A stretch of 43,375 bases of DNA from the NCBI GenBank assembly GCA_019240115.1, contig JAFAYV010000077.1:1-43375 (forward strand), written 5' to 3'. Positions within the stretch are counted from its first letter, which is position 1. The number at the start of each line of letters is the position of its first letter. Made by a program: the position numbers and the translations under genes. The stretch is from Solirubrobacterales bacterium. Lineage in GTDB: Bacteria > Actinomycetota > Thermoleophilia > Solirubrobacterales > Solirubrobacteraceae. Positions 1 through 43,375 of this stretch are shown one piece after another. The notes under the pieces are model-generated. The model worked only from the letters and a program-made list of their open reading frames with translations. It had not been told where the DNA came from and searched no databases.

Positions 1-701
1 ACGCCGAGCGCCCGCGCCGCGATCCGGGTCAGTTCGAGTTTCGCCTCCGCCTCGGTGGGCGTCGCCGTGCCGAGAACCTCCGCGGGCAACACCCGTTCGG
101 TGAGGTCGTAGTAGCGCTCGAAGTTCACCCGCTTGGCCGTCGTGACCCGGCCCTCGTAGAAGAGGTATTCGAGCGCGATCTTGCCGTCGTGCCAGTTCCA
201 CATGTGGCCGGGGCGCGGCGGCGGGCGGCGGAACTCGGTGTCGGCGGCGCGAATCGGCCCGTGCTCGGCGACGAGCGCGAAGGTCTCCTCGACGAGCTCG
301 GGACGCTCGGCGGCGAGCCGGGCCATGCTCCCCCACGCCTCGCGATCGACCGACGCCATCCGCCAGCGGAACCAGGGGTGGCACTCGACCGGGATCAGCG
401 ACGCCTCGTGCGCCCAGTACTCGACGAGCTGCCGGTTCAGCCGACCGGCGGTGTGCCCCGCGAGGCGGTCGAGGATCGCCCGGTCATATGGTCCCAGCCG
501 CGAATAGACCGGCATGTAGTGCGCGCGCTCGAACACGTTGACCGAGTCGAGCTGCAGCGTCCCGAGCCGGCGGACGAGCTCGGCGATCTGGCGCGCCGTC
601 GGGCCGCCGGCCCGCCGCGGGCGGCGGCGGGCGAAGCCCTGGGCGGCCAGGACGATCCGGCGCGCCGCGGCTGGGGTCAGCGCGGCACGGTCAGCCGTCA
701 C
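1..701 (-). CDS. YcaQ/AlkX-family winged-helix DNA glycosylase (3' end off the left edge)
   Basis: The reading frame opens with GTG at 701 and runs off the window, giving about 233 residues. It carries family hallmarks: an N-terminal helical segment followed by LGTLQLDSV, then ERAHYMPVYSRLG, EYWAHEASLIP, and RPGHMWNWHDGKIALEYLF. YcaQ/AlkZ proteins (HTH_42) remove bulky or crosslinked alkylated bases; in the literature the YcaQ-like branch has a Q-hydrophobic-D catalytic motif and the AlkZ branch Q-hydrophobic-Q. Here the motif is QLD, which places it in the YcaQ-like branch. The C-terminal winged-helix part is missing only because of the window edge. An in-frame upstream ATG is not available: the ATG near 743 is in another frame and meets a TGA. 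It faces away from the gene at 784, with about 80 bases between them. Confidence 0.85.
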   Translation of the reverse strand, partial: MTADRAALTPAAARRIVLAAQGFARRRPRRAGGPTARQIAELVRRLGTLQLDSVNVFERAHYMPVYSRLGPYDRAILDRLAGHTAGRLNRQLVEYWAHEASLIPVECHPWFRWRMASVDREAWGSMARLAAERPELVEETFALVAEHGPIRAADTEFRRPPPRPGHMWNWHDGKIALEYLFYEGRVTTAKRVNFERYYDLTERVLPAEVLGTATPTEAEAKLELTRIAARALG

Positions 702-771
702 CGTTCGGGCCGTCCCGCCGGCCTGCTCAGGATCGTCCTGGGCATCCGCTCAAGCCTAGGGGCCACCTCCA

Positions 772-777
772 TAGAAT
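772..777 (+). promoter_or_regulatory. -10 box TAGAAT, probable leaderless promoter
   Basis: TAGAAT ends six bases before the GTG start at 784, so transcription would begin at or next to the start codon. No convincing -35 hexamer is visible at the usual spacing. Leaderless transcripts are common in actinobacteria, and the same spacing recurs at several other genes in this window. Confidence 0.5.
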
Positions 778-783
778 GAGCCC

Positions 784-2706
784 GTGCCTCGCCTGCACGG
801 CTCGTCTCTCGCCGACGGCGACCCGTCCCGCAATCTCGCGATCGCCCAGGTGACGCCGTTCGCGTGGGAGGTGGACAACGAGGTCAACCAGTACGTCGCC
901 CGCGTCTCCGGACAGCTCGCCGCCCGCGGGCACCGGGTGCTCGTGATCGCGCCGTCGCAGTCCGACGACCTGGTGCGCGAGACCCGCCGGGCGCTGCGGG
1001 CGCAGCCCGAGGAGCTGCTGCGCGAGGGGGTCCGGGTGCTCGGAGTCGGGGAGGTGCTGCCGTTCTCGCCCACCCGGCGGCGGGCGGCGTCGCTCCCGGT
1101 CGACGTCGCGCGCACGATCGAGGAGGCGCTGGGCGTGCTGGCGCTCGACATCGTCAACGTCCACGAGCCGTTCGCCCCGAGCGCGTCGAGCGTGGCGCTG
1201 CGCCACTCGCGGGCGCTGAACGTCGGCAGCTTCCACGCCCCGACCGAGCGGGTGCTGTCCACCCAGCTGACGCGGCCGCTGTCGCGCCTGCTGTTCGCGC
1301 GCCTCGACGCGCGCACGGTCAGCTACGCCGCGACCCGCCGGTTGCTGCAGCGGTTCTTCCCGGGCGACTACGAGGTGATCCCGCCGGGTGCCGACGCGCC
1401 CGCGCTGCGCCCCGCCAACGCGGTTTTCGAGCTGACGATGATCGCCACCGAGGAGCGCGCCGCCGTGCGCGCCTTCCTGCGCGCGCTGCGCCTGCTGCCC
1501 GCCGACCCGCCGTGGCACGCGACCGTGTGGTCACGGCGGCCGGCCGCGCCCCCGGCGACCCTGCCGGCGGCCGTGCGCGAGCGGGTCACCTTCCTCGACG
1601 CCGACCAGCTGTCCGAGGGCGAGGCGCTCGCCCGCGCCGACGTCGCCGTGCTCGCCTCCGACGGCGACCGGCCGACGCCGGGCACTCTCGTGCGCGCGCT
1701 CGGGTCGGGCGCCGCGGTCGTCGCCTCGCGGCTGCCGGTCTACGAGGAGGTCCTCGCCGAGGGCGAGCGCGGGCTGATGTTCGAGCCCGGCGAGACCGAG
1801 ACCCTGGCGGCGCACCTGGAGGGCCTGATCGCCTCGCCGGCGCGGCGCGCCCGCGGCGCCGCCTCCCGGGAGCTGCAGCGCAGTCTCAGCTGGGTCCGGG
1901 TGACCGACGAGCTCGAGCGGACCTACCGGCGGCTGATCTCGCGCCGCCAGGATCGCCCGGTCGAGGCCGCCACCCGCCAGCGGCTCGCGCAGCGGCCGCT
2001 CATCGACGTCGACCTGCACATGCACACCGACCACTCCTACGACTGCGCAACGCCGGTCGAGGTGCTGCTCGCCGAGGCCCGCGCCCGCGGCCTCGGCGCG
2101 ATCGCGGTCACCGACCACAACGAGATCTCGGGCGCGCTCGACGCGCACGCGAAGGCGCAAGCGCTGACGGTCATCGTCGGCGAGGAGATCAAGACCGCCG
2201 AGCAGGGCGAGGTCATCGGGCTGTTCATCGAGGAGAAGATCCCCCGGGGCCTGACGCTCGCCGAGACGATCGCCGAGATCCACCGTCAGGGCGGCCTTGT
2301 CTACGTGCCTCACCCGTTCGATCGAATGCACGCCGTCCCCGACTATGAGCACCTGCTGGCGGTCGTCGACGACGTGGACGCGATCGAGGTCTTCAACCCC
2401 CGGATCGCGATCTCGGAGTTCAACGAGGAGGCGGTCCGCTTCGCGGCCAAGTACCGGATCCCGGCCGGCGCCGGCTCCGACGCGCACGTCCCCCAGGGCC
2501 TCGGCTCGGTGCGGATCCGGATGCGCGCGTTCGACGGACCCGACGAGTTCCTGCAGTCGCTGCGCGACGCCGACATCATCCGCAACCCGGCGAGCCTGCT
2601 CTACGTCCAGGCGCTGAAGTTCCTGCAGACAAAGGCAATGCCCGGGTCCGCGCGACGGGCCTCGCGCGAGCGCCGCGTCCGGCGCGCGACGGGGCGCAAG
2701 TCCTGA
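784..2706 (+). CDS. Fusion of a GT4-type glycosyltransferase and a PHP-domain metallophosphoesterase
   Basis: The protein has 640 residues. Residues about 15-390 have the two-Rossmann GT-B layout of family 4 glycosyltransferases (opening with IAQVTPFAWEVDNEVNQYV; nucleotide-sugar half with VVASRLPVYEEVL and GLMFEPGETETLAAHL). Residues about 405-600 form a PHP domain with the metal-binding series DLHMHTDHSYD, TDHNE, GEEIKT, PHPFDR and GSDAH, all intact. Known PHP domains are mostly phosphoesterases. In the GT half the usual E-x7-E motif is degenerate: the residue before ALGSGAAVVAS is Arg where the second Glu is expected. The GT half may therefore be inactive or use other chemistry. The GTG start is fixed by a -10 box six bases upstream. 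The stop overlaps the next start (ATGA at 2704-2708 region), so the two genes are translationally coupled. The substrate is unknown; a lipid- or sugar-phosphate role is inference. Confidence 0.8.
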   Translation: MPRLHGSSLADGDPSRNLAIAQVTPFAWEVDNEVNQYVARVSGQLAARGHRVLVIAPSQSDDLVRETRRALRAQPEELLREGVRVLGVGEVLPFSPTRRRAASLPVDVARTIEEALGVLALDIVNVHEPFAPSASSVALRHSRALNVGSFHAPTERVLSTQLTRPLSRLLFARLDARTVSYAATRRLLQRFFPGDYEVIPPGADAPALRPANAVFELTMIATEERAAVRAFLRALRLLPADPPWHATVWSRRPAAPPATLPAAVRERVTFLDADQLSEGEALARADVAVLASDGDRPTPGTLVRALGSGAAVVASRLPVYEEVLAEGERGLMFEPGETETLAAHLEGLIASPARRARGAASRELQRSLSWVRVTDELERTYRRLISRRQDRPVEAATRQRLAQRPLIDVDLHMHTDHSYDCATPVEVLLAEARARGLGAIAVTDHNEISGALDAHAKAQALTVIVGEEIKTAEQGEVIGLFIEEKIPRGLTLAETIAEIHRQGGLVYVPHPFDRMHAVPDYEHLLAVVDDVDAIEVFNPRIAISEFNEEAVRFAAKYRIPAGAGSDAHVPQGLGSVRIRMRAFDGPDEFLQSLRDADIIRNPASLLYVQALKFLQTKAMPGSARRASRERRVRRATGRKS

Positions 2707-3356
2707 TGCAGCGCCAAGGACAAGCCCGGCAGCCGTCCAATCGAAGTGGCGTGCCGGCGACCGACGACGAGATCCGCGAGAAGTACCTGGAGCGCGCGAT
2801 CCGCGAGCTCAACGCGTTCGCCCAACGCCTGACCGCCTGCCCCCACTGTCCGCGCGGCCAGGTGATGCCGGTGCTCGGCTCGGGCCACCCGCAGGCCGAC
2901 GTGTTCATGGTCAAGTACTCGGCCCGGCCCTCCGAGGTGCAGGAGGGCGTGGCCTTCTACGGCCGGACCGGAAACGCGCTGATGAAGTCGCTGCGGCGGC
3001 TGTCGATTGATCCGCTCGCCGTCTATGGGACGCTGTGCGTCAAGTGCCCGGTCGCCGATCCCGCCCTGGCCGACCCCGGCTGCGTCTCGCGCCTCCTCGA
3101 GGAGCTGGCGATCGTCGCCCCGAAGATGGTCGTGGTCATGGGGGAGGAGGCGCTCGGGGTCGTCAACGAGCTCGACATCCCGCTCGCGCGCGAACTGCGG
3201 ACGCGCCCCGGCGAGGTGCAGCGGCTGACCCCGTCGATCGAGGCGCTGTACGTCCCCGACATCGACGACGCGCTCGACGAGGAGGCGGCCAAGCGCGAGT
3301 TCTGGTCGGCCTTCCGGGTCCTCGGCCAGTGGTGGTCGGACCTGCCCCCCTATTAG
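2706..3356 (+). CDS. Uracil-DNA glycosylase superfamily (family 4-like) Fe-S protein with an altered catalytic motif
   Basis: The protein has 216 residues. Four cysteines fit the family 4 [4Fe-4S] pattern: C45 and C48 (ACPHCP), C114 (VKCP) and C126. The core segments VAFYGRTGNALMKSLRRL and APKMVVVMGEEAL match the UDG fold. Family 4 enzymes excise uracil from DNA with a GE-x-PG motif near this position. Here that motif reads KYSARPSE, so the usual catalytic loop is missing. It may have another base specificity, a structural role, or nucleic-acid binding without glycosylase activity. It starts inside the stop codon of the glycosyltransferase-PHP gene and ends 12 bases from a convergent gene. 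Confidence 0.7.
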   Translation: MQRQGQARQPSNRSGVPATDDEIREKYLERAIRELNAFAQRLTACPHCPRGQVMPVLGSGHPQADVFMVKYSARPSEVQEGVAFYGRTGNALMKSLRRLSIDPLAVYGTLCVKCPVADPALADPGCVSRLLEELAIVAPKMVVVMGEEALGVVNELDIPLARELRTRPGEVQRLTPSIEALYVPDIDDALDEEAAKREFWSAFRVLGQWWSDLPPY

Positions 3357-3368
3357 TGCCCCCGTCCG

Positions 3369-4313
3369 TCACTGGGGCATCTCGAGGACGATGTTGCCGA
3401 GATTGCCGCCGGCGGCGAAGCGGTCGTAGGCGGCGACGGCGTCCTCGAGCCCGAACGTCTCGGCGATCGGCACGTGGACCGCGCCGGAGACAAGGAGCGG
3501 CAGCACCGAGCGCTCGAACGCCCGGGCGGTCAGCGCCTTGGACTCGAGCGGCCGGGGGCGGAGCGTCGAGCCGTGAATCCGCGCCCGCTTGCCCATCAGC
3601 AGGCCGAGGTTGATCTCGCCGGTGGCGCCTGCCCCGGTGCCGATGACCGCGATCCGCCCGCCGATCTCGAGGCTGCGCAGGTTCTCGATCAGGTTGATGA
3701 CGCCGACGAGCTCGAGGATGACGTCGAATGGGCCGTGCTCGCCGAAGCCCTCCGGAGCGATGACCTCGGCGCCGAGCGCGGCGACCCCATCGCGGAGCTC
3801 GGCCCTGCGCACGGTCGCGGTGACCCGCGCCCCCGCCGCGCGCCCGAGCTGTACCGCCGCGGTGCCGACGCCGCCGGCGGCGCCGTGCACGAGCAGGCGC
3901 TCGCCGGTCTGGAGGCCCGCCTGGGTGAACACGGCGTCGTGGGCGGTGGTGAAGACCTCCGGGGCGGCGCCCGCCTCGACGAAGCCTAGGTCGTCGGGGA
4001 CCGGCATGAGGATCCGCTCGTTGACGGTGGCGAGCTCGGCCTGGCCGCCGCCGCCGACGATCGACATCACGCGGTCGCCGACGGCGAAGCGGTCGGCGCC
4101 GGGGCCGAGCGCGACGATCTCGCCGGCGAGCTCGAGGCCGGGGATGTCGGCCGGCGCGCCCGGCGGCGCCGGATAGCCGCCGGCGCGCTGCATCATGTCG
4201 GCGCCGTTGAGCCCGGCGGCCCGCACGCGGACGAGCGCTTCCCCCGACCCGGGCTCGGGGTCGGGATGGTCCTCGACGCTCAGCTGCTCGTCGCGGATGG
4301 TGACGGCGCGCAC
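3369..4313 (-). CDS. Zinc-binding dehydrogenase / quinone oxidoreductase (MDR family)
   Basis: The protein has about 314 residues. It is a medium-chain dehydrogenase/reductase of the quinone-oxidoreductase type: an N-terminal GroES-like half (VRAAGLNGADMMQRAGGYP, PGLELAGEIVALG) followed by a Rossmann NADPH half with LVHGAAGGVGTAAVQLGRAAGA. The catalytic and structural zinc cysteines of alcohol dehydrogenases are absent, as expected for the zinc-free quinone-reductase branch. The likely reaction is NADPH-dependent reduction of a quinone or enone; the substrate is not readable from sequence. GTG at 4313 gives the usual family N-terminus. A CTG at 4322 would add three residues. The RNA methyltransferase gene upstream ends about 11 bases away, so the two are probably co-transcribed. 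Confidence 0.85.
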   Translation of the reverse strand: MRAVTIRDEQLSVEDHPDPEPGSGEALVRVRAAGLNGADMMQRAGGYPAPPGAPADIPGLELAGEIVALGPGADRFAVGDRVMSIVGGGGQAELATVNERILMPVPDDLGFVEAGAAPEVFTTAHDAVFTQAGLQTGERLLVHGAAGGVGTAAVQLGRAAGARVTATVRRAELRDGVAALGAEVIAPEGFGEHGPFDVILELVGVINLIENLRSLEIGGRIAVIGTGAGATGEINLGLLMGKRARIHGSTLRPRPLESKALTARAFERSVLPLLVSGAVHVPIAETFGLEDAVAAYDRFAAGGNLGNIVLEMPQ

Positions 4314-4324
4314 GGCCTTCAGAC

Positions 4325-5677
4325 CTACCCGCGCCGCAGCTCGGCCACACACTCGATGTGCGGCGTCTGGGGGAACATGTCGACGGGCCGCACGCGCACG
4401 AGGCGGTAGCCGCCCTCGGCGAGCTGCGCGGCGTTCGGCGCGAGCGTCGTCGGGTTGCAGGACACGTAGACGATCGTCGACGGGCCTGCCTCGATGACGC
4501 GCCGGACGACCTTCTGCGACAGCCCGGGACGGGGCGGGTCGACGACGAGCAGGTCGGGGCGGCCGGCGCGCTCGTTCAGCTCGCGCAGCGCCAAGCGGAC
4601 GTCGCCGGCGAAGAAGCGCGCGTTGTCGACCTCGTTGGCCCGCGCGTTGGCGATCGCGTCGGCGATCGCCTCCTCGATCAGCTCCAGCCCCCACACCTCG
4701 GCCACGCGCGGCGAGATGAGCATGCCGATCGTGCCGATCCCGCAGTAGAGGTCGAACACGCGCTCGAGCCCGGTCGGCGCGGCGTACTCCGTCGCGAGCG
4801 CGTACAGCCGCTCGGCCATCTCGGTGTTCGTCTGAAAGAACGCGGTCGGCGAGATGGCAAAGCTCATCGACCCGACGATCTCGGTGAACCGATCGACGCC
4901 GGCGACGAGCTCGGTCTCGCCGCCCTGGGTCGTCTCGGCGGGACTGTCCGACCGCGTCCACAGCAGCCCCTCGAGGCCGTGGCCGGCGGCGCCGAGCGAC
5001 TCGCGGTCAAGCGGGGCGGCGGTGGTGACGAGCCGCACCTGCAGCGCGCCGGTGCGCCGGCCCTCGCGGACGACGAGGTTGCGCAGCACGCCCTCGCCGG
5101 AGCGGCGATCGTAGGCGGTGAGGCCCTGCTCGCGACACCAGCCGACGATCTGGTCGCGGGCGCGGTTGGACGCCTCGGAGCCCAGCAGGCAGTCGGCGAT
5201 CGGCACGATCTCGTCCCAGCGGCCGGGCGCGTGGAACCCGCACTGCAACTCGCCGTCGGGGCCGGTGCCGAACGAGTACTCGAGCTTGTTGCGGTAGCGC
5301 CAGGTCTCGGCGGCGGGGACGATCGGCTCAAGGTCGAACCCCTCGAGGTGGCCCAGCCGCGTCAGCGCGTCGTGGACCTGCGCCTGCTTGACCTCGAGCT
5401 GGCGCTCGTAGGCGAGGACCTGCCACGGCGCGCCGGGGTGATCGGCGACGGGCTCGATCCGGTCGGGACCGGGTGCCAGGATCGCGGTCGCGCGCGCCTC
5501 CGCGTAGGCGCGCTTGCGCTTGGAGACGACCGCGCGCACCCGGTCGCCGGGCAGCGCGCCCGACACGAACACGACGTAGCCGTCGTGGCGCGCCACGCCG
5601 GCGCCGCCGTAGGCGAGCGAGTCGATCGTCAGCTCGAGCTCGTCGCCCCGCTGAGGCCGAGTGGCGGCGGTGCTCAT
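4325..5677 (-). CDS. RlmD/TrmA-type (uracil-5-)-methyltransferase lacking the Fe-S cysteines
   Basis: The protein has 450 residues. An N-terminal TRAM domain (about 11-65) is followed by the RumA/TrmA methyltransferase core: FDLYCGIGTIGMLI (SAM site), VVDPPRPGL, and YVSCNPTTLAPNAAQL holding the nucleophilic Cys. Family members methylate C5 of a specific uridine in 23S rRNA or tRNA. In canonical RlmD a C-x5-C-x2-C cluster precedes the LxYxxQLxxK segment. Here the segment before LAYERQLEVKQ reads EPVADHPGAPWQV, without any cysteine, so the cluster is lost. The ATG at 5677 is well placed for the TRAM domain. Whether the target is rRNA or tRNA cannot be decided. Confidence 0.88.
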   Translation of the reverse strand: MSTAATRPQRGDELELTIDSLAYGGAGVARHDGYVVFVSGALPGDRVRAVVSKRKRAYAEARATAILAPGPDRIEPVADHPGAPWQVLAYERQLEVKQAQVHDALTRLGHLEGFDLEPIVPAAETWRYRNKLEYSFGTGPDGELQCGFHAPGRWDEIVPIADCLLGSEASNRARDQIVGWCREQGLTAYDRRSGEGVLRNLVVREGRRTGALQVRLVTTAAPLDRESLGAAGHGLEGLLWTRSDSPAETTQGGETELVAGVDRFTEIVGSMSFAISPTAFFQTNTEMAERLYALATEYAAPTGLERVFDLYCGIGTIGMLISPRVAEVWGLELIEEAIADAIANARANEVDNARFFAGDVRLALRELNERAGRPDLLVVDPPRPGLSQKVVRRVIEAGPSTIVYVSCNPTTLAPNAAQLAEGGYRLVRVRPVDMFPQTPHIECVAELRRG

Positions 5678-5705
5678 CCGTCGCAGGATGACAGCGCCGC
5701 GCGGG

Positions 5706-6377
5706 TCAGCTCAGCTGCTTCTCGATCGCGGCGACGACGGTCTTGCGGTTGGCGTGCTTGCGCTCGTAATTGAGGACCTTGCGCAGCTCGGGCCGGGAGA
5801 GCTCCTTGACGCGCGCCTGGACCTGCCCGACCCTCAGGTCGTCGTAGCCGGTGATCGGGAACGTCGGGCCCACCCCCGCCGCCCGCCGGGCGCGATCGGC
5901 GCCCCGGACGATCCGGTCGACCGGCGCGGCGCCGCGCGCCCTCCGGGTCGCGGTCTCGAGCTGTCCCTTGCCCTTGCCGAGCAGCCCCTCGACCTCGCCG
6001 ACGAGGTCGTCGGAGCCCGAGCGGCCGCGGCGGACGAGCTCGGCGACGAGCTCGTTGGCGTCCTTGCGGGTGACCCGGCCGCGCGACGCGGCCTCGTCAA
6101 GCGTCTCCTGGATCCGGTCGCGGGTCAGCATCACGAGCTCGCGCGGCTTCAGCGCCCCCTTGGCGAGCTGCTCGGCGACCGCGGCGACCGTGTCCGAGCC
6201 ACCGGCGCCGGCCGCCGCGCGGCGCGCTCGGGTGCTCGCGCCCTTGACGCTGGTCTGGGTCCGCTGGGCGCCCGCCCGCGCGGTCGTCGCCGTCGCCTTG
6301 GCGCCGCCGGTGGCTGACTTCGGGGTGCTGGGAGACTTCTTGGCCGGCTTGGACGGCGCGCGCTTGGCGGGAGGCAT
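5706..6377 (-). CDS. Phasin-like basic coiled-coil protein
   Basis: The protein has about 223 residues. The N-terminus (1-60) is a Lys/Ala/Pro/Thr-rich tail resembling histone H1-like or AlgP tails. A helical middle region follows with ELVMLTRDRIQETLDEAA and DANELVAELVRRGR, then a C-terminal helical module (GYDDLRVGQVQARVKEL, ending in NRKTVVAAIEKQLS). This layout is seen in actinobacterial phasin- or PhaF-like proteins, which bind polyester granules or nucleoid DNA. I infer that role only from layout. The start at 6377 (MPPAKRAP) is preceded by GAGGAA; an earlier in-frame ATG at 6434 has a less plausible N-terminus. Confidence 0.7.
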   Translation of the reverse strand: MPPAKRAPSKPAKKSPSTPKSATGGAKATATTARAGAQRTQTSVKGASTRARRAAAGAGGSDTVAAVAEQLAKGALKPRELVMLTRDRIQETLDEAASRGRVTRKDANELVAELVRRGRSGSDDLVGEVEGLLGKGKGQLETATRRARGAAPVDRIVRGADRARRAAGVGPTFPITGYDDLRVGQVQARVKELSRPELRKVLNYERKHANRKTVVAAIEKQLS

Positions 6378-6453
6378 AGGGCTCTGGTTCCTCGGGGGCA
6401 GGGTGCTTGCGGCGAGCGTAGCCAACCCCGACAACGGAAAGCGTCACCCGACC

Positions 6454-7326
6454 TCAGCCGGCCAGCAGCTCGAGCAGCGCCTTCTGGGCGTGGCGGCGAT
6501 TCTCGGCCTGGTCCCAGATCCGCTGACGGTCGCCGTAGAGAACCTCCTCGGTGATCTCATCGCCGGGGTGGGCGGGCAGGCAGTGCAGCGCGATCGCATG
6601 GGGGGCGGCGGCGTCGAGCAGCGCGTCGTCGAGCCGGTAGGGACCGAGCGCGCGGCGGCGCTCGCCGGCGCTCGCCGGGTCGTCGCCCATGCTCACCCAG
6701 ACGTCGGTGTAGACGGCGTCGGCGCCGTAGGCGGCCGCGCGCGGATCGTCGGTGAGCGCCACCCCGGCGAGCTGCTCCAGCTGGTAGCCCGCGGGAGCGG
6801 CGACGCGCAGCCGCACGCCGACGAGCGCGCCGACGAGCGCCAGCGAACGGGCGACGTTGTTGCCGTCGCCGACGTAGGCGAGCGTCAGTCCGTCGAGCTC
6901 GCCGAAGGCCTCGCGGAGGGTGAGCAGATCAGCGAGCGCCTGACAGGGATGGTGGCCGGCGGTGAGCATGTTGATGACCGGTACGTCGGCGTAGCGCGCG
7001 AGCTCGATCACCTCCTCGTCGGACACGGTGCGGATGCCGATCGCGGCGACGTGGCGGGAGAGGACGCGGGCGGTGTCGCGCAGCGACTCGCCGCGGCTGA
7101 GCTGCAGCTCGTCGGCACGCAGCACCAGCGGATGGCCGCCAAGCTCGAACACCCCGGTCTCGAACGATGTCCGGGTGCGCGTCGAGGGGGCCTGGAAGAT
7201 GAGCGCGACCGAGCGGCCGGCGAGCGCGTCGCTGGACAGCGGCTCGCGCTTGAGCTCGGCGGCGCGGTGCAGCAGCGCGCGCACCTCGTCGGGCGAGAGC
7301 TCCGCCCCGGTGATCACGTGGCGCAC
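6454..7326 (-). CDS. argF: Ornithine carbamoyltransferase
   Basis: The protein has about 290 residues. It transfers the carbamoyl group from carbamoyl phosphate to ornithine to make citrulline in arginine synthesis. Carbamoyl-phosphate motifs are APSTRTRTSFE and HHPCQALADL. The ornithine-specific features are GDGNNVARSL, DVWVSMG (the SMG loop) and HCLPAHPG, followed by DQAENRRHAQKALL. The Lys usually found before P-STRTR is Ala here. No other arg genes are in the window. GTG at 7326 gives the familiar N-terminus RHVITGAELS. The start faces an EEP-family gene only 28 bases away, and their -10 boxes appear to overlap. Confidence 0.92.
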   Translation of the reverse strand: MRHVITGAELSPDEVRALLHRAAELKREPLSSDALAGRSVALIFQAPSTRTRTSFETGVFELGGHPLVLRADELQLSRGESLRDTARVLSRHVAAIGIRTVSDEEVIELARYADVPVINMLTAGHHPCQALADLLTLREAFGELDGLTLAYVGDGNNVARSLALVGALVGVRLRVAAPAGYQLEQLAGVALTDDPRAAAYGADAVYTDVWVSMGDDPASAGERRRALGPYRLDDALLDAAAPHAIALHCLPAHPGDEITEEVLYGDRQRIWDQAENRRHAQKALLELLAG

Positions 7327-7337
7327 CAAGCCGCGCA

Positions 7338-7346
7338 GTGTACGTT
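7338..7346. promoter_or_regulatory. Overlapping divergent -10 boxes
   Basis: On the plus strand TACGTT (7341-7346) ends eight bases before the GTG at 7355. On the minus strand TACACT (7343-7338) lies eleven bases before the argF GTG at 7326. The two hexamers overlap by three bases, so both genes seem to be fired from one shared promoter core with nearly no leader on either side. Confidence 0.45.
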
Positions 7347-7354
7347 GGCGCCTG

Positions 7355-8020
7355 GTGAACCTGCGGGTGCTGACGTGGAACCTGATGCACGGGCGATCGG
7401 TGCCGGGGTCGGGGCGCGACCTGCGACCCGAGTTCACCGCGGCGCTCGCCGACTGGGCCTGGGACGTCGCGGTCCTGCAGGAGGTGCCGCCGTGGTGGCC
7501 GCGGGCGCTCGCTGCAGCGCTTGGGGCCGAGTACCGGATGGTGCGGACCTCGCGCAACGCGGGCCTTGTGCTGCGCCGCGCGATCGCGATCCGCTGGCCC
7601 GACGCGATCAAGTCGGGTGGCGGCGGCGCCAACGCGATCCTCGCCCGCTCGGACCGGATCATCGTCCACCGGCGGACGCGCCTGTGCTGGCGGCCCGAGC
7701 GCCGTTGGGGGCACGCGGTGCAGCTCGCGTGCGGCGTCTGGGTCGCAAACCTGCACGCCAGCACGGCGGTGGGCGCGGCTCGCCGCGACGGCCGGCGGGC
7801 GTGTGCCGCGGGACTGGCGTGGGCCGGCGAGGCGCCGCTCGTCCTCGCCGGCGACTTCAACCTGCGCGACCCCGCCTTCCCGGAGTTCGAGGTCGTCGCC
7901 TCGCATGACGTCGACCACGTGCTCGTCGCCGGCGAGGTGCAGGCGGGCCCGGCCGAGGTGCTTCACCGAGGGTCGCTGTCGGATCACGCGCCGCTCGCGA
8001 TCACCGTTTCGACCGGCTGA
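7355..8020 (+). CDS. Endonuclease/exonuclease/phosphatase (EEP) family protein
   Basis: The protein has 221 residues. Motifs run in order: LRVLTWNLMHG (metal-binding Asn), VAVLQEVP (catalytic Glu), VANLHAS, LAGDFNLRD (Asp/Asn pair) and LSDHAPLAI (catalytic Asp-His). This is the complete DNase I/exonuclease III-like active site. Substrates in the family range from DNA to phospholipids and nucleotides; no extra domain narrows it down. No signal peptide is evident. GTG at 7355 is chosen because the fold starts immediately and a -10 box lies eight bases upstream. Its stop overlaps an ATG at 8020, but the next gene most likely starts at 8068. Confidence 0.85.
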   Translation: MNLRVLTWNLMHGRSVPGSGRDLRPEFTAALADWAWDVAVLQEVPPWWPRALAAALGAEYRMVRTSRNAGLVLRRAIAIRWPDAIKSGGGGANAILARSDRIIVHRRTRLCWRPERRWGHAVQLACGVWVANLHASTAVGAARRDGRRACAAGLAWAGEAPLVLAGDFNLRDPAFPEFEVVASHDVDHVLVAGEVQAGPAEVLHRGSLSDHAPLAITVSTG

Positions 8021-8067
8021 TGACGAGCCGTATCATCTGCGGGCGAAACCGCTTCTGGGAGGCCGCC

Positions 8068-8292
8068 GTGTCACGACTCATCCGCATGGACCACACCGGG
8101 CATACCGAGCTGGCGCAGTGGAGCGCGCAGGACGAGGCGGCGTTCGGGGAGGCCCGCGAAGCGTTGCGCGCCGAGCTTGACCGCGGCTACTTCGCGGTCT
8201 CCAGCGACGTCGACGGCTCCGCCGAGCAGGTCCGCGAGCTGCCCCTCGACGCCGAGCTCGTGATTCTGCGCCGCCCGATCGCCGGGGGCTGA
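8068..8292 (+). CDS. Small conserved-looking protein ending in Gly-Gly
   Basis: The protein has 74 residues. The start at GTG 8068 is decided by an excellent ribosome site, GGGAGG five bases upstream; an in-frame ATG at 8020 would add 16 residues without such a site. It has a short beta/alpha pattern: RLIRMDHTGH, a helix rich in Glu/Ala, then ELVILRRPIAGG at the very end. I do not recognise a named family with certainty. A small compact protein with a bare C-terminal Gly-Gly resembles ubiquitin-like or ThiS-like carrier proteins, but no E1-, E2- or JAB-like gene lies beside it. It sits between an EEP nuclease and a membrane protein in a tight same-strand run. Confidence 0.65.
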   Translation: MSRLIRMDHTGHTELAQWSAQDEAAFGEAREALRAELDRGYFAVSSDVDGSAEQVRELPLDAELVILRRPIAGG

Positions 8293-8295
8293 TCG

Positions 8296-9030
8296 GTGGA
8301 CGCCGCGCTCGTCGGCGGGGGCGGGCTGGCGGGGCCGGGACCGGGCTCGGGGCCCGACGGCGAGCTGCCCGAGCTGGCGAGCGTCCACTGGCGGCCGCGT
8401 GCCGACGCGCGCAGGCTGCGGCGCTCGGACCGTCTGTGGACGCTGTCGACGGTCGCCCATACGGCGCCGTTCCTGGCGACGGCGATCGGCCTGCCGCTGC
8501 TCGACCCGGTGACGATCCCCGTCGCTCTCATCGCGCTCGCCTACGCGTGGTTCATCCCCGAGCTCTACGCGGCCCGGGGCGCCGGGGTCGTGCGCGAGCC
8601 GCGCGGGCGGCGCGTCGGGGCCGCGCGCAGCGCCACGGCCGGGGCGGGGAGGGAGGCAGCCGACTCGCGGGCGCTCGGGCTGCTCGGCGACCTCGTCGGC
8701 CACGCCGCGCGCGAGCTGCTGGCGCGCACCGGGATGGTGCTCGAGCGCGGCGAGCTCGGCGTCTGGCTCGTCGCCGGTGCGGGCGCGCTGCTCGTCCGGC
8801 CCGGGGGGCGGCGCGTGCAGTGCTACTGCGTCCACGCGACCGGGGACGAGCTGCCGAGAGCCGATCGCGTCGCCCATCTGCTGCTCGCGCTGCGCGCCGA
8901 CGAGAGCGGCTTCGCGACGGTCGCCAACCTGACCTTTTCGGGGTCGTGCTGGCGCCTGCGGCGGCGGTTGCCGCCGCCGGTGCGCGAGGCGCTGCGCGCG
9001 GCGGTAGCGGCGGCGGCGCGGGGTCAGTAA
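8296..9030 (+). CDS. Membrane-anchored protein of unknown function
   Basis: The protein has 244 residues. GTG at 8296 lies three bases after the preceding stop. Residues about 50-90 form two closely spaced hydrophobic segments (TAPFLATAIGLPLL, then TIPVALIALAYAWFI). A cytoplasmic alpha/beta region follows, containing RTGMVLERGELGVWLVAGAGALLV and FATVANLTFSGSCWRLRRRLP. The first 45 residues are Gly-rich and probably disordered. The beta-strand-rich C-terminal half vaguely recalls NERD-like nuclease domains, but I find no catalytic signature. No function is assigned. It is probably co-expressed with the two genes before it. Confidence 0.65.
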   Translation: MDAALVGGGGLAGPGPGSGPDGELPELASVHWRPRADARRLRRSDRLWTLSTVAHTAPFLATAIGLPLLDPVTIPVALIALAYAWFIPELYAARGAGVVREPRGRRVGAARSATAGAGREAADSRALGLLGDLVGHAARELLARTGMVLERGELGVWLVAGAGALLVRPGGRRVQCYCVHATGDELPRADRVAHLLLALRADESGFATVANLTFSGSCWRLRRRLPPPVREALRAAVAAAARGQ

Positions 9031-9075
9031 GGCGCCGGGTCAGTAAGGCGCCGGGTCATCAAGGCGCGGGGTCAG
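9021..9075. repeat. 16-bp tandem repeat over a stop codon
   Basis: The unit GGGTCAGTAAGGCGCC occurs exactly at 9021-9036 and 9037-9052, then imperfectly at 9053-9068 with a partial fourth copy. The first copy contains the TAA stop (9028-9030) of the membrane-protein gene. The array fills the gap to the convergent SnoaL-like gene. Confidence 0.85.
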
Positions 9076-9083
9076 CTCTGCCT

Positions 9084-11684
<2,601 letters not shown>

Positions 11685-11687
11685 TGA

Positions 11688-11775
11688 ACCTCCCTGGTGC
11701 CGGCATTACCCGGCCAGGTGTTGACGGTCGGCGGACCGCGTCCGCCCTCTCAGCCCTGAGGTGGGGCTCCCGTAG
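11688..11775 (-). promoter_or_regulatory. TPP riboswitch (THI element) upstream of thiO
   Basis: Read on the minus strand the sequence starts CTACGGGAGCCCC, contains the conserved GGGCTGAGAGGG (11757-11746 region), a variable GC-rich P3 arm (GGCGGACGCGGTCCGCC), then ACACCTGGCCGGGTAATGCC and closes with ACCAGGGAGG. This is the full order of thi-box elements. The final GGGAGG is the thiO ribosome site, so control is probably by translation block, the usual mode in actinobacteria. Thiamine pyrophosphate excess would shut the operon. Confidence 0.93.
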
Positions 11776-11781
11776 GACGAG

Positions 11782-11787
11782 ATCCTA
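11782..11787 (-). promoter_or_regulatory. -10 box TAGGAT of the thi operon
   Basis: TAGGAT on the minus strand (11787-11782) places the transcription start around 11775, exactly where the riboswitch consensus begins. The -35 region would lie inside the first bases before thiE and is weak. The thiE start is only 29 bases away on the other strand. Confidence 0.45.
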
Positions 11788-11815
11788 GCGCGGCGCTCCT
11801 GCGAGACTCGGGGGC

Positions 11816-12442
11816 ATGGACGATCGTCGCCGACGCCTCGCGCAGGCCCGCCTGTACCTCGTCTGCGATGACCGCTCGGACGAGTTCCTGCAGGCGGCGA
11901 TCCGGGGCGGCGTCGACATCGTCCAGCTGCGGATCAAGGACCCGACCGGCGACGCGCGACTGCTCGAGGTCGCCCGCCGCTTCGCGCGCACGTGCCATGC
12001 GCGCGGCGCGCTGTTCATCCTCAACGACCGCCCCGACCTCGTCGCCGATGCCGACGCCGACGGCGTCCACGTCGGCCAGGACGACGTGCCCGTGCCGATG
12101 GCCCGCACCGCGATCGGCCCCGAGCACCTGATCGGGCTCTCGACCCACACCCCCGAGCAGATCGACGGCGCCGCCGGCGCCGACTACATCGGCGTCGGCC
12201 CGGTCCACGCGACCCCGACCAAGCCCGGTCGTCCCGCGGTCGGCCCCGACCTGATCGCCTACGCCGCCGCGCACGCGACGGTGCCGTTCTTCGCGATCGG
12301 CGGGATCGACGCCGAGACCGCTCCGGCGGCGCGCGCGGCCGGGGCGGCGCAGATCGCCGTCGTGCGGGCGCTGACCGAGGCCGCCGATCCCGAGGCGGCC
12401 GCCCGGCAGCTCATCGAGGGAGCCGGCGTTGGCGCAACGTAG
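11816..12442 (+). CDS. thiE: Thiamine-phosphate synthase
   Basis: The protein has 208 residues. It joins HMP-pyrophosphate and thiazole phosphate to thiamine phosphate. The TIM-barrel motifs are all present: LYLVCDD, VDIVQLRIKD, ILNDRPDLVADADADGVHVGQDD, LIGLSTHT, YIGVGPVHATPTKPG and FFAIGGID. ATG at 11816 has GGGGG just upstream. It is divergent from thiOSG. The riboswitch is read only on the opposite strand, and the short thiE leader holds no second copy, so thiE appears to escape direct TPP-riboswitch control. A membrane-protein gene overlaps its 3' end. Confidence 0.93.
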   Translation: MDDRRRRLAQARLYLVCDDRSDEFLQAAIRGGVDIVQLRIKDPTGDARLLEVARRFARTCHARGALFILNDRPDLVADADADGVHVGQDDVPVPMARTAIGPEHLIGLSTHTPEQIDGAAGADYIGVGPVHATPTKPGRPAVGPDLIAYAAAHATVPFFAIGGIDAETAPAARAAGAAQIAVVRALTEAADPEAAARQLIEGAGVGAT

Positions 12443-13067
12443 CCGCAAGCGCGGCCAGCACGCGCGTCCGGAGACCGACGCCGATTCGCCCCCGCCGCCG
12501 GCACCCGACCACCGGGTCGCGCGCGCCCCCGACGGCGAGCCGTCCCCGCCGCCGGCGCCCGACCCGGGGATCGGGCGGGGCCGGATCCCGCGCGAGGCCT
12601 ACCAGCAGCAGTCGCCGCCCGCCCACTATCCGCAGGCGAGCCGCTCCGAGGCCCGCAACGCCGAGGTCCGCGCCGCGCTGGCGCCGCTGGCCCCCGGCGA
12701 GCGGCCACGGGTTCTCGTGGCCTCGGTGCTCGTCGCGGCGCTCGTCGGCCTGGTCAACCTGATCGCCTACGCGGCCGGGGACACGATCGGCGGCAAGCGG
12801 CCCGGCGCGGCGCCGATCGTCGTCTTCTCGGCGGTCATGGTCGGCCTGGCGATCGGGATGTGGCGGCGGTGGTACGGCGCCGTGCTCGGGTTCATGGCGC
12901 TGCTGGCGATCGTCGCCACGCTGTTCGCGCTGCTGCTGATCGAGGCGTCGAACATCAGCGGCCTGATCGTCGCGCTCGTGATCATCGTCGGTTGCGGCTA
13001 TCTCTTCTTCAAGCTCGTCCGCGTGCTGAGCCGGATCCAGATGCCGCACTCGGACGATCGCCGCTAG
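12429..13067 (+). CDS. Pro-rich membrane protein of unknown function
   Basis: The protein has 212 residues. The TTG start at 12429 overlaps thiE by 14 bases and has GGGAG eight bases upstream. Residues 1-90 are Pro/Arg/Ser-rich and probably cytoplasmic and disordered. Then follow about four hydrophobic segments (VLVASVLVAALVGLVNLIAYA, IVVFSAVMVGLAIGMW, AVLGFMALLAIVATLFALLLI, GLIVALVIIVGCGYLFF) and a short basic tail. No transport or enzyme signature is visible. Coupling with thiE may be positional only. Confidence 0.7.
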   Translation: MAQRSRKRGQHARPETDADSPPPPAPDHRVARAPDGEPSPPPAPDPGIGRGRIPREAYQQQSPPAHYPQASRSEARNAEVRAALAPLAPGERPRVLVASVLVAALVGLVNLIAYAAGDTIGGKRPGAAPIVVFSAVMVGLAIGMWRRWYGAVLGFMALLAIVATLFALLLIEASNISGLIVALVIIVGCGYLFFKLVRVLSRIQMPHSDDRR

Positions 13068-13080
13068 CGGACGCGTCCGC
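13067..13080. repeat. 14-bp perfect palindrome, left copy
   Basis: GCGGACGCGTCCGC is its own reverse complement and begins at the last base of the preceding stop codon. Twelve of these bases (GCGGACGCGTCC) return at 13623-13634, at the other end of the same gap. Confidence 0.8.
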
Positions 13081-13398
13081 AGATGATGCGGCGTTGACGG
13101 GGCGAGCGCGCGCGGGGCATCACGCTCGTGGCCCCGCCCTGGACGGCGTTGAGCTTCGCGCGGGTGAGGGCCTCCTCGGCTGGGCGGGTGGACGAGCTCG
13201 GCGTGGCGGGAAGCGTGGTTGATCGGCTTGATGGATGTTGCGGGGTGGACGATTGTCTGCGAGCCGAACGGGCCGAACGGGATGATTTCGGGGGCCCGCT
13301 CGATGCGGTCAGACGGGTTGGCGTCATGCACCGCCCAGCCGGACAGCTAGGCCAGGGTGTGAGTGTCGAGGTCTTCGACGATCACGTGGTCAGAAACG

Positions 13399-13430
13399 AC
13401 CGACCCCCCGCGTTCTCCTCGGGGGTCGGT
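13399..13430. terminator. Strong 10-bp stem-loop
   Basis: ACCGACCCCC at 13399-13408 pairs perfectly with GGGGGTCGGT at 13421-13430 around a 12-base loop. There is no T-run on either side, so if it terminates transcription it is of the T-less type common in high-GC actinobacteria. It could also be an RNA element or repeat-type hairpin. Confidence 0.5.
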
Positions 13431-13622
13431 GGAACGGGTCCTGGGGGGTGGATGAAATCCACCACGGCTGGAGATGGCGGCCGGGGGTCGGTGAGAACAT
13501 CCGCCGGGCCGGCCGGCGAGCTCGAGCGAGCGGACCCGCAGCCCCAGCGCCCGGGATCGCGCTTGACCTTAACCCCCCTCCCCTCGCGCCCGCCGGTATC
13601 CCTCGACCGCCCGTCAGAGCTT

Positions 13623-13634
13623 GCGGACGCGTCC
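13623..13634. repeat. 12-bp copy of the palindrome
   Basis: GCGGACGCGTCC repeats the core of the palindrome at 13067-13080. The two copies bracket about 540 bases that carry no intact gene. Confidence 0.7.
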
Positions 13635-13681
13635 ACTTCCGGGGCCTCCCCGCGAACAGACCGTGAGATAGGCTCGTGCGC

Positions 13682-15052
13682 ATGCCCGAATCGAGCTACG
13701 ACATGATCGTCATCGGCTCCGGACCCGGCGGCTACGTGGCGGCGATCCGCGCCGCCCAGCTCGGCTTCAAGACCGCCGTGGTCGAGAAGGACCGCGTCGG
13801 CGGACGATGCCTGAACTACGCGTGCATTCCCGCCAAGGCTGTCCTGCGCGTCGCCGACGTGTTGCTGGAGATCGAGGAGGCCGACGACTACGGCATCAAG
13901 GTGTCCGCGCCGGAGGTCGACTTCGCCGGGGTGTCCAAGCGCCGCGAGAAGGTCATCAAGACGCTGACCGGCGGCGTCTCGGGCCTGCTGAAGAAGAATC
14001 GGATCGACGTCCTCGAGGGAGAGGCGAGCCTCGCCGGCCGGGGTGAGATCGCCGTCAACGGCGACACGATCTCGGCGAACACGATCCTGCTGGCCGCCGG
14101 GTCGGTGAAGCGGCCGATCCCGGGCGCGGAGTTCGGCGGGCACGTGATCGGCACCGAGGAGGCGTGGGCGCTCGACGATCTGCCCAAGACGATGGCGGTG
14201 GTCGGCGCCGGCGCGTCGGGCGCCGAGATCGCGTCGGCGTACGCGCGCCTCGGCACCGAGGTGCTGCTGTTGGAGGCGCTCGATCGCGTGCTGCCCACCG
14301 AGGACGCCGACATCTCCAAGGTCGCCGAGCGCGGGCTGGCCAAGCAGGGCATGACGATCCACACCGACACGAAGGTGCAGGAGATCGAGTCGGGATCCGA
14401 CAGCGTGAAGTTCACCTACGGCGACGCCGAGGGCGAGGTGGAGTGGCTCGTCATCGCGGCCGGGCGCGGCCCCGACATCGAGGCGCTCAAGCTCGAGGAG
14501 GCGGGCGTCGAGCTCGACGACGAAGGTCTGGTCGCCGTCGACGGCGCGATGCGCACAAGCGTCGACGGCGTCTACGCGATCGGCGATCTCACCCACGGAC
14601 CGGCGCTCGCGCACAAGGCCTCCGATGAGGGCGTGATCGCCGTCGAGGACGCCGCGGGCCAGCAGACGCACGCGATCGAGTACGTCGACATTCCCCGGGC
14701 GACGTTCTGCACCCCGAACGTCGCGAGCTTCGGGCTCACCGAGGAGCAGGCCCGCGAGCAGGGCTACGAGGTGACCGTGGGCAAGGTCCAGTACGGCGCG
14801 GTCGGCGCCGGCACCGTGTACGGCGATCGCACCGGGATCGTCAAGATCGTCGGCGAGACCAAGTACGGCGAGCTGCTCGGCGGCCATATCGTCGGCGCCA
14901 AGGCGACCGAGATGGTCCAGGAGCTCGTCAACGCCCGCGCCCTGGAGGGCGGCTATCCGGAGATCGCCCGGCTCGTCCACGGCCATCCGACGATGTCCGA
15001 GGCCGTGCTCGAGGCCGCCCGCGCCGCGGACGGCTGGCTCATCCACGGCTAG
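13682..15052 (+). CDS. lpdA: Dihydrolipoyl dehydrogenase (E3)
   Basis: The protein has about 456 residues. It is a FAD/NAD disulfide oxidoreductase that reoxidises dihydrolipoyl groups of 2-oxoacid dehydrogenases. Motifs: MIVIGSGPGGYVAAIRAAQ (FAD), the redox disulfide in GGRCLNYACIPAKA, AVVGAGASGAEIASAYARLG (NAD), VYAIGDL, and the catalytic HGHPTMSEAVLEA. TAGGCT ends seven bases before the ATG at 13682, so the mRNA may be leaderless; a GTG at 13676 would add two residues. A stand-alone E2 core lies three genes downstream, pointing to a shared 2-oxoacid or acyl-transfer role. Confidence 0.93.
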   Translation: MPESSYDMIVIGSGPGGYVAAIRAAQLGFKTAVVEKDRVGGRCLNYACIPAKAVLRVADVLLEIEEADDYGIKVSAPEVDFAGVSKRREKVIKTLTGGVSGLLKKNRIDVLEGEASLAGRGEIAVNGDTISANTILLAAGSVKRPIPGAEFGGHVIGTEEAWALDDLPKTMAVVGAGASGAEIASAYARLGTEVLLLEALDRVLPTEDADISKVAERGLAKQGMTIHTDTKVQEIESGSDSVKFTYGDAEGEVEWLVIAAGRGPDIEALKLEEAGVELDDEGLVAVDGAMRTSVDGVYAIGDLTHGPALAHKASDEGVIAVEDAAGQQTHAIEYVDIPRATFCTPNVASFGLTEEQAREQGYEVTVGKVQYGAVGAGTVYGDRTGIVKIVGETKYGELLGGHIVGAKATEMVQELVNARALEGGYPEIARLVHGHPTMSEAVLEAARAADGWLIHG

Positions 15053-15061
15053 GGCGCGCCG

Positions 15062-15598
15062 ACGCAGCCGGTCTTCTACTACGACCTCGCCAGCCCGGCG
15101 TGCTACCTGTGCGCCGAGCGGATCATGGGCGAGCTGCCGATCGTCCCCGAATGGGAGCCGGTGCTCGGCGATCCCCTGGACGCGCCCGATCCCGGCAAGC
15201 TCGCCGCGCGCGTCTTGCACCACGGCCTGCAGCCGCTGCGCCTCCCCGCGCGATGGCCGCCCGACTCTGAGCGGGCGATGCTGGCGGCCACCTACGCCAA
15301 GCGCCTCGGCCGCGGGGTCGCGTTCTCGCTGGCGGCGTTCCGCCAGGCGTTCGCCGGCGGACGCGACCTCGGCGACGAGGGGACGGTGCTGATCGCGGCC
15401 GCGGCGTGTGAGATGCACCCGGTCGCCCTGCTGAAGGGAATGGGCTTGGGTTCGGTCGTCCGCGCGCTGCAGGACGCCGGGGTGCGTGCCCGGGAGGCCG
15501 GCGCCGAGGCGCTGCCGGCGATCCAGGTCGGGGACGAGTGCTTCTGCGGCGACGACGCGCTCGAGCGGGCGACGTCGGCCCTGACGCTCCCGCGCTGA
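15062..15598 (+). CDS. DsbA/HCCA-isomerase-like thioredoxin-fold protein without a standard start codon
   Basis: The frame encodes QPVFYYDLASPACYLCAERI at 15065-15124, the typical first strand and active-site helix of DsbA-family proteins, with a CxxC (codons 15101-15103 and 15110-15112). It then continues with a helical insertion (MLAATYAKRLGRGVAFSLAA, FRQAFAGGRDLGDEGTVLIAA) and the cis-Pro strand EALPAIQVGDECF. No ATG, GTG, TTG or CTG lies between the lpdA stop (15050-15052, same frame) and the conserved strand. The nearest ATG, 15125, would cut off strand one and the CxxC. I mark ACG 15062 as the likely extent. It may be made by re-initiation, by stop readthrough from lpdA, or be N-terminally damaged. 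Confidence 0.6.
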   Translation, partial: TQPVFYYDLASPACYLCAERIMGELPIVPEWEPVLGDPLDAPDPGKLAARVLHHGLQPLRLPARWPPDSERAMLAATYAKRLGRGVAFSLAAFRQAFAGGRDLGDEGTVLIAAAACEMHPVALLKGMGLGSVVRALQDAGVRAREAGAEALPAIQVGDECFCGDDALERATSALTLPR

Positions 15599-15600
15599 TC

Positions 15601-15840
15601 GTGAAGGCGAACCGCGTCTATCACCTGACCGTGTCGCGAGGCGGGCGCGAGCCTCGGTTCCTCGCCGGGCGCGGCCGCACCGACCGGGTCGAGGTGACCT
15701 CGATCGACGACGGCGAGCTCATCCTCTACTTCAAGCTCGAGCCAAAGCGGGCGGCGCGGCTCGTCCGCCAGCTGCGCGAGGAGATGGCGTCGCTCGAGGC
15801 CGAGGAGTTCCGCTCGCTCTGGGACGGCGCCGACGAATAG
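15601..15840 (+). CDS. Small alpha/beta protein of unknown function
   Basis: The protein has 79 residues and starts at GTG 15601, two bases after the preceding stop. It begins MKANRVYHLTVSRGGREPRF, with a strand pair VEVTSIDDGELILYFKLEP and a charged C-terminal helix (RLVRQLREEMASLEAEEF). I do not recognise it. Its tight position between the DsbA-like gene and the E2 core suggests co-expression with lpdA. Confidence 0.65.
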   Translation: MKANRVYHLTVSRGGREPRFLAGRGRTDRVEVTSIDDGELILYFKLEPKRAARLVRQLREEMASLEAEEFRSLWDGADE

Positions 15841-15852
15841 CGTGCGCGCCTC

Positions 15853-16536
15853 GTGACCGATCCGCGGCCGGCGTCCCTGAAGGGCGAGATCCGGATCGAG
15901 GAGCCCGACCGCGTCGGGCGCTCGATCGCTCGGCGCAGCGCCGAAGTCCGGGCCACCGTGCCCGACCTCGAGCTGGAAGCCGAGGTCGACGCCGGCGCCG
16001 CGGTCGCGCTCGCTCGGCGGCTGCGCATCGAGCTCGACGCGGTGCTGATCGCCGCGTGCGCCCGGGCGCTGCGGGCAACCCCGCGAGCCAACGCGGCCTA
16101 TCGGGACGGCCGCTACGAGCTGTACTCGCGGGTCAACGTCGGGGCGATCGTCCACACCGACGACGGCCAGATCACGCCGGCGATCCTCGATGCCGACACG
16201 CGCTCGCTGTCAGAGCTCGACGCCGAGCTGCGCCGGCTGCGCGAACGGGCCCGGGCGGGCGCGTTGACGCCACCCGAGCTCGCCGGCACGACGTTCACGT
16301 TGCACTCGCTCGGGGAGGCGGGGCCGCACCGTCTCGTCCCGCTGATCACGCCGCCGCAGGCGGCCGCGCTCGCCGCCGGGTCGGTGCGCCCGGCGCCGGT
16401 CGCGCGCGGGGGCGCGGTCGTGGCCGGAAACCTGATCAGCTTGACCCTGGCCTGCGATCATCGGATCCTGTTCGGCACGCGGGCAGCCGCCTTTCTGCAG
16501 CGGATCGCGAAGCGAGTGGAGGAGCCAGAGCCGTGA
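15853..16536 (+). CDS. Stand-alone 2-oxoacid dehydrogenase acyltransferase (E2) catalytic core
   Basis: The protein has 227 residues. It corresponds only to the C-terminal catalytic domain of E2 enzymes; no lipoyl domain or E3-binding domain is present. Matching segments: ELDAVLIAACARALRATPRANAAYRDG, VNVGAIVHTDDGQITPAI, LAGTTFTLHSLGEAG, LITPPQAAALAAG and the terminal LACDHRILFG. The E2 signature is DHRxxDG. Here the catalytic His is kept but the Asp is Phe. It could acetylate or acylate a separate carrier, or be a structural homologue. GTG at 15853 is chosen from the family-like N-terminus. The stop overlaps the next gene (GTGA). Confidence 0.78.
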   Translation: MTDPRPASLKGEIRIEEPDRVGRSIARRSAEVRATVPDLELEAEVDAGAAVALARRLRIELDAVLIAACARALRATPRANAAYRDGRYELYSRVNVGAIVHTDDGQITPAILDADTRSLSELDAELRRLRERARAGALTPPELAGTTFTLHSLGEAGPHRLVPLITPPQAAALAAGSVRPAPVARGGAVVAGNLISLTLACDHRILFGTRAAAFLQRIAKRVEEPEP

Positions 16537-17681
16537 ACGACACCCACCCCGACATCGAGGCCACCGCGGCTCTGCACCCGGACACGTACGTGCGGATCGT
16601 CAAACGCGGCCGCGAGGTCGCCGAGGAGCGTCTACGCGCCGCGTTCGCCAAGCAGTCCGACGCGCACGCGGGGGCGATGGACATCGATCCGGCCGTGATC
16701 GAGGAGATGCTCCAGGACTCGGTTGCTCGCGCCGACGGCGCGCTCTGGCAGCGCTCGCTCGCCGAAGGCGTGATGACCGAGTTCGGCATCGACCTTCCGG
16801 CCGCGCTCGAGCATCCCGCGCTCCAGGCCGCCCGGGCGCATGCCGAGGGGCGCCCGCCGGAGCCGCCGACGCCGACGCCGGAGCCGCTGGAGCCCGAGCC
16901 GCCGACGCCGGAGCCGCTAGAGCCCGAGCCGCTGGAGCCCGAGCCGCCGACGCCGCCGTCCGAGCCAGCCGCGGCCGAGCCCGAGGCCGGGCACCCCGAG
17001 ATCACGGCGGAGGGGTCGTCCGAGGCCGGCGCGATCCCCGAGGCCGCCCCGGAGCCCCCGCCCGAAGCCGCCCCGAGCCCCGAGGCTGGGGCGATCACGG
17101 AGACCGACCCCGCGCCGACCGGCGATGCCGCCGCGACCGCGCCCACCACGACGCCCGAGGCCACCCCCGAGACCGCTCCCACCACGACGCCCGAGGCCAC
17201 CCCCGAGACCGCGCCCACCACGACGCCCGAGCCCACCCCCGAGACCGCTCCCACCACGACGCCCGAGCCCACCCCCGAGACCGCGCCCACCGCAACGCCC
17301 GTGGCCTCCGCCGGGCGGGCCGGCACCGCCGCCGAGCCACCCGTCGGCATGCGCATCGGCGCCGTTCATCTCAGCGGGATCGAAACGCTGCGGCCCGGCG
17401 ACCCCGACATCGAGCTGCGCCTCTCGGAGGCGGGGCTCGACGTTCTCAAGCGCTCCTCGCAGAGCGCGATCGGCCGCCTGGAGTGGGGCGAGATCGAGCG
17501 GATCGAGCTGCCGGCGCCCCGTCGCGGGCTGCGGGGCCGCCGGCGAGGGCGCGAGCTGCGCGTCTGCACCGCGCGGGGCCAGGCGCAGTTCGAGCTCGCC
17601 GGCGTCAGCGACGAGGAGGTGGCGCACACCGTGGCGCCGACGCTCGAGCGCCTGCACGCGGGTGGGCCGCTCGAGGGCTAG
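16533..17681 (+). CDS. Protein with helical N-terminus, Pro/Thr/Glu repeat linker and PH-like C-terminal domain
   Basis: The protein has 382 residues. Residues 1-105 are helical (HPDTYVRIVKRGREVAEERL; MDIDPAVIEEMLQDSVARAD). Residues about 110-270 are almost only Pro, Thr, Glu and Ala, with EPLEPEPPTP-type repeats and then a near-exact 12-residue repeat (APTTTPEATPET). Residues about 275-380 look like a bacterial PH-like domain (IGAVHLSGIETLRPGD, LEWGEIERIELP, RELRVCTARGQAQFELAGV). No signal peptide or membrane segment is seen, so it is probably cytoplasmic. Its start overlaps the E2 gene stop. The function is unknown. Confidence 0.7.
   Translation: MNDTHPDIEATAALHPDTYVRIVKRGREVAEERLRAAFAKQSDAHAGAMDIDPAVIEEMLQDSVARADGALWQRSLAEGVMTEFGIDLPAALEHPALQAARAHAEGRPPEPPTPTPEPLEPEPPTPEPLEPEPLEPEPPTPPSEPAAAEPEAGHPEITAEGSSEAGAIPEAAPEPPPEAAPSPEAGAITETDPAPTGDAAATAPTTTPEATPETAPTTTPEATPETAPTTTPEPTPETAPTTTPEPTPETAPTATPVASAGRAGTAAEPPVGMRIGAVHLSGIETLRPGDPDIELRLSEAGLDVLKRSSQSAIGRLEWGEIERIELPAPRRGLRGRRRGRELRVCTARGQAQFELAGVSDEEVAHTVAPTLERLHAGGPLEG
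17139..17300 (+). repeat. 36-bp in-frame minisatellite, 4.5 copies
   Basis: Units start at 17139, 17175, 17211 and 17247, with a partial fifth at 17283. Copies differ by one or two bases (gct/gcg and gag-gcc/gag-ccc). The length of 36 keeps the frame, so copy number can vary without breaking the protein. Confidence 0.92.
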
Positions 17682-17686
17682 TGGCC

Positions 17687-17725
17687 GCCGGTCGGCCGCC
17701 CCGGTCCGCCCGCGCCCCGACCGGC
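17687..17725. terminator. Candidate bidirectional terminator hairpin
   Basis: GCCGGTCGG (17687-17695) pairs perfectly with CCGACCGGC (17717-17725) around a 21-base GC-rich loop. It lies between convergent stops at 17681 and 17734 and could serve both genes. No T-run is present. Confidence 0.45.
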
Positions 17726-17733
17726 CATGCGGC

Positions 17734-18363
17734 TCAGGCGGGCTCGGCCTCGAGCACCCGGATGTCGTGGGCGAGCGCCTCCGGGGTCAGCTGGTCGGCG
17801 GCGAAGCCGACGCGCTCCTCGCCGCGCTTGTCGATGAGCAGGACGAAGGTCGAGTGGTCGTGCTGGGGGGTCACGGGAGCGATCGCGTAGTCGTGCCAGA
17901 CGCGGCGCATGGCCGACATCGGCCCGTTGACGAAGGCCAGGCGCCCGGTCATCTCGTGCTCGGCGAGGAAGCGACGGCGGTTGGCGACGGTGTCCTGGCG
18001 CGGCTGCACGCTGACGCCGATCGCGGGGACGTTGCGCCCGCTGCCGGGGAGATCGTTGAGCGCGCCCTTGATCTGCTCGACCATGAACGGACAGGCGTCC
18101 TTGCACAGCGAGTGGATGAAGGTCAGGACCACGACCTTGCCGCGGTCGTCCGCCAGCGTGATCCGATGACCGAACTGGTCGGTGAGGGTGAAGTTCGCGG
18201 CGCGCAGGTCGGGGGGCAGCGGCGGCCCGTCGAACTGCGATTGCGCGGTGGCGGTGCCGCCGCTCCCGTGGCCGGGGCCGGTCAGCAGGACGGCGACGAT
18301 GGCGGCCAAGAGCCCGACCAGGAGGAGCGCCAGCGCGCGCTGGAGTCTGGCGCTGGAGAGCAT
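17734..18363 (-). CDS. SCO1/SenC-family copper chaperone-like lipid-side thioredoxin protein
   Basis: The protein has 209 residues. An N-terminal signal anchor (LALLLVGLLAAIVAVLL) is followed by a thioredoxin fold. The copper ligands are visible: SLCKDACPFM gives the C-x3-C, and the distal His is in HDHSTFVLLID. FTLTDQFGHRITLADDRGKVVVLTFIHS matches the family. SCO proteins load copper into cytochrome c oxidase or act as thiol reductases outside the membrane. No oxidase genes are near. ATG at 18363 has no strong ribosome site. It is divergent from pcm with 60 bases between. Confidence 0.88.
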   Translation of the reverse strand: MLSSARLQRALALLLVGLLAAIVAVLLTGPGHGSGGTATAQSQFDGPPLPPDLRAANFTLTDQFGHRITLADDRGKVVVLTFIHSLCKDACPFMVEQIKGALNDLPGSGRNVPAIGVSVQPRQDTVANRRRFLAEHEMTGRLAFVNGPMSAMRRVWHDYAIAPVTPQHDHSTFVLLIDKRGEERVGFAADQLTPEALAHDIRVLEAEPA

Positions 18364-18423
18364 CGTCCGTCGATTCTGGCAAACCCGGTTCGCCGCCGAC
18401 CGACCCCGGGCAGTCTCGATCCA

Positions 18424-19047
18424 GTGGACGAGGCCGCCGAACTGGCGCAGCGGCTGCGAACCGCGGTCGACGACGAACGGGTGCTGCGGGCGATCGCCGC
18501 CGTCCCCCGGGACCGGTTCGTGCCCGCCGAGCACCGGTCCCGCGCCTACGAGAACGTCGCGCTGCCGACGACCGGCGGCCAGACGATTTCGCAGCCGGTG
18601 GTCGTCGCGCGGATGCTCGAGCTGCTCGCCCTCACCGGCGCCGAGCGGGTGCTCGACGTCGGCACCGGCTCGGGGTACCACGCGGCGCTGCTCGCGACGC
18701 TCGCCGCCGAGGTGATGACGATCGAGATCTCACCCACGCTCAGCGCCGGCGCCGCGCGGGCGCTCGCCGAGCTCGGCTGCGCCAACGTGACCTGCGTCGT
18801 CGCCGACGGCTGGCGGGGACTGCCCGAGGCGGCCCCCTACGACGCGATCAACGTCGCCGCCGCGACGGGGCCTGAGATCCCGGTCAGCCTCGTCGACCAG
18901 CTTGCCGACGGCGGACGGCTCGTCGCGCCGATGGGACGGCGGCGGCAGTTCCTGACGCGCTTGACCCGCCACGGCGCCGAGGTGCGCGAGACGACCTTCG
19001 AGGAGGTCAGGTTCGTGCCGCTCGTGCGCGAACCCCCGCCGCGCTGA
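18424..19047 (+). CDS. pcm: Protein-L-isoaspartate O-methyltransferase
   Basis: The protein has 207 residues. It methylates isoaspartyl residues in aged proteins using SAM. Motifs: DRFVPAEHRSRAYEN, LPTTGGQTISQPVVVARMLE, the SAM site VLDVGTGSGYHAALLA and DGWRGLPEAAPYDAINVAAAT. The post-I acidic residue is in TIEISPTL. GTG at 18424 gives the usual length. The last 41 bases overlap antisense with the DNA methyltransferase gene. Confidence 0.92.
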   Translation: MDEAAELAQRLRTAVDDERVLRAIAAVPRDRFVPAEHRSRAYENVALPTTGGQTISQPVVVARMLELLALTGAERVLDVGTGSGYHAALLATLAAEVMTIEISPTLSAGAARALAELGCANVTCVVADGWRGLPEAAPYDAINVAAATGPEIPVSLVDQLADGGRLVAPMGRRRQFLTRLTRHGAEVRETTFEEVRFVPLVREPPPR

Positions 19048-19945
19048 GGTCCTCGCCCTCGTCCCCAGCCGCTCGTGCACGATCGCCTGCCGCCCCTGCC
19101 CCCAGCCGCTCGCGCATGATCGCCAGCGCGTCGGGGTGGGAGTCGATCAGCACGAAGCGACGGTGCAGCTCGCGGCACACCGCGCCGAGCGTGCCCGAGC
19201 CCGCGAACGGATCCAGGCACCAGCCGTCGGGCCGCGACGACGCCGCGACGAGGCGGCGCAGCACCCCCGCCGGCTTCTGGGTCGGATAGCCGGTCTTCTC
19301 CGCGCCGTTGGTGGGGACGATCGTGTGAAACCAGACGTCGGTCGGCCGCTTGCCGCGGGCGGCCTTCTCGGGGCCGACGAGTCCGGGGGCCATGTAGGGC
19401 TCGCGCTGCACCGCGTCGGCGTCGAAGTGATGGGCGCCGGGGGTGCGGACGTAGGCGAGGATCGTGTCGTGCTTGGCCGGCCAACGCCGCCGGGGCTTGG
19501 CGCCGTAGTCGTAGGCCCAGATGATCTCGTTGAGAAACGCGTCGCGACCGAAGATCTCATCGAGCAGCAGCTTGCAGTAGTGCGCCTCGCGGTAGTCGAT
19601 GTGGAAGTAGAGCGTGCCGTGCGGGGCGAGCAGCTCGCGCGCCCGGCGCAGGCGCGGCGCGAGGAAGCCGAGGTAGTCGCCGAAGCGATCGTCGTAGCTG
19701 AGGCGGTGCAGCAGCCGCGTGTCGTAGCGACGGCCGCCGAAGCCGATCCGCGAGGCCTCGGGATCGGCGCGCGTGCGCACCGTGGCGCGCGCCTGGGTGC
19801 GGCCGGTGTTGAAGGGCGGATCGACATAGATGATGTCGAAGGCGCCCTCGGGCAGCCCGGCCATGACCGTGGTGTTCTCGCCCGCGACGACGATCTCGCG
19901 GTCGCGCCGCAGCGAGATCCGATCTTCCGCGGTCAGCCAGCGCAC
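19007..19945 (-). CDS. Orphan beta-class DNA (adenine-N6 or cytosine-N4) methyltransferase
   Basis: The protein has 312 residues. The motif order defines the beta class: catalytic VDPPFNTG at 41-48 comes first, and the SAM-binding DPFAGSGTLGAV lies near residue 250. GYPTQKPAGVLRRL and the region around YDYGAKPRRRW supply other family elements. It methylates DNA at an unknown short site. No restriction endonuclease or specificity subunit is adjacent, so it looks like a solitary methylase of the regulatory kind. The C-terminus (about 30 residues, Arg/Ala-rich) has no family match. GTG at 19945 faces the GtrA-like gene, and an inverted repeat (CCCGTC, 19949-19954; GACGGG, 19963-19968) sits in between. 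Confidence 0.85.
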   Translation of the reverse strand: MRWLTAEDRISLRRDREIVVAGENTTVMAGLPEGAFDIIYVDPPFNTGRTQARATVRTRADPEASRIGFGGRRYDTRLLHRLSYDDRFGDYLGFLAPRLRRARELLAPHGTLYFHIDYREAHYCKLLLDEIFGRDAFLNEIIWAYDYGAKPRRRWPAKHDTILAYVRTPGAHHFDADAVQREPYMAPGLVGPEKAARGKRPTDVWFHTIVPTNGAEKTGYPTQKPAGVLRRLVAASSRPDGWCLDPFAGSGTLGAVCRELHRRFVLIDSHPDALAIMRERLGAGAAGDRARAAGDEGEDLSAAGVRARAART

Positions 19946-20004
19946 GGTCCCGTCACGCTAGCGACGGGTGGGGTCGTTGCATCGAACGCTAAGATCCTGT
20001 TGCG

Positions 20005-20529
20005 GTGGGCTTCGATCTCTACACGCGTCTGCGTGCGTCCGCGTTCGCCGGGAAGGTGACTCGATACGCGATCGGCTCGATCATCGCGCTGCTGTCCAGC
20101 ATCGTGGTGTTCGCGCTGATGTACGTCGCGCTGGGCGGCAAGCACACGACGATCTGCTCGATCGGCGCGTTCCTGGCCGGCGCGATCCCGAACTGGGTGC
20201 TGAACCGCCGGTGGGCGTGGAGGCTCCGTGGCCAGGTGGCCTTCCTGCGCGAGATCGTCGCCTACATCGCGATCTCGGGCGTCGTGCTCGTCGCGTCCTC
20301 GGCCGGCACCGGAGCGATGCAGGCGTGGGTCAAGCATCACGTCCCGCCGCACCACGGGATCCGGGTCCTGCTCGTGACGGCGGCCTACGTGTTCGTCCAG
20401 GCGGTCCTGTTCGCGGCGAAGTTCATCGTCTACGAGCACTGGGTGTTCTCGGGGCGCTCGCGCGTCCGGGCCGCGGTCCGGTCGCGCCACCAGGTCTGGA
20501 CCGCCGCGCGGGCGAACCGCAGTCCGTAG
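20005..20529 (+). CDS. GtrA-family membrane protein (lipid-linked sugar translocation)
   Basis: The protein has 174 residues. Four membrane segments fit GtrA: IGSIIALLSSIVVFALMYVAL, TICSIGAFLAGAIPNWVLNR, EIVAYIAISGVVLVASS and LLVTAAYVFVQAVLFAAKF. FxxxEHWVF near the end (YEHWVFSG) and NWVLNRRWAW are typical of the family. GtrA proteins are thought to flip polyprenyl-phosphate sugars. A TAAGAT box ends nine bases before the GTG start. A polyprenyl-phosphate-type glycosyltransferase lies convergent and overlaps its 3' end by 100 bases. Confidence 0.88.
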   Translation: MGFDLYTRLRASAFAGKVTRYAIGSIIALLSSIVVFALMYVALGGKHTTICSIGAFLAGAIPNWVLNRRWAWRLRGQVAFLREIVAYIAISGVVLVASSAGTGAMQAWVKHHVPPHHGIRVLLVTAAYVFVQAVLFAAKFIVYEHWVFSGRSRVRAAVRSRHQVWTAARANRSP

Positions 20530-21275
20530 CCGAGGTTCCCCCCCTTCTTCGTCCGGGTCGCGTGGTCCTGGCGGTCGCGCATCGTGGTCGGCACCTCGGC
20601 GAGCCGGAAGCCGTGCAGAGCGGCCGAGATCATCAGCTCGGAGGCCTGGTACTGCGGCTGCTCGAGCACGACCGCGGCCGTGACCTCGGCGCGCATCGCG
20701 CGCAGGCCGCACGCCGGGTCGGTGATCCGATGACCGACGAGGAGCGAGATGAGCGCGCCGAAGACGATCACCCCGGCGTGGCGGGTGGCATCGGTGGTCA
20801 GCTCGGTGCCCAGCCGACGCGAGCCCGAGACGAAGTCGGCCCGCCCGGAGAGGATCGGCTCGATGACGCGGGCGATCTCGTCGGCCTCGTACTGACCATC
20901 GGCGTCGATGGTGACGATGATCTGGGCGCCGCGCGTCCGGGCGAGCCAGTAGCCGAGTCGCAGCGCCGCCCCCTGCCCGCGGTTGACGGGCACGTCGCAG
21001 ACGAGCGCGCCGGCCGCGATCGCGCGCGCAGCGGTGGCATCGCGGGCGCCGTCGACGACGACGATGACCTCGGTGGCCAGCCCGGCGGCCTGGGCGGGGA
21101 TGGCGGCGATGACGTCAGCGACCGTCGGCTCCTCGTTGTAGGCGGGCACGACGACCGCCAGCGGGGCGCCCCGCCCGGCCGGGTGCGCCTCGAGGAAGGC
21201 CTCGGCGGCGCCGCGCTGCACCTGCGCGAGCCGCGCGTCCTGCGCCGCGGGAGCCACCGAGAGCAGGACGATCAC
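20430..21275 (-). CDS. GT2 glycosyltransferase, dolichyl/polyprenyl-phosphate sugar synthase type
   Basis: The protein has 281 residues. GT-A fold motifs: LAVVVPAYNEEPTVADVIAA, EVIVVVDGARDAT, VNRGQGAALRLGYWLA, IIVTIDADGQYEADEI (DxD-like metal site) and SGSRRLG. It resembles DPM1/GtrB-type enzymes that load a nucleotide sugar on polyprenyl phosphate. There is no C-terminal membrane pair, so it is of the soluble DPM1 kind. The GTG start (21275) overlaps the epimerase stop (GTGA). The last 100 bases are antisense to the gtrA-like gene. Confidence 0.88.
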   Translation of the reverse strand: MIVLLSVAPAAQDARLAQVQRGAAEAFLEAHPAGRGAPLAVVVPAYNEEPTVADVIAAIPAQAAGLATEVIVVVDGARDATAARAIAAGALVCDVPVNRGQGAALRLGYWLARTRGAQIIVTIDADGQYEADEIARVIEPILSGRADFVSGSRRLGTELTTDATRHAGVIVFGALISLLVGHRITDPACGLRAMRAEVTAAVVLEQPQYQASELMISAALHGFRLAEVPTTMRDRQDHATRTKKGGNLGYGLRFARAAVQTWWRDRTAARTRERPENTQCS

Positions 21276-22210
21276 CGCACGGCCTGCGCTTCGGGCTGCG
21301 ACCACTCCTCCCAGACGCCGACGAGGCCGTCGCGCAGCGAGGGCAGGCGCGGCGTCCACCCGGCGGCATGCGCCCTGGCCGGCTCGACGATGACCGCCGG
21401 CATCTCCCCGGGCTTTGCCGGGCCGTGGCGGACGTCGATGTCGGCGCCCGAGACCTCACGCACCGCGTCGATGACCTCGAGCACCGACAGCGAGCTGCCC
21501 GAGCCGATGACCATCGGCCCCGACCACGCGTCGCTGACCAGCGCCAGGTGCATCGCCGCCACGACGTCGAGCACGTGGACGTAGTCGCGCACCTGGGTCC
21601 CGTCGCCGTAGATCTCAAATGTCGTCCCCAGGCGGATACAGCGCATGAGCCGCGCGACGATGCTGTCCTTGGCCTGCATCCCGAGGCCGTAGACGTTGGT
21701 CAGGCGCAGGCAGGCGCAGCGCAGCCCGTAGGAGGCGGTGTAGGCGGACATCAGCATCTCCCCCGCGGCCTTCGTCGAGCCGTACGGCGTCATCGGCTCG
21801 AGCGTCGCCGCCTCGGTGATCGCCGGCTCGTGCATCGGCCCGGTGACCGCGTTGGTCGACGCGAAGGCCAGCGAGGTCGTGCCGGCGGCGCGGCCGGCCT
21901 CGAGTAGCGCCGCGGTCCCGGCGACGTTCGTGCGATAGGTCAGCTCGGGCTGCTGCAGCGAGCGCAGCACCGAGGTCACCGCGGCGAGGTGGACGATCGA
22001 GTCGCAGCCGCCCGCGAACGCCTGTTCGAGCACGTGCGGGTCGGCGATGTCGCCGAGGACGGCGTCGACCGCCGGGTCGTCCGGTGCCCGGAGATCGACG
22101 ACGCGGACGACGGCGCCCTCGGCACTCAGCGCGGAGACGACATGACGTCCGATGAAGCCCGATCCGCCGGTGACGAGAACGCGACGGCCGGTGAGGTCCG
22201 AGGTCGGCAT
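21272..22210 (-). CDS. NAD-dependent sugar epimerase/dehydratase (UDP-glucose 4-epimerase type)
   Basis: The protein has 312 residues. It is an extended SDR: VLVTGGSGFIGRHVVSAL at the start, DIADPHVLEQA, VHLAAVTSVLRSLQQP, the active-site PYGSTKAAGE (Y-x3-K) and RLTNVYG. It acts on a nucleotide-activated sugar; the exact substrate is not readable. ATG at 22210 is followed closely by the Rossmann motif. On the minus strand a TAGTCT box (22229-22224) lies about 13 bases before the start. It is coupled to the GT2 gene. Confidence 0.9.
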   Translation of the reverse strand: MPTSDLTGRRVLVTGGSGFIGRHVVSALSAEGAVVRVVDLRAPDDPAVDAVLGDIADPHVLEQAFAGGCDSIVHLAAVTSVLRSLQQPELTYRTNVAGTAALLEAGRAAGTTSLAFASTNAVTGPMHEPAITEAATLEPMTPYGSTKAAGEMLMSAYTASYGLRCACLRLTNVYGLGMQAKDSIVARLMRCIRLGTTFEIYGDGTQVRDYVHVLDVVAAMHLALVSDAWSGPMVIGSGSSLSVLEVIDAVREVSGADIDVRHGPAKPGEMPAVIVEPARAHAAGWTPRLPSLRDGLVGVWEEWSQPEAQAVR

Positions 22211-22283
22211 GGGCGAATGCGCGAGACTAGCCGACGCCGAGGCCGCAAAGCCATCACGGCGCGGTGCTACCTTCGGGCGGCCC

Positions 22284-23795
22284 GTGGCCGAGCACACCGC
22301 TTCATCCCCGGCGTCGATGGCGCGCGGCGCGAGCGCGAGCGTGCGCGACTGGTCGGGCGTGCTGTATCGCTGGCGGTGGGTCATCGGCGCGGTGGGGGTG
22401 CTCGTGGTCGCGCTCGCGGTCGTGCACTGGGCTCGCGCGCGGCCCGGCTATGACCCGTACGGGTGGCTCGTCTGGGGCCACCTGACCATCCACGGCAAGC
22501 TCGACACCAACGGCGCGCCGTCGTGGAAGCCGCTGCCGTTCCTGTTCACGGTCCCCTACGCGCTGACGGGGGTCCACGCGCTGACGCTGTGGATGGTGAC
22601 CGCGGTGGCGGCCTCGCTCGCCGGGGTGATCTTCGCCTGGCGGGTGGCCTTCACGCTCGTCGACGCACCGCCCGAGCACCGCTACGCCGCCTATCTCGCC
22701 GGCCTCGTCGCCGGGCTCGCGCTGCTCGGGATCGACGGCTACCTGCATACGATCCTCAGCGCCGAGTCGGACACGATCATCACCACGCTCTGCCTGGCGG
22801 CGATCGACTGCATGCTGCAGCGTCGCCATCGCTGGGCGTTCTGGATGTGGTGGCTGGCCGCGCTCGGACGCCCCGAGGTATGGCCTGTGCTCGCGCTGTT
22901 CGTTGCCTGGGCGTGGCGCTCGCAGCCGGCGATGCGCCGGCAGATGGTCGCCGGGGTCGCCCTGGCGCCGGTGCTCTGGTTCGGGATCCCCGCGGTCACC
23001 TCCAAGAGCGCGTTCACCGCGGGCTCGCTCGCCGAGCGTTCGCCCCGCCAGTTGCACGGCGACAAGATCACGGGCACGCTCGATCGCTTCTCCGGGCTCG
23101 ACGCCGTCTCGGTGCGACTCGCCGCGGCGCTCGCCGTCGTCCGCGCGCTCCTGCGCCGAGACCGGCTCGTCGTGCTCGTGGCCGGGTTCACCGGGCTATG
23201 GCTGGCGATCGAGGTCGCCTTCGCGCTCCATGGGTGGCCGGCGGTTCCGCGCTACATGTACGAGGCGGCCGGCACGACGTGCGTGCTCGCTGGCGTGTTT
23301 GCCGGCCGGGTCGTCCTCGACGCGCCGCGCGCGCTACGGTGGCTGGCGGACCGGCTCCCCGTGCGGGGCACCACCTGGCTCGCCGCCCCGGCGACCGGGG
23401 GCGTGGTGGCCGCGATCGTGATCGTCGCGTTCGCCGCCTCGGTCGGGCACACGGCGCGCCACCGCCTCGTCGACGAGCGTCACGACCTCGCGCTGCAGCG
23501 CGAGCGCACCCACCAGATCGCGCAGCTGCGCCAGGCGATCACCGCCGTTTCAGGCGCGCGCGTCCTCGCCTGCGGCACGCCGAACATCCCGATCGCCTTC
23601 CAGAGCATCCTCGCCTGGGATCTGGGCACGAACACCGGCGAGCTGTACGTCTCGGCCAGGCACGAGCGCGAGCACCCGATCCCGCTCGAGAACATCTACC
23701 CGCACTCCTACGGCTGGCAGCTGTTCCCCTCCAACTGGACGACCCCGGCCCAGCGGGCCGCCTGCCGGGGGCTGCTCTACCGCACCCCGGCATGA
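22284..23795 (+). CDS. Polytopic membrane protein, GT-C glycosyltransferase-like
   Basis: The protein has about 503 residues with around nine hydrophobic segments and a long C-terminal periplasmic part. The first loop contains YDPYGWLVWGH, an acidic site in the place where GT-C enzymes (lipid-sugar dependent) have their catalytic acid. The C-terminal region (ARVLACGTPNIPIAFQS) has an alpha/beta look. I infer a GT-C-like role from topology and from the neighbouring GtrA, DPM1-type GT2 and epimerase genes, not from a clear domain match. GTG at 22284 is used; ATG 22317 is possible. The stop overlaps the next start (ATGA). Confidence 0.65.
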   Translation: MAEHTASSPASMARGASASVRDWSGVLYRWRWVIGAVGVLVVALAVVHWARARPGYDPYGWLVWGHLTIHGKLDTNGAPSWKPLPFLFTVPYALTGVHALTLWMVTAVAASLAGVIFAWRVAFTLVDAPPEHRYAAYLAGLVAGLALLGIDGYLHTILSAESDTIITTLCLAAIDCMLQRRHRWAFWMWWLAALGRPEVWPVLALFVAWAWRSQPAMRRQMVAGVALAPVLWFGIPAVTSKSAFTAGSLAERSPRQLHGDKITGTLDRFSGLDAVSVRLAAALAVVRALLRRDRLVVLVAGFTGLWLAIEVAFALHGWPAVPRYMYEAAGTTCVLAGVFAGRVVLDAPRALRWLADRLPVRGTTWLAAPATGGVVAAIVIVAFAASVGHTARHRLVDERHDLALQRERTHQIAQLRQAITAVSGARVLACGTPNIPIAFQSILAWDLGTNTGELYVSARHEREHPIPLENIYPHSYGWQLFPSNWTTPAQRAACRGLLYRTPA

Positions 23796-25243
23796 GCGTC
23801 GGCGCGCGCCGGCGACCCCGCCGGTCGCTGACGCAGCGACGCGCGCGCCTCGCGCTCGTCATCGCCACCGCGATCGTCGCCGCGGTGGCGCTCATCCGCA
23901 CGCTGGGCGGCGGCGCCGGGGTGCCCGCTCCACCGCGCGCGAGCGCGGCGCGCGGAGCCCCGGCCGGGGATCCGTTCGGATACGTCGCTTCGCGCCGGAC
24001 GGACTTCGTCGCGCGCGCCACCGCCGGCAACGCGCACCCGTTGTTCGCCAAGAGCCCCGGCGGCGCGCTGGCGACCGCGGCGCGGGTGGCGGCCTTCCGC
24101 GGGCCGATCGACCGCGCCACCGCGGGCACCGGCCTCGACCCCAACCTGCTCGAGGCGCTCGTGTTCGTCGAGAGCGCGGGCTTTCCCGACGCGATCGCCG
24201 GCTCAGACCCGGCCGGTGCCGCCGGGCTGACCCAGATCGTCGCCTCGACCGGGCAGGCGCTGCTCGGGATGCACATCGACCTGGCCCGCAGCCGGAAGCT
24301 CTCAACCGAGATCGCGGCCGTCTCCGCGGGGCGGCGGCGGGGGGATCTGCCCGCACTGCTCGCGCAGCGTCGCGCGGCCGACGCGCGCTTTGATCCGCTT
24401 ACGGCGCTCGCCGCGACGGTGCGCTACCTGACCGACGCCGAGGGCCAGTTCGGGCGCCAGGACCTCGCGTTCGAGTCCTACCACATGGGCATCGGCAACC
24501 TTCACGAGGTTCTCGGCGCCTACGACGGCGGGCGCGCGGTCCCGTACGTGCAGCTGTACTTCGACTCGGCCCCCGACCATCATCCGGCCGCTTACCGGCT
24601 GCTTTCGGGGTTCGGGGACGACTCGTGGCTGTACTACTGGCGGCTCCTCGGCGCCGAGCAGATCATGCGCCTGTATCGCTCCGATCGCGCGGCGCTGCGG
24701 CGGCTGAGCACGCTGCAGGCCGCCGACGGCGCCGGCGCGACCGTCCTGCACCCGCCGGACGCCGCCGCCACGCGCGACTACGCCGATCCCTCCGCGCTCG
24801 CCACCGCCTATCAACATCGCGCAGTCGTCCCGCTGCCGACCAACGCCGCGTTCCTGCACCTCGCCTATGACCCGGCGATGGGCGCGGACGCCAGCCGAGT
24901 GGGCGCCCCCCGCACCCTGTACCGCGGGCTGACGCCGACGGCGTTGGCGCTGCTGATCGAGCTCGCCGCTCGGGTCCGCGCATTGTCGGGGACCAGCGCC
25001 CCGCTCGAGGTCGCCACCACCGTCGCCGACCGGCGCTACCTCGCCGCGCGCGGGATCGCCGATCGGCTTGCGCAGACCGGCGACACGTTCGCGATCGACC
25101 GCCGCTACGCGACGACCGCTCAGGCGGAGGCGTTCCAGGCGATGCTCGACCGCCTCCAGTCGCTCAACCTCATCGCGTGGCAGCGGACCGCGACAACGAT
25201 CGAGATCACCGTCGCCTCGGACGCAAGTCGCTGGGCGAGCTGA
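23792..25243 (+). CDS. Exported lytic transglycosylase with a degenerate M15-like tail
   Basis: The protein has 483 residues. A signal anchor lies at about 20-37 (LALVIATAIVAAVALI). The SLT domain covers about 110-270: LDPNLLEALVFVESAG (catalytic E127), GAAGLTQIVAST and SYHMGIGNLHEVLGAY. It would cleave peptidoglycan glycan strands outside the membrane. The C-terminal 110 residues (LEVATTVADRRYLA, then QTGDTFAIDRRY) resemble M15/DUF5715-type peptidase folds, but the zinc-binding His of HxxGxAFDI is Gln here. It is translated in coupling with the GT-C-like protein. Confidence 0.82.
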   Translation: MSVGARRRPRRSLTQRRARLALVIATAIVAAVALIRTLGGGAGVPAPPRASAARGAPAGDPFGYVASRRTDFVARATAGNAHPLFAKSPGGALATAARVAAFRGPIDRATAGTGLDPNLLEALVFVESAGFPDAIAGSDPAGAAGLTQIVASTGQALLGMHIDLARSRKLSTEIAAVSAGRRRGDLPALLAQRRAADARFDPLTALAATVRYLTDAEGQFGRQDLAFESYHMGIGNLHEVLGAYDGGRAVPYVQLYFDSAPDHHPAAYRLLSGFGDDSWLYYWRLLGAEQIMRLYRSDRAALRRLSTLQAADGAGATVLHPPDAAATRDYADPSALATAYQHRAVVPLPTNAAFLHLAYDPAMGADASRVGAPRTLYRGLTPTALALLIELAARVRALSGTSAPLEVATTVADRRYLAARGIADRLAQTGDTFAIDRRYATTAQAEAFQAMLDRLQSLNLIAWQRTATTIEITVASDASRWAS

Positions 25244-25385
25244 TCACGATTCCCGACGTGGTCGCGCCGCGGCCGCGTGTCGCCACTGCTCGCGGCACTC
25301 GTGACAGACACGAGGGGCGGGCGGGCGGGGATCATTCTCGCCGCCGCCGTGCCTGGCAGATCCTCTGCACGAGCGGCGAGCTCGG
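25244..25385. other. Short gap between convergent genes
   Basis: The 142 bases hold no gene that I can support. A G-rich run (about 25315-25335) followed by GCCGCCGCC could fold back on itself and act as a terminator for both neighbours, but the pairing is loose. Confidence 0.3.
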
Positions 25386-26498
25386 TCAGCTCACGACGCC
25401 GGAGCCGATCCGCGGATCGAGGCCGCGCTTGCCCTGCCAGAAGATCGGGCTGGAGAACAGGTAGCGGTCGCCCGAGACGTGGCGCGGGTTCGGTCCGATC
25501 ATCGCGTGGTAGAAGATCTCCTCCTCGCCGTCGGGCGCGGTGACGGGCGCCGAGGATCCCCCGGGTCCGATGTAGCCGCCGCCCGAACGCAGCGCGGGCC
25601 CGTTGTCGAGCAGGCGGAACTGCGACACGAGCGGGTTCCGGGAGGCGCCGACGCCGATGGCGTAGGTGCCCGTCCAGGTCGACCCGCCGCTGAAGAAGAG
25701 GTAGAACCAGCCGTCGCGGAAGGTCTCCTCGGGCCCCTCGATCACGCACGTCCCGCGCGGCGTTGCGCACTCCCAGCCGTGCCGGGCGATGAGCGCCTGG
25801 TGGATCGCCGGACTGATCGTCAGGCCGTCGGGCGACAGGGCGGTGACCCAGATTGAGCTGTGCTGCTCGGCCCAGAACAGGTAGAGCTGACCGGTGGCGG
25901 TGTCGCGGCCGACGCTGGGGTCGATGACGCCGCCGTAGCGCTCCTTCTCGCGGTCGATGCCGTTGAACTGTCCGCGGTAGTGCAGCACGCGGCTCTGCCA
26001 CGGGCCGTGCAACGAGGTCGCGGTCGCCACGCCGATGAGCATCGTCGAGGACGAGACCGGGCCGCCGGTGGCGTAGCTGAGACGGAGCTTGCGGGGGTCG
26101 TACTGGGCGGCGAAGTAGATCACCCACCGATGCTCGATCCGGTACAGCGCGGGCGCCCAGAAGCGGCCCCTCGGCGACGTCTGCGCCCACCATGGCTCCT
26201 GGCCGGCGGGGAACACGTAGCCGAGGCGGTGCCAGTGCACGAGGTCGTTCGAGCCGCGCAGCGGGAACGCGTTGGGCGCGACGTCGCTCGTGCAGGAGAG
26301 GTAGTAGCGGTACCCGCCGACGTGCGCGTCGAGCACCGTGGGGTCGGGACAGCTGAGCAGCGTGCGCCCGTCGCGGATCGGCCCCGCCTGCGCCGCGCTC
26401 GCCGGGAGCAGGGCCGCGAGCGCCACCACCACGACCACGAATACCACGAGCCGCCGGCTTGACAGTGGCTCGCCCCCACCGATGTGCTGCCCGTCCAT
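25386..26498 (-). CDS. Secreted glycoside hydrolase, family 43-like
   Basis: The protein has 370 residues. The signal peptide is near 15-38 (LVVFVVVVVALAALLPASAAQAG). The five-bladed propeller catalytic set is visible: general base in CPDPTVLD (D52), the modulating Asp in GVIDPSVG (D193), and the acid in VIEGPEETF (E254 or E257). Family members hydrolyse arabinan, xylan or galactan side chains. The enzyme is exported and could trim the polysaccharide made by this region or a plant polymer. The ATG at 26498 faces the aldo/keto reductase gene across a 96-base gap that holds a 12-bp palindrome. Confidence 0.82.
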   Translation of the reverse strand: MDGQHIGGGEPLSSRRLVVFVVVVVALAALLPASAAQAGPIRDGRTLLSCPDPTVLDAHVGGYRYYLSCTSDVAPNAFPLRGSNDLVHWHRLGYVFPAGQEPWWAQTSPRGRFWAPALYRIEHRWVIYFAAQYDPRKLRLSYATGGPVSSSTMLIGVATATSLHGPWQSRVLHYRGQFNGIDREKERYGGVIDPSVGRDTATGQLYLFWAEQHSSIWVTALSPDGLTISPAIHQALIARHGWECATPRGTCVIEGPEETFRDGWFYLFFSGGSTWTGTYAIGVGASRNPLVSQFRLLDNGPALRSGGGYIGPGGSSAPVTAPDGEEEIFYHAMIGPNPRHVSGDRYLFSSPIFWQGKRGLDPRIGSGVVS

Positions 26499-26546
26499 CG
26501 AGCCCCGAGACTACCCCGACGCACCACTTTCGGGGCCGGTAGCGCC

Positions 26547-26558
26547 CAGACTAGTCTG
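26547..26558. promoter_or_regulatory. 12-bp palindrome, candidate operator over a -10 box
   Basis: CAGACTAGTCTG is a perfect palindrome between divergent GH43 and aldo/keto reductase genes. It contains TAGTCT on both strands, so a bound regulator could block promoters in either direction. Confidence 0.4.
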
Positions 26559-26594
26559 AGCCCGGACCACCTGCGAGGCAAAGGAATCACGGAC

Positions 26595-27647
26595 ATGGAA
26601 TACCGCGCGCTCGGCAGCTCGGGGCTGCAGATCTCGGCTCTCACCCTGGGGACGATGACCTTCGGCGGGAAGGGGAACTTCGCCAAGGTCGGCGACACCG
26701 ACATCGACGGGGCACGCCGGCAGATCGACATGTGCCTGGACGTCGGCGTCAACCTGATCGACACCGCCGACGTCTACTCAGGCGGCGGCGCCGAGGAGAT
26801 CGTCGGCCAGGCGATCGAGCACAAACGCGACGACGTGCTGCTCGCCACCAAGGTGCGCATGTCGATGGGCGACGGACCGAACATGCAGGGCCTCTCACGC
26901 CATCACGTGATCGCGGGCTGCGAGGCGAGCCTGCGACGGCTGCGCACCGATCACATCGACCTCTATCAGGTGCACGAGTGGGACGGCCTGACGCCCGTCG
27001 AGGAGACGCTGGGCGCCCTGGACTACCTGGTCCAGTCGGGCAAGGTCCGCTACGTCGGGGTCTCGAACTACGCCGCCTGGCAGCTGATGAAGACGCTCGG
27101 GGCCGCCGAGCGCGAGCATCTGCCGCGGTTCGTCTCCCAGCAGATCTACTACTCGTTGCAGGAGCGCTCGGCCGAGTACGAGCTGCTGCCGCTCGCCATC
27201 GATCAGGGGCTCGGTACGCTCGTGTGGAGCCCGCTCGCCGGTGGGCTGCTGTCGGGCAAGTACCGCCGGGACCAGGACGGGCCCGAAGGCTCGCGCCAGC
27301 TCAACGACTGGGGTGAGCCCCCGGTCTACGACGAGGACAAGCTCTACGACACGATCGACGTGCTGCTCGAGGTCGCCGAGGCCCACGACGTGTCCGCCGC
27401 CCAGGTGGCGCTCGCGTGGCTTCTGACCCGGCCCTCGATCAGCTCGGTGATCGTCGGCGCGCGCACCGACGAGCAGCTCGCCGACAACCTGCGGGCGGCC
27501 GAGCTTGAGCTCTCGCAGCCCGAGGTGCAGCGGCTCGAGGAGGTCAGCCGCCCCGTGCTGCTGTATCCGTACTGGCATCAGTTCAAGACCGCCTCCACCC
27601 GGCTGTCGACGGCCGACCTGGCGCTGCTGGCACCGCACCTGAGTTGA
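26595..27647 (+). CDS. Aldo/keto reductase
   Basis: The protein has 350 residues. It is an NADPH-dependent carbonyl reductase with a TIM barrel. The catalytic tetrad is readable: D56 and Y61 in LIDTADVYSGG, K86 in LLATKVR and H127 in YQVHEWD. VGVSNYAAWQL and SSVIVGARTDEQLADNL are the late barrel strands and cofactor site. The length is typical of the YdjG/PhdYeFe-like branch. ATG at 26595 has AAGGA about ten bases upstream. The substrate is unknown. It is a single gene on the plus strand inside a polysaccharide region. Confidence 0.9.
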   Translation: MEYRALGSSGLQISALTLGTMTFGGKGNFAKVGDTDIDGARRQIDMCLDVGVNLIDTADVYSGGGAEEIVGQAIEHKRDDVLLATKVRMSMGDGPNMQGLSRHHVIAGCEASLRRLRTDHIDLYQVHEWDGLTPVEETLGALDYLVQSGKVRYVGVSNYAAWQLMKTLGAAEREHLPRFVSQQIYYSLQERSAEYELLPLAIDQGLGTLVWSPLAGGLLSGKYRRDQDGPEGSRQLNDWGEPPVYDEDKLYDTIDVLLEVAEAHDVSAAQVALAWLLTRPSISSVIVGARTDEQLADNLRAAELELSQPEVQRLEEVSRPVLLYPYWHQFKTASTRLSTADLALLAPHLS

Positions 27648-27697
27648 AACGGCGCGATGCGCCCAGGCCCGGCGCGGCGCGGCGCGCGGCGGTCTGA

Positions 27698-29344
27698 TCA
27701 GCGCGGGCGCAGCTCGACGACGACCCGGCGCGCGGGGCCGTCGCAGCTCAGCGCGAGCACCGAGGCGTTGGGCCGCGAGACGACGCGGGCGCCCGCGACC
27801 CGGACGGTGTACCCGCGCGGGTAGGTATAGGCGGGGACCTCGATCTGGGTCGGGGCAGCGATCCGCGGCGAGGAGAGGAAGTCGTAGGTGAACGCGCGGC
27901 TGACGCGATCGAAGGACTGCAGCCCGGGCTCGCCAGCGGTCGCCCAGGCGTAGGGCACGGCGAGCGCCTGCGCGAGCGCCGCATAGGGGCGGCGGGTCGT
28001 CTGGTTCAGCACACCCTCGTAGGGGCTGCCGCGGGTCGGGTCGTGCAGCTGCATCGCCGACCAGTACGCCCACGAGAGGTCGGTGGCCTCGGCGAGCTGC
28101 ACGGTGGCGGCGACGCGCGCGGCGCGGTTGGTCGCCCCGAACTCGTCCATGACCGCCGGCGGCGGCGCCCGATGGGGCAGGGTGTGCATGCGCCCGCGCT
28201 CGTCGAGGGTCTGCGGGATCTGCAGCGGCGGATACCCGTAGATGTGAAACGCGAAGGCCAGGCGCGGGAACCGCATCGGCTCGGAGATCCCGATCGAGGT
28301 CGGGATGCCGTAGTCGCTGTCGCCGTTGGGCTCGTAGAAGACGACGTGCGTGGGGTCGGCGCGCTGCACCGCGCCGATGAGGCCGTCGGGCAGCGCGCTG
28401 CCGCCGGCCGCCGCACACGATGCCGGCTCGTGCCGCGGTCCGCCGTCGTCGCACTGCAGCTCGGCGTCGCGGACGGGGCTGAGCTGGTCGTTGGGCTCGT
28501 TGTAGAGGTCGTAGCCGAGCACGTCGGCGTTGTCGCGGTAGTGGCGCGCGACGGCGGCAAGGACCCGCGCGAACTGCCCCTGCAGGTCGGCGCGGACGTC
28601 GTTGGCCCAGAAGTGGTGGATCGCGACGCGGACCGCCGAGACTCCGAACGCGCCCGGCCAGCCCGTCGGCATCGTCAACGGATCGCCGTCGGTGCACGTC
28701 GCCCACGGCGGGGCGCCCTCGGCGTTCCAGGGATGGGGGGCGAGCGGGTAGGCGAACGCCGAGCCGTAGACGTCGGAGTGCATGTCGACGATGACCCGGA
28801 TGCCGGCGCGCGCGAGCAGCGCGACGATCCGGTCGGTCCGCGCCAGGTAGCGGCGGACGGTCGCCGGGTCGTAGGGGTCTGACGGCCCGAGGCGGGGGAA
28901 AGGAGCGCCGGGGGCGTGCGGGGCGCAGTAGGTCGCGTCGTCGGGTCCAACGGCGGGCGGCCCGGGCTCGAGTCCTTCCCAGACGATGCCGAGCCGGACG
29001 ACGTTGAAGCCGAGCCGGGCGAGCGTGCCGGCGTCGCGGGCGGTGAAGCGCCGGCCGGGGTCGCGCGCCGTGGGCGAGAGGACGTAGGCGAGGCGGGGGC
29101 CGCGCGCCGGCCCGACGCACGGGGTGCCGGGGTAGGGCAGGTCGATCGCGCCGCCGCCGCACTTGGCCACGAGGTTGACGCCGTGCAGCTGCAGGCGGCG
29201 GCCGAACGCGTCGGTCAGATACGTCCCGCCGCGCGCCTGCACGAAGCCGGCGCCGGCCCAGCCGTCGGGGAGCGCCGCCGCCCCGGGGGGGATCGCCAGC
29301 AGCGCCACCGCCGCCGCCAGCGCCGTCACCGCGCGCCGCGTCAC
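27698..29344 (-). CDS. Secreted glycoside hydrolase family 5, endoglycoceramidase-like
   Basis: The protein has 548 residues. The signal peptide is at 1-24 (ALAAAVALLAIPPGAAA). The TIM barrel shows LHGVNLVAKCGG, LGFNVVRLGIVWEGLEP, IRVIVDMHSDVYG, the acid/base Glu in YDLYNEPND (E283) and the nucleophile in MDEFGATN (about 400). The motif set and the C-terminal beta domain resemble endoglycoceramidase-type GH5 members, which cleave glycolipids. The real target may be the cell's own lipid-linked glycans or outside glycosides. Its GTG overlaps the ATP-grasp stop (GTGA), so it is part of the minus-strand operon that begins at 32050. Confidence 0.87.
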   Translation of the reverse strand: MTRRAVTALAAAVALLAIPPGAAALPDGWAGAGFVQARGGTYLTDAFGRRLQLHGVNLVAKCGGGAIDLPYPGTPCVGPARGPRLAYVLSPTARDPGRRFTARDAGTLARLGFNVVRLGIVWEGLEPGPPAVGPDDATYCAPHAPGAPFPRLGPSDPYDPATVRRYLARTDRIVALLARAGIRVIVDMHSDVYGSAFAYPLAPHPWNAEGAPPWATCTDGDPLTMPTGWPGAFGVSAVRVAIHHFWANDVRADLQGQFARVLAAVARHYRDNADVLGYDLYNEPNDQLSPVRDAELQCDDGGPRHEPASCAAAGGSALPDGLIGAVQRADPTHVVFYEPNGDSDYGIPTSIGISEPMRFPRLAFAFHIYGYPPLQIPQTLDERGRMHTLPHRAPPPAVMDEFGATNRAARVAATVQLAEATDLSWAYWSAMQLHDPTRGSPYEGVLNQTTRRPYAALAQALAVPYAWATAGEPGLQSFDRVSRAFTYDFLSSPRIAAPTQIEVPAYTYPRGYTVRVAGARVVSRPNASVLALSCDGPARRVVVELRPR

Positions 29345-30321
29345 CCGGAGACGATCTCGCGACGGGTGGGGCGCAGGTCGGCGTCGAGCTCGAGCTGCCA
29401 GAAGTAGCGGCTGAAGGTCGTGCCGGCGGCGAACTCCCCGACGTGGGGCTCGATCCGCTCGCCGCGGGCGAGGCGCACGATCAGCTCGGGATACGTGCGT
29501 CCGGGCAGCGCCGCATACAGATGGGCGGGGCAGGCGCCGCCGAAGCGGGTGTTGACATCGGTGATGCGCAGGCCGAGCTCGGGATCGCGGAAGACCTGGA
29601 CGGTGCACGGCCCCCGGCAGCCGATCGCCTCGACGACTCGGCGGCCGAGATCGGAGAGCTCGGGGTCGGCGATCACCGTGCCCTTGATCGATTCGCCGCC
29701 GCGCGACTCGAGCATCGTCCGCGGGATCGCGTTCAGGCAGCGCCCGTCGAGGTCCGAGAGGCAGTCGATCGACAGCTCGGGCCCGTTCATGGCGCGCTGG
29801 AGCATGGCCGGCTCGCGGATGTAGGCGGCGAGGAACTCGGCCTCGCGCTCGTCCTGGGCGAGGAAGATCGAGCGCGCCCCCGACCCCCAGCGCGGCTTGA
29901 CCATCACCGGATAATGCTCGACGGGCTCGCCGGGCAGCACCGTCGGGGGGGAGGGCAGCCCGAGGCGCGCCAGCAGACGATGGGTCTCGTACTTGTCGAA
30001 GGTGGCGCGCGCGATCTCGCCGTCGGGCACGAACGCGGGCAGCCCGACCTCGCGGCGGGCGTGGCCGAGGATCTCGAGGTCGAGGTCGGTGAGCGGCACG
30101 ACCGCTCCGATCCCGAACTCCCGGCACAGCTCCTGCAGCGCGGGGACGTAGCCGGGATCGTCGAAGCGTGGCACCGCGCGTCGGTGATGGGCCGCGTACT
30201 GGGCGGGCGCGAGTGGGTTGGGGTCGGCGGCGACCGTCGTCGCGAGGTGCGCGAACGCGGTGACGAGCGCGAAGCGCTTGCCGACGCCGGTGAGCAGGAC
30301 CGCGGGCTCGGGCATCGTCAT
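29341..30321 (-). CDS. ATP-grasp ligase (CarB/PylC-like)
   Basis: The protein has 326 residues. The ATP-grasp fold is clear: VVPLTDLDLEILGHARREVG, FDKYETHRLLARLGLP, YPVMVKPRWGSGARSIF and the metal site VNTRFGGACPAH. Such proteins join a carboxylate to an amine through an acyl phosphate. In polysaccharide clusters they may attach amino acids to sugars. No partner domain defines the substrate. ATG at 30321 overlaps the stop of the sugar transferase gene, and its own stop overlaps the GH5 start. Confidence 0.85.
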   Translation of the reverse strand: MTMPEPAVLLTGVGKRFALVTAFAHLATTVAADPNPLAPAQYAAHHRRAVPRFDDPGYVPALQELCREFGIGAVVPLTDLDLEILGHARREVGLPAFVPDGEIARATFDKYETHRLLARLGLPSPPTVLPGEPVEHYPVMVKPRWGSGARSIFLAQDEREAEFLAAYIREPAMLQRAMNGPELSIDCLSDLDGRCLNAIPRTMLESRGGESIKGTVIADPELSDLGRRVVEAIGCRGPCTVQVFRDPELGLRITDVNTRFGGACPAHLYAALPGRTYPELIVRLARGERIEPHVGEFAAGTTFSRYFWQLELDADLRPTRREIVSG

Positions 30322-30917
30322 CCGGCGCCCGGGGGCTGCCAGCCGCCGGCGGGACCCTTGTAGATGCCGGCGCCGCGGATCACCTGGCGGGCCGTGCGCC
30401 GCAGGATGCGCAGGTCGAGCGCGAGCGAGCGGTGCTCGACGTACCACAGGTCGAGCTCGATTCGCTCGGGCCACGGCAGCGACGCCCGGCCGTTGATCTG
30501 GGCCCAGCCGGTGATCCCCGGCTTGACCGCGAGGCGGCCCCGCTGGCGCTCGGTGTACTGCTCGACCTGGCCCTCGAGCGTCGGGCGCGGGCCGACGATC
30601 GACATCTCGCCGCGGACGACGTTCCACAGGTTCGGGAGCTCATCGAGCGAGGTGCGTCGCAGCAGCCTGCCCATGCGCGTGATGCGGCGGTCGTCGGCCG
30701 AGATCGCCAGCCCCGCCCCCTGGAACTCGGCGTTCGAGACCATCGTGCGCAGCTTGTAGATCTGAAACGGGGCGCCGTCCCTGCCGACCCGCCGCTGACG
30801 GTAGATCGGGTCGCCGGGGGACTCGAGGCGGACCGCGAGAGCGAGGACGGCGACGAGCGGCGCCGTGATCACGACGGCGGGCAGCGCGATGGCGAGGTCG
30901 AGCGCGCGGTGGATCAC
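30318..30917 (-). CDS. Undecaprenyl-phosphate sugar-1-phosphate transferase (WbaP/PglC type)
   Basis: The protein has 199 residues. It is the short PglC-like form of monotopic phosphoglycosyl transferase. It has one N-terminal membrane segment (LAIALPAVVITAPLVAVLALAV), then PIYRQRRVGRDGAPFQIYKLRTM, the catalytic Asp-Glu in RTSLDELPNLWNV, GEMSIVGPRP and VKPGITGWAQINGR. It puts the first sugar phosphate on undecaprenyl phosphate, starting repeat-unit synthesis. It overlaps genes on both sides (GTGA and ATGA). Confidence 0.93.
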   Translation of the reverse strand: MIHRALDLAIALPAVVITAPLVAVLALAVRLESPGDPIYRQRRVGRDGAPFQIYKLRTMVSNAEFQGAGLAISADDRRITRMGRLLRRTSLDELPNLWNVVRGEMSIVGPRPTLEGQVEQYTERQRGRLAVKPGITGWAQINGRASLPWPERIELDLWYVEHRSLALDLRILRRTARQVIRGAGIYKGPAGGWQPPGAG

Positions 30918-32050
30918 CGCGTGCCCTCCGCCGGCTCCCAGCCGGCGCGGGTGCCGTGGGCGAGCCAGTCGTAGAGGCCGGCGGCGAGCGAGGCCGTCGT
31001 CAGCACGTAGTAGCGCGCGATCAGCAGCGGACGCGAGCGAACGGCGGGCGCGGCGAGCGCGCCCGCGAGCACGCCGAGCTGGACCGCGAGCGCGCTCCGG
31101 TAGACGGGCCCGTCGCCCAGGAGCGCGAGGTTGGCGGCCAGCGCGAGGACGTGCAGGAACGGCGAGGCGTAGCGCAGGACGCGGTGGGAGACGAGCATGA
31201 GGGCGTACACGGGGTCATAGCCCCGCGGCGAGAGCATCCCGCCGCGGAGCATGATCGGCCAGCCGTGGCTCATCATCCGCCGCTTGCGAGCGAACTCGCC
31301 CTCGATCGTCGGGACCATCTTCTCGGTCGCGCGCGCCCGCGGCGCGTAGACCGCCCGCCAGCCCCGCTTGACCATGTTGAACGGGAACGACAGGTCGTGG
31401 CCCATGACCGGGTCGACGACGAGGTATGACTCGCGGCGCGTCGCGTAGATCGCGCCGTTGCCGCCGGTCACCGACCGCACGCGCGACTCCAGCGCCCGCA
31501 CGGTCATCTCGTAGCGCCAGTACAGGCCCTCCTGGTTGTCCCCGCGCGCGTTGACGAAGCGGACGTCGCCGCACACGTAGCCGACCTCGGGGTCGGCGAA
31601 GGGCGCGACGAGCTCGCGCAGCGCCGCGGGCTCCCAGCGGGCGTTGGCGTCCGAGAAGGCGACGATCTCGCCGCGGGCGCGATCGACCCCGGCGTCCTGG
31701 GCGCGGACCTTGCCGCCGCGGCACAGCTCGAGAACGAGGTCGGCGCCGGCGGCCCGCGCCCGGCTCGCGGTGAGATCGGGTGACCCGTCGCAGGCGACGA
31801 TCACCTCGACACGGCCGGCGGGATAGTCAAGCGCGCGCAGGTTGGCGACGCGGTCGGCGATCACGGCCTCCTCGGCATACGCGGCGACGATGATCGACAC
31901 CGACGGGGGCGACCCGGCGGCATCGCCGGTCAGCGCCGGGCGGCGCCCGGTCAGCTTCGCCAGGCCCGCGAGCGCCGCCGCGTAGCCGACGTGGGTGTAG
32001 ACCAGCGCGCCCGCCGAAGCCCAGAAGATCGCCCGCATCGCGTCGGGCAT
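30914..32050 (-). CDS. Membrane GT2 glycosyltransferase
   Basis: The protein has about 378 residues. One N-terminal membrane segment precedes a GT-A domain: [69 protein letters not shown] and the QRRRW-like [12 protein letters not shown]. Three to four C-terminal hydrophobic segments follow. It resembles processive or hyaluronan/cellulose-synthase-like GT2 enzymes, shorter than usual. ATG 32050 is used; ATG 32038 is also possible. It is the first gene of the minus-strand run to 27698 and shares a promoter gap with the luciferase-like gene. Confidence 0.87.
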
Positions 32051-32089
32051 TGTGCCGCAGCGGCGAGGCGAAGCCCGCCGGGCCGGGTA

Positions 32090-32118
32090 GTTGTGGGCAC
32101 AACCACCCCTGCTATCGT
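32090..32118 (+). promoter_or_regulatory. Promoter with embedded inverted repeat for the luciferase-like gene
   Basis: TTGTGG (32091-32096) and TATCGT (32113-32118) are 16 bases apart, and the start codon follows seven bases later. GTTGTG-GG-CACAAC (32090-32103) is a perfect inverted repeat over the -35 box, suitable for a dimeric regulator. Confidence 0.5.
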
Positions 32119-32125
32119 CGCCCCT

Positions 32126-33172
32126 GTGGAGCTCGGACTTGCCACCTTCGCCGACCTGGCCTCCGAGGTGACCCCGCAACAGCGGATGCGCGACCTCCTC
32201 GAGGAGGCCAGGCTCGCCGAGGCGGTGGGCCTCGACGTGTTCGCGATCGGCGAGCACCATCGTCCGGACTTCCTCATCTCCTCGCCGGCGGTGGCGCTGG
32301 CCGCCGTCGCCGCGTGCACCGAGCGCATCCGGCTGTCGAGCGCGGTCACCGTGCTCAGCTCCGATGACCCCGTGCGCGTCTTTGAGCAGTTCGCCGAGCT
32401 CGATCTCATCTCGGGCGGGCGGGCGGAGATCCTCGCCGGGCGGGGCTCGTTCACCGAGTCGTTCTCGCTGTTCGGCTACGACCTCGACGACTACGACGAG
32501 CTGTTCGCCTCCAAGCTCGAGCTGCTGCTCGCGATCCGCGACGCCGAGCGCGTCACCTGGTCGGGACGCCTGCGCCCGCCGCTGATCGACGCCGGCGTCT
32601 ACCCCCGCCCGGTCCAGGATCCCCTGCCGATCTGGATCGGCGTCGGCGGCACGCCCGAGTCGGCGTTTCGCGCCGGTCACCTCGGCCTGCCGCTCACGCT
32701 GGCGATCATCGGCGGCCAGCCCGAGCGCTTCGCGCCGCTCGTCGCGCTCTACCGCCGCGCCGCCCAGCGCGCCGGCCACGACCCGGCGACGCTGCCGGTG
32801 GCGATCAACACCCACGCCTTCGTCGCGCCGACGGCGCGCGAGGCCGACGCCGCCTTCGCCTCCCCCTACCTGGCGATGATGAACCGGATCGGCCGCGAAC
32901 GCGGCTGGCCGCCGTCGGGCCGCGCCGAGTACGAGGCGCTGCGCTCGCCGCGCGGCGCGGTGGCCGCCGGATCGCCGGAGCAGGTAGCCGAGAAGATCCT
33001 CTTCGAGCACGAGCTGTTCGCCAACACCCGCTACGTCGGCCAGATGAGCGTCGGCGCGGTGGCCCACGCCGACGTGCTGCGCTCCATCGAGCTGTTCGGG
33101 ACCGAGGTGGCGCCGGTCGTGCGCGCCGAGGTGGCGCGTCGCGCGGCGAGCTCGGCGGCGGTCAGCGCCTGA
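32126..33172 (+). CDS. LLM-class flavin-dependent oxidoreductase
   Basis: The protein has 348 residues. It is a luciferase-like TIM barrel: [82 protein letters not shown] and [12 protein letters not shown]. Such enzymes use FMNH2 or F420 to oxidise small molecules. Cofactor choice is not decidable here. GTG at 32126 directly follows a -10 box, so the mRNA is probably leaderless. Its 3' end overlaps the convergent GT4 gene by 11 bases. Confidence 0.88.
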
Positions 33173-34253
33173 TCCGCTCGTAGACGGCGAGCGTCGCGCG
33201 CGCGGCCGCCGCCCACGAGTAGGGGCCGGCGGCGGCGCGCGCCGCGGCCTGCGCCATGCGGGCGCGGCGCGCCGGGTCGGCGATCAGCTCGGCGAGCGCG
33301 GCGTGCAGCGCGACCGGGTCGCCGGGGGCGACGAGCGCGGCGGCGCCGGTGGCGGCGACCTCGGCGAAGCCGCCGATGTCCGAGACGACCGCCGGGGTGG
33401 CGCAGGCCAGCGCGGTGGCGAGCACGCCGGACTGGTCAAAGCGCTCGGTGCGCGCATAGGGCAGGACGACGAGGTCGGCGCGCGCGAACAGCGCGCCCAC
33501 CTCGGCGTCGGCGACGAAGCGGTCGACGAACCGCACGCCAGCGGGCGCGGCGGCCCGCAGCGGACGCAGGTCCATCATCGGCCGGCCGACGACCCACAGC
33601 TCGGCGTCGGCGATTCCGCGCCAGGCGCGCAGGAGCGTGTCGATCCCCTTGTAGGGCCGCAGCAGCCCGAAGAACAGGACGACGGGCCGATCGCTGTCGG
33701 CGAGCTCGGGCGGCAGCGGCGCGCCGGCCGCGACGGGCAGCGCTCCGTGGTGAACGACGGCGACCTTGTCGACGGCGATCCCGAGCCGGTCGACGAGCTG
33801 CCCCCGGCCATACTCGGAGTGGACGATGAGCGCGTTCACGCGGTCGTAGAGGCCGCGCTGGGCGCGGAGCTGGCCGGGACGGGGCTCCCGCGGCAACAGG
33901 TCGTGCGCGGTCAGCACCGTCGGCCGGTCGCCGAGCAGCCGAGCGTCGAGTCCCGGGACCGCGAGCCATTGGAAGTGCACGATGTCGGCGGTCGCGGTGC
34001 GCCGGCGCAGCGCGAGCATGTCGGGACCGTGGCTGAGGAGCTTGGTCGCGCGGCGGGTCGCCGATCCAGCCGGGCCTCGCGCGCGGGCGTAGAACGCCTC
34101 GTGGCGGCGGTAGCCGGCGGGCGGAGGCACCTCGCCGTAGGCGAAGGCGCTCGTGTAGAGGTCGACCTCGGCCCCGGCCTGCGCCAGCGCGGCGCACAGC
34201 GCGTGGTCATAGGGCGGCGTGAACGCCGACGGATCGACCATTGCCACCCGCAT
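33162..34253 (-). CDS. GT4 glycosyltransferase
   Basis: The protein has 363 residues. It is a GT-B enzyme: [23 protein letters not shown] at the start, [47 protein letters not shown] (donor half), [22 protein letters not shown] and [14 protein letters not shown]. The second Glu of E-x7-E is replaced within SGVLATALA, as in a known GT4 subgroup. It adds a sugar to a growing surface glycan. The ATG overlaps the stop of the upstream GT2 by one base (TGATG), so it is coupled. Confidence 0.9.
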
Positions 34254-35599
34254 CAGCGCAGCGCGTCCAGCCGGCGGACGAGCGCGCGCTGGCCATCGTC
34301 GGCGGGCTGGAGCGCCGCGTCGGGCTCGCGGCGCAGGCGCGCCACCGCCGGGGCGATGTCGCGCAGCGCCGGCCCGTCGCGCGCGGTCGCCAGATCACGG
34401 AGCGCGCGCCCCGGATGGCGCGCGAGCAGCCCCGCGAGCGCCCCGACGCGGGCGAGCTCACCGTCGTCCTCGCGGTAGGCGACGCGCCCCGGATCCTGTG
34501 CGGCAACGGCCTCGGGGCGCCTGGCCGCCTCGACGCGGACGCCGTCCGCAAGCGGATCGGCGCCGGTCGGGAAGCGGTCGGCGACGAGGACGGCGCGAAC
34601 CGGCGCGGCGGCGCCGGACCGGCGCGGACGATTGGACAGCGTCAGCCCGGCGAGCTCCTCGAGGCCGAGCACGACGTCGAGCGCGAGGAAGGCCGCCCGC
34701 GACGCGCGCGCGGGCGGCCTAGCGGCTGATTGCGACAGCGCATCGTGATCGTCCTCAGACGGGCCGGGCGACGCAGCGGCGGATCGCGGCAGCGCATCGT
34801 GATCGTCCTCAGACGGGCCGGGCGACGCAGCGGCGGATGGCGCGCGGGGGACGGCGGACCGGACCCGCGCAACCGTTGAGCGCTCGAGCGCGCGCCACAA
34901 CGCCGGTTCGGGGGAGAACCCCGCGTACCGGCGTCCGAGCCACGCCCGCCCGGCGGCGTAGCCGCGCCACTGGCGGCGCAGGTCGCCGACGGTCGATCGA
35001 TAGCGGTGCGTGGCGGCCACCCCGGGCCGGGCGACGAGCGTCCAGCCGGCGCGCTGCAGGCGCCAGCTGAAGTCGGTGTCCTCGGCGGCACGCAACCCCT
35101 CGAAGAAGCCGCCGAGCGCCTCAAAGGCGGCTCGCCGGACGAGCAGGTTGGCGGCGACGGCACGCGGCAGGTAGGGGTGGGCGAGGTGGGCGCCGGGATC
35201 GAGGAAGCCCTTGGCCGCGCCGTAGCGCGCGGCGAGCGTGTCGAGGCCGGGTGCGGGCGTGAGGCCTCCCGCCACCGCGCCGACCGCGGCCTCGATCGGC
35301 TCCGCGAAGTAGCGCGCGAGCAGGTCGGGCGGGGCCTGGCAGTCGGCGTCGAGGAAGAGGATCCACTCGCCGGTGGCGCGCCGGGCGCCGGCGTTGCGCG
35401 CGTGGGCGGGCGAGCGCTCGGCGCTGGCGCGGAGGAGCTGCACGCCGTCGGGAGCATCGTCGATCGCGCCCGCGTTGTCGACGAGGATGCGCTCGTCCCC
35501 GGCGCCCGTCGTCACCTCGAGCAGCGCTCGCGTCGCCTCTGCCCCCTCCGCGGGGGAGCCTGCGAACGGCATGACGACGCTCACCGCCGGGCGGCTCAC
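34253..35599 (-). CDS. GT2 glycosyltransferase with repeat-bearing linker and extra C-terminal region
   Basis: The protein has 448 residues. The GT-A domain covers about 1-245: VSVVMPFAGSPAEGAEATRALL, ERILVDNAGAIDD, ARNAGARRATGEWILFLDADC (DxD), PRAVAANLLVRRAAFEALGGF and AAEDTDFSWRLQRAGW. From about 265 two 18-residue tandem repeats (SPGPSEDDHDALPRSAAA) form an acidic linker. A hydrophobic stretch (FLALDVVLGLEELAGLTL) and an Arg/Ala-rich tail follow. GTG at 35599 overlaps the flippase stop (GTGA). It is the middle gene of flippase-GT2-GT4. Confidence 0.87.
   Translation of the reverse strand: MSRPAVSVVMPFAGSPAEGAEATRALLEVTTGAGDERILVDNAGAIDDAPDGVQLLRASAERSPAHARNAGARRATGEWILFLDADCQAPPDLLARYFAEPIEAAVGAVAGGLTPAPGLDTLAARYGAAKGFLDPGAHLAHPYLPRAVAANLLVRRAAFEALGGFFEGLRAAEDTDFSWRLQRAGWTLVARPGVAATHRYRSTVGDLRRQWRGYAAGRAWLGRRYAGFSPEPALWRALERSTVARVRSAVPRAPSAAASPGPSEDDHDALPRSAAASPGPSEDDHDALSQSAARPPARASRAAFLALDVVLGLEELAGLTLSNRPRRSGAAAPVRAVLVADRFPTGADPLADGVRVEAARRPEAVAAQDPGRVAYREDDGELARVGALAGLLARHPGRALRDLATARDGPALRDIAPAVARLRREPDAALQPADDGQRALVRRLDALR
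34736..34838 (-). repeat. 54-bp tandem duplication, near identical
   Basis: Bases 34736-34784 and 34790-34838 are identical over 49 positions, with period 54 (18 codons). The few bases between copies also match partly. Such identity in coding DNA points to a recent duplication. Confidence 0.92.
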
Positions 35600-37077
35600 G
35601 ACTCGGGCGCGGGCGACGAGAGCGCGCGACGGCGCAGGGCGACCGCGAGCTCGCGCGCCGAGCGCAGCTCGGCGGGTCCGACGAAGCCGACGGCGAGCAG
35701 CGCCGGCCCGATCGCGGCGGTGACGACGAGCCGGGCGAGCAGACCGACCGCGCCGTGGGTCGGCAGCAGCAGGTCGCCGGCCGCCGCCAGGCCGCCCATG
35801 ACGACCGCGAGCTGCACGAGCCGCCGCCACTCGAAGCGGACCGCGAACTCGCGGCGGGTCAGCAGGTACATGAAGCCCAGCATGAACACGTAGGCGCCGC
35901 AGAGCGCGATCCCCGCCCCCGCGATCCCGAGCGGGGGGACGAGCACGAGCAGGAGGATGACGTTGGCGGCGAGCCCGACGATGGCGGCGGGGAAGTTGCG
36001 CGTCGTCACCCGGGCGCGGCCGGCGATCGTCAGGAACACGACCCAGAGCCCGTACAGCGCCCAGCCGAGCGCCACCCACGGCAGCGCCTTGTACGCGCCG
36101 AAGAACGCCGGCGCGGCGAGCAGGCGCAGCACCCAGCGGCCGATGAGGGCGAGCGCGGCGACGACCCAGCCTGAGACGAGCAGGTAGTAGGTGGTGACCA
36201 GGCCGTAGAGCCGGGCCGCCTGCGCGTCGTCGGTGACCGAGTAGGCGAGCGGCGGCCACGCGTATTGGAACCCCCGCACGATGAACGCGACGGCGCCGGC
36301 GAGCTTGACCGCGATCGAGTACAGGCCCGCAAGGCTCTGGCTGCGATCGTGGAAGATGTAGTAGCGGTCGACGATGCTCAGGGCGTACACCGACGCCTCG
36401 GCGGGGACCGTCGGCAGCCCGAAACGCAGGAGCACCGTCATCGACTGGGCGACCGCGGGGCGCGGCGCGAGCCGGCGGCGCATCGCGAGCCACAGCGCGA
36501 GGAGGACGATCGTCGTGGCGCCGTAGTTGCCGAGCAGCAGGCCGCGGGCGCCGTCCCCCTCGATGACGACGAGCACGACCGAGCCGGCGATGGTCAGCAG
36601 CACGTTGGACAGCGACGCGATCGCGTACAGGCGCAGGCGCTCGTCGACCCGGAGCAGGCCGTAGGCGAGCTCGAGGTTGGTGAACGACCACAGCCCGAGC
36701 ACGGCGACGCGGAACGTGGTCGGGTCGTCGTGGCTGAGCACGACCCGGCTCAGCGGCCCGGCCGCCGCCGCGAGGCCGATCGCCGCGATCGTCGTCGCGA
36801 CGAGCAGGAAGCCGACCGCGCGCCGGGCGAGCGCATCGCGCCGCTCCGGGTCCTCGTCGGTGAAGTAGTAGCGCAGGAACGCCTCGATCATCCCGAAGCG
36901 CACGACGATGCTGATGAGGATGACCCCGTTGGCGAGCAGCTCGACGACCCCGTAGCCCGCGGGATCGATGTAGCGCGTGTAGACCGGCAGCAGGATGACC
37001 GCGATCAGCTTCGAGACGACGTCGGCGAGCTGATAGGCGGCGAGCGAGGAGACGAGACGCTTGAGGTAGGCGCTCAC
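35596..37077 (-). CDS. Wzx-type oligosaccharide flippase
   Basis: The protein has 493 residues with about twelve to fourteen membrane segments. The N-terminus SSLAAYQLADVVSKLIAVILLPVYTRYI with YGVVELLANGVILISI is typical of the MOP/polysaccharide-export superfamily. It moves undecaprenyl-linked repeat units across the membrane. GTG at 37077 is chosen because the first helix starts directly after. It heads the operon flippase-GT2-GT4 and faces the acylphosphatase-phosphoesterase gene across 52 bases. Confidence 0.9.
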   Translation of the reverse strand: MSAYLKRLVSSLAAYQLADVVSKLIAVILLPVYTRYIDPAGYGVVELLANGVILISIVVRFGMIEAFLRYYFTDEDPERRDALARRAVGFLLVATTIAAIGLAAAAGPLSRVVLSHDDPTTFRVAVLGLWSFTNLELAYGLLRVDERLRLYAIASLSNVLLTIAGSVVLVVIEGDGARGLLLGNYGATTIVLLALWLAMRRRLAPRPAVAQSMTVLLRFGLPTVPAEASVYALSIVDRYYIFHDRSQSLAGLYSIAVKLAGAVAFIVRGFQYAWPPLAYSVTDDAQAARLYGLVTTYYLLVSGWVVAALALIGRWVLRLLAAPAFFGAYKALPWVALGWALYGLWVVFLTIAGRARVTTRNFPAAIVGLAANVILLLVLVPPLGIAGAGIALCGAYVFMLGFMYLLTRREFAVRFEWRRLVQLAVVMGGLAAAGDLLLPTHGAVGLLARLVVTAAIGPALLAVGFVGPAELRSARELAVALRRRALSSPAPES

Positions 37078-37116
37078 GCAGGACAACGGTAGGGACTGCC
37101 CCGGGCTGGAGAGCTC

Positions 37117-37122
37117 TACGCT
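37117..37122 (+). promoter_or_regulatory. -10 box TACGCT, probable leaderless promoter
   Basis: TACGCT ends seven bases before the ATG at 37130. There is no room for a normal ribosome site apart from AGG touching the ATG, so leaderless translation is likely. Confidence 0.45.
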
Positions 37123-37129
37123 GCGCAGG

Positions 37130-37846
37130 ATGGCGCGCGCACCGAGGCTCGCCGTCCGCGCCACCGCGACGGTGAGCGGCGGGGACCCCCGGGGTGACGT
37201 GCGCGGGCGCGCGCTCGAGCTGGGGGTGCGCGGGTGGGTGCGCGACGGGAAAGCGGGCCAGGTGCTCGTCCACGCCGAGGGCGACCCGGATGCGGTACGG
37301 GAGCTGCTCGACTCGCTCGCGCAGGACGCGCAGGTGCAGATCGCGCGCGTCGAGGGCCACGAGCAGTTCGCGATCCGCGGGGTCAGCGCCGGCGCCTTCG
37401 TCGTCCAGGAGCACCGGGCGACCGCGCACCACTTCGACTTCCGCCTCGAGGTCGAGGGCGTCATGCGCTCGTGGGCCGTGCCCAGGGGACCCTCGCTCGA
37501 CCCGGCGGTCAAGCGCTTCGCCGTCCAGGTCGAGGACCACAACATCTCCCACAACGCCTACGAGGGGCCCCGGGTCATCATCTGGGATCGCGGCACCTAC
37601 GAGCAGGGCGGCCGCGTGCCGTGGCCGGAGGCGCTGGACCGCGGGCATGCCGTGTTCGTCCTGCACGGCGAGAAGCTGCGCGGCGGGTTCGCGCTGCAGC
37701 GCACCCGCGGCGGCGACAAGCCCCAGTGGCTCTTGATCAAGCGCCGCGACGAGGACGCTCGCACCGGCTCAGACATCGTGGCGCAGGCGCCGCGGTCGGT
37801 GCTGAGCGGGCGGATGCTCGCCGAGAGCTCGCAGCGCGGCGCTTGA
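37130..37846 (+). CDS. Acylphosphatase-like domain fused to a LigD-type 3'-phosphoesterase
   Basis: The protein has 238 residues. Residues about 8-78 match acylphosphatase: ATVSG, a shortened P-loop (GDPRGDVR) whose last Arg (R25) falls where the catalytic Arg lies, GVRGWVRD (catalytic Asn replaced by D39) and QVLVHAEGDPDAVRELL. Residues about 88-215 are a LigD phosphoesterase (PE) domain: FVVQEH with H95, HHFDFRLE with H101 and D103, SWAVPRGPSLDP and VEDH with H137. The His/Asp spacing equals that of known PE domains (42, 48, 50, 84). The segment IPEGxYGAG that normally follows VEDH is missing. PE domains trim 3'-phosphates and 3'-ribonucleotides at DNA ends. No ligase, polymerase or Ku gene is present here. 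Confidence 0.82.
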   Translation: MARAPRLAVRATATVSGGDPRGDVRGRALELGVRGWVRDGKAGQVLVHAEGDPDAVRELLDSLAQDAQVQIARVEGHEQFAIRGVSAGAFVVQEHRATAHHFDFRLEVEGVMRSWAVPRGPSLDPAVKRFAVQVEDHNISHNAYEGPRVIIWDRGTYEQGGRVPWPEALDRGHAVFVLHGEKLRGGFALQRTRGGDKPQWLLIKRRDEDARTGSDIVAQAPRSVLSGRMLAESSQRGA

Positions 37847-37860
37847 CCAGAGGGTGGACT

Positions 37861-38288
37861 GGTCAGCTGCGTGCGTTCTTGATCTTGTCCAGGATCCCGC
37901 CGCCCGCGTCGTTCGTGCGCCATCGCGCCTGGTGGCCGTCGCCGGTCCGGGAGGTGGTGCGCTATCAGACCGGCGTGCTGCCGGTTCCCGGAGAGCCCCG
38001 CATCGTGTTTACGCCGGGACATACCCACGGGCATTGCGCGCTGCATCTCCCCGAGCGCGACGTCGTGATCGCGGGCGACGCCGTCGTCACGCTGGATCCC
38101 TAGACCGGCCGTACCGGGCCGGGATCGTCGCCGCCGCGGCGACGGTCGACACCCATCGCAGCAACCTCGAGTCGCTGCAGGCCATCGCCGACACCGCCGC
38201 GCGGACGGTTCTCGTCGGTCATAGCGATCCGTGGACACAGGGCGCCCGCGGCATCGTGCAGGCCGCCCGGAAGGCGGGACCGGCCTGA
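37861..38288 (+). pseudogene. Decayed metallo-beta-lactamase-fold hydrolase gene
   Basis: The first part (to 38100) reads PRIVFTPGHTHGHCALHLPERDVVIAGDAVVTLDP, which fits the middle of MBL-fold hydrolases. It is then stopped by TAG at 38101, where relatives have a Tyr codon (DPYTGR). The rest (IVAAAATVDTHRSNLESLQ, TVLVGHSDPW) continues in another frame after a one-base loss near 38115-38120. The N-terminal half with HxHxDH is missing. One truncation, one nonsense and one frameshift show that it is not functional. Confidence 0.8.
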
Positions 38289-38332
38289 ACCCGCCTCGTC
38301 GCGCTCCACACCCGGCGCGTCACGCGGATCAG

Positions 38333-39073
38333 CTACAGCGTGCGCACCATGACGAGCTCCTGCAGCGTCCGGCCGTGCGCCGTCCAGGTCGTCCGCTCGC
38401 GCACGGCGAACCCCGCGGCCGCGTAGGCGCGTCGGGCGGGCTCGTTCCCGATCACCACGTGCAGCTCGAGCTCGCGGGCGCCGCGCTCGGCGGCCCAGGC
38501 ACCGCACGCCTCGCACAACCGGCCCGCGCCGCCGCGCCCGCGGGCCTGGGGCGCGACCCACATGCCCAGCAGCCGGACGATCCCAGGGTGGTGGGGATCG
38601 ACCAGTGCCGACGAGAGTCCGAGCCAGCGGCCGGTCTCGTCGACCAGCACGAACGTCCGGCCCTCGAGCCCCGCCTCGGACCGCTGCGCCTGAGCGTGCC
38701 ACCAGGACGCTGAGCGGCCGGCCTCGCGCGCGTAGGTGGAGGCGAACACCTCGGGGTCGACCGCCAGCGCGGCGAGGCGGAGCTCGCGCAGGACGGCGTG
38801 CTCGCCGGCGCGGACGGGGCGCACCGACAGCCGGCCGCCCGGCGGCTCACGCACGGGCGGCGCCTCACCCACGGGCGGCGGCTCACGCACGGGCGGCGCC
38901 TCACCCACGGGCGGCGCCTCACCCACGGGCGGCGCCTCACCCACGGGCGGCGGCTCACCCACGGGCGGCGGCTCGCCCACCGGCGGCGGCTCACCCACCG
39001 GCGGCGGCTCACCCACGGTCGGCGGCTCACCCACGGACGGCGGCTCGCGGCCGGGCACGGAGTCGCCGCTCAC
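38333..39073 (-). CDS. GNAT acetyltransferase with minisatellite-coded N-terminal tail
   Basis: The protein has 246 residues if it starts at GTG 39073, which overlaps the upstream stop (GTGA). Residues 13-78 are eleven hexapeptides of the form PVGEPP. Residues about 84-246 are a GNAT domain: LSVRPVRAGEHAVLRELRL, WLGLSSALVDP, IVRLLGMWVAPQARGRGGAGRL (acetyl-CoA loop) and ELHVVIGNEPARRAYAAAGF. An in-frame GTG at 38824 would give the bare GNAT domain. The repeat is open over its whole length in frame, which favours translation but does not prove it. The substrate is unknown. Confidence 0.8.
   Translation of the reverse strand: MSGDSVPGREPPSVGEPPTVGEPPPVGEPPPVGEPPPVGEPPPVGEAPPVGEAPPVGEAPPVREPPPVGEAPPVREPPGGRLSVRPVRAGEHAVLRELRLAALAVDPEVFASTYAREAGRSASWWHAQAQRSEAGLEGRTFVLVDETGRWLGLSSALVDPHHPGIVRLLGMWVAPQARGRGGAGRLCEACGAWAAERGARELELHVVIGNEPARRAYAAAGFAVRERTTWTAHGRTLQELVMVRTL
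38840..39037 (-). repeat. 18-bp minisatellite, 11 units
   Basis: The unit is GGGCGGCGGCTCACCCAC on the plus strand, repeated without gaps with scattered one-base changes. Each unit adds six residues, so slippage keeps the frame of the GNAT gene. Confidence 0.92.
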
Positions 39074-40890
39074 CGCGACAGCAGGCTCCAGACGCTGCCG
39101 AGCAGCTCGGCGGCGTCGACGTTGCGTGCGAGCGTGCCCGCGAAGCCGGGCAGGCCGATGTCGACGACGCTGCCGCGCCCGAGGCGGTAGCCGACGATCG
39201 CGGGCCGCCCCGGGGTCGTGCCCGCGGCCGAGACGATCGCCGCCGGCGGGTCGACGCCGAGCACCGGCTGATCGGTGCCGTAGCCGCGCAGCGCTCCGGA
39301 GGTCTGGGTGAAGATCCGCAGCCGGTCGCGGTCGACGAAGATGAGCGCCCCGTGGGTCGAGGCGATCGGCCCCGGCCGGGCGAGCAGCGCATCGGAGGCG
39401 GCCGGCGGGGACGGATCCCGGGCCTCGCCGTCGGACACCGTCACCGTGCGCCGCAGCGAGTCGATGCCGAGCTCCAGGACGTGGCCGCCGCCCTGCACGA
39501 ACTCGCGCAGCGACGCGCCGAGCGCCCCCGGCAGCCAGGGCTCGTCGCCGGCGAGCACCACGCCGGTGCGCCCGCGCAGCGTCGCGGCGGTGGCCTCGGT
39601 CAGGGCGATGTCGGTCGTCAGGTCGAAGCGCAGTCCGGACCGCTGCAGATGCGCGACCAGCGCGGCCTCGTCGGCGAACCCGGACGGCAGGCCGTCGACG
39701 AGCGGCCGGCTCAGTCGGATCGGCTCACCGGCGGTCAAGGTGTTCGGGATCCCGTCGCCGTTGTCGTCGACCGGGTTGCGGCCCTGCCAGGTCAGCGCCG
39801 GCAGGACGACGAGCACCCGCGGTCGGCCGGCGCGCGCGGAGGCGACGAGGGGGATGGTCGTACGGTGCGGGCCCCAGCCCAGCGACAGCTCGTACAGGCC
39901 CGGTCCCGATCCCGGCAGCGCCACCCGCAGCGCCACGGCGGCGGTCGAGCCCGAGCGCAGCGTCCGCCGCCCGCCGGCCGCGCGCAGGGTCCAGGTGTAG
40001 CGCTGGCGGCGAGCGTCGACGTCGACGGTCGCCGTGTGCCCCGCGGGCACCGCGGTCAGCGGCGGCTGCGCCGCCAGGTAGCGGACGGTGACGCCGGCGT
40101 GCGCGGTCGATCCCGGCGTCGGCGGCAGCGAGGCGGGAAAGCGCGCGACGTTGCAGGCGGGGTCGGTCAGCTGCAGACCGACGAGGTAGGTGCCCTGGGG
40201 GGCAGGCCGGCCGCCGCTGAGCGTCCCGTTCCACAGGGTGCGGTGCCGATTGGTCGCGTCGTAGCGCTTGACGACGACCGCGCCGCCGGGCAGGTCGGTG
40301 CGGTAGATGACGACCTGAGGGCGCCGGCCCCCGCCGCCGGTGAAGCGCGCGACGACGGCGGCGCCGGACGCCTGCGGGATGAGCGCGGGCCGCACCGAGG
40401 TGACCGCGAGCGCCGGGGCGCGGGTCTCGATCGTGACCGTCTCGGGCCCGGCGGAGTTCGAGATCGTGAACGTGCGGCCCTGGTGGATGAGCGACACGCG
40501 CACGTAGTAGGTGCCGTCGGAGGCGACGCTGCCGTCGTCACGACGCCCGTCCCAGGTGAACTCGACGCGGTGGTCGATCGCCATGTGGCGCCCCGAGGCG
40601 AGGGTGTCGACGATCGCGCCGTCCTGGTCGACGATGTAGACGTCGACGTCGTCGGCGCGGTGCTGCAGGTAGAACGAGATCCGCATCCGGCGAAAGCTCG
40701 TCGGGACGCGCTCGCCGAGCGGGTTGCGCACCTTGCAGACGCGGCCGCTGACGGGGTTGAACGCCGCCGGGACGGGCGCGGGCGAGCCCTGCAGCAGCGG
40801 CGTGGTCACCTTCAGGTGCTGGGTGACGAAGAAGGCCGCCACCGTGGCGATCACCAGCGCGACGAACGCCGCGACCGGCAACCGCCTCAC
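39070..40890 (-). CDS. Membrane-anchored protein with FlgD-type Ig repeats and an amidotransferase-like C-terminal domain
   Basis: The protein has 606 residues. A signal anchor (VAAFVALVIATVAAFFV) precedes two FlgD-Ig-like modules, recognisable by VEFTWDGRRDDGSVASDGTYYVRVSL and LWNGTLSGGRPAPQGTYLVGLQL. The C-terminal part (GRPRVLVVLPALTWQGRNPVDDNGDG; RTGVVLAGDEPWLPGALGASLREFVQGGGHVLELG) resembles the N,N-dimethylformamidase-large-subunit or GAT-like fold. No catalytic Cys is visible at the expected nucleophile. It is most likely an extracytoplasmic binding protein. The start overlaps the histidine phosphatase stop. Confidence 0.72.
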   Translation of the reverse strand: MRRLPVAAFVALVIATVAAFFVTQHLKVTTPLLQGSPAPVPAAFNPVSGRVCKVRNPLGERVPTSFRRMRISFYLQHRADDVDVYIVDQDGAIVDTLASGRHMAIDHRVEFTWDGRRDDGSVASDGTYYVRVSLIHQGRTFTISNSAGPETVTIETRAPALAVTSVRPALIPQASGAAVVARFTGGGGRRPQVVIYRTDLPGGAVVVKRYDATNRHRTLWNGTLSGGRPAPQGTYLVGLQLTDPACNVARFPASLPPTPGSTAHAGVTVRYLAAQPPLTAVPAGHTATVDVDARRQRYTWTLRAAGGRRTLRSGSTAAVALRVALPGSGPGLYELSLGWGPHRTTIPLVASARAGRPRVLVVLPALTWQGRNPVDDNGDGIPNTLTAGEPIRLSRPLVDGLPSGFADEAALVAHLQRSGLRFDLTTDIALTEATAATLRGRTGVVLAGDEPWLPGALGASLREFVQGGGHVLELGIDSLRRTVTVSDGEARDPSPPAASDALLARPGPIASTHGALIFVDRDRLRIFTQTSGALRGYGTDQPVLGVDPPAAIVSAAGTTPGRPAIVGYRLGRGSVVDIGLPGFAGTLARNVDAAELLGSVWSLLSR

Positions 40891-41447
40891 AGCGATACCA
40901 CCGCCACGTTGGGAACCTGGAAGTCGTGGAAGGCGTTCAGACCGCGGGAGTCCGAAGCGCACAGCATCACGCGGATGCTCCCGCCGTGGCAGACGACGAG
41001 CGCAGGCAGCGGGCCGACGCGGTGGATGTCCGAGAGGGCGGCGCTCACCCGCTGCTGCTGCTCGAGCAGCGACTCACCGCCGGGGAAGCGGAAGTCGGGC
41101 CCGGCGCGCCGCCAGGCGGCGTAGCGCTCGGGCTCATCGCGCTGGACCTCGGCGAACAGGTGCCCCTCCCAGCGCCCGCGGAAGCCCTCGCGCAGGCGGG
41201 GATCGAGCGTCGCCGCGAGGTCGACGCGGTCGCCGACGATCTCCGCGGTCACGCGCGCCCGACTGAGGTCCGAGGACCACAGGGAGCCGATCGGCGTTCG
41301 CCGCGCGGCGATCGCGTCGGCGAGGTCGGCGGCCTGACGGCGCCCGGTGGCGTTCAGCGGGGTGTCGGTGAACCCCTGGAAGCGCGGCGGCTCGAGGTTG
41401 TCGTCGGTCTCGCCGTGTCGAGCGAGCAGCACTCCGTCGAGATCCAT
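40887..41447 (-). CDS. Histidine phosphatase (phosphoglycerate-mutase-like)
   Basis: The protein has 186 residues. Motifs: VLLARHGETDDN (phospho-His), FQGFTDTPLNATGRRQA, LWSSDLSRARVTAEI, LREGFRGRWEGH and ALVVCHGGSIRVML (second His). These are the complete RHG active site. It hydrolyses a small phosphomonoester. It starts only ten bases after the ComA gene and is coupled to the following gene, so its substrate may be the ComA product or a related compound. ATG at 41447 gives the usual N-terminus. Confidence 0.9.
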   Translation of the reverse strand: MDLDGVLLARHGETDDNLEPPRFQGFTDTPLNATGRRQAADLADAIAARRTPIGSLWSSDLSRARVTAEIVGDRVDLAATLDPRLREGFRGRWEGHLFAEVQRDEPERYAAWRRAGPDFRFPGGESLLEQQQRVSAALSDIHRVGPLPALVVCHGGSIRVMLCASDSRGLNAFHDFQVPNVAVVSL

Positions 41448-41457
41448 GCTCGCGGCG

Positions 41458-42219
41458 CTAGCGATCGTCGTGATCGGTCACCGCGGTGTCCGCGCGCAGG
41501 CCGACGCGGATCGTCTCCAGCGAGAGCGCCTCCTCGGGGGCGATGTTGCCGAGGTTGACGTCGGACCCGAGACGGCGGACGAACCACACCTGCTGATCCT
41601 TGCGCGGCGCCTCGAACAGGACCTTGTCGGCCTCGACGGCGTGGAGGATCTCGTCGATCAGGCCCATCCGCACCTCGCCGTCGTGACGGAAGATGCCCGT
41701 CCGGCCCGATTCGCGCGCCTCGGCGATCACCTTCCACGCGCCGGCCTCGAGCTCGGAGCTGATCTGCTCGACCCATCGGAAGGGCGCCATGATCCGGGTG
41801 TCGTCCTTGGAGCCGACCTCCGAGAGCACCGTGAACTCCTCAGACAGCGCCGCGATCAGCTCGAGCTTGCGGTCGTGGTCGAGGTTGATCGTCCCGTCGG
41901 AGAGCTCGATGTAGCCGAGCTCGAGCTCGTGCAGTCTGGCCACGAATGCGTCGAGGCGATCCTGCGCGATCGCGAGCTCGGTCAGCGTCCCGCCGAACAT
42001 CGCCGGGATGCCCCGCTCGCGGTACAGCGCCAGCTTGGCCTCGAGGTTCCCGGTGACGACGCCGGTGCCCCAGCCGAGCTTGACGAGGTCGACGTAGTCG
42101 CCCGCGACCTCGAGCATGCCGTCGACCCCCGCGAGCGAGAGCCCGCTGTCCAGGACATGGGTGATGCCGCTCTCGCGAGGCTTGGTCGTGCGGGCAGGAA
42201 GCTTGAGCAGGTCCTTCAT
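41458..42219 (-). CDS. comA: Phosphosulfolactate synthase family protein (ComA)
   Basis: The protein has 253 residues. It is the TIM-barrel enzyme that adds sulfite to phosphoenolpyruvate to form (2R)-phospho-3-sulfolactate, first step of coenzyme M synthesis in methanogens. Conserved parts: TKPRESGITHVLDSGL, DYVDLVKLGWGTG, AMFGGTLTELA, YIELSDGTINL and LSEVGSKDD. In bacteria such proteins may serve sulfolactate production or other, unproven roles. ATG at 42219 has AAGGGA seven bases upstream. It is followed directly by a phosphatase gene, fitting a two-step path to sulfolactate. Confidence 0.87.
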   Translation of the reverse strand: MKDLLKLPARTTKPRESGITHVLDSGLSLAGVDGMLEVAGDYVDLVKLGWGTGVVTGNLEAKLALYRERGIPAMFGGTLTELAIAQDRLDAFVARLHELELGYIELSDGTINLDHDRKLELIAALSEEFTVLSEVGSKDDTRIMAPFRWVEQISSELEAGAWKVIAEARESGRTGIFRHDGEVRMGLIDEILHAVEADKVLFEAPRKDQQVWFVRRLGSDVNLGNIAPEEALSLETIRVGLRADTAVTDHDDR

Positions 42220-42258
42220 CGCGGTCCCTTCTCCCGGAGGGCTGATCGATTACGACGG

Positions 42259-43281
42259 CTACGCCTGGCCCGCGAGGTCGGCCCCCACGGTCACCACGAC
42301 CTGGGCCGAGCACGCGGTGGTGGCGCCGTTGCAGGCGACCGCGCGGTTCGACGCGTCGACCGCCTGCACCGCCGACATGCGGAGCTTCAGCGACCTGGCC
42401 ACCGCCTCGGCCTCGCGGCGGTAGCTGGGGAGGTACCCGACGACCGTCGAGGTCTGCGTCTGGTCGGGGGCGGTCAGCACGGCGCCCTGCCTATAGCCGA
42501 CGTGGGAAAGCTTGGCCATGATGTCGTGCGCGAGGTTCGTCGTCGAGGTGCCGTTGAGCACCGCCACCGTCACCGTCGACGGCTTGATGAGCACCGTCCG
42601 CGAGAGGTGCGAGCCGGCCGTCGTCTGGGCGGGGCGCGCGGCCGTGTCGGGCGCGCGCTTGGAGCCGCCGCTCGTGGCGACGAGCAAACCGATGACGACG
42701 ACCACGACGAGGAGGGCGGCCGCGAGCCCAAGCGCGACCCGGCTCACCCGCGACCCGCGCGGCGGCTGGGCGCTGCCCCGTGGCCGCTGACCGGAGCCGC
42801 GCGGCGAGGCGTGCGCGGGCGAGGTCGGGCGCAGCTGCAGTCGCTGCTGGCGTCCGGCCGGCGCGCCGAATCCCGGTGCCGGGGTCACGCGCGATCCGTT
42901 GGCGCCGCCGGCCCGCGTGGACGGCGGTGGGGTCGGATGGTCGGTGACGGCGGTCGAGCCGGCGACGCCGCGGCCGGTCGCGCCCTGACCGGGCCGACCC
43001 ACGGCGGTCGGGCCGACAGCGGGGTGGCCCGCCGGCGGCGCCGGGCGGCGGCCCGCCTGCGGCCTACGGATCGAGGTCAGGCCGTTGTCCTGCAGAGTCG
43101 GGATCAGCCGGGTGGCGGCGCTGAGCGCGGGCGCGCCGAGCCCGGCGGGGGCCATCGGGGCCAGCGCTTCGGCCGTCGCCGGCACGCGGCTCGCCGACAC
43201 CTCGACGGGGTCGGGTGGCGCCATCCGGGAGACGACCGGCGCCGCGGCGCCGGCGGTCGCGGCGGCGGCTCCTTCCGCCAT
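42259..43281 (-). CDS. Membrane protein with LytR C-terminal domain
   Basis: The protein has about 340 residues. Residues 1-190 are Pro/Ala/Gly-rich and disordered. One membrane segment follows (VALGLAAALLVVVVVIGLLVA). The C-terminal 110 residues are outside and form a LytR_C domain: TVTVAVLNGTSTTNLAHDIMAKL, GYRQGAVLTAPDQTQTSTVVGY and AEAVARSLKL. LytR_C modules accompany cell-wall ligases and often act in wall polymer attachment. The start is uncertain: ATG 43281 lies inside the end of the dihydrouridine-synthase frame; a start nearer 43224 is possible. Confidence 0.75.
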   Translation of the reverse strand: MAEGAAAATAGAAAPVVSRMAPPDPVEVSASRVPATAEALAPMAPAGLGAPALSAATRLIPTLQDNGLTSIRRPQAGRRPAPPAGHPAVGPTAVGRPGQGATGRGVAGSTAVTDHPTPPPSTRAGGANGSRVTPAPGFGAPAGRQQRLQLRPTSPAHASPRGSGQRPRGSAQPPRGSRVSRVALGLAAALLVVVVVIGLLVATSGGSKRAPDTAARPAQTTAGSHLSRTVLIKPSTVTVAVLNGTSTTNLAHDIMAKLSHVGYRQGAVLTAPDQTQTSTVVGYLPSYRREAEAVARSLKLRMSAVQAVDASNRAVACNGATTACSAQVVVTVGADLAGQA

Positions 43282-43375
43282 AGCGCCCTTGCGTGACCGA
43301 AGATCCACGGATTGCCCACACAGCCGCGGCCAATGGCCACGCCGTCGGCTCCGGTTTCTCTCAAAAAGCGAATTG
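43104..43375 (-). CDS. tRNA-dihydrouridine synthase, C-terminal fragment (5' part beyond the right edge)
   Basis: The frame enters from the right and reads ETGADGVAIGRGCVGNPWIF, the FMN-phosphate-binding signature of DusB-like enzymes, which reduce tRNA uridines. After ALWRKEPP (near 43270) the frame continues with about 55 Pro/Arg-rich residues to a stop at 43104, without the usual Dus C-terminal helical domain. The tail overlaps the LytR_C gene in another frame. It may be a shortened or rearranged dus gene. Confidence 0.7.
   Translation of the reverse strand, partial: IRFLRETGADGVAIGRGCVGNPWIFGHARALWRKEPPPRPPAPRRRSSPGWRHPTPSRCRRAACRRRPKRWPRWPPPGSARPRSAPPPG

What the first reader, a model, noticed from the sequence alone, without database searches (positions are those of the whole stretch)
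37130..37846. Acylphosphatase-like domain fused to a stand-alone LigD 3'-phosphoesterase
The sequence shows an acylphosphatase-like N-terminus (ATVSG, Arg at the catalytic place, GWVRD) followed by a PE domain with ligands H95, H101, D103, H137 at the spacing of known PE domains. To my knowledge this pairing is not a standard architecture. Both halves are modified: the acylphosphatase Asn is Asp with a shortened P-loop, and the PE lacks the IPEGxYGAG loop. Inference: a small DNA- or RNA-end processing enzyme whose N-terminal module binds a phosphate or acyl phosphate.
Basis: partly seen in the sequence, partly recalled or inferred. Interest (0 to 1): 0.75.

Follow-up and report, generated by a model that had tools for sequence, protein, structure and literature searches.

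The report
Acylphosphatase-like domain fused to DNA-end phosphoesterase
The gene encodes a real two-part protein, found so far only in one order of soil actinobacteria, in which an acylphosphatase-type domain is joined to a DNA 3'-end repair enzyme domain; across its relatives each of the two active sites has been lost repeatedly while a shared motif stays unchanged, so the joint protein probably has a job that nobody has described.

Summary
Window 37130-37846 encodes 238 aa with an acylphosphatase (AcP) fold (residues 5-84) and a LigD-type 3'-phosphoesterase (PE) fold (85-238), both above Pfam cut-offs. The AlphaFold2 model (pLDDT 94.6) matches solved AcPs (Z 14.4) and LigD PE (Z 23.9). The fusion is a single-origin family of at least 78 distinct proteins, found only in the window's own order (Solirubrobacterales by record titles). 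In the window copy the PE ligands are intact (H95, H101, D103, R105, H137). Both active sites decay recurrently: 36 proteins have both, 27 only the PE site, 8 only the AcP site, 7 neither complete. Two fusion-specific motifs, EGHEQFAxRG (end of AcP) and YEQGGRVxWPxAxxRGHAVF (PE), stay near-invariant in all. Best reading for the window: an active metal-dependent 3'-end phosphoesterase with a catalytically dead AcP module, held together by a conserved interdomain or partner-binding surface. A new architecture of two known families; biochemistry untested.

The parts
37130..37846 (+). AcP-PE fusion gene, 238 aa plus stop; ATG start
   Evidence: ORF; relatives begin at about the same place
37142..37381 (+). 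Acylphosphatase-fold domain, residues 5-84
   Evidence: Pfam PF00708 1.4e-7; VIA Z 14.4 to 1w2i, 1.4 A over 80 residues
37169..37192 (+). Degenerate AcP phosphate loop (TVSGGDPR, residues 14-21), ending in the retained Arg21
   Evidence: alignment with relatives that keep VQGVGFR
37244..37246 (+). Asp39 in place of the catalytic Asn41 of AcP
   Evidence: role of Arg23/Asn41 from PMC8147672
37352..37399 (+). Fusion-specific motif EGHEQFAIRGVSAGAF, residues 75-90 (last AcP strand and linker)
   Evidence: 97-100% conserved in 78 fusions at E75, G76, H77, E78, Q79, F80, R83, G84, G88, F90
37382..37843 (+). LigD-type 3'-phosphoesterase barrel, residues 85-238
   Evidence: Pfam PF13298 4.6e-30; VIA Z 23.9 to 3n9b, 1.4 A over 143 residues
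37412..37414 (+). His95 = metal ligand His42 of P. aeruginosa PE
   Evidence: PMC8656161
37430..37438 (+). His101 and Asp103 = metal ligands His48 and Asp50
37538..37552 (+). His137 = phosphate ligand His84; His141 takes the place of Tyr88
   Evidence: His at the Tyr88 place in 49 of 63 PE-intact fusions
37565..37573 (+). Site of the missing mobile cap loop (IPEGxYGAG of other PEs)
   Evidence: alignment with 3n9b and 5dmp
37598..37648 (+). Fusion-specific motif YEQGGRVPWPEALDRGH, residues 157-173
   Evidence: E158, G161, V163, W165, P166 and R171 invariant in 78 fusions; not typical of stand-alone and LigD PEs

Best explanation
A stand-alone acylphosphatase gene became fused in frame, once, to a stand-alone PE gene in an ancestor within the Solirubrobacterales (origin by fusion inferred; single origin supported by the tree). 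In the window copy the PE half is probably the working enzyme: Mn2+ (or a similar metal) held by H95, H101 and D103, the scissile phosphate held by R105 and H137, with H141 in the place of Tyr88, removing a 3'-terminal ribonucleoside or 3'-phosphate from a nucleic acid end. The AcP half is probably catalytically dead. It sits where LigD carries its flexible N-terminal arm, and the mobile cap loop is also gone, so it most likely acts as a fixed lid, substrate-selection or docking module. The conserved EGHEQFAxRG and YEQGGRVxWPxAxxRGH motifs most likely form the contact between the halves or a partner- or nucleic-acid-binding surface on it. Shown: domains, folds, residues, family, single origin, recurrent decay of both active sites, invariance of the motifs. 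Inferred: catalysis, substrate, AcP role, spatial meeting of the motifs.
For: Both domains by profile and by fold. PE ligands all kept in the window and in 63 of 78 fusions. Fusion PEs form one side of a branch against PE-only proteins, 93/89 support, 94% of bootstrap trees. The window falls in a 10-member clade, all with incomplete AcP sites, support 95/91. Fusion-specific motifs near-invariant in all 78. The AcP stands where LigD PEs have the arm with Arg14, Arg15 and Glu21, which is needed for 3'-phosphatase but not for 3'-ribonucleoside removal (PMC8656161). The genome also carries Ku, a LigD with PE, a canonical stand-alone PE, HypF and a normal stand-alone acylphosphatase, so the fusion is an extra, specialised protein.
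Against: Tyr88, essential in P. aeruginosa PE, is His here. A derived clade and two further members have lost the PE metal ligands (15 of 78), so 3'-end catalysis is not the feature that selection keeps everywhere. No conserved gene neighbourhood ties it to repair. Ku is present in 76 of 79 fusion genomes against 95 of 153 others (p 1.5e-9), but within the own genus the difference is not significant (p 0.42), and two fusion genomes over 90% complete (G238, G379) have no Ku match.
Confidence: 0.5

Rival explanations
1. A third-site protein: the conserved EGHEQF / YEQGGRVxWP surface is the real function (binding a partner protein, nucleic acid or ligand) and both old active sites are dispensable, so the family is turning into a binding protein.
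For: 7 of 78 fusions have both sites incomplete, 5 of them lacking both the AcP Arg and Asn, yet keep the motifs at 86-100%. One of the seven (L036) is still modelled as the same two folds at pLDDT 94.2, Z 18.6 to AcP and 17.6 to PE. dN/dS in pairs that include PE-dead members is about 0.26-0.71.
Against: Most members (63 of 78) keep every PE metal ligand, which a pure binding protein would not need. The motifs may simply be a structural domain interface.
Confidence: 0.25
2. A two-step enzyme: the PE cuts a 3' end and the AcP half hydrolyses an acyl-phosphate, carbamoyl-phosphate or other high-energy phosphate on the same substrate or product; the window lineage has lost the second step.
For: 36 of 78 members keep a complete AcP site (R, N and VQGVGFR-type loop) together with a complete PE site; the PE-dead group is nested inside PE-intact fusions, so PE-intact looks ancestral.
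Against: To my knowledge no nucleic-acid end carries an acyl phosphate that LigD PE would expose. The AcP site was lost several times while the PE site was kept, and the reverse also occurs, so the two steps are not tightly coupled.
Confidence: 0.15
3. The gene is decaying and without function in the window: a relic of a lineage-specific fusion.
For: AcP site degenerate; long end branch of the window in the full-length tree (0.61); absent from many genomes of the own genus.
Against: Open frame, all PE metal ligands and both motifs kept; 82% identity of the PE part to L146; the AcP-degenerate pair L005/L019 has dN/dS about 0.19.
Confidence: 0.1

Closest known systems
LigD 3'-phosphoesterase superfamily (PF13298; P. 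aeruginosa LigD PE 3n9b, Methanocella PE 5dmp, Korarchaeum and Methanosarcina PEs)
   Same: PE barrel, H-H-D metal ligands, R52, S61, R76, H84 and W/D/G core; Z 23.9 to 3n9b
   Different: Fused to AcP in place of the N-terminal arm; no cap loop; Tyr88 is His; extra YEQGGRVxWP motif; no POL or LIG domains
Acylphosphatase (PF00708; P. horikoshii 1w2i, B. subtilis 3br8)
   Same: AcP fold, Z 14.4 to 1w2i; Arg at the catalytic place; GWV and EG landmarks
   Different: Phosphate loop shortened, Asn is Asp; last strand carries EGHEQFAxRG; fused to PE
HypF N-terminal acylphosphatase-like domain
   Same: A well-known case of an AcP domain fused N-terminally to another enzyme (general knowledge; the genome's own HypF-like gene is at L072)
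   Different: HypF continues with zinc-finger, YrdC-like and carbamoyl-transferase parts; no PE

Membership tests
LigD 3'-phosphoesterase superfamily | Profile match PF13298 over the curated cut-off | tested here: met
   104.4 bits against 31.1; 47 of 47 aligned fusions match at E<=0.001
LigD 3'-phosphoesterase superfamily | PE barrel fold | tested here: met
   VIA Z 23.9, 1.4 A over 143 residues to 3n9b_B
LigD 3'-phosphoesterase superfamily | Metal ligands H42, H48, D50 and phosphate ligands R52, H84 | tested here: met
   H95, H101, D103, R105, H137
LigD 3'-phosphoesterase superfamily | Mn-dependent 3'-phosphatase and 3'-ribonuclease activity | not testable with these tools
   needs an enzyme assay
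LigD-embedded (P. aeruginosa-type) PE subtype | Tyr88 phosphate ligand | tested here: not met
   His141; 6 of 16 PE-only comparison proteins also lack Tyr here, so this does not define the superfamily
LigD-embedded (P. aeruginosa-type) PE subtype | N-terminal arm (Arg14, Arg15, Glu21) and cap loop IPEGxYGAG | tested here: not met
   AcP domain stands in place of the arm; loop deleted
Acylphosphatase enzyme (EC 3.6.1.7) | AcP fold and profile match | tested here: met
   PF00708 32.1 bits against 22.5; Z 14.4 to 1w2i
Acylphosphatase enzyme (EC 3.6.1.7) | Catalytic Arg23 | tested here: met
   Arg21 at that column
Acylphosphatase enzyme (EC 3.6.1.7) | Catalytic Asn41 and intact phosphate loop (VQGVxFR) | tested here: not met
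   Asp39; loop TVSGGDPR. The window copy is filed as a structural relative, not as an acylphosphatase
LigD / NHEJ ligase | POL and/or LIG domains in the same protein | tested here: not met
   only the two domains found in 238 aa
LigD / NHEJ ligase | Linked to Ku by gene neighbourhood or strict co-occurrence | tested here: inconclusive
   Ku in 76 of 79 fusion genomes against 95 of 153 others, but p 0.42 within the own genus; no conserved neighbours

The most novel reading that the evidence does not exclude
The fusion created a new functional surface spanning the AcP and PE folds (EGHEQFAxRG plus YEQGGRVxWPxAxxRGHAVF). This surface, and not either inherited active site, is what selection preserves across the order, giving a new kind of nucleic-acid-end or repair-protein binding factor built from two old enzymes, in which each catalytic site is an optional, repeatedly lost extra.
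Probability: 0.25. Interest if true: 0.75.

Novelty: new variant of a known kind. Interest (0 to 1): 0.55.

Why it matters
The physiological role of acylphosphatases is, to my knowledge, still unsettled. A lineage that hard-wires one to a DNA 3'-end repair enzyme gives a direct handle: members with both sites, either site or neither site exist and can be compared side by side. It also shows that PE-domain hits in NHEJ surveys need not mean LigD-type function, since 15 of 78 of these proteins have lost metal ligands, and those tested still score as LigD_N. I found no description of the architecture in the held open-access library, which does not cover most subscription papers.

Tried and rejected
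Chance or frame artefact: rejected (78 homologues, both Pfam cut-offs passed, model pLDDT 94.6). Operon context: clustering of flanking ORFs in 35 loci gave no neighbour shared by more than 4 loci apart from antisense shadows of the gene itself. Anti-phage system: no PADLOC match. Wider spread: no fusion outside the order in 396 genomes sampled across the phylum at E<=1e-57, nor in the pattern-based scan of 84,980 species genomes (it needs an exact short peptide, so divergent fusions could be missed). A few MAG records in that scan carry odd or vague labels (L030, L035). Two papers on archaeal PE and on PE NMR are not held. No model coordinates were available, so the spatial meeting of the two motifs could not be tested. 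dN/dS values are rough because of strong GC bias and high divergence. A crude charge count of the domains gave no sign of a basic DNA-binding AcP (median -3).

Full report
OBSERVATION. The ORF at 37130-37846 (+) encodes 238 aa. Pfam assigns LigD_N (PF13298, 4.6e-30, residues 93-191) and Acylphosphatase (PF00708, 1.4e-7, residues 21-77), both above curated cut-offs; NCBIfam gives the same picture at sub-cut-off level, and PDB sequence hits are LigD PEs for the C-terminal part and acylphosphatases for the N-terminal part. AlphaFold2 on an alignment of 35 family members gave pLDDT 94.6 and pTM 0.82. The structural second look matched residues 85-230 to P. aeruginosa LigD PE 3n9b (Z 23.9, 1.4 A, 143 residues) and residues 5-84 to acylphosphatase 1w2i (Z 14.4, 1.4 A, 80 residues). 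The AcP loop is shortened and the PE cap loop is missing.

FAMILY. A scan of species genomes found 34 loci with the fusion; the records that carry names are Solirubrobacterales, Conexibacter, Paraconexibacter and Svornostia, plus a few loosely labelled MAGs. Searches of whole genomes found full-length matches in three families of the window's own order and none elsewhere in a phylum-wide sample of 396 genomes at E<=1e-57. By my count 79 of 232 genomes of the order hold it. After removing duplicates, 78 distinct fusion proteins were aligned. In a PE-domain tree with PE-only proteins, the fusions form one side of a branch (93/89; 94% of bootstraps), consistent with one origin. The window genome separately holds Ku, a LigD with PE, a canonical stand-alone PE, a HypF-like gene and an ordinary acylphosphatase with VQGVFFR and TNRDDG landmarks, so the fusion does not replace any of these.

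STATE OF THE TWO ACTIVE SITES. Scoring AcP (Arg, Asn and the VxG..F/YR loop) and PE (H42, H48, D50, H84): both complete 36; PE only 27; AcP only 8; neither complete 7. The AcP rule is strict: three of the 27 miss only a loop residue or are cut at the start of a contig (L112, L126, L026), and two of the seven keep the Arg and lack only the Asn (L036, L048). On the full-length tree the four states need 16 changes against 35 for shuffled labels: decay happened several times, in both directions, but is clustered. The window lies in a clade of 10, all AcP-incomplete (95/91). The main PE-dead group is nested inside PE-intact fusions in the PE tree (96/95), so the PE-intact state looks ancestral; L029 and L164 fall elsewhere and look like additional PE losses. 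In PE-intact fusions R52, S61, R76 and H84 are 63/63, Tyr88 is His in 49/63 and Glu82 is variable (25/63 Glu).

WHAT NEVER CHANGES. Columns conserved at 97% or more in all 78 and not typical of PE-only proteins include R10, G35, W36, E50, G51, E75, G76, H77, E78, Q79, F80, R83, G84, G88 on the AcP side and E158, G161, R162, V163, W165, P166, R171, A174, Q190 on the PE side. They persist in the seven proteins with both sites incomplete. One of these, L036, is still modelled confidently as the same two folds (pLDDT 94.2; Z 18.6 to AcP, 17.6 to PE), and all 47 tested members match LigD_N and 40 match Acylphosphatase. Pairwise dN/dS is 0.19-0.71, rough but below 1. The simplest reading is a conserved domain interface; the alternative is a new binding site.

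MECHANISM. The 3n9b-type site is complete in the window except for Tyr88. The review PMC8656161 reports that H42, H48, D50, H84 and Y88 are essential in P. aeruginosa, that Arg14, Arg15, Glu21 and Glu82 are needed for 3'-phosphatase but not for 3'-ribonucleoside removal, and that a mobile loop probably caps the site. In the fusion the AcP domain stands in place of the arm and the loop is deleted. I infer a metal-dependent 3'-ribonuclease/phosphoesterase whose end selection is set by a fixed, non-catalytic AcP module. PMC8147672 gives the roles of AcP Arg23 and Asn41; the window has the first and not the second. Substrate and pathway are not shown. Ku is present in 76 of 79 fusion genomes against 95 of 153 others (p 1.5e-9), but this is confounded by genus and genome size, and within the own genus it is 9/11 against 11/17, p 0.42. 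There is no conserved neighbourhood; in the window the neighbours are glycan genes and unrelated enzymes.

NOVELTY. No paper in the held library joins acylphosphatase with LigD phosphoesterase, an AcP domain with fusion and DNA repair, or acylphosphatase with Solirubrobacter; a survey of bacterial NHEJ domains does not mention acylphosphatase or stand-alone PEs (PMC7719229). Automatic annotation pipelines will already list both domains for many of these proteins, so the architecture is recorded implicitly but, as far as I could see, not discussed. I file it as a new variant: two known families in a new, lineage-specific combination with an unusual pattern of reciprocal active-site loss.

Noticed in passing
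37897-38100 (+), directly downstream: Remnant of a metallo-beta-lactamase-fold hydrolase (PF00753, 1.4e-6, only profile positions 100-153 of 196) that stops early; a following frame (38106-38285) looks like its C-terminal end but has no Pfam match. Probably a truncated, frameshifted pseudogene.
   Followed up: partly
38333-39073 (-): GNAT acetyltransferase with an N-terminal run of VGEPPPVGEAPP-type repeats, which also keep long antisense frames open.
   Followed up: no
39070-40962 (-): 630-aa protein with a FlgD Ig-like domain and a DMFA2_C-like domain, an odd pairing.
   Followed up: no
L088 (G157) and L076 (G047): Stand-alone PEs over 60% identical to the fusion PE. L088 lacks the cap loop and has His at the Tyr88 place like the fusions, but has no AcP and no YEQGGRVxWP motif; it could be a pre-fusion intermediate or a secondary loss.
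   Followed up: partly
L030: Contig labelled Bifidobacterium breve MAG carries the fusion with the same neighbouring genes as Solirubrobacterales loci L027 and L034: almost certainly a mislabelled or mis-binned record.
   Followed up: partly
L084 and L089 (G228, G272): A divergent stand-alone PE subtype (FVVGLHDATTLHFDLRL, no Tyr88) in genomes whose fusion PE has lost its metal ligands.
   Followed up: no
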